Assembly: GCF_017084525.1 (NCBI RefSeq)
Contig: NZ_CP070950.1
Location: 3,472,001-3,536,000, forward strand
Direction of reading: 5' to 3'
From: Conexibacter sp. SYSU D00693
GTDB taxonomy: Bacteria > Actinomycetota > Thermoleophilia > Solirubrobacterales > Solirubrobacteraceae
Length of the DNA: 64,000 nt
Part shown: positions 1 to 64,000 of the stretch, one piece after another
Layout: each line of letters opens with the position of its first letter
Position numbering within the stretch: position 1 is the stretch's first letter
The notes under the pieces: model-generated
The model's database searches: none
What the model was told of the DNA's origin: nothing
What the model saw: only the letters and a program-made list of their open reading frames with translations
Translations under genes and position numbers: made by a program

Positions 1-887
1 AGCAGCCGCTCAGCCTTGCTGACGTCCGGCCAGCGCCGCACGACGTCGACCTCGAAGGTCGGCAGGTGCTCGAGCGCGAAGGCGGCCGGGTCGTGGCCGC
101 AGGCCTCCCAGATGATCCGGGCGATCTCGGCCACGGTGCGCTCATCGGAGGCGCTGACGTTGAAGTCCTCGTTGAGGCCGGCGGGCGAGGACATCGCGGT
201 GACGATGCCGTCGGCGATGTCGGAGACGTGGGTGAGCGTGCGCGTCTGGGTGCCGTCACCGAAGATCGGCAGCGGCTGGCCGTCGGTCAGCGCCAGGCAC
301 TTCTTGATGACGTCGGGGACCATGTGCGCGATGCCCGGCTCGTCCTCGGGCATCTCGCCCGGGCCGTAGGCGTTGAAGGGCCGGCAGATCGTGTACGGCA
401 GGTCGAACTCGTCGTGCGCGGCGCGGACCCAGACCTCGCCGGCGAGCTTCGAGAAGCCGTAGGCGCTCTTCGGGACCGGGCAGGTCCAGATGTGGTCCTC
501 GGTGGTCGGGTACTCGGATGCGCGCTCGAACACCATGGAGCTCGAGACGTACGTGAAGCGCTCGACGGCGTGGTCGATGGCCGCGCGGACGATCGCGTTG
601 TAGAGGGCGCTGTTCACCTCGGTGAGCGTGTACGGCAGCTTGTGGAAGTTGCCGATGCCGCCCACGATCGCGGCGAGGTGGATGACGTGGCTGCAGCCCT
701 GCGTGGCGGCCTTGGCCTCGTCGAGCTCGCGCAGGTCGCCCTGGTGGACCTCGCAGGCCTCGCGGATCCAGTCGGGCGCCTCGCGCTGGTCGGACACCCG
801 GATCTCGTAGTCGGGGTCCGCGATGAGCCGGCGCACGACGGCCTGGCCGATCGTGCCGGCGCCGCCGGTGACGAGAACGCGCTTCAT
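1..887 (-). CDS. NAD-dependent epimerase/dehydratase (extended SDR), 3' end outside window
   Basis: The first 295 residues are visible and the C-terminus runs off the left edge. An N-terminal Rossmann motif (TGGAGTIG, about residues 7-14), a catalytic-type serine in SSSMVFE and an active-site YGFSK mark an extended short-chain dehydrogenase that acts on nucleotide sugars. Such enzymes use bound NAD(P) to epimerise or dehydrate UDP-, GDP- or dTDP-sugars in the cytoplasm. The exact substrate cannot be read from the sequence. The ATG at 887 has a TAGCCT box 9 nt upstream and no Shine-Dalgarno sequence. It opens the sugar-activation end of the glycan locus. Confidence 0.85.
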   Translation of the reverse strand, partial: MKRVLVTGGAGTIGQAVVRRLIADPDYEIRVSDQREAPDWIREACEVHQGDLRELDEAKAATQGCSHVIHLAAIVGGIGNFHKLPYTLTEVNSALYNAIVRAAIDHAVERFTYVSSSMVFERASEYPTTEDHIWTCPVPKSAYGFSKLAGEVWVRAAHDEFDLPYTICRPFNAYGPGEMPEDEPGIAHMVPDVIKKCLALTDGQPLPIFGDGTQTRTLTHVSDIADGIVTAMSSPAGLNEDFNVSASDERTVAEIARIIWEACGHDPAAFALEHLPTFEVDVVRRWPDVSKAERL

Positions 888-896
888 CGCGGGCGG

Positions 897-902
897 AGGC
901 TA
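897..902 (-). promoter_or_regulatory. -10 box of the epimerase gene
   Basis: TAGCCT (minus strand) ends 9 nt before the ATG at 887. It fits a TANNNT -10 element that would start transcription at or next to the start codon. Confidence 0.5.
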
Positions 903-983
903 CCCAGCGCCGTGCGCGGCGGCCCAGCGGGCGACGAAGCGCAGATCGCGTCAGCACTCGGCGTCCCCCGCGTAGTCCCAGAC

Positions 984-1135
984 ATGGCCGCACGCACCTC
1001 CCACCGGCCGCGCCGGACCGTGAGCCGCGCCACGCTCGTGCTGCTGTCGCCGCTGTTCCGCTACAGCCACACGCGGGACGCCTACGTCCTGCGCCTGATC
1101 GGCAACCAGCGGGGGCCGGTGCTGCGCAGCAGTGA
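984..1135 (+). other. possible small coding remnant without an in-frame stop
   Basis: From the ATG at 984 about 46 codons end almost exclusively in G or C, as in real genes here, and encode a basic segment including SPLFRYSHTRDAYVLR. After about 1123 the third-position bias collapses. The nearest TGA (1133-1135) is out of frame, and the frame stays open into the next gene to 1586. This could be a small gene with a frameshift near its end, or a remnant. I do not recognise a function. The promoter of the next gene at 1152 argues against a true long overlap. Confidence 0.3.
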
Positions 1136-1151
1136 CCGACAGGTCGGCGAG

Positions 1152-1157
1152 TACCGT
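1152..1157 (+). promoter_or_regulatory. -10 box of the NmrA-like gene
   Basis: TACCGT ends 8 nt before the ATG at 1166. No ribosome-binding site intervenes, so a leaderless transcript is predicted. Confidence 0.5.
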
Positions 1158-1165
1158 GGCCCGCG

Positions 1166-2041
1166 ATGTCCCAGGGCCAGATCATCGCCGTCACCGGCGC
1201 GACCGGGGCCGTGGGCGGCCGGGTCGCCAAGCTCCTCGCCGACGCGCACGCGCCGCTGCGCATGGTCGTGCGCGACGCCTCGCGCGCGCCCGACCTGGCC
1301 AAGGCCGACGTCCGCGTGGCAGCCGGCTACCACGCGCACGACGAGCTGGTCGACGCGTTCGCCGGGGCGGGGACGGTCTTCCTCATCCCGGCCGCCGAGG
1401 CGCGCGACCGCGTCGAGCAGCACAAGACCGCGGTCGACGCGGCGGTCCAGGCGGGCGTCGAGCACCTGGTCTACCTCTCGTTCGTCGACGCGCGGCCCGA
1501 CACGACGTTCACGCTCGGGCGCGACCACTGGGCCACCGAGGAGCACATCCGCCAGACCGGGGCGCCGCACACCTTCGTGCGGATGAACCTCTACATGGAC
1601 TTCATCCCGTCGATGGCGGGCGAGGACGGCGTCATCCGTGGGCCGGCGGGGGACGGGAAGCTCGCGGCGGTCCTGCGCGACGACGTCGCGGCCGCCGCCG
1701 CGGCGGTGCTGACCTCGACCGGGCACGACGGCAAGGCCTACGACCTCACGGGACCGTCGGCGTTCTCGCTCGGCGAGGCGGCGGAGCTCATGACGGCGCT
1801 GACCGGCAAGGCGGTGCGCTTCCACGACGAGACCGACGAGGAGGCGTTCGCGTCGCGGGCGTCCTACGGCGCGCCGGACTGGGAGGTCGCGGGCTGGGTG
1901 TCGTCCTACCAGGCGATCCGCGACGGGTCGCTCGCGGCGGTCTCGCCGGACGTCGAGCAGCTCACCGGCCGGCCGCCGACGTCCCTGGCCGACTGGCTGG
2001 GCGCGCACCCCGAGGCGCTCGCCCACCTGCCCGGGGCCTAG
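1166..2041 (+). CDS. NmrA-like NAD(P)-binding oxidoreductase (atypical SDR)
   Basis: The 291-aa protein begins with a glycine-rich TGATGAVGG nucleotide-binding loop (about residues 10-18). It resembles NmrA/QorB-type atypical SDRs, cytoplasmic NAD(P)H-dependent reductases or redox sensors. The canonical YxxxK pair of classical SDRs is not evident, as is usual in this subfamily. The start is supported by the TACCGT box 8 nt upstream. Its stop TAG shares the tetranucleotide CTAG with the stop of the convergent dehydrogenase gene. It is probably not part of the glycan pathway. Confidence 0.8.
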   Translation: MSQGQIIAVTGATGAVGGRVAKLLADAHAPLRMVVRDASRAPDLAKADVRVAAGYHAHDELVDAFAGAGTVFLIPAAEARDRVEQHKTAVDAAVQAGVEHLVYLSFVDARPDTTFTLGRDHWATEEHIRQTGAPHTFVRMNLYMDFIPSMAGEDGVIRGPAGDGKLAAVLRDDVAAAAAAVLTSTGHDGKAYDLTGPSAFSLGEAAELMTALTGKAVRFHDETDEEAFASRASYGAPDWEVAGWVSSYQAIRDGSLAAVSPDVEQLTGRPPTSLADWLGAHPEALAHLPGA

Positions 2042-3306
2042 GCGCCGGCGCCCGTCCCGACGAGCGCGAGCAGCTCGTCGGTGTGCGCGAAGACCTGCGC
2101 GGCGCCCCAGGCGTTCCACGGGTCGACCACCAGCGCGTCGCGCTTGGCGCCCTCGGCGATGAGCCGCAGGGTCGCGGGCGAGCAGAACTCCGGGTGGTTC
2201 GTGGCGACGACGATCGCGTCGGCGTCCAGGACGGCGTCCTGGAGGGACTGGGTCGGGGTGTCGACGAGCGGGTCGTGGACCGCGACGTCGGCGAGCTCGC
2301 GCTCGAGCAGGCGGATGAGCTTGTGGGCCAGCGAGTCGCGCTCGTCGTCGGTGCCGGCCTTGAACGCGAGGCCCAGGACCGCGACGCGCTTGTCGCGCAG
2401 CGAGCCGAGGCGGCGCTTGATGCCCTGGACGAGGAAGAGCGGGACGCCCTCGTTGACGCGCGAGACCGCCAGGAGCATCCCCGGGGCGTTCGAGCGCTCC
2501 TCGGAGAAGGCGAAGTCCTTGCGCAGGCAGGTGCCGGCGGTGAAGCCGGGGAGCGCGATGCCGCCACGGGGGTAGTCGCGGTTGATGAGGTCGATGACCT
2601 CGAAGACGTTCGCGTCGTACTGCTCGCAGTCCATCATCAGGAGGTTGGGCAGCGCGAAGTTGGCGTAGCGCAGGATGTTCGTCCAGATCTTCGCGAGCTC
2701 GGCCTGGACCGGCGTGGTCTGGACGATCGGGGCGCCGAGCTTGGCGAAGAGGTCCGCGGCGACCTCGCCTGAGCGCTCGCCGACGCCGCCGATGATGCAC
2801 GGCAGCGACTTGGCCTCCTCGAAGAACCGGCCGGCCGCGATGCGCTCGGGGACGTGGGCCACGAAGACGTCCTCGCCGACGCGCAGGTCCAGGTGCTTCT
2901 CGAGGTAGCCGGCGACGAACTCGGTCGTCCCCGGGGCGATCGTGGAGCGCAGGTGGACGGCGTGGTCGGCCCGCAGGTGCGGCAGCAGGTCGTCGAGGAC
3001 GCTGCGGATGTCGCTGAGGTCGATCTCGATGTGGCTGAAGGTCGGCGTCCCCAGCGTGATCACGACATGGTCGGCCTGCGCGGCGTCCGAGGCGCGCTCG
3101 CTGAGCTCGAAGCGCCCGGCGGCCTGCACGCGCTGGAGGACCTCGTCGGCCTCGGGCTCGCGGAACGGCATGCGACCGTCGCGGATCGCCCCGAGGCGGT
3201 CCTGCGCGTTGTCGATGCCGAGCACGCGCAGGCCCTGGTCGGCGAACGCGAGCGCGAGGGGGAGGCCGATGCGGCCCAGGCCGATGACAGCGACGTCGTA
3301 GCTCAT
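2038..3306 (-). CDS. nucleotide-sugar dehydrogenase (UDP-glucose/UDP-ManNAc dehydrogenase family)
   Basis: This 422-aa enzyme has the N-terminal GLGRIGLP dinucleotide loop (residues 9-16), the central VPER motif (about 152-155) and the catalytic cysteine C260 in GTCLRKD, followed by a C-terminal UDP-binding half starting near VAVLGLAFKAGTDD. The family oxidises a UDP-hexose C6 alcohol to the uronic acid with two NAD+. The pattern is closer to WecC/WbpA-type UDP-HexNAc dehydrogenases than to UDP-glucose dehydrogenase, but the substrate is inferred only. The ATG at 3306 is preceded by GAGG and, further up, TAGCCT. Confidence 0.88.
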   Translation of the reverse strand: MSYDVAVIGLGRIGLPLALAFADQGLRVLGIDNAQDRLGAIRDGRMPFREPEADEVLQRVQAAGRFELSERASDAAQADHVVITLGTPTFSHIEIDLSDIRSVLDDLLPHLRADHAVHLRSTIAPGTTEFVAGYLEKHLDLRVGEDVFVAHVPERIAAGRFFEEAKSLPCIIGGVGERSGEVAADLFAKLGAPIVQTTPVQAELAKIWTNILRYANFALPNLLMMDCEQYDANVFEVIDLINRDYPRGGIALPGFTAGTCLRKDFAFSEERSNAPGMLLAVSRVNEGVPLFLVQGIKRRLGSLRDKRVAVLGLAFKAGTDDERDSLAHKLIRLLERELADVAVHDPLVDTPTQSLQDAVLDADAIVVATNHPEFCSPATLRLIAEGAKRDALVVDPWNAWGAAQVFAHTDELLALVGTGAGA

Positions 3307-3318
3307 CTGCTCTGCCTC

Positions 3319-3324
3319 AGGCTA
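3319..3324 (-). promoter_or_regulatory. -10 box of the nucleotide-sugar dehydrogenase gene
   Basis: TAGCCT (minus strand) ends 12 nt before the ATG. A GAGG lies in between, so a very short leader is possible. Confidence 0.45.
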
Positions 3325-3392
3325 ACGAGCGCTGGAGCGAGCAGTTGCGCGCGCAAGGGCGCGGTCGGACATCCCTGACCGTCGAGGACGCA

Positions 3393-3416
3393 GCGCCCGG
3401 CCGTGGGGCCGGGCGC
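3393..3416 (-). terminator. GC-rich hairpin after the small secreted protein gene
   Basis: A perfect 10-bp stem (3393-3402 with 3407-3416) and a 4-nt loop lie 28 nt beyond the stop at 3444. There is no U-tract, as is common in high-GC genomes. Confidence 0.5.
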
Positions 3417-3443
3417 CGCGAGCGGCCTATCGGCCGAGGAGGA

Positions 3444-3668
3444 CTACAGGCAGAGGTCCAGCGGCAGGCCGAGCACGACCGACCCGCGGGTGTCCAGGAT
3501 CGGGCACTGGCCGCCCTGGAGGACCTTCGTGTTGAGCTTGATGAGCTGGTCCGCCGTCGCCTTGGCGGGCTTGGCCTTGCGGGTCTTCGCCTTCGCGTCG
3601 GCCGCAGCCGGCGTGGCGATGAGGGCGATCGCGGCGGAGGCCGCCAGCGCCTTGCGCATCTTCGACAT
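3444..3668 (-). CDS. small secreted protein of unknown function
   Basis: This 74-aa protein has a clear signal peptide: basic start MSKMRK, a hydrophobic alanine-rich core, and cleavage likely after AAADA. A lysine-rich stretch follows, then a short C-terminal part with two cysteines (QCPI and DLCL) that could form a disulfide. I do not recognise a family. The ATG at 3668 has a purine-rich AGGGGGA ribosome site. A -10 box (3727-3732) and an inverted repeat (3699-3717) lie upstream, so it is a single-gene unit with a true 5' leader, unlike most neighbours. Confidence 0.65.
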   Translation of the reverse strand: MSKMRKALAASAAIALIATPAAADAKAKTRKAKPAKATADQLIKLNTKVLQGGQCPILDTRGSVVLGLPLDLCL

Positions 3669-3698
3669 CTCGTTCCCCCTGGGTCTGGTCGATCAGCG

Positions 3699-3717
3699 CA
3701 TCGACAGCGTGTCGATG
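3699..3717 (-). promoter_or_regulatory. inverted repeat in the leader of the small secreted protein gene
   Basis: CATCGACA and TGTCGATG flank a 3-nt spacer (perfect 8-bp arms). It lies just downstream of the putative -10 box, where it could be an operator or a 5' mRNA hairpin. Confidence 0.4.
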
Positions 3718-3726
3718 GGCCGCGCG

Positions 3727-3732
3727 ATCCTA
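3727..3732 (-). promoter_or_regulatory. -10 box of the small secreted protein gene
   Basis: TAGGAT on the minus strand predicts a transcript start near 3720 and a leader of about 50 nt carrying the inverted repeat and the ribosome site. Confidence 0.4.
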
Positions 3733-3805
3733 TGCACCGAACGGCGGTGCGCCAGGGGCGGGGACGGCGAACGGCGGTTGTGCGACGGCGAGCGGCAGCT
3801 CGCCG

Positions 3806-4651
3806 CTAGTGCGCGACGGGGCCGTGGCGCAGGTGGCCCGCGTACTGCTTGGCGAACCCCGCGACGAAGCGCGGGTTGTTGATCGCGTAGCGCTTCCAGA
3901 GCCGGCGCGGCTCGTGCGCGAGGCGGTAGGCCCACTCGAGGCCGGAGTGCTGGACCCAGAGCGGCGCCTGGGGGACCAGGCCGGCGTGGAAGTCGAACGC
4001 CGCGCCCACGCCGACCAGCACCGGCGCGTCGAGGCGGTCACGCATCCGCGCCATCCACTTCTCCTGCTTGGGCACGCCGATGCCCACCCAGACGACGTCC
4101 GCGCCGGAGCGGTTGATCTCCTCGGCGATGGCGTCCTCCTCCTCGGCGTCGAGCTCGCGGAAGGGCGGCGAGTAGCCGCCGACGATCTTGAGGCCGGGGA
4201 AGCGCTTGCGCAGGTTGAGCGCCAGCTGGACGAGCGCGCCCTGGTTGCGCCCGCCGTAGAGGAACATCCGGGTGCCGGTCTGGGCGCTGCGCTCGCAGTA
4301 GCGCGCCATGAGCTCGGGGCCGTAGACGCGGTCCTCGAGGTGCTCGCCCATGGCGTTGAGCGCCCAGCGCAGCGGCTGGCCGTCCGGGACGGTGAGCGAG
4401 CTCTTCAGGACGGCCTCGCGCAGCTCGGGGTCGTCCTGGCAGGCGACGACGGTGTGGGTCGCCGCGACGCAGATGTAGCCCTTGTCCTCGCGGGCGACGG
4501 CCTGGTCCATCCAGTCCATCGTCTCGTCGTAGTCCGTCAGCGCGAGCGGGACGCCCAGGAGGTCGGTGGTCGGCGGGGTGCTGTCGACCACCGCCAGATC
4601 ACGGAAGCCGGACGGCGTCTCGTCGATCGGTGCGGGGATGGGGGCTGCCAT
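3806..4651 (-). CDS. WecG/TagA/CpsF-family glycosyltransferase
   Basis: The product (281 aa from the ATG at 4651) matches the GT26 family. It shows the PDGQPL motif (substrate-side aspartate), VYGPELM and the C-terminal GIGVPKQEKWM. Known members add ManNAc or ManNAcA from a UDP-sugar to an undecaprenyl-linked GlcNAc at the cytoplasmic membrane face, an early step in enterobacterial common antigen or teichoic acid linkage. The frame is open upstream to 4840, but that part has poor coding character and overlaps the divergent promoter. I chose ATG 4651; a GTG 15 nt further upstream is the alternative. The dehydrogenase at 2038 could supply a uronic substrate. Confidence 0.87.
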   Translation of the reverse strand: MAAPIPAPIDETPSGFRDLAVVDSTPPTTDLLGVPLALTDYDETMDWMDQAVAREDKGYICVAATHTVVACQDDPELREAVLKSSLTVPDGQPLRWALNAMGEHLEDRVYGPELMARYCERSAQTGTRMFLYGGRNQGALVQLALNLRKRFPGLKIVGGYSPPFRELDAEEEDAIAEEINRSGADVVWVGIGVPKQEKWMARMRDRLDAPVLVGVGAAFDFHAGLVPQAPLWVQHSGLEWAYRLAHEPRRLWKRYAINNPRFVAGFAKQYAGHLRHGPVAH

Positions 4652-4803
4652 GCGGGCGGGTGTCACCTCTCGGTCCTCCCTGGGGGCTAGGAGGGGGGTA
4701 CGCCACCAAGAACGCTCGGGAGGGCCGAAGGTTCCGGTTTCCTGCGGGCCTTTCGTCGAGTTCCCAGGTTCCCGGCGACGACAAACCCTCGCGCAACCTC
4801 GCA

Positions 4804-4809
4804 TAACCT
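4804..4809 (+). promoter_or_regulatory. -10 box of the GMD-like gene
   Basis: TAACCT ends 8 nt before the ATG at 4818. It supports that start over the further-upstream ATG of the same open frame. Confidence 0.55.
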
Positions 4810-4817
4810 GGTGCAAC

Positions 4818-5798
4818 ATGGCTCGCAGGGCCCTCATCACCGGCGTCTCGGGCCAGGACGGGACGTACCTCGCGGAGCTCCTCGTGGGCGAGGGCTACGC
4901 GGTCTTCGGGCTCGTGCGCGACCCCTCGGCCGGCCGTCCGTCGTGGGTGCCCGAGGAGGTCGAGCTCGTGGCCGGCGACCTCGCGGACCATGCGTCGCTG
5001 GCCGCCGCCGTCGCGTCCGTGGCGCCCGACGAGCTCTACCACCTGGCCGCACCGACCTTCGTGCCCGCGTCGTGGGAGGACCCGTCGGGGGTGCTCGACG
5101 CGGTCGCCGGCGCGACCGGCGCGCTGCTCGCCGCGGCGCGCCGGGTCGGGCCGTCGACGCGAGTCTTCGTCGCCTCGAGCGCCGAGGTGTTCGGCGACGC
5201 CGGCGAGTCCCCGCAGCACGAGCGCTCGCCCATGCGCCCGCGCTCGCCCTATGGCGTGGCCAAGCTCGCCGCCCACGGGCTGTGCGGAGCGATGCGCGAG
5301 CACCACGGGCAGTTCGTCGTCTCGGGCATCGCCTACAACCACGAGTCGCCGCGCCGGCCCGAGCGGTTCGTCACGCGCAAGATCACGCGCGGCGCGGCGG
5401 CCCTGGCGCTGGGGCTGGAGGACGAGCTGCGCCTGGGCGACCTGGCGGCGGTCCGCGACTGGTCGCACGCCCGGGACGTCGTCCGCGCCGCGTGGCTGGC
5501 CCTGCAGGCACCCGAGCCGCGCGACTACGTCGTGGCCTCCGGAGTCGGGCGGACGGTGGGCGACTTCGTGGCGGCGGCGTTCGGCGCGGCCGGCGTGGCG
5601 GAGGCGGTCGGCGACGGGCGCGTCGTGGTCGACCCGGCGTTCGTGCGCGCGCCCGAGCCGACGGTCCTGGTGGGCGATCCGTCGCGGGCGCGGCGCGAGC
5701 TGGGCTGGGAGCCGTCGTGCTCGTTCGAGGAGCTCGTCGGCGAGATGGTCGCCGCGGACCTCGCGGCGCTGCGGGTCAGCGCAGGCGCAGGCGGGTGA
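4818..5798 (+). CDS. GDP-mannose 4,6-dehydratase-like SDR (intein-free paralogue)
   Basis: This 326-aa extended SDR has the GMD-typical loop TGVSGQDG (8-15), SSAEVFG (120-126), catalytic Y145/K149 in YGVAK and the substrate motif NHESPRR (174-180). GMD converts GDP-mannose to GDP-4-keto-6-deoxymannose, the precursor of GDP-fucose, GDP-rhamnose or GDP-perosamine. It is clearly homologous to, but diverged from, the intein-bearing gene at 7849-9843. Here the NHESPRR motif is uninterrupted, which fixes the intein insertion point in the paralogue. It may act on a related GDP-sugar. Its 3' end overlaps the convergent gene by 23 bp. Confidence 0.82.
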   Translation: MARRALITGVSGQDGTYLAELLVGEGYAVFGLVRDPSAGRPSWVPEEVELVAGDLADHASLAAAVASVAPDELYHLAAPTFVPASWEDPSGVLDAVAGATGALLAAARRVGPSTRVFVASSAEVFGDAGESPQHERSPMRPRSPYGVAKLAAHGLCGAMREHHGQFVVSGIAYNHESPRRPERFVTRKITRGAAALALGLEDELRLGDLAAVRDWSHARDVVRAAWLALQAPEPRDYVVASGVGRTVGDFVAAAFGAAGVAEAVGDGRVVVDPAFVRAPEPTVLVGDPSRARRELGWEPSCSFEELVGEMVAADLAALRVSAGAGG

Positions 5799-6411
5799 TG
5801 CGGCGGGTCCCGGGCGGCTCGCCCGGGGCCGTCAGCTCGACGCGGGCGCGGCCGCCGTCGGTCAGCGCGCGGGAGGTGGCCCCGGAGAGCTCGAAGCGCA
5901 GCTCGCCCTCCCGCATGCCGGCCGGCGACAGCGGACTGCGCAGGCTGACGACGCCGGCCTGACCCTGCGCGCCGGGGTCGGGGCGCAGCTGACGGCCCGA
6001 GAAGGCGAGGCGGAAGGTGTCGGCGACCTCGACCGGGGCGGTCCCGGCGTTGCGCAGGCGGACACGGACGACGACCCGCAGCCGGTCGCGGGCGCGGCCG
6101 GAGGCCGAGGTGGCGGGGATGAGCGCGGCGCCGCGCAGGGAGGCGACCAGGGGGCCGGAGCGCAGCGTGCCGGTGGCGAGGGGCTGGGGCGGCGCGGGCG
6201 GCGGGGTGCGCGCGGTGCTCGGCGGGCCGGTCGCTGGGCGGGCGGGCGCGGTCTGGTCGACCGGCGTGCGCGGTGCGGCGGACGCGCCGGCGTCCGGGAG
6301 GTCCGGTCCGCCGGTCAGCGCCGCCACGGCGACGCCGCCGCCGATCCCGACCACGACGCCGAGCGCGATCTGGCCCAGGGTCTCCCGTCGGTGTGGCGCG
6401 AGACCCTGCAT
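5776..6411 (-). CDS. membrane-anchored extracytoplasmic protein, paralogue A of a tandem pair
   Basis: This 211-aa protein has a short basic N-terminus, one hydrophobic segment (about residues 14-34), a Pro/Thr/Ala-rich linker and a beta-rich C-terminal domain. It shares an extended pattern with the next gene upstream: LRSG, PATSASGR, RVVV.VR, FRLA.SGR, REGELRFEL and GRAR.E.TAP occur in the same order. This suggests an external domain tethered to the membrane, possibly an immunoglobulin-like fold (inference). I do not recognise a named family. It lies 12 bp after its paralogue and is likely co-transcribed. Confidence 0.65.
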   Translation of the reverse strand: MQGLAPHRRETLGQIALGVVVGIGGGVAVAALTGGPDLPDAGASAAPRTPVDQTAPARPATGPPSTARTPPPAPPQPLATGTLRSGPLVASLRGAALIPATSASGRARDRLRVVVRVRLRNAGTAPVEVADTFRLAFSGRQLRPDPGAQGQAGVVSLRSPLSPAGMREGELRFELSGATSRALTDGGRARVELTAPGEPPGTRRITRLRLR

Positions 6412-6423
6412 GCCCTCGGCGGC

Positions 6424-6999
6424 CTACCGCGGGAAGGCGACGGTCACGCGCGCGGCGGCGCTCCGGCCACGCGGCGCCGTGAACTCGATGCGGGCCCGGC
6501 CGCTGCGGCGCAGGGCCGCCGTGTCCTCGCCGGCCAGCTCGAAGCGCAGCTCGCCCTCGCGCTCCTCGCGCTCCTCCAGCGCCCGGTTGAGGTCCAGCGC
6601 CCGGATCTCGCCCGAGGCGCCGCGGTCCGGCGCGACGCTGCGGCCGCTGTAGGCCAGGCGGAAGACGTCGCGGATGGCGACCGAGCTCTCGGCGCTGTTG
6701 GTGACGCGCACGCCGACGACGACGCGCACGCGCTGGCGCTGGCGACCCGACGCCGACGTCGCGGGCACGACCTGGATGCCGCCCAGTGTCGCGGTCAGCG
6801 TCCCGCTGCGCAGCGGCGTCGCGGGGGCCTGGGTGGTCTGGGGGGTCGCCGTCGTGGTCGTGGCGGTCGTGCTCGACGCCACGGTCGACGCGGGCACGTC
6901 GCTGCCCTCGGGATCGCTCGCCGCGGCGACCACGAGGAAGACGGCCACGCCCGCGAGGAGGGCCAGGAAGAGGAGTTGCTCGAGCCGGGTTCGTCGCAT
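6424..6999 (-). CDS. membrane-anchored extracytoplasmic protein, paralogue B of a tandem pair
   Basis: The protein is 191 aa from the ATG at 6999. It has one N-terminal transmembrane segment, a Thr-rich linker and the same C-terminal domain pattern as its neighbour (LRSG, PATSASGR, FRLAYSGR, REGELRFEL, GRARIEFTAP). A GTG at 7017 is in frame, but it lies inside the putative -10 box TAGGGT, so I prefer the ATG. The pair looks like a tandem duplication with diverged linkers. The function is unknown; the position between sugar genes suggests an envelope role. Confidence 0.65.
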   Translation of the reverse strand: MRRTRLEQLLFLALLAGVAVFLVVAAASDPEGSDVPASTVASSTTATTTTATPQTTQAPATPLRSGTLTATLGGIQVVPATSASGRQRQRVRVVVGVRVTNSAESSVAIRDVFRLAYSGRSVAPDRGASGEIRALDLNRALEEREEREGELRFELAGEDTAALRRSGRARIEFTAPRGRSAAARVTVAFPR

Positions 7000-7015
7000 G
7001 GAGGGCAGGCGGGGC

Positions 7016-7021
7016 ACCCTA
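7016..7021 (-). promoter_or_regulatory. -10 box of the tandem membrane-anchored pair
   Basis: TAGGGT on the minus strand ends 16 nt before the ATG at 6999, giving a leader of roughly 9 nt. It also covers the alternative GTG. Confidence 0.4.
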
Positions 7022-7035
7022 ACGGGACCGGTCGG

Positions 7036-7057
7036 TCACACGCGGCAGGCGGTGTGA
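7036..7057 (-). promoter_or_regulatory. inverted repeat upstream of the tandem pair
   Basis: TCACAC and GTGTGA are separated by 10 nt and lie over the expected -35 region of the promoter at 7016. This is a possible regulator-binding site; the protein is unknown. Confidence 0.25.
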
Positions 7058-7075
7058 ACGGGTCGTGGCCGCTGG

Positions 7076-7852
7076 TCAGGCGCGGGGGCCCGGGCGGTAG
7101 CGGCCCGGGAGGTCGGGCGTGAACGCCCGGCCGAAGGGCGTGAGGAGGTTGAAGCGCACGAGCCACCAGAGCGCCGCGGCACCGTCGCGCCAGGAGATCT
7201 TCTTGCCGGCCAGGCGCGAGCGCGGGACGTAGGAGATCGGCAGCTCCTGGATGCGCGCGGCGGTCTTGCCGAGGTAGGCGGTGACCTCGACCTCGAAGCC
7301 GAAGCGCTCGCTGCGCAGGCGCATCGGCTGGACGAGGTCGGCGCGCAGGACCTTGTAGCCCGTCTCCATGTCGCTGAGGTAGATGCCGCTGAGGACGTTG
7401 CTCAGCGCCGTCAGGACGCGGTTGACGTAGACGTGGGCGGTGCGGTGGACCTGCGGGCGGTCGCGGCGGAAGCGCGAGCCGAAGACCGCGTCAGCCTCGT
7501 CGTCGAGCAGCGGCTGCAGGAGGCGAGGGACGTCGTGGGGGTCGTACTCGAGGTCGGCGTCCTGGACGACGACGAGGTCGCCCGTGGCGGCGGCGAGGCC
7601 CTCGCGGACCGCGGCGCCCTTGCCGCCGTTGACGTCGCGGCGGATGACCTTGACCCGCGGGTCCCGGGCGGCGAGCTCCTGCAGGACGCGCAGGGAGCCG
7701 TCGGTCGAGGCGTCGTCGACGACGACGAACTCACGCTCGACCGGACAGGGCGCCTCGAGCAGCCGGGCGAAGACGGCGGCGAGGTCGCGCTCCTCGTTGA
7801 AGACCGGGACGATGACGCTCAGGCGCGGCCCGGTCGCCGCCGCGCCGGTCAG
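7076..7852 (-). CDS. DPM1-like family 2 glycosyltransferase
   Basis: The product is about 258 aa. It begins with SVIVPVFNEE, then has VVDDASTDGS (nucleotide-binding aspartates), GGKGAAVREG and the metal-binding QDADLEYDP, followed by SRFR and METGYKVLR. This is the pattern of polyprenyl-phosphate glucosyl/mannosyltransferases, which load a sugar onto the lipid carrier at the cytoplasmic face. No C-terminal membrane pair is obvious. No ATG, GTG or TTG lies between the upstream stop and the conserved start. The most economical start is a CTG at 7852 overlapping the TGA of the upstream gene (CTGA), so translation is probably coupled to the dehydratase gene. Confidence 0.82.
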   Translation of the reverse strand: MTGAAATGPRLSVIVPVFNEERDLAAVFARLLEAPCPVEREFVVVDDASTDGSLRVLQELAARDPRVKVIRRDVNGGKGAAVREGLAAATGDLVVVQDADLEYDPHDVPRLLQPLLDDEADAVFGSRFRRDRPQVHRTAHVYVNRVLTALSNVLSGIYLSDMETGYKVLRADLVQPMRLRSERFGFEVEVTAYLGKTAARIQELPISYVPRSRLAGKKISWRDGAAALWWLVRFNLLTPFGRAFTPDLPGRYRPGPRA

Positions 7853-9843
7853 GGCTTCAGCAGCCCGAGGTCCGCCCGCGTCATGAGGCGGATGAGCTCC
7901 TCGAAGGACGTCTCGGGCTTCCAGCCCAGGACCTTCTCGGCCTTCGCGTAGGAGCCGATGAGCTGGTCGACCTCCGCGGGGCGCAGCAGCGACTCGTCGA
8001 GCTCCACGTACGGCTGCCAGTCGCCCAGGCCGGCCTCGTCGAAGGCGATCTCCACGCACTCGCGGACGGTGTGCGTCTCGCCCGTGGCGATCACGAAGTC
8101 CTCGGGCGTGTCCTGCTGGAGCATGAGCCACATGGCCTCGACGTAGTCCTTCGCATAGCCCCAGTCGCGCTCGGCGTCGAGGTTGCCGAGCCGCAGCTTG
8201 GCGAGCTGCCCGTGCTTGATCGCCGCCGCGTGCCAGGTGATCTTGCGGGTGACGAACTCGAGCCCGCGGCGGGGGGAGTTGTGGACGACCAGGCGCCCGA
8301 CGCCGGCGCAGAAGACGCCCGACTCCGTCTCGAGGTCGAACACGAAGTCGTCACCGTCGGTCGGCACGATCGGGGTCGTCCGTCGCACCTCCGCCGGGTC
8401 ACGACGCAGGTGCTGGCCCTTGGCGCCCACCGGCGTGGCCGTCGCCACGTTCATCCGGTAGTAGACCCGGTCACCGCGCGGCTCGGTGTAGACCGAGACC
8501 TGGCGGCTCTGGAGGCCGTAGAGCCACACGAGTCCCTGCGCGAGCACCGGCGAGTTGGTCGTGATGCTGTCGCCCTTGCCCTGCTTGAGGCCGTCCCCGG
8601 CGTAGAAGCCCGCCAGGAAGGCGCCGTGGACCTCGGGGCTGGCGTTGAGCACCATCGGCGGGACCTGCTTGTGGCGCGTGCGGGTGTAGAGCTGCTCGCG
8701 CAGCCAGACGCCGGCCCCGGGCGCGCCGTTGAGGTTCAGCGCCTGCACCTCACGGCTCGGGTCGAAGCCCGACACACCGGTCCACTGCGTGGACGTCCCG
8801 AGGAAGCAGCGCGACCAGAGCTGACCGACGCGAGCCCGCAGGACGCTGTCGTTGTTGGTGAAGCGGACCTTGCGGCCGTCGTCGGAGACGTAGCCGTCCG
8901 CGGCCAGCAGGCCGAGCAGCTCGCCCATCTCCGGGGTGGCGGCCGTCCACTCCAGCGACGTCGGGAAGTGCTCGTGGACGGCCATCCGGTCGCCCACCTC
9001 GACGTCACGAGCGAGGACCTGCTCGTAGTCGTCGTCGAGCAGGTGGTGGTGCGCGGTGGTCTCGACGACGCCGCCGCGCGTCTCCGTGCGCAGGAGGACG
9101 TGGTCGGGGCCGGTCGCGCGCCGGCGCGTCGCGGTGATCGCCGTGATGGCGGTCCAGCCGTCCCCGTCCCACACCTCCACGAGCTCGCCCGGGTCGAAGG
9201 TCTGGACGCTCGGGCCCTTGCGCACGAGCGGCACGAGGTCGGCCGGGGTGACCACCTGCGTGATGCCGTTGCGCCGCACCATGAGCGGCGCATTGGCACG
9301 CAGGCACTCGTGGTTGAACAGGATCCCCGAAGTGGCGTGGAGGTCGTAGGACTCGCGGTAGTTGACCGTGATGAAGTGGCCGTAGGCCTTGGCCACGCCG
9401 TAGGGCGAGCGGGGGTAGAAGGGCGTGTCCTCGGTCTGCGGGACCTCGCGGACCTTGCCGAACATCTCCGAGCTGGAGGCCTGGTAGAAGCGCGCCTCGG
9501 GGCAGACCTCGCGCATGGCCTCGAGCAGGCGGGTGACGCCGACGCCGGTGAACTCCGCGGTCAGCGTGGGCTGCACCCAGGAGACGGCGACGAAGCTCAT
9601 CGCGGCGAGGTTGTAGATCTCGTCGGGTTCGCTGGCGCGCAGCGTGTCGACGAGGGAGCGCTGGTCGAGCAGGTCGCCCTGGTGCAGCGTGATGCGGTCG
9701 CGCAGGTGCTCGATGCGGTCGAACTTCTCCGTCGAGGCGCGGCGCACCATGCCGTGGACCTCGTAGCCCTTCTCGAGGAGCAGCTCGGCGAGGTAGGACC
9801 CGTCTTGGCCGGTGATGCCGGTGATGAGCGCTGACTTGGCCAT
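7849..9843 (-). CDS. gmd: GDP-mannose 4,6-dehydratase interrupted by an intein
   Basis: The 664-aa precursor has a GMD N-part (residues 1-179), an intein (180-522) and a GMD C-part (523-664). The host motifs are TGITGQDG (8-15), SSSEMFG (123-129), Y148/K152 in YGVAK, and NHE at 177-179 continuing as SPRRG at 523. Splicing would give a 321-aa enzyme, a normal GMD length. GMD makes GDP-4-keto-6-deoxymannose, the entry point to GDP-deoxyhexoses for surface glycans. The ATG at 9843 lies 10 nt after a TAGCCT box. The gene is translationally coupled to the GT2 gene. Without splicing the conserved NHESPRR segment would be destroyed, so activity should depend on splicing. Confidence 0.93.
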   Translation of the reverse strand: MAKSALITGITGQDGSYLAELLLEKGYEVHGMVRRASTEKFDRIEHLRDRITLHQGDLLDQRSLVDTLRASEPDEIYNLAAMSFVAVSWVQPTLTAEFTGVGVTRLLEAMREVCPEARFYQASSSEMFGKVREVPQTEDTPFYPRSPYGVAKAYGHFITVNYRESYDLHATSGILFNHECLRANAPLMVRRNGITQVVTPADLVPLVRKGPSVQTFDPGELVEVWDGDGWTAITAITATRRRATGPDHVLLRTETRGGVVETTAHHHLLDDDYEQVLARDVEVGDRMAVHEHFPTSLEWTAATPEMGELLGLLAADGYVSDDGRKVRFTNNDSVLRARVGQLWSRCFLGTSTQWTGVSGFDPSREVQALNLNGAPGAGVWLREQLYTRTRHKQVPPMVLNASPEVHGAFLAGFYAGDGLKQGKGDSITTNSPVLAQGLVWLYGLQSRQVSVYTEPRGDRVYYRMNVATATPVGAKGQHLRRDPAEVRRTTPIVPTDGDDFVFDLETESGVFCAGVGRLVVHNSPRRGLEFVTRKITWHAAAIKHGQLAKLRLGNLDAERDWGYAKDYVEAMWLMLQQDTPEDFVIATGETHTVRECVEIAFDEAGLGDWQPYVELDESLLRPAEVDQLIGSYAKAEKVLGWKPETSFEELIRLMTRADLGLLKP
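8278..9306 (-). mobile_element. intein (343 aa) with LAGLIDADG-type endonuclease motifs
   Basis: It starts with Cys (block A, CLRANAPLMV) and ends in His-Asn followed by Ser of the host (block G, RLVVHN then S). Block B is seen as TTAHHHLL followed by VEVGDRMAV, and block F as DFVFDLETESGVFCAG. Two LAGLIDADG-like motifs lie at intein residues about 130-140 (LLGLLAADGYV) and 230-239 (LAGFYAGDG), each keeping the acidic residue. At 343 residues the endonuclease part is compact, and the stretch after the second motif is short, so nuclease activity is uncertain. All splice-junction residues expected of a class 1 cis-splicing intein are present. Confidence 0.93.
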
Positions 9844-9853
9844 GCGGGCGCTG

Positions 9854-9859
9854 AGGCTA
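9854..9859 (-). promoter_or_regulatory. -10 box of the intein-bearing gmd
   Basis: TAGCCT (minus strand) ends 10 nt before the ATG at 9843. It is divergent from the box at 9911. Confidence 0.5.
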
Positions 9860-9910
9860 ACGAGGGGTGGGGGTGGATGCCCGAAGGAGGTGCCGCACGC
9901 GAGCCGCCCG

Positions 9911-9916
9911 TAGCCT
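9911..9916 (+). promoter_or_regulatory. -10 box of the acyltransferase/GT4 operon
   Basis: TAGCCT ends 7 nt before the ATG at 9924; a leaderless transcript is predicted. Confidence 0.55.
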
Positions 9917-9923
9917 TGCCGCC

Positions 9924-10667
9924 ATGGTCCATGCCACAGCGCTGATCGATCCGGCCGCCGAGGTCCCGGACGATGCCGAGATCGGGCCCTTCACGGTCGT
10001 GCACGGCAACGTCCGGCTCGGTGCGGGGTGCCGCATCGGCAGCCACTGTTCGATCGGGGAGCCGACGCCGCTGGCCGAGGGTCGGCCGCTCGAAGTTGGC
10101 GACGGCGCGCTCATCCGCTCGCATTCGATCTTCTACGAGGGCTCGACCTTCGGCCCCGGGCTCCAGACAGGCCACCGCGTGACGGTGCGCGAGGCGACGC
10201 GGGCGGGGCGCGACCTGCAACTGGGGACGCTCTGCGACATCCAGGGCGACCTACGCTTCGGCGACCACGTGCGCCTGCACTCCAACGTCCACTGCGGGAA
10301 GCTCTCGGACGTCGGGTCCTACGTCTGGATCTTCCCTTACGTCGTGCTGACCAACGACCCGCATCCGCCGAGCGACGGCTTCCACGTCGGCGTGACGATC
10401 GAGGACTTCGCGGTGGTGGCGACGATGTCGACTGTGCTGCCCGGCGTGCGCGTCGGCAGCCGCTCGCTGGTCGGTGCGCAATCGCTCGTGCGCAAGGACG
10501 TCGCATCTGGCACCGTCGTCGTCGGCGTGCCGGCCAAGGAGGTTGGCGAGGCCTCGCGCGTGGCGCTCAGCGACGGCAGCGGCCCGGCGTACCCGTGGAC
10601 GCGCCACTTCCACCGCGGCTACCCCGAGGACATCGTCGCCGGCTGGAAGGCCGAGCACGGTTGTTGA
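9924..10667 (+). CDS. left-handed beta-helix (hexapeptide-repeat) acyltransferase, LpxA-like
   Basis: This 247-aa protein is made of hexapeptide repeats ([LIV]-G-x4) from about residue 5 to 200, including IGPFTV, IGSHCSIG, FGDHVRLHSN and VGSRSLVGAQ. The N-terminal half (HATALIDPAAEV, IGPFTVVHGNV) resembles LpxA-type acyl-ACP:UDP-GlcNAc acyltransferases. The second half resembles sugar O/N-acyltransferases. It would act as a cytoplasmic trimer that acylates a sugar nucleotide or glycan. It opens a three-gene operon: its TGA overlaps the TTG start of the next gene. Substrate unknown. Confidence 0.8.
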   Translation: MVHATALIDPAAEVPDDAEIGPFTVVHGNVRLGAGCRIGSHCSIGEPTPLAEGRPLEVGDGALIRSHSIFYEGSTFGPGLQTGHRVTVREATRAGRDLQLGTLCDIQGDLRFGDHVRLHSNVHCGKLSDVGSYVWIFPYVVLTNDPHPPSDGFHVGVTIEDFAVVATMSTVLPGVRVGSRSLVGAQSLVRKDVASGTVVVGVPAKEVGEASRVALSDGSGPAYPWTRHFHRGYPEDIVAGWKAEHGC

Positions 10668-11773
10668 CGACCGTCGGCCTGGACCTGGCCTACCTCGCGC
10701 CGGGCGCCACCGGCGGCATGGAGACCTACGCGCGCGCCCTCGTGCCGGCGCTGGCTGCCGCCCGGCCGCAGCTGCGCTTCGTCGTCTTCGCGGGGCGCGA
10801 GCTGGCGGGCGAGCTGCGCGCCGCGCCCTGGGTGGACGGGCTGCGCGTCGCGACGCTCCCGGTCTCCTCGGACACGCGGGTGCGGCGCACGGTGGTGGAG
10901 CAGGCGCTGCTGCCGGCGTACGTGCGCCGCGCGGGCGTCGACCTCGTCCACTCGCTGGGCAACACGGCGCCGCTGGCGCCGCTCGGCGTCCCGCTCGTCC
11001 TCACCCTGCACGACCTCATCTGGGCGCGGATGCCCGAGACCCACAGCGGCCTGCTCGCACGCGGGCTCGGCGTGCTGGTGCCGCCGGCGGTGCGCCGCGC
11101 CGCCCGGGTCATCGCGCCGTCGGAGGCGACCAAGCGCGACGCCGTCGAGCTGCTGGGGACGCCGCCCGAGAAGGTGGCGGTCGTGCCGCAGGGTCCGGGG
11201 CTGCTGGGCGGCGTCGAGCCGGTGAGCGAGGTGGAGCTGCGCGCCCGACTGGGACTTGGCGACGGCCCGCTCGTGCTGTGCCCGGCGCCCAAGCGCGCGC
11301 ACAAGAACGTCGTGCGCCTCGCCCAGGCGATGGCGGGCCTGGACGCGACGCTCGTCGTCCCCGGCTACCCCGCGAAGGGCGTCGACGCTGACCTCGAGGT
11401 CGAGGGAGCGCGGGTCGTGCGCGCCGGGTGGGTGAGCGACGCTGAGCTCGAGGGGCTGTACGCGGCGTCGACGCTCCTGGCCTTCCCGTCGCTGGCCGAG
11501 GGCTTCGGCCTGCCCGTCGTCGAGGCGATGCGCCGCGGCCTGCCGGTCGCCTGCGCGGACGCGACGTCGCTGCCGGAGGTCGCCGGCGACGCGGCGCTGC
11601 TCTTCGACCCGCTCGACGTGCGCTCGATCCGCGGGGCCGTGCAGCGGCTGCTCGACGACGCCGCCCTGCGTGGGACGCTGGCCGAGCGTGGCCGGGCGCA
11701 GGCCGCCCGGTTCACGTGGGAGGCGACGGCGCGCGGGACGCTGGCGGTCTACGACGCGGTGCTGGGCGCGTGA
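10664..11773 (+). CDS. family 4 glycosyltransferase
   Basis: This 369-aa GT-B protein has an N-terminal acceptor half with GGMETYARALV and a C-terminal donor half with the E-x7-E motif in EGFGLPVVEAM and the phosphate-contacting KRAHKN region. It probably transfers hexose or mannose from a nucleotide sugar to a lipid-linked glycan at the membrane face. The start is TTG at 10664, overlapping the TGA of the acyltransferase gene (TTGA); no better start is near. It is a tandem paralogue of the next gene, sharing LPEVAGDAALLFDP. Confidence 0.85.
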   Translation: MTTVGLDLAYLAPGATGGMETYARALVPALAAARPQLRFVVFAGRELAGELRAAPWVDGLRVATLPVSSDTRVRRTVVEQALLPAYVRRAGVDLVHSLGNTAPLAPLGVPLVLTLHDLIWARMPETHSGLLARGLGVLVPPAVRRAARVIAPSEATKRDAVELLGTPPEKVAVVPQGPGLLGGVEPVSEVELRARLGLGDGPLVLCPAPKRAHKNVVRLAQAMAGLDATLVVPGYPAKGVDADLEVEGARVVRAGWVSDAELEGLYAASTLLAFPSLAEGFGLPVVEAMRRGLPVACADATSLPEVAGDAALLFDPLDVRSIRGAVQRLLDDAALRGTLAERGRAQAARFTWEATARGTLAVYDAVLGA

Positions 11774-12900
11774 GGCGCGTCGGCATCAACGCCCTGTTCC
11801 TCGAGCCGGGGATGGGTGGCCTCGAGGTCTACGTCCGGCGCCTGGTCGGCGAGGTCCTGGAGCTCGCCCCGGAGCTCGAGCTGACCATGGTCGTCAACCC
11901 GCTGGGCCGCGAGACGCTCGCCGTCGAGCCCTGGGCCGACGCCGTGCGCTGGGCCACGCCGCCGGTGCTCGGTCGCCGGGGCCTGCGCGCGCTGACGGAG
12001 CTGTCCGTGCTGGGGGCCTGGGCGTCGGCGCGCGTCGACGTCCTGCACAGCGCGGGGATGACCGGGCCGCTGCGCACCCGGGCCGCGCACGTCGTCGTGG
12101 TTGCCGACACGACGTGGCTCGTCGCGCCCACCGGCGGGACGATGGCGCTCACCGAGACGCTGTGGCGCACGACGATCCCGCCCGTCGCCCGCCGCGCCGC
12201 GCGCGTGGTCGCGATCAGCGAGGCCGGGGGCCGCGACCTGGTGGAGCATCTCGGGATCCCGACGTCGAAGCTCGACGTCGTCCCGCTGGGGCAGGGGACG
12301 CCACCTGACGTGGAGCCGCTGGGCGAGCGGGAGGTCCGCGAGCGCTTCGGCCTCGGTGAGGGGCCGATCGTGCTCTGCGTCGGCGCGCTCAAGGTCCACA
12401 AGAACCAGGAGGTCCTCGTCCGGGCGCTGCCGACGCTGCGGCGGGCGCACCCCGCCGTGCGACTCGTCCTCGTGGGTTCGACGGCCGAGCGCGACGGCGT
12501 GCTGCGCGACGAGGCCCAGCGCCTGGGCGTCGATGAGGCACTGACCATCGCCGGCTTCGTCGAGCCCGAGGAGCTCGAGGGCCTGTACCGCGCGGCCGGC
12601 TGCTTCGCCTTCCCGTCGCTCAACGAAGGCTTCGGCCTGCCGGTCCTCGAGGCGATGGCGCGCGACGTGCCCGTGGCGTGCTCGAACGTCTCCGCGATGC
12701 CGGAGCTCGCCGGCGACGCGGCACTCCTGTTCGACCCGCGCGACGAGGCGGCGGTCGCCGAGCAGGTGGGCCGGATCCTGGGAGACGCGACGCTGCACGA
12801 GCGGCTCGTCGCCGCCGGCCGCGAGCGCCAGGCGCTGTTCACGTGGCGCCGGACCGCCGAGCTGACGCTCGCGAGCTGGCGCCGCGCGGCGGCCAGCTAG
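11770..12900 (+). CDS. family 4 glycosyltransferase (tandem paralogue)
   Basis: This 376-aa GT-B enzyme starts RRVGINALFLEPGMGGLEVYVRRL and carries the donor-site motif NEGFGLPVLEAM plus GALKVHKNQE and MPELAGDAALLFDP. It aligns throughout with the preceding gene, suggesting duplication followed by specialisation for successive glycan linkages. The GTG at 11770 overlaps the preceding stop (GTGA), so the two are translationally coupled. The stop TAG lies in a CTAG shared with the convergent FkbM gene. Confidence 0.87.
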   Translation: MRRVGINALFLEPGMGGLEVYVRRLVGEVLELAPELELTMVVNPLGRETLAVEPWADAVRWATPPVLGRRGLRALTELSVLGAWASARVDVLHSAGMTGPLRTRAAHVVVVADTTWLVAPTGGTMALTETLWRTTIPPVARRAARVVAISEAGGRDLVEHLGIPTSKLDVVPLGQGTPPDVEPLGEREVRERFGLGEGPIVLCVGALKVHKNQEVLVRALPTLRRAHPAVRLVLVGSTAERDGVLRDEAQRLGVDEALTIAGFVEPEELEGLYRAAGCFAFPSLNEGFGLPVLEAMARDVPVACSNVSAMPELAGDAALLFDPRDEAAVAEQVGRILGDATLHERLVAAGRERQALFTWRRTAELTLASWRRAAAS

Positions 12901-13673
12901 TCCTGGCGGCGGTAGAGCCAGTCCATCGGCGAGAGCTGCTCGGGCTCGCCGTAGCGCTCGCCGAGCGCCGCCTCGACGTCGGGCCCCTGCTCGGCGCGGT
13001 CGTGCATCTCGACCAGGACGAAGCGCGGGGCGTGGCGCGCCATGTCCAGGCCGCGCAGCACCGGCGCCTCGAAGCCCTCGACGTCGAGGGAGAGCAGGTC
13101 CACCTCCGGCGCCTGGATCTCGTCGAGGATCGAGCTCAGGGTGCGCGCCGGGACGTCGGCCTCGTAGGGGTCGCGCCAGCCGAGCGCGAGCCCCGCGGCG
13201 GTCCAGTCAGGCTCGTCGTTGCGCGACCCGCTGACCGTCGACATGAGGTCGCCGAAGCGCATGCGCACGGTCGCGTCCTCGAAGCCGGCGGGGACGAGCG
13301 CGCAGCGGACGACGTGCGCGGTGGGACGCTCGCGGCGCGCCTCGTCGGCGAGCTCCTGCATCGGCTCGACGAGCAGCCCCCGCCAGCCGCGGAAGCGCTC
13401 GAGCCAGTACGTGTTGGACTGCGTGAAGCCGTCGTTGGCGCCGGCCTCGACGAAGAAGCCACCGTCGCGGTCGATGATGCGGTCGAGCTTGCGGTCGAGG
13501 TCGTGCAGCGCCGGATGCGACAGGCGGTCGGAGCCGCGGCGCTCGACGAGCGCCCGGCGCTGGCGGACGGCAGCCTTGCGCGCGCGCATCACCGGACCGC
13601 GCAGGCCGGTGGCCTTGAGCACCCGGGTGACCGGCCGCATGATCGCGATCTGCTGCTGGGGCGTGAGCGCCAT
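12897..13673 (-). CDS. FkbM-family methyltransferase
   Basis: The 258-aa protein has the AdoMet-binding FVEAGANDG motif (about residues 74-82), LLVEPMQ, and the FkbM hallmark LSLDVEGFEAPVLRGL (195-210) followed by VLVEMHDR. Family members O-methylate sugars, including in rhamnose- or glycan-modifying clusters, and caps on surface polysaccharides. It would be cytoplasmic and transfer methyl from S-adenosylmethionine to a hydroxyl of the nascent glycan (inferred). The ATG at 13673 faces the flippase gene divergently over 57 bp. Confidence 0.87.
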   Translation of the reverse strand: MALTPQQQIAIMRPVTRVLKATGLRGPVMRARKAAVRQRRALVERRGSDRLSHPALHDLDRKLDRIIDRDGGFFVEAGANDGFTQSNTYWLERFRGWRGLLVEPMQELADEARRERPTAHVVRCALVPAGFEDATVRMRFGDLMSTVSGSRNDEPDWTAAGLALGWRDPYEADVPARTLSSILDEIQAPEVDLLSLDVEGFEAPVLRGLDMARHAPRFVLVEMHDRAEQGPDVEAALGERYGEPEQLSPMDWLYRRQD

Positions 13674-13716
13674 CACGGCGAGTTGTACGGCACGTCCTCG
13701 CCGCACGCGGTGCTCG

Positions 13717-13722
13717 TAGGCT
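13717..13722 (+). promoter_or_regulatory. -10 box of the flippase gene
   Basis: TAGGCT ends 8 nt before the GTG at 13731 and fixes that start. Confidence 0.5.
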
Positions 13723-13730
13723 GCGCCGCA

Positions 13731-15230
13731 GTGGCCGGCGCCGACTCCGACGCACCGCGGTCTGCCGGTCCGCCGGCGGGCGGCGCCGACGCCACGGTCG
13801 AGCTGCTGGACACGCCCGAGGCGGGCCATGCGGTCGTCCGTGGCGGTGCCCTGCGGACGGCGAGCTTCGCGGCGGGCCTCGCCATCGCGGCGCTGTCGGC
13901 GCCCCTCATCGTCCGCCACCTCGGCAAGGAGGACTACGGCCGGCTGCTGACCGTCACGACCCTCATCTCGCTCGTGGCGATCATCACCGACCAGACGCTC
14001 ACGAACATCGCGACCCGCGAGTACACGAGCGCCCGCCCGGAGGACCGCCGGCCGCTGCTGCGCGCCGTCCTCGGGCTGCGGATGCTGCTGACGGTCGCGG
14101 GTGTCGTGGTGGTGGGGGCCTTCGCGGTGCTCGCCGGCTACGAGTCCGAGATGCTCATCGGCGTCGCGGTGGCGGGCGCCGGGCTGCTCGTCGCCGACTA
14201 CGTCGCGGGCTTCGCGGTGCCGCTCGCCGTGCGCCTGCAGCTGGGCTGGCTCGCGGTCTCGGACCTCGTCCGCAACGGGGTGAACGTCGCCCTCGTGGTG
14301 GTGCTCGTCCTGGCGGGCGCCGGGCTCGTCCCGTTCTACGCGCTGTCGGGCGCGGCGGCGCTGGGGGCGCTCGCGGTGATGGCGCCGGTCGTGCGGCGCG
14401 ACGCGCCGTGGATGCCGGCCCGTGACCGCGCGCGCTGGCGGGCTCTGACGCGCGACGCGCTGCCCGTCGCCGCCGCGACGGCGTTCGGATCGCTGTACTT
14501 CCGCGTGGTCCTGCTGCTCATGTCGGTCACGGCGACGGCGGCGGAGACCGGCGACTTCTCGGTCTCGTTCCGGCTGTGCGAGATCGCGCTGGCGGTGCCG
14601 GCGATCATCACGGCGTCGGCGTTCCCGGTGCTCGCGCGGGCCGCGGACCGCGACAGCGCCCGGCTGCGCAACGCGCTGGAGCGCATGGCGGAGGTCGGGC
14701 TGGTGCTGGGCGGCGCCATCGTGGTGGTGGGGGTGCTCGGCGCGCAGGTGGCCATCGAGCTCGTGGTCGGCGACGAGCCGATCGGCGACTCGGCCCAGGC
14801 GTTGCGCTGGCAGCTGCTCGCGCTGCCCGCGAACTTCCTCGTGGCGGCGTGGTCCTACGGGCTGCTGAGCCTGCGCGACCACCGGGCGCTGCTGCGGGCC
14901 AACGCGTCGGCGTTCGTGGTGGCGGTCGCGGCGGCGCTGCCGCTCATCCAGGCGTTCGGCGCCTCGGGCGGCGCCGTGGCGATCGTCGTGGCCGAGGTGG
15001 CCCTGGCCGGGCTGCTCGCGCTGGCGCTGCGGCGGCGGGGCTTCCACCTGCACCTGCGGCCCCGGACGGCCGGCGTCCTGCCGGCGGCGGCGATCGCGCT
15101 CGGCGTCGGGCTCGGGGTCCCGCTGCCCGAGCCGGTGGGGGCGGTCGTCGGTGGGGCGCTCTACGGCGTGCTCGTCCTGTGGGGGCGCGTCGTCCCCGCC
15201 GAGGCGCTCGATGCGCTGCGCCGGCGCTGA
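13731..15230 (+). CDS. oligosaccharide flippase (Wzx/MATE-like polysaccharide transporter)
   Basis: This 499-aa protein has about twelve to fourteen hydrophobic segments beginning near residue 43 and the GKEDYGRLLTV region after the first helix, typical of the polysaccharide-biosynthesis (Wzx-type) exporters. It would move undecaprenyl-linked repeat units across the cytoplasmic membrane. The cytosolic N-terminus of about 40 residues is acidic and Ala/Gly-rich. GTG 13731 is chosen because a -10 box lies 8 nt upstream. With the Wzm/Wzt ABC exporter at 44,707-46,829, the locus encodes two export routes. Confidence 0.82.
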   Translation: MAGADSDAPRSAGPPAGGADATVELLDTPEAGHAVVRGGALRTASFAAGLAIAALSAPLIVRHLGKEDYGRLLTVTTLISLVAIITDQTLTNIATREYTSARPEDRRPLLRAVLGLRMLLTVAGVVVVGAFAVLAGYESEMLIGVAVAGAGLLVADYVAGFAVPLAVRLQLGWLAVSDLVRNGVNVALVVVLVLAGAGLVPFYALSGAAALGALAVMAPVVRRDAPWMPARDRARWRALTRDALPVAAATAFGSLYFRVVLLLMSVTATAAETGDFSVSFRLCEIALAVPAIITASAFPVLARAADRDSARLRNALERMAEVGLVLGGAIVVVGVLGAQVAIELVVGDEPIGDSAQALRWQLLALPANFLVAAWSYGLLSLRDHRALLRANASAFVVAVAAALPLIQAFGASGGAVAIVVAEVALAGLLALALRRRGFHLHLRPRTAGVLPAAAIALGVGLGVPLPEPVGAVVGGALYGVLVLWGRVVPAEALDALRRR

Positions 15231-15232
15231 CG

Positions 15233-15238
15233 TAGCGT
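15233..15238 (+). promoter_or_regulatory. -10 box of the GT4 gene at 15246
   Basis: TAGCGT ends 7 nt before the GTG at 15246, immediately after the flippase stop. Confidence 0.5.
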
Positions 15239-15245
15239 TGTCGCG

Positions 15246-16379
15246 GTGACGACGACGGTCCTCCTCGCCCGCGGCCACCAGGCGACGGCGTGGGAGCTGC
15301 GCCCGTGGGAGGCGCTGCCCGCGCGGTTCTCCGTGCGGCTCGCGCGGTCGCGGGCCAACGGGTGGGACGTGTCGTCTCTCGGGCTGGAGTCCGTCGAGGT
15401 GCGCACGGTGCTCGACGCGGTGCCGGCGCCGCTCGGCAGGCCCCTGCGCGGGCTGCTCGGCGATCGCTACCGCGGGCTCAGCGCGCTGCTCGAGGGCGTC
15501 GACGTCGTCCACGCCGAGGAGCTGGGCTACTGGTTCGCCGCGGACGTCGCGCGGGCCCGTCTGCGGGGCGCTGACGTGCGGGTCGTCCAGACCGCCTGGG
15601 AGACGCTGCCGCTGCTCGACGCCTACCGGACGGCGCCCGCTCGGCGCCGCCGGCGCGAGGTGCTCGAGGGCACCGACCTCTTCCTCGCCGCGACGCAGCG
15701 CGCCGCGGACGCGCTGCTGCTCGAGGGCGTCCCGGCGGAGAAGGTGTCGGTGAGCGCGCCGGGGATCGACGTCGGGCGGTTCGCCGCGGCGGCGGTGCCG
15801 GCCGGCGAGCGGGAGGACCTGATCGTCTCGCCGGGGCGGCTCGTGTGGGAGAAGGGCCACCAGGACGTCCTGCGCGCGCTGGCCCTCCTGCGCCGTCGCG
15901 GTGCCTCGGTGCCGCACCTGCGGATCGTCGGGTCGGGGCCCGAGGAGGAGCGCCTGCGCCGCCACGCCGACGAGCTCGGCATCGGCGACCGCGTGCGGAT
16001 CGGGGCGGTCCCCTACGACGAGATGCCGTCCGTCCTCGGTCGCGCCCGCGCCATGTGCCTCATGTCCCTGCCCTCCGCCGGCGGCGGCCTGCACCCCCTC
16101 GACGTCCCGCACGTCTTCTGGGAGGAGCAGTTCGGGATGGTCTTCGCCGAGGCGCTCGCCGCCGGCACGCCGATCGTCACGACCGCGTCGGGCGCGATCC
16201 CGGAGGTCGTCGACGGGGTCGCCTCCGTGGTGGCTCCGGGCGACTGGCCCGCGCTGGCCGACCTCCTCGCGGCGGGTGTCCCGGTGGCGGACGCCGACCT
16301 CGCGGCAGAGCGGCTCGGCGGGTGGTCGCTCGAGGCGGCCGCGGACCGCCTCGCGGCGGCCTACGACCGCGTGCGGTGA
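15246..16379 (+). CDS. family 4 glycosyltransferase
   Basis: This 377-aa GT-B protein has a donor-binding half with SPGRLVWEKGHQDVLRAL, RIVGSGPEEERLR and the motif FGMVFAEALAAGTPIVTT, with the E-x-x-x-x-x-x-E spacing shifted slightly. The N-terminal half is unusual in starting with a short TTTVLLARGHQATAWELRPW strand rather than the common GG-loop. It probably adds a sugar to the lipid-linked glycan at the membrane. It has its own predicted leaderless promoter. A GGGTGCCTGGCACCC palindrome lies 7 nt after the stop. Confidence 0.83.
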   Translation: MTTTVLLARGHQATAWELRPWEALPARFSVRLARSRANGWDVSSLGLESVEVRTVLDAVPAPLGRPLRGLLGDRYRGLSALLEGVDVVHAEELGYWFAADVARARLRGADVRVVQTAWETLPLLDAYRTAPARRRRREVLEGTDLFLAATQRAADALLLEGVPAEKVSVSAPGIDVGRFAAAAVPAGEREDLIVSPGRLVWEKGHQDVLRALALLRRRGASVPHLRIVGSGPEEERLRRHADELGIGDRVRIGAVPYDEMPSVLGRARAMCLMSLPSAGGGLHPLDVPHVFWEEQFGMVFAEALAAGTPIVTTASGAIPEVVDGVASVVAPGDWPALADLLAAGVPVADADLAAERLGGWSLEAAADRLAAAYDRVR

Positions 16380-16385
16380 GGCGGC

Positions 16386-16400
16386 GGGTGCCTGGCACCC
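16386..16400 (+). terminator. GTGCC-W-GGCAC palindrome, copy A
   Basis: GGGTGCCTGGCACCC begins 7 nt after the GT4 stop. It is the same core as the copies at 17227, 17270 and 63153, all at gene 3' ends. Terminator role is inferred. Confidence 0.5.
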
Positions 16401-16427
16401 CGTCACTGGATGGTCAGGCGGCACGGA

Positions 16428-16433
16428 TAAGGT
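16428..16433 (+). promoter_or_regulatory. -10 box of the secreted propeller-like gene
   Basis: TAAGGT ends 6 nt before the GTG at 16440. Confidence 0.5.
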
Positions 16434-16439
16434 CGGTCG

Positions 16440-17228
16440 GTGCTCGCCGTCGCTGCTCTCTCGATCGCCACCGCCGTCGCCGCGCAGGCGGCCGACGCGG
16501 GCCCCTGGTACGTCGCGTGCGGACCGCGACCGGGCGCGACGGACCTGCACGCGCTGCACGCCGACGGACGGCTCGAGCGGCTGACGAACGGCGCGCAGCT
16601 CAACGGGATCGCGGCGCGAGTCGGGCAGGCGGTCGTGGCGACGCTGGGGACCAACGGGCAGACGCGCATCGTGCGGGTCGTGCCGCAGCCGTCGCGCCTG
16701 CTGGCCAGCCACGCGGCGGGCAGCCCGCGGCTCTCGATGGACGGCCGGCGCGTGGCGTGGACGGCCCTGAGCGAGCGACGAGGACGGTTCGTGCAGGACG
16801 TCTGGGTCAAGCGCCTGGACCGTCCGGAGGCGGCCCGGCGCGTGGCACGGATCGCCGGCGTCCTGGTGGCGACGGACTTCGATGCGCGCGGGGTCTTGCA
16901 CGTGGCCGTGCGGCGGCCGGGCGCCACCGCGGTGCTCGCCGTCTCGCCGAAGGGCCCGACGGTGCGCCTGCCGCGCATCGACGCCCTGCGCTTCGGGCCT
17001 GCGGGGCTGGTCGCGACGGCGCAGGGGCGGCAGATCACCGTCCGCGACGGGCTGCGGGGCGCGGTCGTGCGGACGCGGCGCGGGGCGTTCGTCCAGGGCT
17101 GGGACGCCGCGGGGACGCTGCTGGTGAGCGACACGGCCGGCCGGCTGGAGGCCTGGGACCCGCGGGCCCGCACCTCCCGCGACCTCGGCCGCCTCGCCTG
17201 CGGGCAGCCCTACGGCGGCGAGCGGTGA
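16440..17228 (+). CDS. secreted protein, probably beta-propeller (TolB/WD40-like)
   Basis: This 262-aa protein has a short signal peptide (hydrophobic residues 2-15, AQA-ADAG region). A run of repeating beta-strand blocks follows with patterns such as SPRLSMDGRRVAWT, FDARGVLHVAV and GWDAAGTLLVSD, as seen in TolB/WD40-like propellers. Two cysteines (VACGPRPG and LACGQPYG) near the two ends could close the ring with a disulfide. No catalytic motif is visible; it may bind envelope components. The gene ends in the first of two tandem palindromes facing the convergent GT4 gene. Confidence 0.6.
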   Translation: MLAVAALSIATAVAAQAADAGPWYVACGPRPGATDLHALHADGRLERLTNGAQLNGIAARVGQAVVATLGTNGQTRIVRVVPQPSRLLASHAAGSPRLSMDGRRVAWTALSERRGRFVQDVWVKRLDRPEAARRVARIAGVLVATDFDARGVLHVAVRRPGATAVLAVSPKGPTVRLPRIDALRFGPAGLVATAQGRQITVRDGLRGAVVRTRRGAFVQGWDAAGTLLVSDTAGRLEAWDPRARTSRDLGRLACGQPYGGER

Positions 17229-17247
17229 AAGGTGCCAGGCACCTTTC
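17227..17247 (+). terminator. GTGCC-W-GGCAC palindrome, copy B
   Basis: A perfect 21-nt palindrome (10-bp arms, central A) overlaps the TGA of the propeller-like gene and ends in TTTC, like an intrinsic terminator. Confidence 0.6.
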
Positions 17248-17269
17248 GTCCCTGGGCGGGGGCGCGCGG

Positions 17270-17292
17270 TGAAAAGTGCCTGGCACTTTTCA
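17270..17292 (-). terminator. GTGCC-W-GGCAC palindrome, copy C
   Basis: A perfect 23-nt palindrome (11-bp arms, central T) overlaps the TGA of the minus-strand GT4 gene. With copy B it forms a back-to-back pair between convergent genes. Confidence 0.6.
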
Positions 17293-18396
17293 TCCCCGGG
17301 CGAGGGCGCGCAGGAGCGTGAGGTGCTCCCGCGCCGTGCGCTCCCAGGAGTAGGCCGCCGCGCGCTGGGGGCCGAGGTCGCGCAGGCGGTCGGCGAGGCG
17401 GGGCTCGGTGAGCAGGCGGCGCAGCGCCTCGGTGATCGCGAGGACGTGGTGGGGCTCGACGAGCAGGGCGGCGTCCTGGGCGACCTCGGGCAGGGACGAG
17501 ATCGAGGACGTGAGGACCGGGGCCCCGGCGGCCATCGCCTCGAGGACCGGGAGGCCGAAGCCCTCGTAGAGCGACGGGTAGGCGAACGCGGCGCAGCCGG
17601 CGTAGAGGGCGCGCAGCTCGTCGTCGGAGACGAAGCCCAGGAGCTTGACCTCGTCGGGGTTGGCGCGGGCGGCGTCGAGGATCGGGCCGGCGTCCCAGCC
17701 GGTGGGGCCGACGAGCGCCAGCGCCTTCCCGGCACGGACGTCGTCGGGCAGCGCGGCCCAGGCGGCGATGAGGCGCTCGAGGTTCTTGCGCGGCTCGAGC
17801 GTCCCGGCGGCCAGGACGAACTGGCGCTCGCGCAGGCCGTGGCGCGCCGCGACCTCCCCCGGCTCGAGGCCGACGGCGCCGCGCGGCGGGTCTGCCGCGA
17901 GGGGGATCACCGACGCCTTGGACGCCACGGCGGGGAACAGCCGCACGAGGTCGTCGAGCGTCGCCTGGGAGTTGCACGGCAGCGCGGCGGCGCGGCGCAG
18001 GGCGGGGCGGATCGTCGCCCGCTCGATGCGGCCGGCGCGGGGCTGGGCCCACCCCGGCTCGACGAGCGAGATGAGGTCGTGGACGTAGATCGCCGTCGGC
18101 TTCCACGTGCCCCAGGCGGTGAGGTAGGAGTTGGTCGACAGGACGACGTCGGCCGCGCGGCTCGCCCGGACCGCCGCGACCGCGTGCCACGCCGGATCCG
18201 GCAGGCCGATGAGCGACCACGAGAACCGCGCGTCCAGGGCCGGGTCCTCCCAGCGCTCGCGCGCGAGCAGGACGAACCGCGCGTCGGCCGCCTCGGGCAG
18301 GGCGGCGAGGGCGCGCAGCAGCTCGCGGACGTAGCGCCCGCGCCCGGCGGGGACCTCCGCGGCCGCCCGCGCGTCGATCGCCGCGACGAGGCTCAT
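17290..18396 (-). CDS. family 4 glycosyltransferase (mannosyltransferase-like)
   Basis: This 368-aa GT-B enzyme has GRGRYVRELLRAL near the N-terminus, YVHDLISL, and in the donor half LAAGTLEPRKNLERLI, LLGFVSDDELRALYAG and EGFGLPVLEAMAAG, with SISSLPEVAQDAALL after it. This is the WbaZ/MtfB-type pattern common for mannosyl- and rhamnosyltransferases. The ATG at 18396 overlaps the stop of the upstream GT4 gene (ATGA), so both are made from one message. Its 3' end lies in the second 44-bp repeat unit. Confidence 0.87.
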   Translation of the reverse strand: MSLVAAIDARAAAEVPAGRGRYVRELLRALAALPEAADARFVLLARERWEDPALDARFSWSLIGLPDPAWHAVAAVRASRAADVVLSTNSYLTAWGTWKPTAIYVHDLISLVEPGWAQPRAGRIERATIRPALRRAAALPCNSQATLDDLVRLFPAVASKASVIPLAADPPRGAVGLEPGEVAARHGLRERQFVLAAGTLEPRKNLERLIAAWAALPDDVRAGKALALVGPTGWDAGPILDAARANPDEVKLLGFVSDDELRALYAGCAAFAYPSLYEGFGLPVLEAMAAGAPVLTSSISSLPEVAQDAALLVEPHHVLAITEALRRLLTEPRLADRLRDLGPQRAAAYSWERTAREHLTLLRALARG

Positions 18397-19541
18397 GCCC
18401 CGGCGGCGTAGCCCGCGAGGACCGTCCTGAGCGACGTCTGCAGCGACAGCTCCTCGGCGTGCGCGGCGAACCAGTCGGCGGTCGACTCGCGCAGCGCCTC
18501 GCCGCCCTCGTGGCACCTGACGATCGCGTCCGCGAGGTCGGACGGCGAGGCCGAGGGCGCGACGAAGCCGTTCACGCCGTCCTCCACGTGCTCGACTGCC
18601 GCGTTGTCCGGCGCCGCGACCACGACGCTCGGCACTCCCGCCGCGGCCGCCTCCACGACGACCATCCCGTAGCCCTCGCGCGTCGAGGGCAGCAGCATGC
18701 ACGTGGCGTGGCGCAGGGCGTGCTCGACCTCCGAGCCGTCGACGAACCCCGGTGCGCGCACGAGCTCCGTCGCCCCCGCACGCGCGATCGCCGCGTCGAC
18801 CTCCGCCCGCTGGGGCCCGTCCCCGAAGATGACGCCGCGCAGCCCGGCGACCCGCCGCGCGGCCTCGACCACCGCCGGCACGACGGCCGGCGCCTGCTTC
18901 TCGGGGATGAGCCGCCCCGCGAAGACGACCTCCCCGGACGCCGGTGCGGGAGACGGACGCTCGAGCAAGCCCGCCCACTCGCCGCGCAGGACCGTCGGCG
19001 TCCCGCGCAGCCCCTCCTCGCGCAGCCGTCGAGCGTGCAGCGCGCTGAAGCAGTAGGCCTGCTGGGGCACCCGCGCGCACGCCGCCTGGATCGCCCGCGC
19101 CACGCGGCCCTTCACGCCGCCGAGGTACTCCGCCCAGTACGACGGCGACCACACCTCGTGCCACTCCGCGACGATCCGGTAGCGGCCGCGGCGGCGTGCC
19201 ACGCCGGCGGCCAGCAGCGAGAAGTACGGGAACGACGCGGTGTGGACGACGTCGTAGTCGCGGCCGTGGCGCCACAGGTGCTTGAGCACGCCCCAGCCGA
19301 AGCGCAGCGGCTCGCCGATCGTCCGGCTGCCGTCGGGCCCGTAGAGCGGCTCGTCCTTCGACACCGCCACCACCCGCACGCCCGGGACCTCCGGGGGCTC
19401 GTCCTGCGCCCACTGCACCCGCGTGAGGTAGGTCACGTCGTGCCCGTCGGCCGCCAGCGCCTCGCCGAGGTTGCGCATCCAGCGCTCGAGGCCCCCCACG
19501 GTCCAGGGGAACAGGCAGTCGTAGACCAGGCAGATCCGCAT
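18393..19541 (-). CDS. family 4 glycosyltransferase
   Basis: This 382-aa GT-B protein starts MRICLVYDCLFPWTVGGLER, the typical acceptor-site loop with GG. The donor half has VVFAGRLIPEKQAPAVVPAV, IFGDGPQRAEVDAAI and STREGYGMVVVEAAAAGVPSV, with the two glutamates of the E-x7-E motif. It probably elongates the surface glycan with a hexose from a nucleotide sugar. It is the first gene of a two-gene minus-strand operon, divergent from rmlC. No convincing ribosome site precedes the ATG. Confidence 0.87.
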   Translation of the reverse strand: MRICLVYDCLFPWTVGGLERWMRNLGEALAADGHDVTYLTRVQWAQDEPPEVPGVRVVAVSKDEPLYGPDGSRTIGEPLRFGWGVLKHLWRHGRDYDVVHTASFPYFSLLAAGVARRRGRYRIVAEWHEVWSPSYWAEYLGGVKGRVARAIQAACARVPQQAYCFSALHARRLREEGLRGTPTVLRGEWAGLLERPSPAPASGEVVFAGRLIPEKQAPAVVPAVVEAARRVAGLRGVIFGDGPQRAEVDAAIARAGATELVRAPGFVDGSEVEHALRHATCMLLPSTREGYGMVVVEAAAAGVPSVVVAAPDNAAVEHVEDGVNGFVAPSASPSDLADAIVRCHEGGEALRESTADWFAAHAEELSLQTSLRTVLAGYAAGA

Positions 19542-19563
19542 GCCGGTCCATCCAAGCAGTCGC

Positions 19564-19569
19564 TAGGGT
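19564..19569 (+). promoter_or_regulatory. -10 box of rmlC
   Basis: TAGGGT ends 11 nt before the ATG at 19581. Confidence 0.5.
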
Positions 19570-19580
19570 CGGGCGCCGTC

Positions 19581-20144
19581 ATGGCGCGCTTCGAGCGGAT
19601 CCCGACGCGGCTCGACGGGCCCGTGCTCCTCCGGCCGGCCGTGTTCGCCGACGAGCGCGGGTTCTTCGCGGAGACCTTCCGCGAGAACGAGCTGGCGCGG
19701 TTCGGGATCGAGGAGCGCTGGGTCCAGGACAACCACTCGCGAAGCGCCCGCGGGACCGTCCGCGGCCTGCACTTCCAGATCGGCGCTGGCGCCGCGAAAC
19801 TCGTGCGCTGCGGCCGGGGGACGATCGTCGACGTCCTCGTCGACCTGCGCCGCTCCTCGCCGACCTACCGCGAGTGGGAGGCTTTCGAGCTTTCCGACAC
19901 GGACCTGCGGCTGCTCTACGTGCCCGTGGGGTTCGCCCACGGCTTCGTCGTGACCTCCGACGTCGCCGACGTCCTCTACAAGCAGTCGGCTTACTACGCC
20001 GGCGACGTCGAGCGCGGGATCAAGTTCGACGACCCGGCGATCGGCGTCGACTGGCAGCTGCCCGAGGCCGAGTGGATCTTCAGCGAGCGCGATCGCACCG
20101 CGCCGACGTTCGCCGAGTTCGAGACGCAGCTCCCCGACTGGTAG
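19581..20144 (+). CDS. rfbC: dTDP-4-dehydrorhamnose 3,5-epimerase
   Basis: This 187-aa cupin has DERGFF (25-29), the catalytic-type histidine H64 in RGLHFQ, FAHGF at about 118-122 and the tyrosine in VLYK (Y133), matching RmlC/RfbC. The enzyme inverts C3 and C5 of dTDP-4-keto-6-deoxyglucose on the way to dTDP-L-rhamnose. The other rml genes (A, B, D) are not in the window, so it depends on loci elsewhere. The same dTDP-4-keto-6-deoxyglucose could feed the ketoisomerase and aminotransferase at 35,601-37,501. Length is typical. Confidence 0.92.
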   Translation: MARFERIPTRLDGPVLLRPAVFADERGFFAETFRENELARFGIEERWVQDNHSRSARGTVRGLHFQIGAGAAKLVRCGRGTIVDVLVDLRRSSPTYREWEAFELSDTDLRLLYVPVGFAHGFVVTSDVADVLYKQSAYYAGDVERGIKFDDPAIGVDWQLPEAEWIFSERDRTAPTFAEFETQLPDW

Positions 20145-20159
20145 TGGGGACGGTCTCGG

Positions 20160-20165
20160 TACGAT
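20160..20165 (+). promoter_or_regulatory. possible -10 box of the GT2 membrane protein gene
   Basis: TACGAT would give a leader of about 84 nt that contains the palindrome at 20214-20229. No clear -35 is seen. Confidence 0.3.
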
Positions 20166-20213
20166 GGGCAACAACGCGACCTTCCCCGTTCGTTCGCGTT
20201 CTGCTAGGGAAAA

Positions 20214-20229
20214 CGCCTCTCGAGAGGCG
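20214..20229 (+). promoter_or_regulatory. perfect 16-nt palindrome in the 5' region of the GT2 gene
   Basis: CGCCTCTCGAGAGGCG is self-complementary and lies 26 nt before the ATG at 20256. It may be an operator dyad or a leader hairpin. Confidence 0.45.
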
Positions 20230-20255
20230 CTGCCACGTCCCTCCCCAGCACTCCC

Positions 20256-21455
20256 ATGAGCACGCTCGAGACCACCACCTCAGCGCCGCAGCAGGCGCCC
20301 ACCGACGACCTCGTCGTCTCCGTCGTGATCCCCTGCCTCAACGAGGAGGAGAACATCGAGGCCTGCGTCAGAAGCGCCCTCGACGTCCTGCGGGAACGGG
20401 GGATCCCCGGGGAGGTCGTCGTCGCCGACAACGCCTCGGAGGACCGCAGCGCCGAGCTGGCCGCCGCCGCCGGCGCCCGGGTCATCCACGAGCCGCGCCG
20501 CGGCTACGGCTCCGCCTACCTCGCCGGCTTCGCCGCCGCCCGCGGCAAGTACATCGTCATGGGCGACGCGGACCTCACCTACGACTTCGCCGAGATCCCG
20601 AACTTCGTCAAAGAGCTCGACGACGGCGCCGAGCTGGTGATGGGCGACCGGATGGACAACATCCAGCCGGGCGCCATGCCGTGGCTGCACCAGTACGTCG
20701 GCAATCCGATCCTCTCCGGGATCCTCAACCTCTTCTTCAAGACGGGCATCCGCGACGCGCACTGCGGCATGCGCGCCCTGCGCCGCGACGTCCTTCCCCG
20801 CCTGGACCTGCGCACGACCGGCATGGAGTTCGCCTCCGAGATGGTCATCCGCGCCGGCAAGGAGCACCTGGACATCCGGGAGTTCCCGATCCAGTACCAC
20901 CCGCGCGGCGGCGAGTCGAAGCTGTCGACGTTCCGCGACGGCTGGCGCCACCTGCGCTTCCTGCTCGTCCACAGCCCGAACCACCTGTTCGTGCTGCCGG
21001 GCGCCGTCATCGCGCTGCTGGGCGTGATCATCTCGCTGACCAGCGTCCTGGACATCGAGATCTTCGGCCGCCAGTGGGAGCTGCACACGATGGTCGCGGG
21101 CTCGCTGGCGATGATCGTCGGCACGCAGGTCGTCGCCCTGGGCCTGGCCGCCCACGCCTACGGCAAGTACTTCATGGGCGAGCGTGACACGTGGTTCGAC
21201 CGCATGCGCGACCACTACCAGCTCGAGCACGGGCTGGCGCTCGGCGGCGCCATCACCCTCGCCGGCGTCGTCATCGGCGCCGTGATCCTCATCAAGTGGA
21301 TCGACAACGGCTTCGGCTCGCTGTCGGAGGAGAAGCTCTCCGTGCTGGCCGCGACCCTCATGATCGTCGGCGTCCAGGTCTTCTTCTCGTCGTTCCTGCT
21401 GTCGATCCTGGGCCTGCGCCGGGTCGACAAGGACGAGCAGCCGACCGCCGCCTAG
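20256..21455 (+). CDS. DPM1-like family 2 glycosyltransferase with C-terminal membrane domain
   Basis: This 399-aa protein has a GT2 domain (residues about 20-230) with SVVIPCLNEEENI, VVADNASEDRS and the metal-binding GDADLTYDF, then PRGGESKLSTFRDGWRHL. Four hydrophobic segments follow (about 243-265, 272-300, 325-350, 358-385). The layout is that of polyprenyl-phosphate sugar synthases that form Und-P-hexose and remain in the membrane for flipping. These donors feed GT-C transferases such as those downstream. The 5' region holds a perfect palindrome and no clear Shine-Dalgarno site. Its TAG shares CTAG with the convergent gene. Confidence 0.87.
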   Translation: MSTLETTTSAPQQAPTDDLVVSVVIPCLNEEENIEACVRSALDVLRERGIPGEVVVADNASEDRSAELAAAAGARVIHEPRRGYGSAYLAGFAAARGKYIVMGDADLTYDFAEIPNFVKELDDGAELVMGDRMDNIQPGAMPWLHQYVGNPILSGILNLFFKTGIRDAHCGMRALRRDVLPRLDLRTTGMEFASEMVIRAGKEHLDIREFPIQYHPRGGESKLSTFRDGWRHLRFLLVHSPNHLFVLPGAVIALLGVIISLTSVLDIEIFGRQWELHTMVAGSLAMIVGTQVVALGLAAHAYGKYFMGERDTWFDRMRDHYQLEHGLALGGAITLAGVVIGAVILIKWIDNGFGSLSEEKLSVLAATLMIVGVQVFFSSFLLSILGLRRVDKDEQPTAA

Positions 21456-23623
21456 CAGCCGACGACGCGGACGTCATCGAGGCGCAGCGCGGCCTCGCGC
21501 TCGCCGCCGATAGCGCGCGACGGCGTGGCGCCGGCACTGACCAGGACGGGCGCGTCGCCCTCTGGCAGGGCGACGCGGACGTCGGCCCGCTCGCCGGGCT
21601 GGAGCTCGCCCGTTCGCCGCTCGCCGCTCCGCGCGCCGACCGACCATCGCGTGGTGGGCGGCGCGTCGTCGATGAGGGGCGGGGCCGTCACGATCATCTG
21701 AACGCATCTGCGCGACGTGCCCCCGACGCTCGCCGGGAACGCGCGCAGGCGCATGGGCTCGGCGCCCCGCGACCAGCCGTCGTCCTCGAAGGTGCCGTCC
21801 AGGAACGCATAGGCGAGCTGCAGCGGGCGGCGCGGATCGCGCTCCACAAGCGCCGCGGCGCTCGGGGACTGCGCGCGCCAGACGCCGTCGAACGCCAGGC
21901 GCGCGAAGCCCGTCGGGGCGACGTACCAGCGCGGCAGCGGCGCACCCTCCTGACGCACGACGCGCACCGCGCCGGTGCGCTCGTCGGCGACCACTGCGGT
22001 GTTCCCGGTGGGGTTCGGCGCGCAGCAGAAGTTGCGTTGCTCGACGTCGTCGAGCAGCAATGTGGCGCGCGCCGAGCGGTTGAAGTAGTTGACCTCAAGC
22101 AGGCGCTGGCGGACGTCGCCGCCGCCAACGGGCGACCCGAACACCGCGACGGGACCGTCGACTCCGACCTCCTCGTCGGCGAACGACAGGGCGGCGAAGC
22201 TCGTGCCGGGGCGTCCCGCAAGGTCGGTGTAGCGGTTCATCGCGTAGGTCCCCGCCACCGCGCCGTGCACGGTGACAAGCGCGAGGACGACCCCGGCGAC
22301 AACCGCCCGCCGCGCGGGTCGCCGGGCGACGAGGAGCGCCAAGCCAACGGCCAGCGCCGCCAGGGCGAGCAGCAGGACGGTTAGCGACCCGCCGCCCACG
22401 ACGTTCGAGACGCGGCCCTCGACGACGCGCTTGAGAAAGATGGAGCCGGCGTCGATGAACGCCGCGTACGGGAACTCATTGGTCTGCGGGCCGCCGACCG
22501 CGACGGCGCGGGCGACGACCGCCCCGCCGATCGCCGCGCCGACCCAGCCCACCTCGCCGGTCGCGAGAGGCCGCGCCGCCGCGACGACTAGCAGCGGCAG
22601 CAGCGGCGTGACGTAGCGGTCCTCAAGCGTCGCGGTGTAGAAGACGTAGGAGTACGCGACGAAGACGCCGAGAGCGACGACCGCGAAGGCGCCGGTCTCG
22701 CGCCCGCGGGGATGTACGACCTCGCGCGCGAGCCATACGACGCCGAACACCGCGATGATGACCGCCACGGTCGGCGCGAGGCGCCCGAGCACCTCGAAGG
22801 CCTGGTCGCCAAGCCGGCCGAGCTCTATGGACTGGTCGGTGATCTGCGAGCCGTAGCCGCCGATGACGCCCGCCTGACCGCGCACCGCCAGCGCCAGCGC
22901 GCCGAGCAGCCCCACGCCCGCGAGCAGCGGGTGCTGGCGGGCGACGACGAGCGGCAGCCGGCGCAGCCAGGTACGGCGGTCGACGTCCGCCGGGCGGTCG
23001 CGCCACGCCGTCACCGGGATGGCGAGCGCGAGGGCGAGGACGAACGCGATCGAGCTCACGCGCGCCGCCGTGGCCAGGAGCGCGGTGGCGAGTACCCATG
23101 CGTCCGCTCCGATCGACGGCCGCACCGTGCTGCGCCACATCGCATGGAACAGCAGCGTGCACATGAGCAGGCCTGGGACGGTGTTGAGGAACGTCTCGCC
23201 GAACACCGCCCACGGGGTGACGACGGCGACCGCGCCGGTCGCGACCGCCAGCCACCGGCCGAGGCCCACGCCCCGCGCCAGGAGGTAGGTCGGCACGGCG
23301 ACGAGCGCGCCGCACAGTGCGATGAGCACGCGGCCGGCCTGGAAGTCGGCGGCCGTCGGACCCGGCCAGGCCTGCGCGATCCACAGCAGGATCCCGGTCA
23401 GACGCTCGGGTCCGCGGTCGCCGTAACTCGTGGCGAAGATGCCCTTGATGGGGTCGGCCGCGATCTGGCGGGAGCCGAGGACCGAGAGGTACTCGTCGTT
23501 CTGGCGGTCGTGGTTGTCCAGCCCGAACCACGCCGTCCACACGGTCGTGGCGAGGACGAGCAGGCCGAGGACGACCAGCGGCGCGCGGGGGTGCGCGAGC
23601 AGGCGGTGCAGGCGCTGGGTCAC
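21452..23623 (-). CDS. GT-C fold membrane glycosyltransferase (GT39/ArnT-like)
   Basis: The 723-aa protein has about twelve membrane helices in the first 530 residues and a large extracytoplasmic C-terminal domain. The acidic pair in the first outer loop (NDEYLSVLGSRQI, about residue 40) is the hallmark of GT-C enzymes using polyprenyl-phosphate sugars. The C-terminal part has a CC pair (FCCAPNP) and a beta-rich region. It would transfer a sugar from a lipid carrier to glycan or protein outside the membrane. GTG 23623 overlaps the upstream stop (GTGA); an upstream-open frame is a shadow. Confidence 0.78.
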   Translation of the reverse strand: MTQRLHRLLAHPRAPLVVLGLLVLATTVWTAWFGLDNHDRQNDEYLSVLGSRQIAADPIKGIFATSYGDRGPERLTGILLWIAQAWPGPTAADFQAGRVLIALCGALVAVPTYLLARGVGLGRWLAVATGAVAVVTPWAVFGETFLNTVPGLLMCTLLFHAMWRSTVRPSIGADAWVLATALLATAARVSSIAFVLALALAIPVTAWRDRPADVDRRTWLRRLPLVVARQHPLLAGVGLLGALALAVRGQAGVIGGYGSQITDQSIELGRLGDQAFEVLGRLAPTVAVIIAVFGVVWLAREVVHPRGRETGAFAVVALGVFVAYSYVFYTATLEDRYVTPLLPLLVVAAARPLATGEVGWVGAAIGGAVVARAVAVGGPQTNEFPYAAFIDAGSIFLKRVVEGRVSNVVGGGSLTVLLLALAALAVGLALLVARRPARRAVVAGVVLALVTVHGAVAGTYAMNRYTDLAGRPGTSFAALSFADEEVGVDGPVAVFGSPVGGGDVRQRLLEVNYFNRSARATLLLDDVEQRNFCCAPNPTGNTAVVADERTGAVRVVRQEGAPLPRWYVAPTGFARLAFDGVWRAQSPSAAALVERDPRRPLQLAYAFLDGTFEDDGWSRGAEPMRLRAFPASVGGTSRRCVQMIVTAPPLIDDAPPTTRWSVGARSGERRTGELQPGERADVRVALPEGDAPVLVSAGATPSRAIGGEREAALRLDDVRVVGC

Positions 23624-24345
23624 AGGCGAGGGCGGACGGCGTCCGCCGCGGCGTCGGCCCGGCTGGCGCGCAGCACCGCGACGGTGAGGGCGATCGGGGC
23701 GCCGACGACGACCGCGAGCAGGAGGAGGTGAAGCAGGAGCCGCGGCGTGGGGCGCGTCGCGTCGATGCGCCGGGAGACCTCGCCGGCCTTGCCGAGCAGC
23801 GACCCGTCGCCGCGCTCGCGTAGGACGATCCAGGGCTGTGCCGCGGTGCCGGTCGGCCGGCCGTCGCGCGTGACGGTCACCCCCGGAGCGAGGCCGCGCG
23901 GCTCGTCGGCGCCGAGCAGGTCGAACGCCACCCGGCCGCGGTTGCGCACGCACAGCCGCGCGCCGTCGAGCTCGCGCCCCGGCGAGCGCGACAGCGGCAC
24001 CCGCACGGGCGGGCCGGACGCCCAGCCGGCCTCGAGGCTGCCGGTCGCGCGGAACCCCGGCGCGCTCAGCGTGAGGGCGACCGGCGGCAGCGGACCCTCC
24101 GCCCGGCCGGCGATCTGCGCGACCGCCGCATCGGGGCTCAGGCCGAAGCCCGCGGCGCACACCTCGCTGCCCGCCGGCACCGGCACGTCGACGACGGCGG
24201 TGCGCGGCTCGCTGGTCGGCGTGCTGGACACGAACGAGCGGCCTTGCAGCAGGGTCGGCGCGACGATCCCCAGGAAGACCAGGGCGGCCAGGACGGCGGT
24301 GGCCGTCGCGGCGAGCGGAGGCAGACGGCGCAGCGCGTCACGCAT
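23620..24345 (-). CDS. membrane protein with two TM segments and an outer domain, unknown family
   Basis: This 241-aa protein has a helix near the N-terminus (about 11-30), an extracytoplasmic beta-rich domain with two cysteines (SEVCAAGF and ARLCVRNRG) and a C-terminal helix (about 200-228). I do not recognise the family. It is sandwiched between two GT-C-like proteins with overlaps of 8 and 4 nt, so it is most likely a subunit or partner working with them. The ATG at 24345 reads ATGCGTGA over the upstream stop. Confidence 0.65.
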   Translation of the reverse strand: MRDALRRLPPLAATATAVLAALVFLGIVAPTLLQGRSFVSSTPTSEPRTAVVDVPVPAGSEVCAAGFGLSPDAAVAQIAGRAEGPLPPVALTLSAPGFRATGSLEAGWASGPPVRVPLSRSPGRELDGARLCVRNRGRVAFDLLGADEPRGLAPGVTVTRDGRPTGTAAQPWIVLRERGDGSLLGKAGEVSRRIDATRPTPRLLLHLLLLAVVVGAPIALTVAVLRASRADAAADAVRPRL

Positions 24346-25804
24346 AGGAGCGCAGCAGGGTCTCCCCGATCCCCATGGTCGAGAGCGTGAGCAGGCCGAC
24401 GAGCACCACGGCGGCGGCGAGCGCGCCGGCGCGGCGCGGGAGGCGGTCGGCGATCGTCGCGAGCGCAAGGGCGAAGGCGCCGATGGCCGGCAGCAGGTAC
24501 CGGCCGGTGATGAGCGGGTCGCCGCCGCCGAGGATCGCGCGGTAGGAGGCGAGGTGCAGGAAGCCGACGATCGCGCCCGCGAAGAGGCCGACGAGGACGA
24601 CCTGCAGCGCGTGGGCCTTCAGCCGGTCCCAGTGGCGCACGCCGAGGGCCAGCAGGACGAGGAAGGCGCCGACGAGCCCCACCTGGACGGCGGCGCGAGC
24701 GGCCTCGGGCAGGACGACCTCGTAGGAGCCGAAGCTCGCGAACCCCGTGTCGACGAAGACCTGGCGGAAGCCGTACTCGGGCCCGACGCGGGCGCCCATC
24801 GTCTCCAGCGGCGGCAGGTAGAACTGCCAGACGAAGCTCAGGAAGCCGCGGACCGACGCGCCACCGACGTCGAAGTTCGCCTCGCCGCCGTAGGCGCCGC
24901 CGGTCCCGCCGCCGATGACCTTCAGCACCAGGCCGCAGAGCGCCAGGCCCGCGAGCGCGGCGCCGGCGCCGATGGCCGCGCGCCGCAGGTCGTCGCGGTG
25001 GCGCAACGCGATGACGGCGGCGGCCGCGACGACGAACGGGACCAGGGCGATGCCGCGGCCGTGGGTCAGCAGGGCGCCGCCCGCGGCGAGGCCGAAGAGC
25101 GCCATCCGCCGTGGCTCGGGCCCGCGCTTGAACGCCCGGATCGCCAGCCACAGGGCGGTCGTGCTGAGGAGCATGAGCAGCGCGTCGGCGTTGACGATGC
25201 CCGAGATCTGCCCGGCCATCGGGTGCAGCGCCACCGCGCCCGCGGCGACGACCCGCGGCAGCATGCGCGTGAAGAGCTCGGCGGCGGCGAGCCAGGCGAC
25301 GAGCGTCGTGAGGACGAGCAGCAGCACCGAGACGGTGCGCATCGCCTGGAGGTCGGTGAGGAAGCCGCCGGGCGTCAGGCGGTACGGGATCGCCTCGAGC
25401 GCGTAGTACAGCGGCGGGTTCTTGGCCAGCGGATTGGGGCCGTCGCCCGCCTCCGCCGCGTCGGCGGGCAGTGCGTCCTGCGCGCGGTCGAAGGCCTGCG
25501 CGTCGCGGTCGCGCCACGCCGGCTTGACGCCCGGGTTCTGCAGCATGCGCCGCAGGCCCAGCTGGTCCAGCGCGATGGCCTCGGCGCCCGGGTAGGTGCC
25601 GCGGCCGCCGTCGACGGCCGGCCGGTCGCCGGTCTCGGCGAGGTGCACGGCGTAGGCGACGTGCTCGCTCTCGTCGAAGGCCTGCAGCGGCGCGGTGACC
25701 ACCGACCAGGCGAGCCCCAGCACGAGCGCGGTGGCGAGGAGCAGCGCGAGCGGGAGCGGGACCGAGCGAGCCGCCGTGGCGCTGGGGATGGCGCGACGGA
25801 GCAT
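24338..25804 (-). CDS. DUF2142-like / GT-C multi-spanning membrane protein
   Basis: This 488-aa protein has about eleven hydrophobic segments. The first outer loop carries FDESEHVAYAVHLAETG (about residues 42-58), the acidic motif of DUF2142 proteins, a GT-C-like family common in actinobacterial surface-glycan loci. NPPLYYALEAIPYRL follows, also typical. It probably uses a lipid-linked sugar donor on the outer face. The ATG at 25804 is the first gene of a three-gene operon, with a TACGAT box 11 nt upstream. The frame is open further upstream but has no start signals there. Confidence 0.78.
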   Translation of the reverse strand: MLRRAIPSATAARSVPLPLALLLATALVLGLAWSVVTAPLQAFDESEHVAYAVHLAETGDRPAVDGGRGTYPGAEAIALDQLGLRRMLQNPGVKPAWRDRDAQAFDRAQDALPADAAEAGDGPNPLAKNPPLYYALEAIPYRLTPGGFLTDLQAMRTVSVLLLVLTTLVAWLAAAELFTRMLPRVVAAGAVALHPMAGQISGIVNADALLMLLSTTALWLAIRAFKRGPEPRRMALFGLAAGGALLTHGRGIALVPFVVAAAAVIALRHRDDLRRAAIGAGAALAGLALCGLVLKVIGGGTGGAYGGEANFDVGGASVRGFLSFVWQFYLPPLETMGARVGPEYGFRQVFVDTGFASFGSYEVVLPEAARAAVQVGLVGAFLVLLALGVRHWDRLKAHALQVVLVGLFAGAIVGFLHLASYRAILGGGDPLITGRYLLPAIGAFALALATIADRLPRRAGALAAAVVLVGLLTLSTMGIGETLLRSYA

Positions 25805-25815
25805 CGGGCGCAGGG

Positions 25816-25821
25816 ATCGTA
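25816..25821 (-). promoter_or_regulatory. -10 box of the DUF2142 operon
   Basis: TACGAT (minus strand) ends 11 nt before the ATG at 25804. Confidence 0.45.
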
Positions 25822-25854
25822 GCCGCGGTGCACCTCGCCTCGGCGTGCGGCCCG

Positions 25855-25860
25855 TTGACA
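25855..25860 (+). promoter_or_regulatory. consensus -35 hexamer before the DedA-like gene
   Basis: TTGACA lies 24 nt before the ATG at 25885. The hexamer 17 nt downstream (AGCCAT, 25878-25883) is a weak -10, which would favour a GTG start at 25894. Confidence 0.35.
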
Positions 25861-25884
25861 TGGTCCTTAGCCGACTCAGCCATC

Positions 25885-26517
25885 ATGGGGGCGGTGACCG
25901 CCTGGGCCGAGGACCTGCTCACGGGGGGCGGCGGCTACGCCGTGCTCGCCTTCCTGATCCTGGTCGAGAACCTGTTCCCGCCGATCCCCTCGGAGGTCAT
26001 CCTGCCGCTCGCCGGGGCGCAGGTGGCCGCGGGGGACATGAGCTACCTGCCGGCCGTCCTGACGGCGACGGTGGGGTCGGTCGTGGGCGCCCTCGTGCTC
26101 TACGGCATCGCGCGCTTCGGCGGGCGGGCCATCCTCCTGCGCTGGGGCCGGGTCCTGCGCCTGGACCACCAGCGCCTGGACCGCGCCGACGACTGGTTCG
26201 ACCGCCACGGCTCGCCGATCGTCTTCTTCGGCCGGCTCATCCCGGGCGTGCGCTCGGTCGTGTCGGTGCCCGCAGGCCTCAGCGAGATGCCGCTCGCGCG
26301 CTTCGTCGGCCTGACGACGGCCGGCTCGCTGCTGTGGAACGCGGCGCTCATCGGCGGCGGCTGGGCGCTCGGCGAGCAGTGGCGCGACGTCAGCCACGCG
26401 GTCGAGGACTTCGACCTGCTGCTCGTCGGTTCGTTCGTCGTGGCGATGGCCGCGTTCGTCGTCTGGCGCCACCGGCGCGTGCGCCGCCGCCGGACCGCAG
26501 ACGCGCTGGCCGACTAG
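25885..26517 (+). CDS. DedA-family (SNARE-associated) membrane protein
   Basis: This 210-aa protein shows the DedA signature ENLFPPIPSEVILPLAG (about residues 25-41), with the acidic residue and PPIPSE loop, and a second motif FFGRLIPGVRSVVSVPAG with the conserved basic residue. It has four to five membrane segments and a basic C-terminal tail. DedA proteins are proton-dependent lipid flippases; some recycle undecaprenyl phosphate, the carrier used by the surrounding glycan genes. That link is inference. The ATG at 25885 or GTG at 25894 could be the start. Confidence 0.87.
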   Translation: MGAVTAWAEDLLTGGGGYAVLAFLILVENLFPPIPSEVILPLAGAQVAAGDMSYLPAVLTATVGSVVGALVLYGIARFGGRAILLRWGRVLRLDHQRLDRADDWFDRHGSPIVFFGRLIPGVRSVVSVPAGLSEMPLARFVGLTTAGSLLWNAALIGGGWALGEQWRDVSHAVEDFDLLLVGSFVVAMAAFVVWRHRRVRRRRTADALAD

Positions 26518-26533
26518 CCGCCCGCCGCCGCGC

Positions 26534-26539
26534 TACCGT
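26534..26539 (+). promoter_or_regulatory. -10 box of the membrane protein gene at 26548
   Basis: TACCGT ends 8 nt before the GTG at 26548. Confidence 0.5.
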
Positions 26540-26547
26540 GCCCCGCC

Positions 26548-28140
26548 GTGCTGCGGCGGCTCGAGCGCGTCCCCTGGTGGCTGCCGGCGGTGCCCGGCGT
26601 CGCCTTCCTCCTGGCGCTGGTGGTCCAGGGCCGGGACCTGGTCAAGACGCTCGCGCTGAACGCCGACAACGCGGCGCCGTTCGTCATCGCCGAGCTGCTT
26701 GACGAGGCCGGCCCCGGGCGCGAGGTGCTCCTGGGCAACTACGCCTGGTACGAGGCGCTGTGGTCGCTGCAGCTCACCGGCGGCCTGCCCGGGCACCGGG
26801 CGATCTGGGGGCTGCTGCCGTTCGCCGTCATGGGGCTGGCGGTCGCGGCCGTGGCCTGGGCGACGTGGCGGGTGGCCGGACGGTGGGCGGCGCTGTGCAG
26901 CGCGGTGCTGCTCGGCGCGATGAGCCCGCTGCTGATCGCCCAGCTCGGCGAGCTCAACGCCCACGGCCTGGTGCTCGCGCACGCAGCCCTCGCCGCGGCG
27001 GCGGTCGTCCTGCTGGTCGAGCGCGGCGCCGGGTGGGGCCCCGGACGGCTCGCGCTGTGGGCGATCGTCGTCGGGGCGCTCACGGGACCGGGGGTGGCCT
27101 CCGACGTCCTGGTGGTCCTGGCGGCGCTCGTGCCCATGGTCGTCGTCGCGCTCCTGGCCGAGCGCGAGGGCCTGCCGCGGCGGGTCGGCCTCGCGCTCGT
27201 GGCGGCCGCGGCGCTCGCGCTGGCCGGCGGCCTCGCGCTGCACGCGGTCGCCGAGGACAGCGGCGTGCGCAGCACGGGCTTCACGATCGCCTTCGCCGAG
27301 TCCGACGAGCTGTGGCGCAACCTGCGGCTGCTCGGCACGATCGTCGCGGCGTGGGGCAACGGCGACCCGTTCGGCGAGGAGCTCGACCTGTGGTCGGCGC
27401 TCGCGGCGGTGTGCGCGGTGGCGATGGCGGTGCTCGTCTGGCGCGCGGTGCGCGGCACGCGGCGGGGCGGGGTCGCCGCGCTCACCGCTCGTCCCCTGCT
27501 GTGGCGGGCCTACGCCGCGTTCTGGGCGGTCGGCGGGACGCTCGTCGCGGCGGCCTTCGTCCTGACCTCGGTGCCGGTCGACGAGTTCAGCGCCCGCTAC
27601 GTCCTGGCCGGGTGGGCGGCGCTCTGCGTGCTCGTCGTCCTGGCCGCGCGTGACGACCGCGACCGCCTCCTGACCGGCGTGCTCGTCTCCCTCGTCGCCG
27701 CCGTGTCGGTCGTCGAGCTCGTGCGCGGCGAGTCCACCGCCAACACCTCGAACTTCGTGAGCGGCGGCGACACCGGCGCGCTCGCGCGCTTCGTGCGCGA
27801 GCAGGGCCTGGACCACGGCTACGGCCCCTACTGGTCCGCCCTCACGACGACGTGGCAGACGCGGACGGCGGCCAAGGTCTACCCCGTCTACCACTGCGCG
27901 GGGAACGCCGACCTCTGCCCGTACCACCTGCACCGCATCTCCTCGTGGTACGTGCCCAAGCCGGGGGTGCGGACCTTCATCGTCGTCGACACGAAGGGCC
28001 CTGCGCCCGGGGTCGCCGAGCCGTCGCAGCGGATCTTCGGCAAGCCCGCGGCGGTCACCGGCTTCGGCCAGCTCAACGTCTACGTCTACGACTACGACGT
28101 GGCCGAGCGGCTGCGCGGCGCGGGGTCGGTCCGGCCCTAG
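26548..28140 (+). CDS. multi-spanning membrane protein, possibly GT-C-like
   Basis: The 530-aa protein has about eleven hydrophobic segments and a C-terminal outer domain of about 130 residues containing two cysteines (YHCAGNADLCPY). The first outer loop has NADNAAPFVIAELL, a weak parallel to the acidic loop of GT-C transferases. I do not recognise a defined family. Its place between a DedA protein and glycosyltransferases suggests glycan assembly at the outer membrane face. It uses a GTG start fixed by a nearby -10 box. Its TAG shares CTAG with the convergent GT4 gene. Confidence 0.65.
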   Translation: MLRRLERVPWWLPAVPGVAFLLALVVQGRDLVKTLALNADNAAPFVIAELLDEAGPGREVLLGNYAWYEALWSLQLTGGLPGHRAIWGLLPFAVMGLAVAAVAWATWRVAGRWAALCSAVLLGAMSPLLIAQLGELNAHGLVLAHAALAAAAVVLLVERGAGWGPGRLALWAIVVGALTGPGVASDVLVVLAALVPMVVVALLAEREGLPRRVGLALVAAAALALAGGLALHAVAEDSGVRSTGFTIAFAESDELWRNLRLLGTIVAAWGNGDPFGEELDLWSALAAVCAVAMAVLVWRAVRGTRRGGVAALTARPLLWRAYAAFWAVGGTLVAAAFVLTSVPVDEFSARYVLAGWAALCVLVVLAARDDRDRLLTGVLVSLVAAVSVVELVRGESTANTSNFVSGGDTGALARFVREQGLDHGYGPYWSALTTTWQTRTAAKVYPVYHCAGNADLCPYHLHRISSWYVPKPGVRTFIVVDTKGPAPGVAEPSQRIFGKPAAVTGFGQLNVYVYDYDVAERLRGAGSVRP

Positions 28141-29291
28141 GCCAGCGCGGCCAGCAGGCCGGCTTCGACCTGCTCGGCGGCCGCCGACCACGTCCGCGGG
28201 GCGACGAGCTCCAGGCCCGCGCGGGTGCGCTCGGCGCGCTCGACGAGGTCGTCGAGCAGGCGCTCGACCGTGGCGGCCAGCGCGAGCGGATCGGGGTCGG
28301 CCAGCGCGACGGGCCCGTCCTCGCCGAAGCACGCGAGCATCGACGGCGAGCGCACGTCGACCACCGGCAGCCCGCAGGCGAGCATCTCGGTCGGCACGAG
28401 CGACGGGTTGGTGAGCGAGAGGCAGAGGCCGACGGTGGCGCCGTTGTAGGCGCCCGCCAGGGCGTCGGGCTCCAGGACGCCGAGCGCGCGATGGGGGAAG
28501 GCCGTCGCGATCTCGCGACTCTCGCCGAACAGTGCGACCTCGACGCCGGGGCGGCGGCGCACCAGCTCCTCCATCGCCAGCAGCGCGAGGGGCACGGCGC
28601 GGCGTGCCGTGACGGCGCGGGCGTAGACCAGCACGGTCTCGTCGGCGCGGCCGACCGGCAGCGGCTTGTAGCGGTCGTGGTCGACGCCGAGGTCGAAGGC
28701 CGACGCGGGCGCGCCGTAGGTCGTGCGCACGACGTCGGCCAGCCAGGGCGAGGCGCAGATCGCGTGCAGCCCCTGCCCGTAGGTCCATGCGGCCCAGATC
28801 CGCTCCGCGGAGGTCGCGTAGAACTCGGGCTCGTGGTCCTGCACGAGGTAGGCGCGGGCCCGCGCGCCGCCCAGGGCGAGCACCCGCGGCACCGTCTGCC
28901 AGCCCGTGGCGACCGCGACGTCGCAGTCCTCCCAGGCGTCGAACGTCGCGTGCACCGGACCGGCGACGTCGCCGAAGAAGCGCCGGAACAGCTCGCCCGC
29001 GTCGTGGCCCTCGAGGCGGCCCTCGTCGTCCTGGACCCACAGCGAGACCCGGTGGCCGCGTGCCTCCAGGCCGCGGACCAGGTTGGCGATCGTGGAGTGC
29101 CCGCCGCTGCCGCGGCGGAACTGCGGGACGACGACCGCCACGCGCAGCGCGCCGGGGTCGGTGGGCTTGCCGCCGGTGCGCAGCGGCGCGGGCCCGTCGC
29201 GCAGCACGTCGAGCAGCCCCTGCGGGCGCAGCGGCGCCAGCGGGCCGGGCGCGCCCCCGCCGCGGCCGGTGAGCCGGCGCACGACGCTCAC
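28137..29291 (-). CDS. family 4 glycosyltransferase
   Basis: This 384-aa GT-B protein has a basic Gly/Pro-rich extension of about 45 residues, then RVAVVVPQFRRGSGGHSTIANLVRGLEARGH, the usual acceptor-side start. The donor half carries LVYARAVTARRAVPLALLAM, ALFGESREI and a region NPSLVPTEMLACGLPVVDV, in which a single glutamate replaces the usual E-x7-E pair. This is seen in WsaF-type rhamnosyltransferases (family knowledge). It may transfer rhamnose (inference). The GTG at 29291 lies 1 nt after the stop of the upstream GT4 gene. Confidence 0.8.
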   Translation of the reverse strand: MSVVRRLTGRGGGAPGPLAPLRPQGLLDVLRDGPAPLRTGGKPTDPGALRVAVVVPQFRRGSGGHSTIANLVRGLEARGHRVSLWVQDDEGRLEGHDAGELFRRFFGDVAGPVHATFDAWEDCDVAVATGWQTVPRVLALGGARARAYLVQDHEPEFYATSAERIWAAWTYGQGLHAICASPWLADVVRTTYGAPASAFDLGVDHDRYKPLPVGRADETVLVYARAVTARRAVPLALLAMEELVRRRPGVEVALFGESREIATAFPHRALGVLEPDALAGAYNGATVGLCLSLTNPSLVPTEMLACGLPVVDVRSPSMLACFGEDGPVALADPDPLALAATVERLLDDLVERAERTRAGLELVAPRTWSAAAEQVEAGLLAALA

Positions 29292-29292
29292 C

Positions 29293-30531
29293 TCAGCCGC
29301 CCCGGCCGAGGAGCTTCTTCGTCGCCGAGATGCCCAGCTGCACGCTGCGGCGGCGCTTGGCGGCCCGGACGTGGCGGAGGCCCGGCAGCTCGCGGATGCG
29401 GTTGAGCTTGGCGATGTCGCGCTGGGCCTGTGCCAGGCGGTTGAGGTCGGCGCGGTGCAGCTCGATCCCGGCCCGGACATCGCCGAGCAGTCGTGCGACG
29501 TGGGCATAGGGCTCGGGCGGCGGGTTCTGGCGGATCTGGCGCAGCGCCATCGCCATGAACTCGCCCTGCTGGTCCCACGACGGCCAGGCCTTCGCGGTCT
29601 CGAGCGCCCCGGCGCGCAGCTTGTGCAGGAGCTGGCGGTCGCGGGCGAGCAGGTCGAGCTGGCGCGCGGTGCCGCGCAGGTCGTCCCAATCGACGACGAG
29701 GCCGTTGCGGCCGTGGACGACGTACTCGTCGTGCCCCGTCACCTCGGTCGTCACGACGGTCGCGCCGCGGTGGAATCCCTCGAGCGGCGGGCCGTACATG
29801 CCCTCGACGCGCGAGAGCTTGAGCAGCACGTCGTGCTCGCCGTAGAGCTCGGCCATCTCGCGCTGGGTGACGGCGCCGAGCACCCGCGTCGCGCCCGTCG
29901 CGTCCAGGCCCGCCCGGTCGGGGGCGACGACGGTGAGCTCGTGGGGCTCGCGCATGTCGCGCACGGCGGCGATAGCCTCGTTGACCCCTTTGAACCAGGA
30001 CCCGGCGTAGCCCTCTACGAGGATGCGCAGAGGACCCTCGGTCCGGGGCTCGAGCTCGACGAGCGGGACAAAGACGTCCTTGTCGATGCCGTTGCGCACC
30101 AGGAAGACGCGGGCGTCGGGGCGCAGCTGCTCAAGCGTCTCCTTGATCCACGTCGCCTCGGTAATGAAGGCGACAGGGAGGTCGAGCAGGATCGACGCAC
30201 CCACGCGCTCGGGCTGGCCCGGGCGGTAGAAGCGGTCCTCCAGGGACTGCACGAACGACGCGTAGCGGTGGGCGCGCAGGGCGAACGTCGCGTGCGCGGT
30301 CTCCCACCACGTGGAGACGGCGACGTCGAACTCGACCGCACGGGCCTCGGCGACTGTCGCGACGTGCAGATGGTCGAGGTCCTCGTAGGCCCACGTGGGC
30401 TCCTCGGTGGCCCGGGCGAGGACGAGCGTGACGTCCATGCCGTGGCGCGCTGCGAGCTGGCGCGCGTGCTGGACCACAACCCCGATCCCCCCCGAGAGCG
30501 CGAGGTCGTTGACGACGAAGGCGACCTTCAC
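29293..30531 (-). CDS. family 4 glycosyltransferase
   Basis: This 412-aa protein starts MKVAFVVNDLALSGGIGVVVQHARQL and has FLVRNGIDKDVF, ILVEGYAGSWFKGV and the donor motif SRVEGMYGPPLEGFHRGATVV, with both glutamates of the motif present in a spaced form. The C-terminal 80 residues are helical and basic (PPEPYAHVARLLG... AKKLLG), possibly for membrane association. It belongs to a minus-strand operon with the genes at 30528 and 28137. The GTG start overlaps the upstream stop (GTGA). Confidence 0.83.
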   Translation of the reverse strand: MKVAFVVNDLALSGGIGVVVQHARQLAARHGMDVTLVLARATEEPTWAYEDLDHLHVATVAEARAVEFDVAVSTWWETAHATFALRAHRYASFVQSLEDRFYRPGQPERVGASILLDLPVAFITEATWIKETLEQLRPDARVFLVRNGIDKDVFVPLVELEPRTEGPLRILVEGYAGSWFKGVNEAIAAVRDMREPHELTVVAPDRAGLDATGATRVLGAVTQREMAELYGEHDVLLKLSRVEGMYGPPLEGFHRGATVVTTEVTGHDEYVVHGRNGLVVDWDDLRGTARQLDLLARDRQLLHKLRAGALETAKAWPSWDQQGEFMAMALRQIRQNPPPEPYAHVARLLGDVRAGIELHRADLNRLAQAQRDIAKLNRIRELPGLRHVRAAKRRRSVQLGISATKKLLGRGG

Positions 30532-31250
30532 GCGGTGGGGGGCAGGCCGAGACGGCCCTCGAGATCGTTGACGTAGCGCCGGATCTGGGCGAGCTGGGCG
30601 CTCTGGCTGCGCACCTCGACGGCGAGTTGGTCGCGCTCGCGCACGAACCGGCTCACGTCGCCCTGGGCGGCGTGCCAGCGCAGCTCCGCGGTGCGGCTGC
30701 GCTCCCAGGCGCGCTGGGAGGTGGACGCGACCGGCGCCGCGACGGCCGAGGTCGCCAACCGCTCAGCCGCTGGGCCGAAGGCGACGAGCCAGCCAGCAGG
30801 GTGCGCCTCGGCGTCCTGCAGCTCGACCGCGTCCGGGAGCGCGTCGCCCTTGGGCACCACGGCCGCGCCGCGCACCTCGTGGACCTCGGCCACCGTGACG
30901 CCGTCGCCCAGCGCGCTCCGCAGCTCGTGCAGGCCGCCGATGGTCCAAGGGGTCACGCCGGCGTCGGCGAGCTCGTCGTTGGGGACCTCCAGGACGACTG
31001 TGGCCTCGCGCTCGCGCACGAGCGTCTGCAGCTCCTCCACCAGCTCGGCGAACCGCGGGGCGACGCCGAGGACACCGAGACAGGCCACGAGAGCCCGCTC
31101 GCCGGCGCGTGCGCGCAGCTCGGCCAGGGCGTCGGCGTCGTCGGGCGTCACGTCCACCCGGCCCCTGCATGCCGCCGCCACCGGCTCGATCGCCATCTCC
31201 AGGGCCTGTCGCTCGGCCGCCAGCGCGGGCTCGGCCTCGTCACTCACCAT
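30528..31250 (-). CDS. degenerate methyltransferase-like protein with C-terminal coiled coil
   Basis: The 240-aa protein has three parts. The N-terminal region is helical and rich in Glu/Ala. The middle part has VVLEVPNDELADAG, TPWTIGGLHELRSAL and VHEVRGAAVVP, which resembles the C-terminal half of class I methyltransferases attached to glycan clusters, but the glycine-rich AdoMet loop is missing. The end is a probable coiled coil (about 185-235). Catalysis is therefore doubtful; a scaffolding or length-control role is possible. It starts the operon of two GT4 genes and shares a bidirectional promoter with the CgeB-like pair. Confidence 0.6.
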   Translation of the reverse strand: MVSDEAEPALAAERQALEMAIEPVAAACRGRVDVTPDDADALAELRARAGERALVACLGVLGVAPRFAELVEELQTLVREREATVVLEVPNDELADAGVTPWTIGGLHELRSALGDGVTVAEVHEVRGAAVVPKGDALPDAVELQDAEAHPAGWLVAFGPAAERLATSAVAAPVASTSQRAWERSRTAELRWHAAQGDVSRFVRERDQLAVEVRSQSAQLAQIRRYVNDLEGRLGLPPTA

Positions 31251-31257
31251 CGGCGGG

Positions 31258-31264
31258 TAGCGTA
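31258..31264. promoter_or_regulatory. overlapping divergent -10 boxes (TAGCGTA)
   Basis: On the + strand TAGCGT ends 11 nt before the ATG at 31275. On the - strand TACGCT, built from the same 7 bases, ends 8 nt before the ATG at 31250. One shared core would drive both operons. Confidence 0.5.
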
Positions 31265-31274
31265 CCCCGCCTCC

Positions 31275-32207
31275 ATGCGGGTGGCCTTCGTCGGGCAGTC
31301 CACGTTCTTCGAGGCCTGTGCACTGGCCGACGGGGTCGTCCCAACCCTCACGACGCGCTTCTTCGAGTTTCGCGCGGGGGCCGACGCGGGGCGCCTGCGC
31401 GAGCGCCTGGAGGCCTACGACCCGCAGGTCGTGGTCGTCTTCCGGCCGGAGATCATCCCGTCGGGCACGTTCGACGGGCTTCCCGTGCTGACGCTCGGGT
31501 TCCTGACCGAGCCGCTGCCGCGCCGGGCGGCGCCCGGGCAGGCCGGCAGCAACGGCGTCGCCCACCACGACCTCGAGCGCCGCCTCGAGGAGCTCAGCAC
31601 CGTCGACGCCCGGCAATTCGACCGCGTCGTGGCGTTCGACCCGCACATCGCCACGTCGGCCGGCTCCGTGCTGCCCGTGTGGCGCAGCCTGCCGCTGCCG
31701 GTCGCCGACCGCTTCTACCGCGACGTCGGGCCCGCACCCTTCTCCGCGCCGCGGCCGCTCTTCGTTGGGCGCTCGACCCCCCACCGCGAACGGCTGCTGG
31801 CCGACAGCAAGCACCTGCACGACGTCCTGCACTTCGCCTTCGGCGTCGGCGCCGGGGAGTTGCACGACGTCATGGGCGCGCGGGACGTCGGCATCAACCT
31901 CCACAACGAGCCGTACCCGAGCTTCGAGAATCGCGTCTGCCTGCACTTGGCCGCGGGCCACCTCGTGCTGAGCGAGCCGCTGTCGCCCACACACGGCCTG
32001 GAGCCTGGCGTCGACTTCCTCGAGGTTCACGACGCCAAGAGCCTGCAGCACGCGCTCTTCGTGCTAACCCGCTTCCCCGAGACCTGGCACGACGTCCGCG
32101 TGCGTGGCCGGCGCAAGGCCGAGCAGTTCCGCGCCTCGCGCGTGTGGTCCAGGCTGCTCGGCGACCTGCACCGCGACGTGCGCGCCCGCGGCGGCCGCGA
32201 CGCGTGA
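31275..32207 (+). CDS. CgeB-like glycosyltransferase (group 1, short form)
   Basis: This 310-aa protein starts MRVAFVGQSTFFEACAL. Its C-terminal part contains LFVGRSTPHRERLLADSKHL, ARDVGINLHNEPYPSFENRVCLHLAAGHLVLSEP and a closing RVRGRRKAEQFRASRVW, as in CgeB/SpsB-type glycosyltransferases that lack the long N-terminal domain. CgeB family proteins modify spore or surface glycans. It is paralogous to the next gene. The predicted leaderless promoter is shared with the divergent operon. Confidence 0.75.
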   Translation: MRVAFVGQSTFFEACALADGVVPTLTTRFFEFRAGADAGRLRERLEAYDPQVVVVFRPEIIPSGTFDGLPVLTLGFLTEPLPRRAAPGQAGSNGVAHHDLERRLEELSTVDARQFDRVVAFDPHIATSAGSVLPVWRSLPLPVADRFYRDVGPAPFSAPRPLFVGRSTPHRERLLADSKHLHDVLHFAFGVGAGELHDVMGARDVGINLHNEPYPSFENRVCLHLAAGHLVLSEPLSPTHGLEPGVDFLEVHDAKSLQHALFVLTRFPETWHDVRVRGRRKAEQFRASRVWSRLLGDLHRDVRARGGRDA

Positions 32208-33124
32208 GCGCCCTGCGCGTCGCCTTCGTCGGCCGAGGCCGGGAGCTCTTCGGTCATCTCCCGCCCGCCGTGCCGGGCGTCCTCGAGCCGGTCGTGCTCG
32301 ACACAGCCGGCACCTCGGACCGTGGGGTGGCGCGCCAGCTCGACGCTGCGCAGCCCGACGCGGTCGTGGCGCTGTTCGGACTGCAGCTCCCACCGGCCGC
32401 AGTGCTCGCCGGGCGCGACGTCCCGTGCCTAGCGTGGTCCACAGAGCCGCTGCCCCGAGACCACCCGGCGGCCCCGCCCGCGGCGGAGCTCGCCACACGA
32501 ACGACCGTCGCGCAGCTTGACCCCTCCGCCTACGACTGCCTCGTGGTCGGCGACGCGCAGGGCGCGGCGGTGCTCGAGCAGCTGGGTCTCGCGGTCCACC
32601 GCGCGGCACCGCCGCCGGTCGCTGACGGGCTCTTCGACACCGCCCGCCGGCAGCCCAGCCGCCCGCCGCGCGTGGGCTTCGTGGGTGCGTCGACCGAGTT
32701 CCGCGAGGTGTGGCTCACCGACGCCAAACACCGCTTCGATCTGCTGCACGTCGCCCACGGCCTGGAGGGGGAGCGCCTCGCGGAGGTCTTCGGTAGCCTC
32801 GACGTCGCGGTGAGCGTCCGCGGTGAGGCCTTCCACGCTTCGGACCCGATGCTCCTCATTCATCTCGCGGCCGGGCACCTCGTGGTCTGCGACCCGCTCG
32901 GGCCGACCTTTGGCCTTGAGCCCGGCCTCGACCTCCTCGAGGCCGGCGACCCGGTTGAGCTGGGAGACATACTCGCCGCGGTCCGCGAGGCGCCGGAGGT
33001 CTGGACCCGCCTGCGGGTCCGCGGCCGCCAGAAGGCCGAGCGCCTCCGCGCGTCGCGCGTTTGGCCCAGGGCGGTGGGCGATCTCGTGCGCGACTGCGCG
33101 GGTCGGCCTAGGTGTAGTTCCTAG
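32204..33124 (+). CDS. CgeB-like glycosyltransferase (tandem paralogue), 3' end altered by IS insertion
   Basis: The 306-aa protein parallels its upstream neighbour: RVAFVGRGRELF, VGFVGASTEFREVWLTDAKHRFD, AVSVRGEAFHASDPM, LIHLAAGHLVVCDPLGPTFGLEPG and RVRGRQKAERLRASRVW occur in the same order. The GTG at 32204 overlaps the preceding stop (GTGA). The IS481 element begins at 33113. The last four codons and the stop come from the element's left end, replacing a native tail that would have read further toward the convergent gene. The conserved core is intact, so function is probably kept. Confidence 0.75.
   Translation: MSALRVAFVGRGRELFGHLPPAVPGVLEPVVLDTAGTSDRGVARQLDAAQPDAVVALFGLQLPPAAVLAGRDVPCLAWSTEPLPRDHPAAPPAAELATRTTVAQLDPSAYDCLVVGDAQGAAVLEQLGLAVHRAAPPPVADGLFDTARRQPSRPPRVGFVGASTEFREVWLTDAKHRFDLLHVAHGLEGERLAEVFGSLDVAVSVRGEAFHASDPMLLIHLAAGHLVVCDPLGPTFGLEPGLDLLEAGDPVELGDILAAVREAPEVWTRLRVRGRQKAERLRASRVWPRAVGDLVRDCAGRPRCSS
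33108..33112. repeat. target-site duplication (CTAGG), left copy
   Basis: The same five bases occur at 34171-34175 directly outside the other end of the IS element. Confidence 0.6.
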
Positions 33125-34170
33125 GGACGTTGTTCATCCGGGCTTCCCTGAAGGCTGAGGGTTCTCGAGGCCCCAGCACTCCAGGAGGACACCGGATGAA
33201 GCACCACGCTAACGCGGCTCTGTCACTCAAGCAGCGCGAGCGGATGGTCAGGCTCGTGGTTGAGGACGGCGTGTCGATCAAGCAGGCGGCCGGGCTGTCT
33301 TGAGACCACGGCCAAGACCTGTGTGAAGTGGGTCAGGAGATTTGAGACCGAAAGCCTGTCTGGCCTGCGAGATCGGTCCTCGGCGCCCAAGCGGGTGGCC
33401 AACCGCACCGACGCGCAAACCGAGCAGCTGATCGCAGCGCTGCGCCAGCTGCGCTTTACCGGGCCGGAGCTGGCCGAGCTGTTGGGCCGGCCGCTTTCGA
33501 CGGTCTCGGCGGTGCTCAAGCGCCTGGGGATGGGCAAGCTCGGCCGGCTCGGGCTCGAGCCCGCCCAGCGCTATGAGCGCGCCCGACCGGGCGAGCTGGT
33601 CCACATCGACGTCAAGAAGCTCGGACGCATCCAGGGGCGGCGCCGGAAAGCGGATTACCGGCGCCAACGGCCGCAACGGCCGCCAGACCGTCACCGATCT
33701 CGACGGCGTCCGGCGCCGCACCAAAGGCTGGGAGGCCGTGCACATCTCCATCGACGACGCCACCCGCCTGGCCTACGCCGAGGTCTTGGCCGACGAGAAG
33801 GCCACCACCGCCATCGCCTTTCTCACGCGCGCGATCGCGTTCTTTGCCCGCCACGGCATCGAGGTCCAGCGCGTCATGACCGACAACGGCTCCCCCTACG
33901 TCTCACGCATCCACGCCATCGCCTGCCGCGCGCTGGGCCTGCGCCATCTGCGCACCCGCCCCTACCGCCCCCAGACCAACGGCAAAGCCGAACGCTTCAT
34001 CCGCACCATGCTGGGCGGCTGGGCCTACAGCGGCGCGACCTACGCCTCCAGCGCCGAACGCACCGCCGCCCTTGACGGCTGGCTCTGACACTACAACCAT
34101 CGCCGCCCACACAAAGCCATCGGCCGACAGACACCCATCAACCGAGCGAACAACCTGTTTGGGACTTACG
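33113..34170 (+). mobile_element. IS481-family insertion sequence, 1058 bp, decayed
   Basis: The ends TGTAGTTCC and, reversed, CGTAAGTCC form imperfect inverted repeats of about 24 bp including a shared GTTGTTC block. A 5-bp direct repeat CTAGG flanks the element. The transposase frame has two frameshifts and a premature stop, so the copy cannot move by itself. It sits exactly between the CgeB-like gene and the convergent GT-C gene; the latter's TAG stop is inside the duplicated CTAGG. Confidence 0.85.
33196..34167 (+). pseudogene. IS481-type transposase, two frameshifts and one nonsense codon
   Basis: The ATG at 33196 follows AGGAGG. The N-terminal helix-turn-helix starts SLKQRERMVRLVVEDG and hits a TGA at 33301 where the frame shifts into KWVRRFETESLSGLRDRSSA. 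A second shift at about 33643 moves the frame to GGAGKRITGANG. The DDE integrase core is then readable: HISIDD, MTDNGSPY and YRPQTNGKAERF (the catalytic Asp, Asp and Glu). A TGG to TGA change at 34086-34088 breaks WLWHYNHRRPH. Three independent lesions mean the gene is dead and the insertion is not recent, although the flanking repeat is still perfect. Confidence 0.85.
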
Positions 34171-34175
34171 CTAGG
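34171..34175. repeat. target-site duplication (CTAGG), right copy
   Basis: It matches 33108-33112 and contains the stop codon of the minus-strand GT-C-like gene. Confidence 0.6.
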
Positions 34176-35604
34176 GCGCCGCAGACGCTGCGGCCTTCGG
34201 CGGGACCTGGAAGTTGTCCGTCGTCGCCTGGACGACCGACCAGACGATGAGCATGAAGACCGCCAGGCCGGCCACGATCGCGACGGGTGCGCGCGCCCGC
34301 TGCACAGGCGTGGCGCCCGGCGCGGCGGCCCAGGGCTTGGGCCAGCCCGGGGCGAAGACCAGCAGCCAGGCCAGCGTGTAGACCGGCAGCAGGAACCGCG
34401 TCTCCATGGCGGAGGGCAGCGACGTCACGCACGCGGCAAGGAGGCCCAGAGCGTAGCGCCAACGCGCTGGCCCGAGGCTGCGCCGCGCCGCGGGCCACAG
34501 GAGCCGCACAAGCGCGGCGAACAGCAGGGAGAAGCCGACGAGGCGCCACGGCCGCCGGTCGCCGTCGTCGAGCTTGTTGATGTACGGGGTGCTGTAGCGC
34601 TGGTCCATCCCGTTGACGAACCGGCGCCACACGACGCCCGCGACCGTCAGCGGGTGCTCGAGGGCGATCCGTACGTACTCGCCGGAGCCCTTGACCTGCT
34701 GGTCTGGACCGAGCTCCTCCTTGCGCAGGTCCTCGGTGTTCGGGTCGGCGTAGATCATCTGCGGGATCGTCCGGTCGCGCCCGACGTAGGTCTCGTAGCG
34801 CTGGACTTGCAGGCCGACGGTGAGCTGGAAGGACCCGAGGTCCGCGGTCGTGCCGGGCACGGGGTTGTAGGAGCCGAAGTGCCGGTGCGTGGCCAGCGAC
34901 TGGGGCAGCGACACGAGCCCCATCGCGACGAGCAGGACGACGAAGGCCGCGCCGTCACGGCGGGTGGGCCGCTGGCCGGCGCGGTGCAGCTTCCCCCACT
35001 CCCACAGGACGATCAGCAGGATCGCCGGTACCAGGACCGAGTACGCGGGCCGCAGGTTGACCGCGAACGCCGCCGCGGCGCCGGCCACCGCAAGCCAGGC
35101 CGGCGAGCGCCAGTGCGCGGCGGCGATGAGCGCCAGCAGCCCGGCGGCGAGCGCGGGGAAGTCGGTCAGCGGCCACAGCAGGTAGCCGTGCCAGAACGCC
35201 AGCAGCGTGGCGGCGAAGGCCAGGCGATGCAGCACGCCGAAGCGCACCGACGGCCACACCGTCTGGGCGAATCGCGGAGCCAGTACGGCGCCGATGAGTG
35301 CGATGACCAGCGCCATCATGATCCGCACGGACTGGTAGTCCAGGAGGCCGAGGTCGCGCCCGACGTCGCGCACCTCGCGCAGCACGAGGGCGAACGAGTA
35401 CCCGCGCAGCGGGTGCTCGAAGTTCAGCAGCGAGAACGGCTCGCGGCCGCCCTTGTCGAAGACGTCGGCCAGGCCCCAGTAGACGCCGGCGTCGTAGTGG
35501 AACGCCTGGTCTGCCGAGAGCAGCGCGATGAGCAGGCAAGCCGTCAGGACGACGACGAGCGCGGCGGGCTCTGCCCACCGTCCGGGCCGTAGGAGACCCG
35601 TCAA
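34171..35604 (-). CDS. GT-C-like multi-spanning membrane protein
   Basis: This 477-aa protein has about ten hydrophobic segments. The first outer loop reads HYDAGVYWGLADVFDKGG (about residues 34-51), with the acidic residue expected in GT-C glycosyltransferases, and a second outer region around YADPNTEDLRKEELG. The start is TTG at 35604, overlapping the TGA of the aminotransferase gene (TTGA); no ATG or GTG fits better. It is the last gene of a four-gene operon for an amino-sugar branch and may transfer that sugar outside the membrane. Its stop was preserved by the IS duplication. Confidence 0.7.
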   Translation of the reverse strand: MTGLLRPGRWAEPAALVVVLTACLLIALLSADQAFHYDAGVYWGLADVFDKGGREPFSLLNFEHPLRGYSFALVLREVRDVGRDLGLLDYQSVRIMMALVIALIGAVLAPRFAQTVWPSVRFGVLHRLAFAATLLAFWHGYLLWPLTDFPALAAGLLALIAAAHWRSPAWLAVAGAAAAFAVNLRPAYSVLVPAILLIVLWEWGKLHRAGQRPTRRDGAAFVVLLVAMGLVSLPQSLATHRHFGSYNPVPGTTADLGSFQLTVGLQVQRYETYVGRDRTIPQMIYADPNTEDLRKEELGPDQQVKGSGEYVRIALEHPLTVAGVVWRRFVNGMDQRYSTPYINKLDDGDRRPWRLVGFSLLFAALVRLLWPAARRSLGPARWRYALGLLAACVTSLPSAMETRFLLPVYTLAWLLVFAPGWPKPWAAAPGATPVQRARAPVAIVAGLAVFMLIVWSVVQATTDNFQVPPKAAASAAP

Positions 35605-36713
35605 CCGGCGACCTGCCGGCAGGCGCGCACGACCGTATCGACGTCGGCGTCGGACAGCTGCGGGTGCAGCGGCAACGAGAGCTCGCGGTCCGCGAAGCGC
35701 CGCGCGTTCGCGAGCTCGCCGACGGTCCGCCCACGGCCCTGCGCCGCGGGCTGGTCGGGGCAAAGGAACGGGTAATGGCGGCCCACGACCACGCCGAGCT
35801 CGCGCAGCTCGCCCGCTAGCGCCTCGGGGTCCGGGCCGTCGGCCACGAGCACCGGGAAGAGGTGGTTGGCCGAGCTCCCGCCGGTCGGGCGGACGGGCTC
35901 GAGCCCCATGCCGGTCAGCTCGCGGGCGTAGTGATCGGCGACCTCGGCACGGCGCGCCAGCCAGCGGTCCAGCCGCGGCAGCATCGCGCTGCGCAGCATC
36001 GCGGCATGGAGCTCGTCGAGCCGGCTGTTGAGGCCGAGCTCGGCGTGGTGGTAACGGCGGTCCTGGCCGTAGTCGCGCAGGGTCCGCGCGCGGACCGCGT
36101 GCTCCTCAGAGGCGCATAGCAGGACGCCGCCGTCGCCCAAGGCGCCGAGGTTCTTCGTCGGGTAGAGGCTCGTCGCCGCCAGCCCGCCGGCCGCGCCCGT
36201 GGGCCGGCCGGCGCGCGTGGCACCCGCGCTCTGCGCGCAGTCTTCGAGGACCGTGACGCCGTGGCGCTGGGCCAGCTCCGTCAGCCGTTGCGGGTCCATC
36301 GGGTGGCCGAAGAGGTGGACCGGGACGACGGCGCGGATCCCCTCGTCGTCGACCATCGCCTGGTCGGCCAGGTCGAGGTCCAGGGCGCCTGTGGCGTCGA
36401 CATCGACCCACACCGGCTCGGCGCCGGCGCGCAGGACGGCGAGCGTCGTGGCGAACGCCGTCAGGGGCGTGGTGAGAACGCGGTCGCCCTCGCCGATGCC
36501 CGCGCAGCGCAGGCCGATCTCGATGGCGTCGAGCCCGCTCGCGACGCCGACGGCGTGCGGGAGGCCCCACCACTGCGCGAGGGCGGTCTCGAACGCCCGA
36601 ACCTCGTCGCCGAGCACGAGCCAGCCGCTGCGCCCGACGCGATCGACGGCGGCCAGCACGTCCTCGCGCAGCTCCTCCCACTGAGCCTTGAAGTCGTTGG
36701 CCAGGACCGTCAC
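35601..36713 (-). CDS. DegT/DnrJ/EryC1-family sugar aminotransferase (FdtB/QdtB-like)
   Basis: This 370-aa PLP enzyme shows the substrate loop GSGWLVLGDEV, GVASGLDAIEIGL, the PLP-ring aspartate D158 in LEDCAQS, and the Schiff-base lysine K187 in SLYPTKNLGALGDGG. The family transfers an amino group from glutamate to keto-sugars. Because it directly follows a 3,4-ketoisomerase, it most likely aminates C3 of dTDP-3-keto-6-deoxyhexose, as FdtB or QdtB do. It overlaps both neighbours by 4 nt. The GTG start at 36713 reads GTGA. Confidence 0.87.
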   Translation of the reverse strand: MTVLANDFKAQWEELREDVLAAVDRVGRSGWLVLGDEVRAFETALAQWWGLPHAVGVASGLDAIEIGLRCAGIGEGDRVLTTPLTAFATTLAVLRAGAEPVWVDVDATGALDLDLADQAMVDDEGIRAVVPVHLFGHPMDPQRLTELAQRHGVTVLEDCAQSAGATRAGRPTGAAGGLAATSLYPTKNLGALGDGGVLLCASEEHAVRARTLRDYGQDRRYHHAELGLNSRLDELHAAMLRSAMLPRLDRWLARRAEVADHYARELTGMGLEPVRPTGGSSANHLFPVLVADGPDPEALAGELRELGVVVGRHYPFLCPDQPAAQGRGRTVGELANARRFADRELSLPLHPQLSDADVDTVVRACRQVAG

Positions 36714-37501
36714 GCGCGGCCGACCTCCTCGAGGTACTCGCCGTAGTCGCGGATGTAGTCGGCCGGGTCGTACTCGTGCGAGGCGAGCACGAGCAAGACC
36801 GCGCCCGGGGAGTAGTGGTACTGGACGCCCCAGACCATCGGCGGGAGGTAGAGACCCATGCTCAGGTCGTCCAGGACGACCTCCTGGCGGTGCTGGCCGT
36901 CGTCGGCGATGACGTGGACCTCGCCGGCCACGCACAGCAGGAACTGGTGGCATTCGCGGTGGGCGTGTTCGCCGCGCACCTCGGCGCTGGGCACGTCGAA
37001 GACCAGGAAGTAACGGCGCGGCAGGAACGGCAGGCGGTCCGACAGCTCGGCCGCCACGAGTGAGCCCCGCAGGTCGCGGACCACGGGCATGCGGTGCAGC
37101 TGCACGCCGCGCACGGCGGTCTCGACGACCGCGCGGCCGCCCTGCGCCTCGTCGGCGACGTGGCGCACGGGCTCGAGCGGCGCTGGGTCCGCGATCCCGA
37201 CGTACCCGGTGATCTGCGCCGGGTTGCCCGCGACGATCGCGTTGCGCGGCACGGTGCGCGTGACGACGGCGCCCTCACCGATAACGGCGTCGTGGGCCAC
37301 CTCGACCCCGGCCGCGACAGTCGCGCCGGCCCCGATCGTCGCGCCGCTGTGGACCGTCGCGCCCGCGCCGAGGAAGGCCTGAGCGCCCACCCGGACGCCG
37401 GGACCGAGGCGGACGCCGTCCTCGACGACTGCGAGCGGGCCGACCTCGGCGTCGGGCGCCACGTCGGCCGCGGCGACGACCGCGCGCTCGTCGACCGCCA
37501 T
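36710..37501 (-). CDS. bifunctional hexapeptide acyltransferase / dTDP-sugar 3,4-ketoisomerase (WxcM-like)
   Basis: The 263-aa protein has two domains. Residues 1-105 are hexapeptide repeats (VGPLAVVEDGVRLGPGVRVG, IGAGATVAAGVEV) ending in VAGNPAQ, typical of sugar N-acetyltransferases. Residues about 130-263 are a FdtA-type cupin with RGSLVAAELSDRLPFLPRRYF, the catalytic-type histidines in GEHAHRECHQFL and YLPPMVWGVQYHY. Together with the aminotransferase this would give dTDP-3-acetamido-3,6-dideoxyhexose (Fuc3NAc or Qui3NAc) from dTDP-4-keto-6-deoxyglucose: isomerise, aminate, acetylate. Which epimer is formed cannot be told. Confidence 0.88.
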   Translation of the reverse strand: MAVDERAVVAAADVAPDAEVGPLAVVEDGVRLGPGVRVGAQAFLGAGATVHSGATIGAGATVAAGVEVAHDAVIGEGAVVTRTVPRNAIVAGNPAQITGYVGIADPAPLEPVRHVADEAQGGRAVVETAVRGVQLHRMPVVRDLRGSLVAAELSDRLPFLPRRYFLVFDVPSAEVRGEHAHRECHQFLLCVAGEVHVIADDGQHRQEVVLDDLSMGLYLPPMVWGVQYHYSPGAVLLVLASHEYDPADYIRDYGEYLEEVGRA

Positions 37502-38493
37502 CAGCGCGTCTGCTCCGGAACGTAGTCGCGCTCGGCCATCACGACGGCGCCTGGCCGGCCCTTCGTGTTCTCGAACCCGCGCCAGACGTAGGCGCCGATG
37601 ATCCCGAGCCCGGCGAGGTTCAGGGCGGCGAAGAAGGCGATGACCATGATCGTGGCGGCGTACCCGGGCACGTCGATCGCGCCGCTCGCACGGGCGACCG
37701 CCACCACCGCGGCGAGCAGCAACGACGCGACGATGCCCGCCAGCCCAGCGCCCAGGAGCAGGCGGATGGGTAGGTCGGTGAACGAGAAGACGCTGTCGGA
37801 GAGGTACTTGAGCCGCTTGCGCAGCGTCCAGCCGCTCGTGCCGTGCTCGCGCTCGGCGCGGTCGTACTCGACCTCGCCGCGGCGGAAGCCCAGCCACAGA
37901 GCCAGCCCGATGAGCGACGAGTTGGACTCTTCGAGGTCGGTGAGGTGGTCGCGGAACTCGGCGGTGCAGGCGAAGACATCGACGCCGCCGACAGGCGTCT
38001 CGGGCTGGACCATGCGGCGGTACAGCGCCCAGAAGATCCGTGAGTTCAGCGACGTGAGCGCCGGGTCCTCGCGGCTGCGCCGGACGCCGACGACGATGTC
38101 GTGCTCGTCGGCCGCGAGCTTGGCGAAGAAGTCGCGCATGAGCTCGGGCGGCTCCTGGAGGTCGGCTGCCATGACGCCGATGAAGCGGCCGGTCGCACGC
38201 TCCATCCCGGTGCGCACCGCCGCGAACGCCCCGAAGTTGCGCGAGTGCAGCACGAGCCGGCTCAAGAACGGCTGCGCGGGCAGCAGCTCAGCGAGCAGCG
38301 CGGCCGAGCGGTCCGGCGAGCCGTCGACGACGAAGACGACCTCGAGCCCCCCGGCGAGGTCCCCGACGAGCCCGGCCAGGCGCTCGAGCAGGTGCGGGAT
38401 CGACTCCTCGTTGCCGTACACGGGGATGACCACCGAGTGCTGCGGCGCCGCCTCCTGGACGGCGCCGGCGGTGCCGGGAGCTTGCACGGCCAC
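37501..38493 (-). CDS. GtrB/ArnC-like family 2 glycosyltransferase with two C-terminal TM segments
   Basis: This 330-aa protein has a GT2 domain with SVVIPVYGNEESI, VFVVDGSPDRS and the metal site AADLQEPPE, followed by VGVRRSREDP. Two membrane helices lie at about 243-268 and 277-303. This is the layout of bactoprenol glucosyltransferases (GtrB) and ArnC, which form Und-P-sugar at the inner face. It starts a minus-strand operon with the ketoisomerase, aminotransferase and GT-C genes, so it may load the 3-amino sugar on the carrier for the GT-C enzyme (inference). A GtrA protein is encoded at 42659. Confidence 0.88.
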   Translation of the reverse strand: MAVQAPGTAGAVQEAAPQHSVVIPVYGNEESIPHLLERLAGLVGDLAGGLEVVFVVDGSPDRSAALLAELLPAQPFLSRLVLHSRNFGAFAAVRTGMERATGRFIGVMAADLQEPPELMRDFFAKLAADEHDIVVGVRRSREDPALTSLNSRIFWALYRRMVQPETPVGGVDVFACTAEFRDHLTDLEESNSSLIGLALWLGFRRGEVEYDRAEREHGTSGWTLRKRLKYLSDSVFSFTDLPIRLLLGAGLAGIVASLLLAAVVAVARASGAIDVPGYAATIMVIAFFAALNLAGLGIIGAYVWRGFENTKGRPGAVVMAERDYVPEQTR

Positions 38494-38588
38494 GAGCGGC
38501 CAGTATCGCCCAAGGAACCCTCCCGTGTCGGCTCGTCGCGCGCGAGGGAGACCCCGCGCCCGGCGTTGTGGCAGCCTGACCCTCGCAC

Positions 38589-41030
38589 ATGGCGGACCGC
38601 ACCGAAGTGCTCTACCTCGCCCCCTGGGTCGATCTCGGCGGGTCGGACAAGGGGACGATCGACTGGTTCAGGAGCCTCGACCGCGAGCGCTTTGCGGCGT
38701 CGTTGGTCTGCACGCAGGACTCCCCGAACCGCTGGGTCCACATGGTCGAGCCCTTCGCGGAGGAGGTCTGGACCCTCCCGGACCTCATGGCCGGCGACGC
38801 GTTCCCCCGCTTCGTGCTCAGTTTCATCGAGTCCCGCGGTGTGCAGGTCGTGCACATCATGAACTCGCGCCTGGGCTTCGACCTGTTGCCCGACATCTCA
38901 GCGCTGCCCGAGCCGCCGGCGGTCGTCGTCCAGCTCCACGCCGAGGAGCCTGGCCACGGCGGCTACGCCCGCTACGCGGCCACGCGCTACGCCGGCCTCG
39001 TCGACGCCTTCTCGGTGACGAGCCACCAGCTCGCGCGCACGATGCGCAGCTACGACGTCCCGCCTTCGAAGCTCGAGGTGATCTACACGGGCATCGACGC
39101 CGAGCACGACTTCAACCCGGAGGGCGTCGAGCCTTTCGACCACGTGCGCGAGGGCGACGTGCCCGTCGTCCTGTGGCCGGGCCGCCTGGTCGAGCAGAAG
39201 GACCCGCACCTGACGCTCGACGTCGTGCAGGAGCTGCGCACGCGCGGCGTCGCGTTCGTCCTGCACGTCGTCGGCGACGGCTGGCTCAAGGACGAGGTCG
39301 TGGCCCGCGCGACCGAGCTCGGCCTGATGGACCGGCTGCGCTTCCACGAGTCCTCGCAGGAGATCGCTCGGTGGTACGCCAGCAGCGAGCTCCTGCTGAT
39401 GACGAGCACGTTCGAGGGCGTGCCCTACGTCATCTACGAGGCTCTGGCGATGGGCGTGCCGGTGGTCGCTCCGGCCCTGCCGGGCAACGTCGAGCTGATG
39501 GACGACGACGCCGGGCGCCTCATCGACCCCCGCGACGACGTGCAGGCATACGCCGACGCGGTGCAGGAGCTGCTCGAGGACGCGCCGAAGCGCCGGGGCA
39601 TGGGCGAGCGCTCGCGCGAGCGGATGCGCCGCGAGTTCAACGTGCGCAAGATGGCCGCCGAGCACGAGGACCTCTACCTGCGGCTGGTGGAGCGGCGCGC
39701 CGCCCGCGCCCCCCGCGCCGCCGTGGCGCCGGTCCCGCGGCCCGAGGTCATGCGTCTGGAGCGCGAGCCCGCCCCGCCACGGACCGTCGCGGTCGTCGTC
39801 CCGTGCTTCCAGCACGGCCGTTACCTCGAAGCGTGCATCGCCTCGATCCGCGCGCAGACGCTCCCGGCGACGCAGGTCATCGTCGTCGACGACGCGTCGC
39901 CGGACCCGGAGACGCACGCGGCACTCTCGCGGCTGGAGGACGCGCCGGACGTCGAGGTCCTGCGCCTCGAGCACAACAGTGGGCCGAGCACCGCGCGCAA
40001 CCGCGCGCTCGAGCGCGTCGAGGCCTCCTACGTGCTGCCGCTGGACGCCGACGACCTGCTGCTGCCCGAGGCGCTCGAGTCGATGGTCGGCCAGCTTGAG
40101 GCGGCGACCTCCGACGTCGCGTTCGTCTACCCCAACGCCCAGCACTTCGGCAACCGCCAGGACTACTGGGAGCCGCCGGACTTCAACCCGTACCTGTTGA
40201 CCTTCGAGAACATCTGCCCCGCGACGTCGCTGTTCGACATGCGGGTGTTCGCCGAGGGCGGCGTGCGCTACGCCGAGGACCTGCGCGTGGGCCACGAGGA
40301 CTGGGACCTCGTGCTGCAGCTCATCGACCGCGGCCTGAGCGGCGTTCGTGCGCGCATCCCGACGTTCCTCTACCGCAAGCGCGGCTTCAGCCGGGTCGAC
40401 CTCGTCCACCTCGGCGACCAGCCGTTCGCCGAGCAGCTCGGCGCGCGCCATCCGCAGATCTTCGGGCGCCTGGACGAGTTCAAGGCCCAGCACGCCCCGG
40501 CGCTCAGCCTCATGCTGCTGCCGGGCGACGAGGCGTGGGAGCCCGCGGCCGTGACCGCGCTGGCGGGACAGGTCGTGCGTGACTTCGAAGTGCTCAGCGC
40601 TCACGACGGCCCCGTCCATGAGGCCGTGAGCCACCACGTCGTAACGCGCGCGGATGACCCGGCCGCGTGGTTCGCCGCAGCGCTCGACCTCGCCCGCGGC
40701 ACGACCGTCGCCGTCCTCGGGCCGAACTGCCTGCGTACCCTCGTGCGCCGCGACGCCGTCGAGTACCTGCACCGTGTGCTCGACCTCGCGCACGTCGACG
40801 CGGTCGGCCTGCTGTCGGGCCTGCCCGGAACGCCGCCGGTCTTCGCGCTGGCCGACCCGGGGATGGCCCACACCGGCCGCCCGGCCGGCGTCGTCTGGCG
40901 CCGTTCACGCGTCGCGGGCAGCAGCCGGAAGATCGTGCTCGGCGAGCACGACGACCTGCTCGCTGAGCTCCTCGCCGGGCTCGAGCTGACGGGCGAGGTC
41001 CACCTGCGAGGTCTGGGGGCGGTGCGGTGA
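38589..41030 (+). CDS. GT4-GT2 fusion glycosyltransferase
   Basis: The 813-aa protein fuses two transferases. Residues 1-370 form a GT4: LAPWVDLGGSDKGTIDW, VIYTGIDAEHDFNPEG, VLWPGRLVEQKDPHLTL, and STFEGVPYVIYEALAMGVPVV with E-x7-E. A Pro/Ala-rich linker (about 372-395) leads to a GT2 with VVVPCFQHGRYLEACIASI, VIVVDDASPDPET, PLDADDLLLPEAL (metal site) and GHEDWDLVL. The last 170 residues are a further partly GT-like region of unknown role. It could add two successive sugars. The ATG at 38589 is divergent from the GtrB-like gene. Confidence 0.87.
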   Translation: MADRTEVLYLAPWVDLGGSDKGTIDWFRSLDRERFAASLVCTQDSPNRWVHMVEPFAEEVWTLPDLMAGDAFPRFVLSFIESRGVQVVHIMNSRLGFDLLPDISALPEPPAVVVQLHAEEPGHGGYARYAATRYAGLVDAFSVTSHQLARTMRSYDVPPSKLEVIYTGIDAEHDFNPEGVEPFDHVREGDVPVVLWPGRLVEQKDPHLTLDVVQELRTRGVAFVLHVVGDGWLKDEVVARATELGLMDRLRFHESSQEIARWYASSELLLMTSTFEGVPYVIYEALAMGVPVVAPALPGNVELMDDDAGRLIDPRDDVQAYADAVQELLEDAPKRRGMGERSRERMRREFNVRKMAAEHEDLYLRLVERRAARAPRAAVAPVPRPEVMRLEREPAPPRTVAVVVPCFQHGRYLEACIASIRAQTLPATQVIVVDDASPDPETHAALSRLEDAPDVEVLRLEHNSGPSTARNRALERVEASYVLPLDADDLLLPEALESMVGQLEAATSDVAFVYPNAQHFGNRQDYWEPPDFNPYLLTFENICPATSLFDMRVFAEGGVRYAEDLRVGHEDWDLVLQLIDRGLSGVRARIPTFLYRKRGFSRVDLVHLGDQPFAEQLGARHPQIFGRLDEFKAQHAPALSLMLLPGDEAWEPAAVTALAGQVVRDFEVLSAHDGPVHEAVSHHVVTRADDPAAWFAAALDLARGTTVAVLGPNCLRTLVRRDAVEYLHRVLDLAHVDAVGLLSGLPGTPPVFALADPGMAHTGRPAGVVWRRSRVAGSSRKIVLGEHDDLLAELLAGLELTGEVHLRGLGAVR

Positions 41031-42649
41031 GCCGCCACGAGGTCGACCTGGAGTTCGACGTCCCGGAGGAGCCGTCGGCGCGGATGGCCTTCGACATGCT
41101 GCTCTGGCAGCTGCCGCGCATCCCGCGGCTGTCGAACGTCTCCAAGCCGCCGCGCTGGGACTACGCGCGCCACTGGATCCCGTTCGCCACGCGCCCGCTC
41201 GTGCGCCACGTCCGGCCCGGGACCGCGGACTTCGTGGTCACAGAGGGCGACATCCCGCCGCCCGGGTTCGAGACGAACTGGCACCTCGGTGCCGTGTCGC
41301 TCGTCGCGCACCCCGAGACCCGCAGGTTGGTCCAGGACTCCGAGGGGCGCTTCTCGACCGTCGAGGACTGGGAGGCGCTACCCGCCGGCGCCGAGCCGTT
41401 GGGCTTCGTCGGCACCGTGCCGTTCCCGATGCTCCATGCCCTCGAGGTCCGGCGTCTGGCCTCCGGGGTGGAGGTCCTGACCGCGGGCACCGACGACCCG
41501 CTGCTCGCGGCGACCGAGCCGGTCACGACGCTGGGCTTCATCGAGCCCTACCCGATCGCGCCGCGCCAGCCGCCGCCGCCGTCGCGGCCGTGGACCTTCG
41601 TCACCCTCCGTCGCCGGCTGGACGCCGAGGGCTGGCGGCACCGATATCTCATCGGGGACGACGCGCACCCCACCGACGTGCGCCTCGGCGCGGTCCGCCG
41701 GTTCGGCGGTCCGGAGTACATCGAGCTGCGCCGTGGCCCATGGGGCGGCATCGAGACGGAGCGCCTGCCCGAGCGACGGTCGCGGGCCTCGCTGGGCCTG
41801 CCCAAGTGGGTGCTGGCGCCGGCGCGCTGGAGCGGCGCCGGACGCTGGCGGCGCATCGAGGCGACGTCGGACCGCCTGCGCGCCGTGCGCGAGCGGCCGT
41901 GGACGCGGGCCGGCGCGCAGGCCGCCGACGAGCACCTCGGGTGGCTGCGGGCCGAGCCAGGCCCGGGGTGGGTGGCGCTCTACCGCGCCACCCATCCCGT
42001 GACCGGCGACCAGTACGTGACGCGGTCCGAGCTCGAGGCGCGCGACATGGGCTACCGCGTCGACGGCGTGCTCGGCTACGTCGGCGACCGCGACGTGGAC
42101 CGCGTGCCCGGACCCCGGGAGATCCCGTGGGCGTCGCGGTTCGGGTGGCTGCGCCGCTACGTCGAGCAGCCCGCGCCGCCCCTGAGCGCGCGCCGTCGCA
42201 ACGGCAACGCCGCGCCGTCGGTCAACCGGGCCGCGCTGCTGTCCCGTGCCGCCTCCGGTCTCGCGACGCTCGACCTCGAACCGGGGGGCACGCGGACGCT
42301 GGTCGAGCGCCCCGAGGCGCGCCGCGCCGTCGCCGTCGCCGTGTCGGGATCCGACGCCGCGCTCCTCGCGCTGGCGTGCCCGTCGCTTGAGGCCTGGGCC
42401 CTGGCGCACGAGGACGCGGTCGTCGTCCTGCGCGCCGCGGCCGTCGGCGAGGCGGTCGACCCCGAGGCTCTGCGCGCCGAGCTCGCCGAGGACCACGACG
42501 CCGTGGCGGTGCTCGTCCCCGGCACAGTGCTCGAGCCCGGCGCCGACCCGTTCGCCGAGGACCGGCCGGGGGTGCTGGCCCCCGACGCCGACGCCGCCTT
42601 CCGCGCGCGCTTCGACCAGGTCGCCCGCTGGGTGGCCACCCTGGGCTGA
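41027..42649 (+). CDS. unknown protein with a DUF5648-like repeat
   Basis: This 540-aa protein has no signal peptide or membrane segment. Residues about 314-352 read WVALYRATHPVTGDQYVTR followed by GYRVDGVLGYV, matching the pattern of DUF5648-type repeats found in secreted or surface proteins. Residues 84-172 contain similar blocks ending in LGFVGTVPF and LGFIEPYP. The rest is unrecognised; the C-terminal 150 residues look like a small Rossmann-like fold (inference). The GTG at 41027 overlaps the stop of the GT4-GT2 gene, so it is translated with it and may modify or bind the same glycan. Confidence 0.6.
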   Translation: MSRHEVDLEFDVPEEPSARMAFDMLLWQLPRIPRLSNVSKPPRWDYARHWIPFATRPLVRHVRPGTADFVVTEGDIPPPGFETNWHLGAVSLVAHPETRRLVQDSEGRFSTVEDWEALPAGAEPLGFVGTVPFPMLHALEVRRLASGVEVLTAGTDDPLLAATEPVTTLGFIEPYPIAPRQPPPPSRPWTFVTLRRRLDAEGWRHRYLIGDDAHPTDVRLGAVRRFGGPEYIELRRGPWGGIETERLPERRSRASLGLPKWVLAPARWSGAGRWRRIEATSDRLRAVRERPWTRAGAQAADEHLGWLRAEPGPGWVALYRATHPVTGDQYVTRSELEARDMGYRVDGVLGYVGDRDVDRVPGPREIPWASRFGWLRRYVEQPAPPLSARRRNGNAAPSVNRAALLSRAASGLATLDLEPGGTRTLVERPEARRAVAVAVSGSDAALLALACPSLEAWALAHEDAVVVLRAAAVGEAVDPEALRAELAEDHDAVAVLVPGTVLEPGADPFAEDRPGVLAPDADAAFRARFDQVARWVATLG

Positions 42650-42658
42650 GCCGCGCCC

Positions 42659-43078
42659 GTGCGTGACGTCACCGAACGCGTCCTGCGCGGAGAGACCGAC
42701 GATGCGCGCGTCCAGGTGCTGCGCTACCTGATCGCCGGCGGGTTCGGCTACGTGCTCGGCATGAGCATCTACGCCGCCCTCGTCGTCGGCGGCGCGCCCG
42801 CCTACCCGGCCGTCGTCGTCGCCTTCGTCCTCAACGGCCTGTTCAACTTCGCGGTCCTGCGCCGCTGGGCGTTCCCCGCGACGGGCCGCAGCGTCCAGAG
42901 CGAGTTCGTGCGCTTCTGGCTCGTCGCGAGCGTCACGCTCGGCGCGAACTACGCGAGCTTCGCCCTGGTGTACTCGGCGCTCGGCGTGCCCGCGGTGCCG
43001 GCCCAGGGCATCGCGGTGGTCATGGCCACGCCGGTCGGCTTCCTGGCCAACCGGCGATGGTCCTTCGGCCAGGTCTAG
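42659..43078 (+). CDS. GtrA-family membrane protein
   Basis: This 139-aa protein has four membrane segments. The N-terminal YLIAGGFGYVLGMSIYAAL and the C-terminal PVGFLANRRWSFG are hallmarks of the GtrA/DPMS family. GtrA proteins are thought to flip Und-P-linked sugars or assist GtrB-type synthases. It lies 9 nt after the preceding gene and near the GtrB-like gene at 37501, which is consistent with a GtrA/GtrB pair. The start is GTG at 42659. Its stop TAG abuts the stop of the convergent membrane protein gene. Confidence 0.88.
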   Translation: MRDVTERVLRGETDDARVQVLRYLIAGGFGYVLGMSIYAALVVGGAPAYPAVVVAFVLNGLFNFAVLRRWAFPATGRSVQSEFVRFWLVASVTLGANYASFALVYSALGVPAVPAQGIAVVMATPVGFLANRRWSFGQV

Positions 43079-44686
43079 CTAGGCCGACGGCTTGATGAGC
43101 GGCGGCGGAGCGAGCGCCTTTGCGACGGCCTCGCACCGGGCCTGCGACGTGAGCTGCGTCGCCTTGCCGGCGACGACGTCGACGAGCCACGCCTTGCCGT
43201 AGGCGGCGCCGAACGTCGGTCCGCCACCGGAGCCGTCGGGGAAGACACCCTCACGGGTGCAGGCGAGCGCGACGCCCTCGGTGATCGGCACCGCGCGCCA
43301 GTCCGGACGGTCGTAGCGGACCTTCACCGCGCCGTCGAGGTCCCACGTGGCGGTGAAGATCGGGATGCCCAGCGCCTCGTAGCCGGGGTGGCCGGTCGTG
43401 TAGATCGTCGCGTCGCGGGCGCCGGCGGGGACCGTACGGGCGATGACGCCGAGGATGCGGTCCTCCTCGTGGCCGGCGGCGATGTAGCGGCTGATGTCGT
43501 CCCCGACGTCCTGGGCGTAGGAGTTGGCCAACAGCGCGCCGAGGGCAAGCGTCGTCAGCCCGGCGAGCATCCTGCCGCGCGGCAGGCCGCGGAAGACGAG
43601 CGTCCCCAGCACGCCGAGCAGCGCGTAGACGAGCGTCACGACGCCGATCCCGGCGACGGCGTTCGTGCGGTTGAGCAGCCCCTGGGAGCCCGGCGAGTAG
43701 ACGGGGTCGGCCGGGATGAACATCGCCCAGCCGGCGGCGGTCAGGACGACGCCGACGGCGACCATGCCAAGCCAACCCCCGAGTCGCGCGCGCGACTCGT
43801 CGTCGCGCGGCAGCGCCCGCCAGACGACGAGGCCGGCGGCCACGAGCAGGAGCGAGCTCCAGAGGATCGTGTTGCGGCTGGCCTCGCCGAGTGGGAGCGT
43901 GAAGCTCGCGATGACCGTCAGTCCTTCGTCGAGCATCCGGTCGAAGTGGTCGAAGAGCGCGCCGCCCGACGAGATCTCGCGCGGGGTCTTCGTGCCGATC
44001 CACAGCAGCGAGGCGGCGATGGCGATGAGGTCGGCGCCCCACCGCAGCAAAGCCTCGCGCGAGCGCATGCGCCGCAGGTAGAGCAGGCCGAAGAGCGCGA
44101 TGACCGGCGCGCCCACCTCGTAGCCGAGGATGCTCATGAGGTAGAGGGTGACGGCGAGCGCGTGCCAGCGCCGGCCGTCGGGTTTGCCCTCGGCGGTAAG
44201 GCGGGCGCCGCGGATCGCGGCAAGGAGTCCGAGCAGCGCGACGAGGATCGCGAAGTGGGCCATGCTCGCCGTCGCCCACAGTCGAGTGGAGTCCGAAGCC
44301 GGGAACAGCAGCGCAAGCACGCCGATGGCGATGGCGTGCCACGTCCGCAGCCCCTCGAGACGCAGGACCTGCACCAGCGCGAGCGAGGCGCCCGTGGCCA
44401 GCGCGATCGCGTAGGCGATGTGCAGCGCCGCGCTCTCGCCGAAGAGCCAGTGCGTAACCGGCACGTACAGCGGCAGGACCGGCCGGTAGTACGAGAGGTC
44501 CCAGGCCGCCGAGATCGCGCTCTGGTCGCCGGGGTACTGCGTCAGAGCGCTGTTGGACCAGTCGTCCATCAGGAACGGCCCGTCCTTGACGTACCCCGAG
44601 TAGACCACCAGGGCCACGAGGCCCAGTACGATCGCCGCGTGCAGCAGGCTGGCCTCGCCGGTCAGCCGGTCGCGCAGTCGAACCAC
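43079..44686 (-). CDS. GT-C-like multi-spanning membrane protein
   Basis: This 535-aa protein has about eleven hydrophobic segments and an outer C-terminal domain. The first outer loop contains FLMDDWSNSALTQYP and YYRPVLPLYVPVTHWLFG, a DDW/YRP arrangement seen in GT-C-type membrane glycosyltransferases. The C-terminal region has two cysteines (LACTREG and QARCEA). It has its own -10 box (44694-44699) 7 nt before the GTG at 44686, so it is separable from the ABC exporter genes upstream. Substrate unknown. Confidence 0.7.
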   Translation of the reverse strand: MVRLRDRLTGEASLLHAAIVLGLVALVVYSGYVKDGPFLMDDWSNSALTQYPGDQSAISAAWDLSYYRPVLPLYVPVTHWLFGESAALHIAYAIALATGASLALVQVLRLEGLRTWHAIAIGVLALLFPASDSTRLWATASMAHFAILVALLGLLAAIRGARLTAEGKPDGRRWHALAVTLYLMSILGYEVGAPVIALFGLLYLRRMRSREALLRWGADLIAIAASLLWIGTKTPREISSGGALFDHFDRMLDEGLTVIASFTLPLGEASRNTILWSSLLLVAAGLVVWRALPRDDESRARLGGWLGMVAVGVVLTAAGWAMFIPADPVYSPGSQGLLNRTNAVAGIGVVTLVYALLGVLGTLVFRGLPRGRMLAGLTTLALGALLANSYAQDVGDDISRYIAAGHEEDRILGVIARTVPAGARDATIYTTGHPGYEALGIPIFTATWDLDGAVKVRYDRPDWRAVPITEGVALACTREGVFPDGSGGGPTFGAAYGKAWLVDVVAGKATQLTSQARCEAVAKALAPPPLIKPSA

Positions 44687-44693
44687 CGCAGGG

Positions 44694-44699
44694 AGGCTA
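44694..44699 (-). promoter_or_regulatory. -10 box of the GT-C-like gene at 43079
   Basis: TAGCCT (minus strand) ends 7 nt before the GTG at 44686, within 13 nt of the wzm stop. Confidence 0.5.
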
Positions 44700-44706
44700 G
44701 CGACGG

Positions 44707-45579
44707 CTACAGGTCCTCGGCGATTCGCGGCGCCTCGCGGGCGAAGACCCACGAACCGAGCGCGAGCAGCAGGAGCGTGATGCCGATGGGGATGAGGAGG
44801 CCGGCACGGCCGCCCAGGATCTCGATCGGGCTCTGCCACGAGGGGTCCACCACGGCGTGACGGAACTGCTGCAGGACGCACGCGAAGGGGCTCGAGACCA
44901 GCAGCTCGGTGACGAAGTCCGAGTCGGTCTTGTCCGCCACGACGTCGAGCGTGTAGAAGATCGGCGTCGCGTAGAAGAGGACCTGCAGGATGACGTCCCA
45001 GATCGGCTCGACGTCGCGCGCGCGCACGAAGAGGGCGCTGAGGAGCATCGCCAGCGCCGTCACGAACGCGATGAGCATCCCGAGCAGCAGCGGGATCTGG
45101 AACCAGCTCCAGCGCGGCGCGCCGCCCGCGGCCAGCAGGAAGACGAAGACCGGGACGAGGTTCAGCACGAGGTTGAACGTCGCGGTCAGGACCGTGGCGA
45201 GCGGGACCGCCAGGCGCGGGAACTCGACCTTGCGCACGAGGTTCTCGCGCATGACGATCGACCGCACCGACGAGTTCGTCGCGTCGGCGACGAACGAGAA
45301 GAGCACGATGCCCGTGAGTAGGCCCACCGGGTAGAAGCGCACGTCGCCGCCGAAGTCCAGGAACTCGCTGAACACGATGTAGAGGACGCCGAAGAGCATC
45401 AGCGGCCGCATCAGCGTCCACAGGTAGCCCAGCGCGGACCCGAAGAAGCGCAGCCTGAAGTCGGTGACGGCGAGGGTGAGCGTCAGGCGGATGAAGCGCC
45501 GCGGGTCGGACCCCAGAGCGGACGGGCCCTTGATCGGGGTGCCGAGGTCCGCTACGGCTTGGGGCTCGACGGCGCTCAC
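44707..45579 (-). CDS. wzm: polysaccharide ABC exporter permease (Wzm-like)
   Basis: This 290-aa ABC-2 type permease has six membrane segments. It contains DFRLRFFGSALGYLWTLMRPLMLFGVLYIVF near the N-terminus and LFYATPIFYTLDVV and SPFACVLQQFRHAVVD in the last third, typical of Wzm/TagG proteins. It would form the channel that exports a finished lipid-linked polysaccharide. The GTG at 45579 overlaps the stop of the ATPase gene (GTGA), so both subunits are translated together. Confidence 0.92.
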   Translation of the reverse strand: MSAVEPQAVADLGTPIKGPSALGSDPRRFIRLTLTLAVTDFRLRFFGSALGYLWTLMRPLMLFGVLYIVFSEFLDFGGDVRFYPVGLLTGIVLFSFVADATNSSVRSIVMRENLVRKVEFPRLAVPLATVLTATFNLVLNLVPVFVFLLAAGGAPRWSWFQIPLLLGMLIAFVTALAMLLSALFVRARDVEPIWDVILQVLFYATPIFYTLDVVADKTDSDFVTELLVSSPFACVLQQFRHAVVDPSWQSPIEILGGRAGLLIPIGITLLLLALGSWVFAREAPRIAEDL

Positions 45580-46829
45580 CGGCGCTCCGTCGCGGCCACG
45601 CTCGGCAGGCGCTGCACCTGCGCCTCGTAGGGGATCTCGACCAGACCCGCGCTGCGGCGGGTGCCGTGGACGACGAGCGAGACGAGCCGCGAGCGGCGGT
45701 CGTGGACCTGGAAGCCGCCCTCGCGCCGGCTCACCACCGGGGTGGCGTGGTAGCGGTCGGGCGCGAGCACGTTGTCGAACGTCAGGCGGTAGACGACCTC
45801 CTCGCCCGCGCGGAAGGTGCCCGAGCCCTCGGGGTCCAGCAGGCCGGTCGAGCCCTCCCAGACGTGGTCGTCGTTCGAGGTCAGCAGCTCCACGCCGAAG
45901 ACGGGGTCGTCGAGGTCCGCGTTGAGCCGCACGCGCGCGGCGAAGGTCGTCCGGCTTCCGCCCTGGACGGCGTCGCAGCGCACGCCGGCGTCGTCCTCGA
46001 ACCACGCCTCGAGCACCTCGGCGTGCTGGTCGCCGAGGCGGACCTCCTCCTCGTTCTCGGCCTCCACGACGGCCTGGACCTCGCCGGCGTCGGCGAAGTT
46101 GAGCTGCAGGTAGCGGTCGCCGATGGTCTCCGGGTCGCCGAGACCGGCCATGTCGCCCCTGTGCAGGAGGAGCGCGCGGTCGCAGAAGCGCCGCACGGCG
46201 CCCATGTCGTGGGTGACGAGGAGCACGGTCGTGCCGCTGCGGCGAATGCGCCCGAACTCGTCGAAGCACTTCTGCTGGAAGGCGGCGTCGCCCACCGCCA
46301 GGACCTCGTCCACGAGCAGGATCTCGGCGTCGACCTGGATCATCACCGAGAACGCCAGGCGGACCAGCATCCCCGATGAGTAGTTCTTGAGCTTCAGGTC
46401 GACGAAGTCCTCGAGCTCGGCGAACTCGACGATCTTGTCGAAGCGCCGGCGCGACTCCCGCGGCGAGAGCCCGAGCATCGTGCCGTTGAGCATCACGTTG
46501 TCGCGCGCGGCGAGGTCCGGGTTGAACCCGACGCCGAGCTCGATGAAGGTCGACATGCGGCCGTCGACGAAGATGCGTCCCGCGTCGGCGCGGTAGATGC
46601 CCGCTAGGCACTTCAGGAGCGTCGACTTGCCCGAGCCGTTGCGCCCGACGATCCCGAAGAACTCGCCTTTCGGGACGCTGAAGCTGACCTCGTCGAGCGC
46701 CCGCAGCTCATCGTGGCCGGCGCGGCGGAACGGGTGCAGGGCACGCTCCTTGAGCGTGTGGACCTGCTCGCGCGGGATCCGGAAGGACTTCGAGACCCCG
46801 TCCGCCACCACCGCGGGACGCTGCTCCAC
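45576..46829 (-). CDS. wzt: polysaccharide ABC exporter ATPase with C-terminal glycan-recognition domain (Wzt-like)
   Basis: The 417-aa protein has Walker A GRNGSGKST (62-70), signature YSSGML (150-155), Walker B ILLVDEVLAVGD (170-181) and a switch histidine in LLVTHDMG. Residues about 240-400 form a beta-rich extension like the carbohydrate-binding domain of Wzt, which recognises the capped non-reducing end of the glycan. Such a domain implies export of a complete, terminated polymer. The FkbM methyltransferase may provide the cap (inference). GTG start at 46829 with a TAGGCT box 6 nt upstream. Confidence 0.92.
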   Translation of the reverse strand: MEQRPAVVADGVSKSFRIPREQVHTLKERALHPFRRAGHDELRALDEVSFSVPKGEFFGIVGRNGSGKSTLLKCLAGIYRADAGRIFVDGRMSTFIELGVGFNPDLAARDNVMLNGTMLGLSPRESRRRFDKIVEFAELEDFVDLKLKNYSSGMLVRLAFSVMIQVDAEILLVDEVLAVGDAAFQQKCFDEFGRIRRSGTTVLLVTHDMGAVRRFCDRALLLHRGDMAGLGDPETIGDRYLQLNFADAGEVQAVVEAENEEEVRLGDQHAEVLEAWFEDDAGVRCDAVQGGSRTTFAARVRLNADLDDPVFGVELLTSNDDHVWEGSTGLLDPEGSGTFRAGEEVVYRLTFDNVLAPDRYHATPVVSRREGGFQVHDRRSRLVSLVVHGTRRSAGLVEIPYEAQVQRLPSVAATERR

Positions 46830-46835
46830 ACCTAC

Positions 46836-46841
46836 AGCCTA
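46836..46841 (-). promoter_or_regulatory. -10 box of the wzt-wzm operon
   Basis: TAGGCT (minus strand) ends 6 nt before the GTG at 46829. Confidence 0.5.
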
Positions 46842-46896
46842 GGCGACCTCCGTGCCAGGCCACGCTCCGAGGCGCGCAGTGCGCGGCGATCGTGCC

Positions 46897-46902
46897 TAAC
46901 CT
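46897..46902 (+). promoter_or_regulatory. -10 box of ctaA
   Basis: TAACCT ends 9 nt before the ATG at 46912. Confidence 0.5.
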
Positions 46903-46911
46903 CCACCGGGC

Positions 46912-47922
46912 ATGTCCCGCGTCGCCCGAATCCGGGAGCGACTGGCTGTCACGCCGCAGCGCTACGCGCTGATCGCCGCCATCGCCCTGGGTGCCCTCAC
47001 CGTCATCGTCTTCACTGGCGCGGCCGTCCGCGTCACCGGCTCGGGGCTGGGCTGCCCGGAGTGGCCCAAGTGCGAGACGACCTCCGTCGTGCCCACCGAG
47101 GTCCACGCGCCGGTCGCCATCGAGTTCGGCAACCGCCTGCTCACCTCGGTGGTCACCGCCGCGTCGCTCGCGGCGCTGCTGTTCGCCTGGACGCGCAAGC
47201 CGTTCCGGCGCGACCTCGTCGTCCTCGCGGCGATCCTGCCGGTCGGCGTCGCGCTCCAGGCCGTGATCGGCGGCATCTCGGTGCTCGTCGACCTCGACTA
47301 CTGGTCGGTGATGCTGCACTTCCTGGTCAGCGCCGTCCTGCTGATCCCGGCGGCGATGCTCGTCTGGAAGGCGCGCGAGCCCCGGGACGTCCCGCGCGGT
47401 CCGCTCGCGCCGGATCGCGCCGTGGCCCGGGCGGTCTGGTGGCTGGCTCCGCTCGGCCTGCTGACGCTGTTCATGGGCACCGCCGCGACCGCGGCCGGCC
47501 CGCACTCGGGCGGCGAGGGCACCGGCGACGTCGTGCAGCGCCTCGAGCTCAAGGGCGAGGAGACGCTGGACTTCGTCATCCACCAGCACGGGCTGGTGGC
47601 GACGGTCCTCGGCCTCGGCGTCGTGGGCGCCTGGTTCCTGGCCCGCCGCCGCGGCGCCGGGCGCGAGCTGCTCGACCCGCTGCTGCTCACCGGCATCCTC
47701 ATCGGCTCGCAGGGCGCGATCGGCGGGGCGCAGTACGCCATGGAGCTCCCCGACGAGCTCGTCTGGCTGCACGTCGTCGTCGCGACGCTCACGTGGCTGA
47801 GCCTCGTCTGGGCCGTCCTGGCCGCCGGCCGGCCGCGAGACGTCCCCAGCCGACCGTCGCCGCTCGCGGTGCCCGCGCCGGACGCGCCGCCCGCCGAGCG
47901 CGAGACCACGGCCGCCGTCTGA
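46912..47922 (+). CDS. ctaA: heme A synthase (COX15/CtaA family)
   Basis: This 336-aa protein has eight membrane segments in two four-helix halves. It shows TGAAVRVTGSGLGCPEWPKC with the extracytoplasmic cysteine pair, IEFGNRLLT, MLHFLVSA (heme-ligand histidine), VIHQHGLVA and WLHVVVATLTW. The enzyme oxidises the C8 methyl of heme O to make heme A for aa3-type cytochrome oxidase. No ctaB or oxidase genes are in the window. A Pro/Ala-rich cytosolic tail of about 30 residues follows the last helix. The gene is divergent from the exporter and marks the end of the glycan locus. Confidence 0.92.
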   Translation: MSRVARIRERLAVTPQRYALIAAIALGALTVIVFTGAAVRVTGSGLGCPEWPKCETTSVVPTEVHAPVAIEFGNRLLTSVVTAASLAALLFAWTRKPFRRDLVVLAAILPVGVALQAVIGGISVLVDLDYWSVMLHFLVSAVLLIPAAMLVWKAREPRDVPRGPLAPDRAVARAVWWLAPLGLLTLFMGTAATAAGPHSGGEGTGDVVQRLELKGEETLDFVIHQHGLVATVLGLGVVGAWFLARRRGAGRELLDPLLLTGILIGSQGAIGGAQYAMELPDELVWLHVVVATLTWLSLVWAVLAAGRPRDVPSRPSPLAVPAPDAPPAERETTAAV

Positions 47923-47928
47923 GCGCCT

Positions 47929-47934
47929 TAGGGT
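47929..47934 (+). promoter_or_regulatory. -10 box of the small secreted protein gene at 47943
   Basis: TAGGGT ends 8 nt before the ATG at 47943. Confidence 0.5.
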
Positions 47935-47942
47935 GGCGCGCG

Positions 47943-48362
47943 ATGCGCCGCCGCCCGCTCCCGCTCCCGCTCCCGCTCACGCTCGCCGCCGTCGCCCTGG
48001 GCGTCGCGGCTCCCGCTCCCGCGGTGGCCAGGACGGTCACCGCCACGGACGTCCGCGGGCCCGGCGGCCTGACGTGCTGGGCGCTCGCCGTCGGCGGGCC
48101 GGGCATCGAGTGCACGTCGCCGCACCTCGAGGAGATCGGCGAGCTGGACACCTTCCTGCGGCTGCGCCCGACCGGCTCGGCGGTCCTGGGCGAGCGCGGC
48201 GACTACCCCGGCTACGGCAAGGCCCCGGGACGCCTGCGCACGGGGGATGTCTGGCGGCGCGGCAGCATCCGCTGCACGCTCAAGGCCAAGGACGTGCTGC
48301 GCTGCACGAACCGCAGCGGCCGCGGCTTCGTGCTCGACCGCCGGGGCGGCCGGCGGTTCTAG
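47943..48362 (+). CDS. small secreted protein with four cysteines, unknown function
   Basis: This 139-aa protein has a signal peptide with a Leu-Pro repeat, then Ala-rich core, cleavage likely near AVA-RTV. The mature part contains four cysteines (LTCWALA, IECTSP, IRCTLKAK, LRCTNR), probably two disulfides. I do not recognise a family. The start is well defined by a TAGGGT box 8 nt upstream. Its TAG shares CTAG with the convergent 55-aa membrane protein gene. Confidence 0.65.
   Translation: MRRRPLPLPLPLTLAAVALGVAAPAPAVARTVTATDVRGPGGLTCWALAVGGPGIECTSPHLEEIGELDTFLRLRPTGSAVLGERGDYPGYGKAPGRLRTGDVWRRGSIRCTLKAKDVLRCTNRSGRGFVLDRRGGRRF
47955..47984 (+). repeat. hexanucleotide repeat (CCGCTC x4 plus one variant) in a signal peptide
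   Basis: Four perfect CCGCTC units and ACGCTC encode alternating Pro/Leu residues of the signal peptide. Copy-number change would keep the frame. Confidence 0.7.
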
Positions 48363-48526
48363 CCCAGGTACTGCTGGGCGACGAGCACGGCGAGCACCGG
48401 CGCAGGTGCCCAAGCCAGCAGCAGCCCGGCGCGGCTGCGGGCCAGGACGACCAGGCGGCGGCGCCGTCGCAACCAGGTCCGCTGGCGGCGGTTGGCCGTA
48501 CTGGCGTAGATGCCTGACGGGCTCAT
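48359..48526 (-). CDS. 55-aa single-span membrane protein
   Basis: The reading frame ATG 48526 to TAG 48359 gives 55 residues. The N-terminal half is very basic (RRQRTWLRRRRR), followed by one hydrophobic helix (about residues 35-50, GLLLAWAPAPVLAVLVA). It has one of the best ribosome sites in the window (GGGGAGG, about 9 nt before the ATG), third codon positions rich in G/C, and a CTAG stop shared with the convergent gene. Positive-inside topology puts the basic part in the cytoplasm. Function unknown. Confidence 0.6.
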   Translation of the reverse strand: MSPSGIYASTANRRQRTWLRRRRRLVVLARSRAGLLLAWAPAPVLAVLVAQQYLG

Positions 48527-48552
48527 GGCAGTGACCTCCCCAGGTCGATCTC

Positions 48553-48574
48553 ACCTGCCGGGGCCCCGGCAGGT
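48553..48574 (-). promoter_or_regulatory. perfect 22-nt palindrome between a small gene and the phosphatase gene
   Basis: A fully self-complementary 22-mer (11-nt arms, starts ACCTGCCGG) lies 62 nt beyond the phosphatase stop and 27 nt before the 55-aa gene's start. It could terminate the upstream transcript or act as an operator of the small gene. Confidence 0.45.
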
Positions 48575-48636
48575 CAAGACCTGCGCGCGCGAAGATGCCG
48601 CTCTCTCCGGACGGAACCGGCGTTCGGCACCGAAGC

Positions 48637-51201
48637 TCACCGGGAACCGGGTGTCGCCCGGAGGACCAGCAGGGCGACGTCGTCGCGCTGCGGGCCCACC
48701 TCGAAGGCCAGCAGCGCGTCGTCCAGCGCGGCGGCCAGCTCGTCGGGGTCGGTCGACCCGGTCGCCCGCAGGACCGCCTCGACGCGCTCGTGGCCGAAGC
48801 GCTCGTCGGCGCCGCGGGCGTCGGGCACGCCGTCGGTGAAGAGCACGAGCGCCTCCCCGGGGGCCAGGAGCAGCTCCTCCTCGCGCAGGCGGACGTCCTC
48901 GAAGCCGCCCAGGAGCGTGCCGGGCGGCCCCACGGCGCGCACCGTCCCGTCCGGCGCGACCACGTAGGGCGACGGATGGCCCGCGCAGGCCACCGCGATG
49001 GCAGCGCCGTCGTCGCGCGGCTCGACGCTCACGCAGACGGCGGTGCAGATCTGGCGGCGGTCGCCGTCGGCGAGCAGGACGGCGTTGAGCCGCGCGAGCA
49101 CGTCGGCCGGGCGCGGCTCGTAGAGCGCCGCGGTGCGCAGGGTGAAGCGCGCCATCGACGTGATCGCCGCGGCGCCCGGGCCCTTGCCGGTGACGTCGCC
49201 CATGACCACCATCCAGCGCCCGTCGGCGGCGAACATGTCGTAGAAGTCGCCGCCGACCTCGCTGGCCAGGCCCGCGGCGCGAAAGCGCGCGGCCGTCTCG
49301 AGGCCGGGGACCTTCGGCAGCCGCGGCGGCAGCAGCGAGCGCTGGAGCGTCGAGGCGACGTGGCTGCGTGCGGCGTGCAGCCGCGCGTGCTCGACCGCCA
49401 CCGCCGTGCGCCGCGCGAGCTCCATCGCCAGCTCGACGTCCTCGTCGCCCAGCAGCCGGCCCGAGTCGCCCGTCGTGGCGAGCTGCAGGACGCCGATCGC
49501 CCGGTCGCCGGCCACGAGCGGGACCATGATCACCGAGCGGGTGTCGATGGCCCGCATGTTCGCCGCGTGGTCCTCGTCCTGGGCGTAGAAGTCGATGTCC
49601 TCGGGGCGCACGGAGGCCCAGACGACCGGCTCGCCCGTGCGCAGCGCGTGGCTGGCGCCACGCGTGTCCGACGGGTCCGGCGGCCAGCGCCGGCGCCACT
49701 CGAGCAGGAGGTCGAGCTTGGCGGGCACGCGGTGGGCGACGGCGGCCTCGCGCAGCTGGCCGCGCTCGTCGACGAGGTCGACGCGCGACCAGTCAGCCAG
49801 CTCGGGGACCGCCGCCCAGGCGGCACGGTCGAGCGTCGCGTCCACGTCGAGCGAGGAGCTCAGCAGGCCGCTCGCGCTGGCCAGCAGCTGCTGGCGGCGC
49901 TGCGCGCGCTTGACGGCCGTGACGTCCTCGGCCACGGCGACGACGAGGGAGACGGCGCCCGTCTCGTCGCGCACCGGCGCGGCACGGACGAGGAACCAGC
50001 GCTCCCCGGCGCCGGTGGTGAACGTCCCGGCGACGACCGGCTCGGGCTCCTCGCCGCGCAGCGCCGCGACGTGCGGGAGGTCGGCCTCGTGCAGGCGCTC
50101 GCCCTGCTCGTCGACCATGGCGAACGGCGGGGCGAGGTCGCGCAGGCGGCGGCCCTCGAGCTCGGCGGGGCCGCCCGCGCCGAAGAGCTCGGCCGCCGTG
50201 CGGTTGGCGAAGGCGAGCGTCCCGTCGGGGGCGAGGGCCACGACCGCCTCGCCGACGTTCGCGAGGATCGCGTCGAGTCGGCGCTCCGCGGCGCGCAGCG
50301 CGATGAAGAGGTCGGCGTTGCGGAACGAGATCGCGGTGCGCTCGGCGAACGCCGCGAGGAGGTCGAGGTCCTCCGGCGTGTACGCGGGGCGCTCGTCGCC
50401 CAGCCGCAGGCACGTCAGCACGCCGGTCACCCGGCCGACGGCGCGCAGCGGGACGAGCACGGCGGAGCGGTAGCCGAGCTCGCGCATGAGCTCGGCGTGC
50501 TCCGGGCCGGCCGCCCAGCGCAGGCGCTGCTCGTCGCTCATCGCCTCGATGAGCAGCGGCTCGCCGGTGCGCAGGACGCGCACGGCGGGGTGCTCGCCGC
50601 GGCGGTCCAGGGGGATGCGCGAGCGCATGGCGGCGACGCGCTCGGCGACGCCCGGCTCGCGCGAGCGGGTGATGGCGCGCGTCGGCTGGCCGTGCTCGTC
50701 GACGAGGTCGACCACGACGAGGTCGGCCAGCTCGCCCACCGGGAGGTCGGCGAGGTGGGCGAGGCGGTCCTGGGCCTCGAGCGGCGCGTCGACCACCTCG
50801 GCCAGGCGCGAGAGCAGCTCGGCGCGGCGGCGGGCGGAGCGCTCCTCCTCGAGGCGCAGGCCCTGCTCGTGCTGGCGCTCCTCCAGCCGGTCGCGGGCGC
50901 GCGAGACCGCCACGGCCAGGACGCCGACCACCGCGACGGCGACGAGGTCGACGAGCTGCTCGCTGTCGGACTCGACGTCCCGGCCGAAGCCGAGCGCCAG
51001 GGCGGCGAGGACGGCCGTGACGGACAGCGCGACCACCTGCAGGGTGCGCGCCCGGGCCGCCGCGACCAGGGGGCCGACGACGAGCAGCGGCACGAGGTCC
51101 GGGCCGACGACGAGGTCCGCGACGACGGCGAGGAGGACGAGCCCGAAGCCCGCGAGCGCGGTCCTGCGCCCCTGGAGGAGCTCGCTCGTCTGCCTGCCCA
51201 C
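48637..51201 (-). CDS. membrane-anchored GAF/PAS protein with SpoIIE-type PP2C phosphatase domain
   Basis: The 854-aa protein has three to four N-terminal membrane segments (about 13-105), a coiled-coil stretch, a GAF domain (about 130-300), a PAS domain (about 305-425, ILANVGEAVVALAPDGTLAFANRTAAELFG), a second GAF (about 435-590) and a C-terminal SpoIIE/RsbU phosphatase (about 620-850). The last has GLASEVGGDFYDMF, VVMGDVTGKGPGAA, LVLFTDGVPDARG and RDDVALLVL, which hold the metal-binding aspartates. Such proteins dephosphorylate anti-sigma-factor antagonists in response to signals sensed by PAS/GAF. GTG start with TAGCCT 6 nt upstream. Confidence 0.9.
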   Translation of the reverse strand: MGRQTSELLQGRRTALAGFGLVLLAVVADLVVGPDLVPLLVVGPLVAAARARTLQVVALSVTAVLAALALGFGRDVESDSEQLVDLVAVAVVGVLAVAVSRARDRLEERQHEQGLRLEEERSARRRAELLSRLAEVVDAPLEAQDRLAHLADLPVGELADLVVVDLVDEHGQPTRAITRSREPGVAERVAAMRSRIPLDRRGEHPAVRVLRTGEPLLIEAMSDEQRLRWAAGPEHAELMRELGYRSAVLVPLRAVGRVTGVLTCLRLGDERPAYTPEDLDLLAAFAERTAISFRNADLFIALRAAERRLDAILANVGEAVVALAPDGTLAFANRTAAELFGAGGPAELEGRRLRDLAPPFAMVDEQGERLHEADLPHVAALRGEEPEPVVAGTFTTGAGERWFLVRAAPVRDETGAVSLVVAVAEDVTAVKRAQRRQQLLASASGLLSSSLDVDATLDRAAWAAVPELADWSRVDLVDERGQLREAAVAHRVPAKLDLLLEWRRRWPPDPSDTRGASHALRTGEPVVWASVRPEDIDFYAQDEDHAANMRAIDTRSVIMVPLVAGDRAIGVLQLATTGDSGRLLGDEDVELAMELARRTAVAVEHARLHAARSHVASTLQRSLLPPRLPKVPGLETAARFRAAGLASEVGGDFYDMFAADGRWMVVMGDVTGKGPGAAAITSMARFTLRTAALYEPRPADVLARLNAVLLADGDRRQICTAVCVSVEPRDDGAAIAVACAGHPSPYVVAPDGTVRAVGPPGTLLGGFEDVRLREEELLLAPGEALVLFTDGVPDARGADERFGHERVEAVLRATGSTDPDELAAALDDALLAFEVGPQRDDVALLVLRATPGSR

Positions 51202-51207
51202 GCCGCA

Positions 51208-51213
51208 AGGCTA
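51208..51213 (-). promoter_or_regulatory. -10 box of the phosphatase gene
   Basis: TAGCCT (minus strand) ends 6 nt before the GTG at 51201. Confidence 0.5.
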
Positions 51214-51214
51214 C

Positions 51215-51244
51215 GGCGGGCGGCCGCCGTCGCGGCCGCCCGCC
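51215..51244 (-). terminator. GC-only hairpin after lon
   Basis: A 13-bp stem with a 4-nt loop (left arm 51215-51227, right arm 51232-51244) begins 30 nt beyond the lon stop and directly precedes the phosphatase promoter. Confidence 0.6.
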
Positions 51245-51273
51245 AGCGCTCTTGCGTCCGGTGCGCTGCGGCC

Positions 51274-53595
<2,322 letters not shown>

Positions 53596-53635
53596 GGAGG
53601 CGGTTTCCTTGAGGTCGTGAACTACCGCTTTCGGC

Positions 53636-53641
53636 AATGTA
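53636..53641 (-). promoter_or_regulatory. -10 box of lon
   Basis: TACATT (minus strand) predicts a leader of about 33 nt carrying AAGGA. I see no HspR/HAIR-type repeat around it. Confidence 0.4.
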
Positions 53642-53684
53642 GCATCACATCTGCGCTGCCCTCACTCAACCTTCTTGCAGGCGG

Positions 53685-53690
53685 TAGCGT
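53685..53690 (+). promoter_or_regulatory. -10 box of the PucR-like regulator gene
   Basis: TAGCGT ends 9 nt before the GTG at 53700. Confidence 0.5.
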
Positions 53691-53699
53691 GCCAGCGCC

Positions 53700-54815
53700 G
53701 TGTTGAGCCCCCGCCTCGCCGACGCGCTGCGCCCCGTGCTCCCGGCCCTCGCCGAGGAGACGATCGCGGCCATCGCCGAGGAGGTGCCGCAGTACGCGCG
53801 GCCCATGGAGGGGCCGTTCGGGCGCGGCGTGCGGATGGGCGTCGAGCGGGCACTGGCCCGCTTCGTCGAGGGACGGCCCGACCCGGCCTCGCGCGAGCTC
53901 TACGTCGAGCTCGGGCGCGGCGAGCAGCGGGCGGGCCGCTCGCTCGACGCGCTGCTGGCCGCCTACCGGACCGGGGCGCGCCTCGCGTGGGAGCGCTTCA
54001 GCGACGCGGGCCAGGCGGCCGGGGTGCCGGCCGACGAGCTCTTCGCGCTGGCCGGCCAGATCTTCTCCTACATCGACCGGATCTCCGCCGAGTCGGCCGA
54101 GGGCTTCACGGCGGAGGCCTCGGCCGCCGAGGCCGACCGCCGCCGTCGCCGCCGCGCGCTGCTGCGCGTGCTCATGCGCGACGACGCCGGCCCCGAGGAG
54201 GTCCGCGACCTCGCCCACCTCGCCGGCTGGCCGCGGCCCCAGACCGTCGCGGGCATCGCGCTGGGCTCCGACGACGCCGACCGCCTCGCGGGCCGCCTGG
54301 GACCCGACGTGCTGGCGGTCGCGGAGGACGACCGCAGCATCGGCCTGGTCCCCGACCCGGACGCGCCCGGTCGCGAGGCCCAGCTGCGGGCGGTGCTCGG
54401 CGAGCTGCCCGCCGTGCTGGGCCCGACGGTCGCCCTCGAGCGTGCCGCGGCGTCGCTGGCCCGCGCGCGCCTGGCCTTCGACGTGCTGGCGCCGGAGGGC
54501 GGCCTCGTGCGCGCCGACGACCACCTGGTGGAGCTCCTGGTGCGCGTCGACCCGACGCTGGCCGCGGCGCTGGTCGAGCGCGAGCTCGCACCGCTGGAGA
54601 CCGTGCGCGCGTCATCCCGGGCCAAGCTCGAGGAGACGCTGCGCGCGTGGCTCGACGAGCCGGGGCAGATCACGCCCGTGGCGCGACGTCTGGGGTTGCA
54701 CCCGCAGACCGTGCGCTACCGCGTCGGGCAGCTGCGCGAGCTCTTCGGGGAGCGGCTCGACGACCCCGAGGCGCGCTTCGCGCTCGCCCTCGCGCTGCGC
54801 GCGCGGGGCGGGTGA
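53700..54815 (+). CDS. PucR-family transcriptional regulator
   Basis: This 371-aa protein has an N-terminal helical region (about 1-140, RsbRD-like: LDALLAAYRTGARLAWERF), a central GGDEF-like degenerate domain and a C-terminal helix-turn-helix (about 300-360) with LGLHPQTVRYRVGQLRELFG, the PucR/CdaR signature. Such proteins activate metabolic or stress genes as DNA-binding dimers. Its targets cannot be told; it is divergent from lon over 104 bp and may act there. GTG start fits the -10 box 9 nt upstream. Confidence 0.87.
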   Translation: MLSPRLADALRPVLPALAEETIAAIAEEVPQYARPMEGPFGRGVRMGVERALARFVEGRPDPASRELYVELGRGEQRAGRSLDALLAAYRTGARLAWERFSDAGQAAGVPADELFALAGQIFSYIDRISAESAEGFTAEASAAEADRRRRRRALLRVLMRDDAGPEEVRDLAHLAGWPRPQTVAGIALGSDDADRLAGRLGPDVLAVAEDDRSIGLVPDPDAPGREAQLRAVLGELPAVLGPTVALERAAASLARARLAFDVLAPEGGLVRADDHLVELLVRVDPTLAAALVERELAPLETVRASSRAKLEETLRAWLDEPGQITPVARRLGLHPQTVRYRVGQLRELFGERLDDPEARFALALALRARGG

Positions 54816-54829
54816 CGCAGGGCCGGGGC

Positions 54830-55033
54830 CTAGCCCTGGTGGCGACCGAACAGGACGCCGTGGAGCGTCGCGATCTCGGTCACGGCCGCGCCGACGTACA
54901 CCTCGCGGCACACGGCGATCTCCTGCTCGAGGTCGGCGCGGTAGGCCGGGTCGGCGTACAGGCCGCGCTCGCGCGCGAGCTCCCGCTCCTCCTCGAGGAC
55001 CAGCAGCTGCTGTCTCAGGTCCAAGGCGTCCAT
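54830..55033 (-). CDS. small acidic helical protein, unknown function
   Basis: This 67-aa protein (ATG 55033; a GTG at 55039 is an alternative) is almost entirely helical in appearance: LRQQLLVLEEERELARERG then DLEQEIAVCREVYVGAAVTEIATLHG. It has one cysteine and no membrane segment or signal. I do not recognise a family; the heptad-like pattern suggests a dimeric helical hairpin. It is convergent with the PucR gene (14-bp gap) and follows the ftsH terminator. Confidence 0.55.
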   Translation of the reverse strand: MDALDLRQQLLVLEEERELARERGLYADPAYRADLEQEIAVCREVYVGAAVTEIATLHGVLFGRHQG

Positions 55034-55052
55034 GGTCACTCAACGCAGGAGT

Positions 55053-55081
55053 ACCCCCGAGGGATGCGCTGCCTCGGGGGT
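55053..55081 (-). terminator. hairpin after ftsH
   Basis: A perfect 10-bp stem (55053-55062 with 55072-55081) and a 9-nt loop begin 44 nt beyond the ftsH stop. Confidence 0.6.
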
Positions 55082-55124
55082 CGTCCGCGTCGGGACCGAC
55101 GCTCCGGACGGTGGTGCGCCCGGT

Positions 55125-57182
55125 CTAGGTGACGTCCGTCGCGCCCTCGGGCGCGGCGTCGACGCGCTCGGCGATCGCCATGCCCTTCGGGCCCTGGTCG
55201 CCGGGCGCGGTGCCCCGCTCGAAGCCGGCCGCCGCGTAGGCGTCGGCCTCGTCGAGCGTCTCGCGCTCCAGCAGCGCCTGGGCCAGCGCGTCGAGCTGCG
55301 GACGGTGGTCGCGCAGCTCGTCCAGCGCGCGGCCGTAGCAGCCCTCGACGATGCGGCGGACCTCACGGTCGACGAGCTCGCGCGTGGCCTCCGACGCCGG
55401 CTCGGAGCCCGGCATGGCGAACGGCGCGTCGTCGTTGACGACGGTCACCAGGCCGATCTCCTCGCTCATGCCCCAGCGCCCGACCATCGACCGCGCGATG
55501 CGGGTGACCTGCTCGAGGTCGGACTCGGCGCCCGTGGTGATCGTGCCGTAGACGAGCTCCTCGGCGGCACGGCCGCCCAGCGCGCCGGTGATGCGGCCCA
55601 GCAGGTAGGCGGTGTCGTAGCCGTAGCGGTCGCTCTCCGGCGACTGGAAGGTCACGCCCAGCGCGCGCCCGCGCGGGACGATGGAGACCTTGCGCACCGG
55701 GTCGGCGCCGGGCTCGAGCATGCCCAGCAGCGCGTGGCCGGCCTCGTGGTAGGCGGTGCGCTCGCGCTCCTCCTCCGACAGCGTGATCTTGCGCTCGGCG
55801 CCCAGGACGATCTTCTCGAAGGCGTCGAAGAAGTCCTCCGAGCGGACCTGGTCGTGCTCGCGGCGGGCGGCCAGGAGCGCCGCCTCGTTGACGAGGTTGC
55901 GCAGGTCGGCGCCGACCATGCCCGGCGTCGTCGACGCGAGCTGCGCGAGGTCGACCTCGTCGTCGAGCGGGACCGAGCGCGTGTGGATCTCGAGGATCTG
56001 GCGACGGCCGTCGGCGTCGGGCGGGTTGACGGTGAGGCGGCGGTCGAAGCGGCCGGGACGCAGCAGCGCCTGGTCCAGGACGTCGGGCCGGTTGGTGGCG
56101 GCGAGGACGATGACGCCCTCGGAGCCGGTGAAGCCGTCCATCTCCGTGAGGATCTGGTTGAGCGTCTGCTCGCGCTCGTCGTGGCCGCCGACCGAGGCGC
56201 CGCCGCCGCGCTGGCGACCGATCGCGTCGAGCTCGTCGATGAAGATGATCGCCGGGGCGGCCTTCTTGGCCTGGTCGAAGAGGTCGCGCACGCGCGACGC
56301 GCCGACGCCGACGACCATCTCGATGAACTCCGACGCGGAGATGGAGAAGAACGGCACGTCGGCCTCGCCGGCGACCGCGCGGGCCAGGAGCGTCTTGCCG
56401 GTGCCGGGCGGGCCGGACAGCAGCACGCCCTTGGGGATCATCGCCCCGAGCTTGCGGTACTTGTCCGGGTTGCGCAGGAAGTCGACGATCTCGACGAGCT
56501 CGTCCTCCGCCTCGTCGATGCCGGCCACGTCGCCGAACGAGACCCGCTGCTGGGTGGCGTCGTAGCGCTTGGCCTTCGAGCGGCCGAGGCCGGTGAGGCC
56601 GCCCGCGGCGCCGCCGGCCGCGCGGCGCGCGAGGAAGATGAACAGCGCGACGAGGAGGAGCGTCGGGCCGAAGAAGAGCAGGAGGTCGCCGATGAACGAG
56701 CGGCCGTCGTCGGCCGGCTCGGCGCTGACGCGCACGTCCTTCTCGCGCAGCTGCTCGAGCAGCTGGCGGTCGTCGGTGGCGATCGCCGGGACGAACGAGC
56801 GGAACTCCTTGCGCGCCTCGACGTCGCTGCCCGCGTCGGGCTCCTTGACCGGGCGCTTGAACTCGCCGACGACCTGCAGGCCCTCGAAGGCGACCTCGTC
56901 GACGTTGCCGCGGTCGACCTGGTCGAGGAAGAACGTGTACTCGACGCGGTTGCGGTCGGGCCCGTTCGGGACGAGCGACGCGAACACGAAGTTCAGCGCC
57001 AGCAGGACGAGCAGCACGGCGCCGAAGCGGCGCAGGCCGCCCGGCGGGCGGAAGCCGCCGCCGCCCTGGTCGGACCCCGAGCCGGAGCCGTCCTGGCCCT
57101 CCTTCACGCCCTCGACGCGCCACGGCGTCGGGGACTCGGGCCGCTGCTGCCGGCTGCGGGTGGGCTTGTCGTCAGACGCCAT
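55125..57182 (-). CDS. ftsH: ATP-dependent zinc metalloprotease FtsH
   Basis: The 685-aa protein has a Gly/Ser-rich N-terminal tail, membrane segments at about 52-72 and 165-185 flanking an extracytoplasmic domain, AAA+ Walker A GPPGTGKT (257-264), Walker [12 protein letters not shown], the second region of homology ATNRPDVLD...RPGRFDR and the zinc site HEAGH (479-483). FtsH degrades membrane and soluble proteins from the cytoplasmic face. The ATG at 57182 is preceded by AAGGAG. It is divergent from a riboswitch-controlled transglycosylase gene. Confidence 0.96.
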
Positions 57183-57251
57183 GGCTCCTTGCAGATCCTA
57201 CGAGACGACGTCCGTCGCCCTGTTGTGCTGAGATGCCCGGCTGGAAGTGAC

Positions 57252-57402
57252 CCAAGCCGAGTCCCGGTCGCCACGGCGCCCGGGAACGGGGGACCCACTG
57301 GTCCGAGCGCCGTGCGGGCGCGAGGGCCGGGGGCGAATCGCCGCCGTCGTGCGGCGTAGCGCAGCTCATCAGCGCGAGCCCGTCAGCTAACCCCGTAGGC
57401 GC
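57252..57402 (+). ncRNA. c-di-AMP riboswitch (ydaO-yuaA type)
   Basis: Conserved blocks occur in the right order: AAGCCGAGTCC (57254-57264), GGGGGACCCA (57289-57298), GGGGGCGAATCG (57329-57340) and the 3' block CGTCAGCTAACCCCGTAGGC (57381-57400). It ends about 20 nt before the TTG start of a secreted transglycosylase gene, with GGAGG in between. In actinobacteria this riboswitch class controls cell-wall hydrolases and Rpf proteins and generally turns expression off on c-di-AMP binding. Confidence 0.85.
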
Positions 57403-57420
57403 AGACGAGCTGGAGGCCCC

Positions 57421-58146
57421 TTGCTGCACCGCGACGCGCTCGCGCGCGACCACGAAGCGCCCCAAGGACACCGTCTCGCCCGCCGCGGGACCTGGCGACG
57501 CGCAGGCGTCGCCGCCCTCGCCGGCTCGCTCGCGGTGCTCGCGCTCGGCGCTCCGTCCGCGGTGGCCGCCACGCCCGGCGGCGTGGAGGCCGGCGACCCG
57601 GAGGTGCAGGCGCCCAAGCCCGCCGAGAGCCGGTCGGCCGAGACGGTCGCCGCCCCGGCGGTCAAGGCGCTCAAGCGCGGCAGCCGCGGCACACGGGTGC
57701 GCGCGCTCCAGCGCGCCCTGGGCATCAAGCGCGTCGACGGCGTCTATGGCCGGGGCACGGTCCGCGCGGTCAAGCGCTTCCAGAAGCGGCGGGGCCTGAA
57801 GGCCGACGGCATCGCCGGGCCGGCCACGCTCAAGGCCCTCGGCCTGGCGAGCACCGCCCGCAAGGTCTCGGCGCCCGCCGGCGACGCCGCGGCCGTGCTC
57901 GCCGCGATCGCGCAGTGCGAGTCCGGCGGCGACCCGACCGCGGTCTCCCCGGGCGGCAAGCACCGCGGCAAGTACCAGTTCCTGCGCTCCACGTGGGAGC
58001 AGATGGGCGGCCAGGGCGACCCGGCGAAGGCCCCCGAGCCCGAGCAGGACGCGATCGCGGCCAAGCTCTACGCCGAGCAGGGCGCCAAGCCCTGGCCGGT
58101 CTGCGGCCCCAAGGCCGAGGCCCAGGTCGGCCGGACGGCCACCTAG
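57421..58146 (+). CDS. secreted peptidoglycan hydrolase: PG-binding domain plus transglycosylase (Rpf-like)
   Basis: This 241-aa protein has a long n-region signal peptide (hydrophobic residues about 27-48, cleaved near AVAA). A PG-binding type 1 domain follows (about 82-142, LKRGSRGTRVRALQRAL and VDGVYGRGTVRAVKRFQ). The C-terminal domain (about 155-235) has AIAQCESGGDPTAVS with the catalytic-type glutamate, KYQFLRSTWEQMGG and AKLYAEQGAKPWPVC, as in resuscitation-promoting factors. It would cleave peptidoglycan outside the cell. The start is TTG with GGAGG 6 nt upstream. The riboswitch in front links it to c-di-AMP. Confidence 0.9.
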   Translation: MLHRDALARDHEAPQGHRLARRGTWRRAGVAALAGSLAVLALGAPSAVAATPGGVEAGDPEVQAPKPAESRSAETVAAPAVKALKRGSRGTRVRALQRALGIKRVDGVYGRGTVRAVKRFQKRRGLKADGIAGPATLKALGLASTARKVSAPAGDAAAVLAAIAQCESGGDPTAVSPGGKHRGKYQFLRSTWEQMGGQGDPAKAPEPEQDAIAAKLYAEQGAKPWPVCGPKAEAQVGRTAT

Positions 58147-58361
58147 CGCCCGGACGGCAGCAGCCGCACCGTCCGCAGCCCGCCCGCGAGCGCGCGGCGC
58201 CACGGCCCGTCGCCCTCCGGCGCCACGGCGCGGTCCAGCAGCAGCGCGGCCAGCTCGCGGGCGGCCGCCGGGTCGTGCGGCGGTGAGACGTAGGTGCGGT
58301 CGGCGCGACCGCCCAGCCCGGGCGTGAAGCGGTCCGTGACCTCGACGCGCACGCCCTCCAC
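58143..58361 (-). CDS. small protein of unknown function
   Basis: The 72-aa frame (GTG 58361) encodes MEGVRVEVTDRFTPG followed by a DPAAARELAALLLDRA helix. No membrane or signal segment is present and I do not recognise a family. Support comes from G/C-rich third positions, a TAGGCT box 7 nt before the GTG and the CTAG stop shared with the convergent transglycosylase gene. The -10 box includes the TAG stop of the upstream GT2 gene. Confidence 0.5.
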   Translation of the reverse strand: MEGVRVEVTDRFTPGLGGRADRTYVSPPHDPAAARELAALLLDRAVAPEGDGPWRRALAGGLRTVRLLPSGR

Positions 58362-58368
58362 GGCGCGC

Positions 58369-58374
58369 AGCCTA
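58369..58374 (-). promoter_or_regulatory. -10 box of the 72-aa protein gene
   Basis: TAGGCT (minus strand) ends 7 nt before the GTG at 58361 and doubles as the stop codon of the upstream GT2 gene. Confidence 0.45.
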
Positions 58375-59178
58375 CGGCCCGTGGGCCAGGCGCTCACGCG
58401 CGACCCACGGCAGGCCCACCAGCCCCTGGACGGTCCCCCGGGCCGCGGCGTCGTCGCGGCGCGCCGCCCACAACGCGCGCCCCGTCGCCGCCGCGGCGCC
58501 GCGAGGGCCGTCGAGCAGCCAGCGCGTCCAGAGCTCGTTGCGCACCTCGCGCTGCCGGCGGGCCTGCCGGTCGCGGGCCGGCGACGGATGGTGGTGGGCG
58601 ACCACGTCGGGCTGGTGGCGCACGCGCAGGCCGCGGGCGGTGAGGCGCCGGGCCAGGAGCTCCTCCTCACCGCCGATGCCGAAGCGCGGGTGGAAGCCGC
58701 CGGCCGCGAGGAAGGCCTCGCGGCGCACGACCGCCCCGCAGGCGACGAAGCCATGGACGGCGTGGCCGAGCGCGTCGCGCGGTCCGCGCTCCATGGCGGC
58801 GCACACCGGGTCCAGGCGCTCGGCGTCGCCCACCAGCACCCTGGCGGCGACGAGGCCGAGCTGCGGCGCCGCGGCGAAGCGCCGGGCCACGGTCGCCAGC
58901 GCGCCGGGCGCCCACCACGAGTCGTCGTCGGCGAAGGCGACGAGCGGCGCGTCGACCAGCCGCGCGCCGACGTTGCGCGCCGCCGCGCCGCGGTCGGTGC
59001 CCAGCGCGACGACGCGCGCGCCCGCGCCGAGCGCGACGGCGACCGTGGCGTCGCGCGAGCCGTTGTCGACCACGACGACCTCCGGGCGCTCGGGCAGGCG
59101 GGCGAGGCGCTCGAGGGTGGCGGTCAGCGAGGCGGCGCGGTCGCGCGTCGCGATGACGATGGCGGGCGGCGGCTCCAT
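58372..59178 (-). CDS. family 2 glycosyltransferase
   Basis: This 268-aa GT-A protein starts PPAIVIATRDRAASLTATLERL and has VVVVDNGSRDATV, GAAARNVGARL, the metal site FADDDSWWAPG and the acceptor-side FHPRFGIGGEEELLARRL. It is typical of GT2 rhamnosyl- or hexosyltransferases acting on surface glycans. It stands apart from the main glycan locus and is shorter than most. ATG 59178 is chosen; a GTG 12 nt upstream is possible. Substrate unknown. Confidence 0.85.
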   Translation of the reverse strand: MEPPPAIVIATRDRAASLTATLERLARLPERPEVVVVDNGSRDATVAVALGAGARVVALGTDRGAAARNVGARLVDAPLVAFADDDSWWAPGALATVARRFAAAPQLGLVAARVLVGDAERLDPVCAAMERGPRDALGHAVHGFVACGAVVRREAFLAAGGFHPRFGIGGEEELLARRLTARGLRVRHQPDVVAHHHPSPARDRQARRQREVRNELWTRWLLDGPRGAAAATGRALWAARRDDAAARGTVQGLVGLPWVARERLAHGP

Positions 59179-59249
59179 CTGGCCACCCACGTGCCCGGCG
59201 CGTGCGCGCTCGCCCGGCCGCGACGCGACGGTGGTCCGGCGATGGCTGG

Positions 59250-59735
59250 CTAGAGCAGCAGCGCGCCCTCGTGGGTCAGCAGCCAGCGCTTGGCGGGCAG
59301 TCCGCCGCCGAAGCCGGTGAGCCCGCCGTCGGCACCGATGACGCGGTGGCACGGCAGGACGATCGCCAGCGGGTTGGCGCCGTTGGCCAGCCCGACGGCA
59401 CGGGCGCCGCGCGGGCCCCGGCCCAGCCGCGCCGCCAGCTCGCCGTAGGTCGTCGTCGTGCCGAACGGGATGTCGGCGAGCGCCGTCCAGACCTCGCGCT
59501 GGAAGTCCGTCCCGACCGGGCGCAGCGGCAGGTCGAACGCCTCGAGCTCCCCGGCGAAGTACGCGCCGAGCTGCGCGGCCGCCTCGCGCAGGACCGGCGT
59601 CCCGGGCGCGTCGGCGGGCGTGCCGGGCGCCAGGAACGCGACGCGCGTGAGGGCGTCGTCCTCGGCGGCCAGCCCGAGCGGCCCGACGGGCGAGTCGACG
59701 ACGGCGGTGCTGATGGCGACGGCGATGGCGGTCAT
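59250..59735 (-). CDS. ogt: methylated-DNA--protein-cysteine S-methyltransferase
   Basis: The 161-aa protein has the active-site PCHRVI with C129, preceded by GTDFQREVW and [10 protein letters not shown] (the DNA-binding recognition helix region) and [11 protein letters not shown]. It removes O6-alkyl groups from guanine by suicide transfer to the cysteine. Length fits Ogt proteins without the Ada domain. It follows a thioesterase gene by 4 nt and is likely in the same transcript. Confidence 0.94.
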
Positions 59736-59739
59736 GCCC

Positions 59740-60159
59740 TCATGACGGCGCGGGCGCCGGGTCCGTGAGGTGGACGGCGAGGCGCTCGCGCAGGACGTCG
59801 GGCACCGGCGCCGGCCGGCCGTCGCGCCCGACGCACACGTAGCGCAGGACGACCTCCGCGACGTCGGTGCCGTCGCGCGTCATGGTGAAGCGCTGGACGA
59901 TCGACGTCGTCCCGATGCGGTCCACGGTGATCGCCACGTCGAGCAGGTCGTCGAAGCGGGCTGCCGCGAGGTAGTGGACGTTGGCCTCAGCCACGACGAC
60001 GTCGTGGCCCCCGTGCAGGAACGTGTCGTAGCCGCCGAGCTCGTCGCGCCACAGCTCGTTCGTCGCCAGGTCGGCGTAGGTCAGGTAGTTGGCGTTGAAG
60101 ACGACGCCCTGGGGGTCGCACTCGTTGTAGCGGACGCGCAGCGTGTGGACGAAGCTCAC
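59740..60159 (-). CDS. 4HBT-family acyl-CoA thioesterase (YbgC/FadM-like)
   Basis: This 139-aa hotdog protein has the catalytic-type aspartate in [20 protein letters not shown] and the [19 protein letters not shown] strand, the signature of 4-hydroxybenzoyl-CoA-type thioesterases. It would hydrolyse acyl- or aryl-CoA in the cytoplasm. The start is GTG 60159, 13 nt after the stop of another hotdog thioesterase gene; the frame is open further upstream without coding support. Confidence 0.87.
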
Positions 60160-60172
60160 GCGCGCAAGCGTC

Positions 60173-60598
60173 TCACCCGCCCAGGCGGTACGTCGCCGAG
60201 GCGGTGGCGACGAGCGCCTCCTGCGCGTCGCGGACCTCCACGCGCACGAACGACAGGCGCCCACCGCGGCGCAGGACCTCCGCGTCGGCCACGAGGTCGC
60301 CGCGTGCGGGCGCCAGGAAGTCGGTGTGCAGCGAGACGGTGGCGCCCGCGGGGTTCGCCGGCGCGGGCTCGTCGATCGACCAGGCGGCGGCCATCGCCGC
60401 GGTGTCGGCCAGCGTGGCGACCGCGCCCCCGTGGACGACGTCGGCCATCGTCGCGAGCTCGTCGCGGAAGGGCAGCTCGAGCCGTGCGCGGTCGTCGCCC
60501 AGCTCGCCGACGCGGATGCCCAGGAGCCGGGCCAGCGGCGAGTGCGGGATGAACGCCGCGATGACGTCGCGGCGCGAGGGGGTCGTCGTCGAGCTCAT
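60173..60598 (-). CDS. PaaI-family hotdog thioesterase
   Basis: This 141-aa protein has the PaaI motif DVVHGGAVATLADTAAMAAA with the conserved HGG, and GATVSLHTDFLAPARGD. Such enzymes hydrolyse aromatic or short acyl-CoA. With the adjacent thioesterase and the decarboxylase-like gene it forms a small minus-strand metabolic cluster. Substrate not inferable. Confidence 0.87.
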   Translation of the reverse strand: MSSTTTPSRRDVIAAFIPHSPLARLLGIRVGELGDDRARLELPFRDELATMADVVHGGAVATLADTAAMAAAWSIDEPAPANPAGATVSLHTDFLAPARGDLVADAEVLRRGGRLSFVRVEVRDAQEALVATASATYRLGG

Positions 60599-60626
60599 GC
60601 CCGCGATCGTCGCGGACGGGCTGCCG

Positions 60627-62165
60627 CTACGCCATGACCCGGAAGGTCATGAGCGAGGGGTCGGCCGCGCCCTCGACGTAGCCGTCCTGGGCCACGACCT
60701 CCTCGAGGTAGTCGACGGTCTCCTCGCTGAGCACCTCGCCGGGGACGAACGCCGGGATGCCGGGCGGGTAGGGCGTGACGAACTCGGCAGCGACCCGGCC
60801 GACGGCGTCCTTGGGCTTGACGTCCTCGGTCGGGGCGAAGAACGCGTCGCGCGGGCGGACCGCCTGCTCGGGCAGGTGGCGCGGGAGGGCAGGCAGGCGC
60901 CCGTGGGACGGCGCGCCACCCTCGCGGTCGACCATGTCGCGCAGGCCGCGCACGAGCCGGTCGACCTCCTGCGGGCCGTGGGCGAAGGTGACCAGCGGGA
61001 CGATCCGGCGATGGTCGGAGAGCTCGACGTCGACCTGGTGGTGGTCGCGCAGGAAGTCGTCGGCCTCGTAGCCCGTCAGGCCGACGGGGGCGACCTCGAT
61101 CAGCACGTGGGTCGGGTCGACCTCGTGGACGCCGGGCCGGGCCAGCAGCTCCTCGGGCGTGACGACGTTCAGCTCCGGCACCTCGTCGGCCACCCGGCGG
61201 CGCAGCTCCATCGCGGCGTCGACGGCCTGGGCGAGCAGTCGCTCGCCGTCACGCACGAACTGCCGGCGCGCGCCGTCGATGCTCGACAGCAGCAGCGCCG
61301 AGGCGCTGGTGGACTGCTCGAGCTCGAAGCACAGCTCGAGGCGCTCGGTGTCGATGCGGTCGCTGCCGACCGACAGCACGGACGTCTGGGAGAGGCCGGA
61401 CAGCGTCTTGTGCACCGAGCCGATGGCGAGGTCCGAGCCCTGCTCGAGCGCGCCCTTGGGCAGGTCCGGGTGGCCGGACAGCGCGTAGTCCAGCCCCCAG
61501 GCGTCGTCGGTCACGAGCGGCTTGCCCAGGGCGTGGCAGGCGTCCGCGAGCCGGCGGACGTCGGCCGTCGTCCCGTAGTAGGAGGGCGTGAAGACCATCC
61601 CGCCGGCGGCCTCCGGGTGGGCGCGCAGCGCGGCTTCGAAGGCGTCGGCGTCGACGGTGTGGGCGAGCTCGAGCTCCTCGTCGTAGACCGCCGGCACCCA
61701 GACCGGCCGCGCGCCGGAGAGCACGAGCCCGGCGATCACCGACTTGTGGCCGTTGCGCGCGAGGACGACCTCCTGGTCCGGGGCGCCCAGGGTGAGCAGC
61801 GCGACGTGGACGCTCATCGAGCTGCCGTTGGTGGAGAAGAGCGTCTGCTGGGCCCCGACCGCCTCAGCGAAGAGCTGCTGGGCGGTCTCCTCGACCTGCC
61901 ACACGTGGTTGCGCGTGTCGACGCCGTGGCTCATCGGCGCGTCGGCCTTCAGGACCTCGTGGCCCGCCCACTCGGCCACGTCGGCCTCGCCGCGGCCGGC
62001 GCCATGCGCGGGGATCCCGAAGGTCAGCCGGTCGTCGCGGTGGTAGGCGGCCAGCGCGTCGGCGATCGGCGCCGTCGTCTGGTCGGCGGTGGCCGGGCCC
62101 TGCTTGGCGGCGAGGCGCGCCTCGGCCTTGTTGCGCGCCTTGCGCAGGCGGTGCGTGCTCGGCAT
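60627..62165 (-). CDS. Orn/Lys/Arg decarboxylase-family PLP enzyme
   Basis: This 512-aa fold-type I enzyme has FSTNGSSMS (about 110-118), the PLP-stacking histidine in RNGHKS (138-142), the aspartate in VTDDAWG (D220/D221) and the Schiff-base lysine K253 in GSVHKTLSG. A C-terminal domain with TPYPPGIPAFVPGE is typical of SpeA/CadA-type biosynthetic decarboxylases. It would make agmatine or cadaverine-type polyamines. It lacks the N-terminal response-regulator-like wing domain of inducible enzymes, as in Bacillus SpeA-type forms. Substrate uncertain. Confidence 0.88.
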   Translation of the reverse strand: MPSTHRLRKARNKAEARLAAKQGPATADQTTAPIADALAAYHRDDRLTFGIPAHGAGRGEADVAEWAGHEVLKADAPMSHGVDTRNHVWQVEETAQQLFAEAVGAQQTLFSTNGSSMSVHVALLTLGAPDQEVVLARNGHKSVIAGLVLSGARPVWVPAVYDEELELAHTVDADAFEAALRAHPEAAGGMVFTPSYYGTTADVRRLADACHALGKPLVTDDAWGLDYALSGHPDLPKGALEQGSDLAIGSVHKTLSGLSQTSVLSVGSDRIDTERLELCFELEQSTSASALLLSSIDGARRQFVRDGERLLAQAVDAAMELRRRVADEVPELNVVTPEELLARPGVHEVDPTHVLIEVAPVGLTGYEADDFLRDHHQVDVELSDHRRIVPLVTFAHGPQEVDRLVRGLRDMVDREGGAPSHGRLPALPRHLPEQAVRPRDAFFAPTEDVKPKDAVGRVAAEFVTPYPPGIPAFVPGEVLSEETVDYLEEVVAQDGYVEGAADPSLMTFRVMA

Positions 62166-62206
62166 GTCCCTGGACTGCCCGGTCCGGGTGCCGCGACACG
62201 CGATCG

Positions 62207-62629
62207 CTAGAGGTCGGCCTGCAGCTCCCTGCCGCCGCCGCCGTGGTCGCGCCTGCGGGGGTAGATCGAGTACGAGCCGACCGCCGTCCCGAGCAGCCGC
62301 TCGTCCCCGGCGGTGACCTGCGCGCGAAGGACCGCGCTGGTCTTGTTGCGCCGGTCGACGTGCGCGTGGCAGGTCACGCAGCCCTCGCGGGCCGTCGCCA
62401 CGAAGTTGATGGCGACGTTGAGGGTGGCGATGCCCTCGTCGTCGGTCGTCTGCTGCCACAGCGCCGAGCCCATCGCGTAGTCGACGAGGGCGAAGCACGC
62501 GACGCCGCTGAGCAGCCCCGCCGGGTTGATCAGCTCGTCGCGGATGTCCAGGCGCAGCACGCCCGGGCCCTCGTAGCGGAAGCCGAAGAAGGCGCCGACG
62601 CCGTCGATGGACCAGGGCCGGTCGGGCAC
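62207..62629 (-). CDS. PaaI-like hotdog thioesterase
   Basis: This 140-aa protein reads GVGAFFGFRYEGPGVLRLDIRD, then INPAGLLSGVACFALVDYAMG in the position of the HGG motif (here LSG, so the usual histidine is missing), and ATLNVAINFVATAREG. The fold is clear, but the altered motif makes catalysis uncertain. GTG 62629 has a TAGCGT box 9 nt upstream. Confidence 0.75.
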   Translation of the reverse strand: MPDRPWSIDGVGAFFGFRYEGPGVLRLDIRDELINPAGLLSGVACFALVDYAMGSALWQQTTDDEGIATLNVAINFVATAREGCVTCHAHVDRRNKTSAVLRAQVTAGDERLLGTAVGSYSIYPRRRDHGGGGRELQADL

Positions 62630-62638
62630 GCCCGCGAG

Positions 62639-62644
62639 ACGCTA
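62639..62644 (-). promoter_or_regulatory. -10 box of the hotdog protein gene at 62207
   Basis: TAGCGT (minus strand) ends 9 nt before the GTG at 62629. Confidence 0.5.
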
Positions 62645-62665
62645 CCCGCTGCCTGCGGCGCGGCT

Positions 62666-63103
62666 CTAGGGGACCTGGCGGAAGGTGAGGACGACGCCGC
62701 CCAGCACCACCACGTCGCCGTCGGTCAGGTCGTGCTGGGTCACGCGGCGGCCGTTGACCCACGTGCCGTTGGTCGAGCGGTCGTCGAGGATGCGGGCGGT
62801 GCCGCCCGGACGGTGCACCACCACGGCGTGGCGACGGGAGACGCCGACGTCGTCGAGGGCGATGTCGGCGGTGAAGCCCCGCCCGAGGCGCATCACCGGC
62901 TCGGCGAGCGGGATGGCGCGGGCGTCGTCGCCGGACTCGGCGATGAGGTAGAGGCCGGGGTCGAGGGCCGAGGGGTCCACGGCCCGCGAGCGCTCGCGGT
63001 GGCTGAGGGCCGGCAGCGCGTCGTGCGCACCGGTCTCCTGCGCGAGGCGGTCGAGCGCTCGTACGTGGCGCTCGGGGGCGAAGGTGGGGGCCATGGCGTG
63101 CAT
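62666..63103 (-). CDS. FHA-domain protein
   Basis: This 145-aa protein has a charged N-terminal part and a FHA domain (about 55-143) with MRLGRGFTADI, DDVGVSRRHAVVV and RSTNGTWVNGRRV, containing the conserved Gly-Arg, Ser-x-x-His and Asn-Gly residues that read phosphothreonine. It is a cytoplasmic adaptor for Ser/Thr kinase signalling. No kinase is in the window. Two ATGs (63103 and 63094) are possible starts. Confidence 0.9.
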   Translation of the reverse strand: MHAMAPTFAPERHVRALDRLAQETGAHDALPALSHRERSRAVDPSALDPGLYLIAESGDDARAIPLAEPVMRLGRGFTADIALDDVGVSRRHAVVVHRPGGTARILDDRSTNGTWVNGRRVTQHDLTDGDVVVLGGVVLTFRQVP

Positions 63104-63152
63104 GGCACCGCACCGACCTCAAGGCCAGCTCAGGATGCGCTGAGCGGCAGGT

Positions 63153-63167
63153 GGGTGCCAGGCACCC
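63153..63167 (-). terminator. GTGCC-W-GGCAC palindrome, copy D
   Basis: GGGTGCCAGGCACCC starts 1 nt after the stop of the minus-strand transglycosylase-like gene. Outer arms GCTGAG (63140-63145) and CTCAGC (63168-63173) extend the symmetry. Confidence 0.55.
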
Positions 63168-63168
63168 C

Positions 63169-63876
63169 TCAGCGGCCGACGAAGTTCGGCTGCTCCCAGA
63201 CGCGGCGCTTGAGGTAGTCCTTGACCTGGGCGACGTAGCTGTCGCTCTTGCCAAGGTGCCAGCGGCCGGACGCCCAGACCCCGATGGAGCCCCAGAGGTC
63301 GCCGGCGCGGTACTCCTCGGCGCGCTCGACGGTGTTGAGCCACGGGTGCTTGCCGTCGTAGTAGGAGCGGATGATCGCGCCCCAGTAGTCGGCGTTGAAC
63401 GCGCTGGCCTGCTGCATGAACGGCAGGCAGCAGTGGTAGGGGCGGCGCATCTGGAAGAGGCCGAAGGAGTCGCCGCCGTCCCCCAGCGTGCGCACGTCCC
63501 ACCAGCTCTCGACCGCGGCGACGGCGCGGACGAGGTCGTGGTCGATGCCCCACTTGATCGCGGTCCACTCGAGGATGTCGTCGGTGTTGCCGCGGAAGCG
63601 CCCGTCGACGTCGGCCTTGTAGGGCATGTCGCTGCGGCGCCGGAAGATGCGCAGCTGGGACGCGGTCGGCACCCGGCGGTTGGCCTTCGCGTTCTGCGGG
63701 CGCGGCTCCCAGCCGTGGCGCTTGACCTTCTTGGCCGCGGCCGCCGAGCTCAGGGGCTTCGTGCCGACCTTGGCCATCCACGGGTTGGCGGCGCCCGCCG
63801 CGGCGGGACCAGCGGCGAGGAGGGCGAGCGCGGCGAGGAGGGGGACGAGCAAGCGCACCGGGGCAGGCATCGGCAT
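63169..63876 (-). CDS. secreted lytic transglycosylase-like protein
   Basis: This 235-aa protein has a signal peptide (hydrophobic residues 7-28, cleavage near AGA-ANP). The mature part has a lysozyme-fold-like motif VRAVAAVESWWDVRTLG with the catalytic-type glutamate, followed by GDSFGLFQMRR and a cysteine pair CC in PYHCCLPF, as in SLT-type transglycosylases. WGSIGVWASGRWHLG occurs near the end. It would cleave peptidoglycan outside the membrane. The two ATGs at 63876 and 63870 are both plausible. Confidence 0.78.
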   Translation of the reverse strand: MPMPAPVRLLVPLLAALALLAAGPAAAGAANPWMAKVGTKPLSSAAAAKKVKRHGWEPRPQNAKANRRVPTASQLRIFRRRSDMPYKADVDGRFRGNTDDILEWTAIKWGIDHDLVRAVAAVESWWDVRTLGDGGDSFGLFQMRRPYHCCLPFMQQASAFNADYWGAIIRSYYDGKHPWLNTVERAEEYRAGDLWGSIGVWASGRWHLGKSDSYVAQVKDYLKRRVWEQPNFVGR

Positions 63877-63903
63877 CGTGGCGCGGGCCGTTGAGCGGCG
63901 CGG

Positions 63904-64000
63904 TCAGCGCGCGACGGGTGCGGGTGCGGCGTAGGCGTCCGCCAGGTGCTCGACCAGGTGCGAGAGCGCGCTGCCGCCGCCGGCCAGCCGCCGCTGGCGC
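63904..64000 (-). CDS. C-terminal end of an unidentified protein (5' part outside window)
   Basis: A frame open from the right edge ends in TGA at 63904 and gives 31 residues including LAGGGSALSHLVEHLADAY. Third positions are nearly all G/C and the spacing of 27 nt to the next gene fits an operon. Too short to identify. Confidence 0.45.
   Translation of the reverse strand, partial: RQRRLAGGGSALSHLVEHLADAYAAPAPVAR

Follow-up and report, generated by a model that had tools for sequence, protein, structure and literature searches.

The GTGCCWGGCAC palindromes found at gene ends in Conexibacter sp. SYSU D00693 very probably belong to one REP/TIR family of short hairpins, non-autonomous repeats that a RAYT/TIRYT-type transposase (Y1, HUH, acting on single strands) has spread. 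Several findings back this reading: a transposase gene, RAYT1, with its flanking palindromes, two sibling RAYT/palindrome pairs, the copy number, the paired arms, the CWG loop and the abutment of the repeat on TGA stops. The family is of REP type, and termination of transcription is not its primary role.

Copy number, repeat unit and hairpin

The window analysed here is a stretch of 64,000 nucleotides (positions 3472001-3536000 of the contig). The four W-centred GTGCC-W-GGCAC copies reported in a preliminary description of it are exact, and codon-usage gene calls confirm that all four stand at gene stops. Copies and adjoining genes are as follows.

15246..16379, + strand: gene ahead of copy 1 (codon-usage gene call)
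16386..16400: copy 1, GG-GTGCC-T-GGCAC-CC; core 16388-16398, starting 8 nt past the TGA (16377-16379) of gene 15246-16379
16440..17228, + strand: gene with its TGA fused to copy 2 (codon-usage call, score 60, weaker than its neighbours)
17227..17247: copy 2, GAAAG-GTGCC-A-GGCAC-CTTTC; core 17232-17242; the left arm holds TGA 17226-17228, stop of gene 16440-17228
17270..17292: copy 3, TGAAAA-GTGCC-T-GGCAC-TTTTCA; core 17276-17286, a perfect 23-bp palindrome; TCA 17290-17292 in the right arm is the TGA of gene 17290-18396
17290..18396, - strand: gene with its TGA fused to copy 3 (codon-usage call; relatives in L092 and L093)
63153..63167: copy 4, GG-GTGCC-A-GGCAC-CC; core 63155-63165; TCA 63169-63171, at right-arm position, is the TGA of gene 63169-63858
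63169..63858, - strand: gene with its TGA fused to copy 4 (codon-usage gene call)

Three sides in the window are thus fused to a stop (17226-17228, 17290-17292 and 63169-63171). We take the product of gene 17290-18396 to be a putative glycosyltransferase, from the likeness of its sequence. In the relative L092 (G005:C310), set against window 15246-18396, the counterparts of genes 15246-16379 and 17290-18396 end near each other, and gene 16440-17228 and both palindromes between these counterparts are absent. At 34850-34860 the window also holds GTGCCGGGCAC, with an identical core but G-centred.

The window by itself is insufficient to reveal the repeat, because its 14 matches (any centre, one mismatch allowed) compare with a shuffle mean of 8.0. 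Across the genome (one contig of 4,429,419 bases, ~4.43 Mb) the picture is clear. The core occurs in 98 copies, counted as exact cores with altered-core copies excluded, against 4 for the reversed pattern, and a chance origin is rejected on that count. The copies form 73 clusters. Neighbour spacings of 130 bp or less number 25; ten are exactly 33 bp and 18 are divisible by 3. These multiples of 3 hint at in-frame insertion, but most copies are outside genes, and the 33-bp spacing may equally reflect about three helical turns.

The repeat unit measures ~25 bp, the core plus ~7 more bases per side, and its commonest arm is GTGGAAG with its complement. This palindrome, which we call family A, reads GGTGCCAG. 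Its arms vary and yet remain complementary, as the four window copies had suggested. In fact, among 88 distinct 27-mers, arm positions 1, 2, 3 and 4 form 75, 79, 75 and 55 Watson-Crick pairs, against shuffle means of 54, 53, 57 and 37 and largest counts in 1,000 shuffles of 62, 63, 65 and 50. In the same set, arm position 6 (66 pairs vs 58 expected) lies inside the shuffle range, and no excess of pairing over shuffles is seen from position 8 outward.

Folding a single strand of the unit gives a hairpin in which the invariant CWG makes up the three loop bases. Measured against shuffles, the typed consensus and window copies 2 and 3 fold far better; copies 1 and 4 do not (z -0.6 to -1.4). Many arms in all three palindrome families of this genome (A, and B and C described below) start with TG and finish with CA, ends that could possibly form the foot of the hairpin.

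Placement at gene ends and the TGA stop

Gene calls were made with our own codon-usage caller, and distances to stops were taken from stretches around the copies. The siting at gene ends first noticed in the window holds genome-wide: 61 of the 98 copies lie 20 nt or less downstream of a called stop, as do 1.3% of 60,000 window positions. The copies are dispersed and mostly outside genes. The gap that holds them is convergent for 42, tandem for 40 and divergent for 4; only 11 fall within a called gene, and 1 could be assigned no place. Of the 60,000 window positions, by comparison, genes cover 92% and convergent gaps 1%.

This placement has a precise register. TGA stands six to four bases ahead of the core on 62 of 196 sides (98 copies), and on 37 of these 62 it is the stop of a called gene; the 25 remaining TGA feet are not called stops, which we count against the mobile-hairpin reading. 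No stop occurs at that distance on the other 134 sides, and at most 5 stops are seen at any of the remaining distances as far as 30 nt. All 37 fused stops are TGA, compared with 92 TGA and 96 TAG at gene ends away from the copies (n=188); stops 9 to 24 nt from copies are TAG in 19 cases and TGA in 11. At six sites a single palindrome holds the TGA stops of two convergent genes. Where a single stop is fused (n=25), the far arm reads TGG in 15 and TGA in 6.

Were these stops there before the repeat? The insert may instead have brought them: a mobile palindrome for which TGA is no target would land in the last codons of a gene, its own arm giving the stop and replacing the gene's tail. The default arm, TGG, is one change away from TGA, and the far arm is still TGG at 15 of the 25 one-stop sites, as this explanation would have it; a comparable stop peak is however absent in the insert's other reading frames. 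The matter turns on relatives. We took the window region and eight joined gene-end pieces as queries against the genus and compared end codons in 33 gene/relative rows, 28 of which reach the gene end and 5 of which do not. In all 33 the core is absent within 120 nt. Where identity is 82% or higher, the end codon is shared in 11 of 11 rows, at three sides (940277 R, 1465811 L and 1136562 R); in 6 of these 11 the aligned stretch itself finishes with TGA, and the relatives' stops are TGA in 6 and TAG in 5. Thus, where genes are best conserved, the stop beside the palindrome holds a position independent of the insert. Below 82% identity the end codon is shared in 4 of 17 rows (two each at 2559169 R and 917113 L). 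Since it differs in the other 13, which we count against the mobile-hairpin reading, the insert may have moved some stops or provided them itself. Among these is window gene 17290-18396, for which both rows fall below 82% and are mismatched, the relatives being 6 and 10 codons longer. We keep the stop-supplying insert as a less likely but credible alternative. We infer that the palindrome targets a native TGA, and, between a choice of TGA by the enzyme and selection preserving such landings, we lean towards the enzyme.

The siting of the copies also brings to mind bidirectional transcription terminators, arisen or recruited at gene ends, which the preliminary description had put forward as one of its two readings. 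Convergent gaps hold 42 of the 98 copies and tandem gaps 40, and RNA hairpins of -11 to -18 kcal/mol are predicted at the four window copies. But a T-run is absent, and a scan of both strands over 15000-19000, with copy 4 (63155) outside it, returned 0 terminator-like sites. The 40 tandem copies, read in transcript sense, have 11 G-U and 22 A-C mismatches (11 and 16 when the stop base is set aside) and hence no G-U bias, a balance that fits better with recognition as DNA than with selection on the transcript. In relatives the palindrome is missing from the gene ends that were compared (0 of 33), the 98 copies cover a small fraction of genes, and the linkage to RAYT genes is left unexplained. 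As the raison d'être of the repeat, termination is therefore very unlikely; a secondary influence of the palindromes on RNA ends is possible.

Three transposases and their palindromes, here and elsewhere

The genome encodes three Y1_Tnp genes (PF01797) of RAYT type (REP-associated tyrosine transposases). RAYT1 lies outside the window (G000:C1:2918267-2919088); upstream of it stands a family A palindrome, and an imperfect copy overlaps its 3' end. RAYT2, near 3380488, sits between exact copies of GGGGACWGTCCCC (family B; 38 genome copies, control 0), and RAYT3, near 286115, between exact copies of GGGTCWGACCC (family C; 96 genome copies, control 0). The RAYT1 protein (P0001) scores 82.3 bits against the NCBIfam model REP_Tyr_transpos, above its cut-off of 80; P0002 and P0003, at 75 and 66, fall under that cut-off, and this we count against our reading. 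The sole PDB match of RAYT1 is TnpArep 4er8, a weak one (E 0.0025).

Families B and C hug stops much less tightly, which we likewise count against the mobile-hairpin reading. Family B has 4 of 38 copies inside called genes and 12 of 38 at 20 nt or less from a stop; for family C the figures are 19 and 12 of 87, based on the copies in fetched stretches out of 96 in total. In a few copies of either family, too, the opening TGA is a gene's stop. It is chiefly family A that shows the tight register with stops, because only 12 copies each of B and C come within 20 nt of a stop.

Some GGGTCWGACCC copies form tandem-like arrays of 6 to 8, many with spacings of 45, 24 or 39 bp. Other cores of this family have GGGGACWGTCCCC-type arms (TGAGAAG...) and adjoin copies of the GGGGACWGTCCCC family, which suggests a hybrid subfamily or cross-mobilisation.

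C1:324240-324454 (L254:2141-2355): GGGTCWGACCC array
C1:1643837-1644072 (L260:1538-1773): GGGTCWGACCC array
C1:1870360-1870679 (L262:1561-1880): GGGTCWGACCC array
C1:2735863 and 2735972 (L241): mixed-arm GGGTCWGACCC cores
C1:2757105, 2757144 and 2757182 (L242): mixed-arm GGGTCWGACCC cores
C1:2519327 and 2519385 (L240): mixed-arm GGGTCWGACCC cores

The C-termini of all three RAYTs give weak matches of helix-turn-helix type, with E-values from 0.002 to 0.1 and scores under the Pfam cut-offs throughout; a C-terminal extension of this type characterises the TIRYT / HuH subclass 2.1 transposases. Such matches, together with the dyad symmetry and the fixed core, could be taken to mean that the palindromes are sites for a DNA-binding protein, either operators or a chromosome-organising site. 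Yet the copies stand behind genes rather than before them (4 of 98 in divergent gaps), their arms drift but remain paired, and they come in clusters with ten spacings of exactly 33 bp. The core is moreover abundant in this genome only among the 61 searched, the next highest having 10 copies and six genomes of the same genus 0-2 each. We regard protein sites as very unlikely.

The hairpin finds parallels elsewhere, where some loci of RAYT relatives have repeated CWG-centred palindromes with different stems. In relatives of the family or genus these are GGGGACTGTCCCC, GGGGCCWGGCCCC, GGGGTCWGACCCC and AAACGTCCAGGACGTTT; in other members of the phylum, GTGCCAGGCAC (three loci), GTGACAGTCAC, GTGTCAGACAC and GTACCAGGTAC; and at RAYT loci of named genomes, GTGCCAGGCAC and GTCACAGTGAC. 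We scored 69 RAYT loci, our three and sets of 7, 29 and 30 from separate searches, for flanking palindromes, the transposase being located by tblastn in 69/69. An identical palindrome occurs on both sides within 500 bp at 12 of them; the 57 without an exact two-sided palindrome are counted against our reading. RAYT1 itself is outside the 12 because one of its flanking copies is imperfect. Twelve of the 13 two-sided palindromes are CAG/CTG-centred and one is GAC-centred; the CAG palindrome of L017, 432 and 308 bp from the gene, could be there by chance. In a looser test admitting imperfect pairs, a CAG centre was seen at 7 loci and eight other centres at 1 each.

We also built a tree from 17 of these RAYTs together with four canonical ones; the canonical set branches apart (100/97), and 11 of 18 inner branches are unresolved. 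RAYT1 pairs there with our RAYT3, whose family is GGGTC. The idea that a GTGCC palindrome marks one RAYT branch is not supported, its seven rows failing to group as a single branch, and this too we count against our reading.

The likeness to palindromes of unrelated bacteria, raised in the preliminary description, was borne out. The long form of family A, GGAARGTGCCTGGCACYTTCC, was found in 35 stretches from 17 records or strains, by a search from which the window's own genome was possibly excluded. Judging by record titles, these presumably include Bacillota, Pseudomonadota, Actinomycetota and a Desulfovibrio MAG. A RAYT search in 12 of the 17 records gave a match in 12/12, above cut-off in 7; in control genomes the same model gave a match in 6/14, above cut-off in 1. 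Within the 3.4 kb fetched, the core lies on both sides of the RAYT in 3/12 (Evansella halocellulosilytica, Desertimonas flava and Mesobacillus maritimus), one copy at the Evansella locus being more than 500 bp from the gene. Mesobacillus persicus, of the Bacillota, contributes 14 of the 35 stretches, a lower bound for its long-form stretches (L103, L105, L107, L109, L113 and others), and has three RAYT loci, of which only a partial one has the core within the fetched 3 kb. Many of its long-form copies are away from RAYTs, and we count this against our reading as well.

Related systems and a proposed mechanism

Canonical REPs share much with these repeats. GTAG REPs are also dispersed palindromes adjoining a RAYT, mostly intergenic and near 3' ends, and form BIMEs and REPINs (Nunvar 2010, PMC2817692). 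According to PMC3733652, they often supply the TAG stop of flanking ORFs; here, too, the end of the repeat coincides with the stop of a flanking ORF, TGA in this case. A canonical GTAG REP, however, is an imperfect palindrome tagged with GTAG (or GTGG) at one end, whereas family A has no GTAG tag and is symmetric, GTGG-like at both ends.

TIRtrons offer a second comparison. As described by Di Nocera 2013 (PMC3733652), they are tyrosine transposases between repeats with a common GGGGWSAS motif; some of these repeats are self-complementary and recur across the genome. The likeness extends to a RAYT-like gene between repeats that also occur singly, in pairs and in clusters. Families B (GGGGACAG) and C (GGGGTCAG) fit this motif, which can then be taken as one half of a CWG-centred palindrome; family A departs from it. 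Unlike the TIRtrons of that account, the palindromes here are perfect, keep a constant CWG centre and number up to 98 and 96 copies, and those of family A are fused to TGA stops. A 2018 survey (PMC6006769) assigns 20 of 26 TIRYTs to HuH subclass 2.1 and reports no sequences of REP type in the vicinity of genes of that subclass, whereas palindromes are present here. With IS200/IS605 elements our system shares the Y1 HUH transposase domain (PF01797) and hairpin ends, but its repeats are gene-free; the NCBIfam IS200 model gives P0001 16 and P0002 17 bits against a cut-off of 55, and P0003 is unlisted.

We found no bacterial paper printing these palindromes in the paper texts searched. The RAYT-repeat kind was already known; what sets the present RAYT/TIRYT palindromes apart is their constant CWG loop and the fusion of family A to TGA stops.

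How might such a hairpin move? RAYT1 would recognise the folded single strand through its loop and stem and would excise and insert it in that form, cutting near the hairpin foot (TG...CA). The hairpin would then be rejoined at a target containing TG or TGA. A gene's own TGA could be the favoured target or the favoured survivor and would become the foot of the hairpin; it would be favoured because an insert behind TGA leaves the protein unchanged. Close pairs and arrays may be multiples of the BIME/REPIN kind, and effects on RNA ends, if any, would be secondary. The other suggestion of the preliminary description, a small mobile palindrome settling at gene ends, gains from the RAYT1 flanks, from abundance in this genome only among the 61 and from the strong enrichment at gene ends; its mobility is presumed.

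More broadly, and tentatively, we envision a multi-phylum lineage of HUH transposases that moves hairpins with an invariant CWG triloop and a free stem. In this genome it would insert one of them beside native TGA as a safe landing site, the opal codon becoming the hairpin foot and one insert serving both convergent genes. We consider this possible, if somewhat doubtful as a whole.

The findings tie RAYTs of a poorly characterised group to high-copy palindromes with a common CWG-loop signature. They also offer a testable reason for siting at gene ends, namely that the repeat adjoins a TGA stop exactly and, in the best-conserved genes, arrived after it. With three RAYT/palindrome pairs in one genome, specificity becomes testable by exchange of partners.
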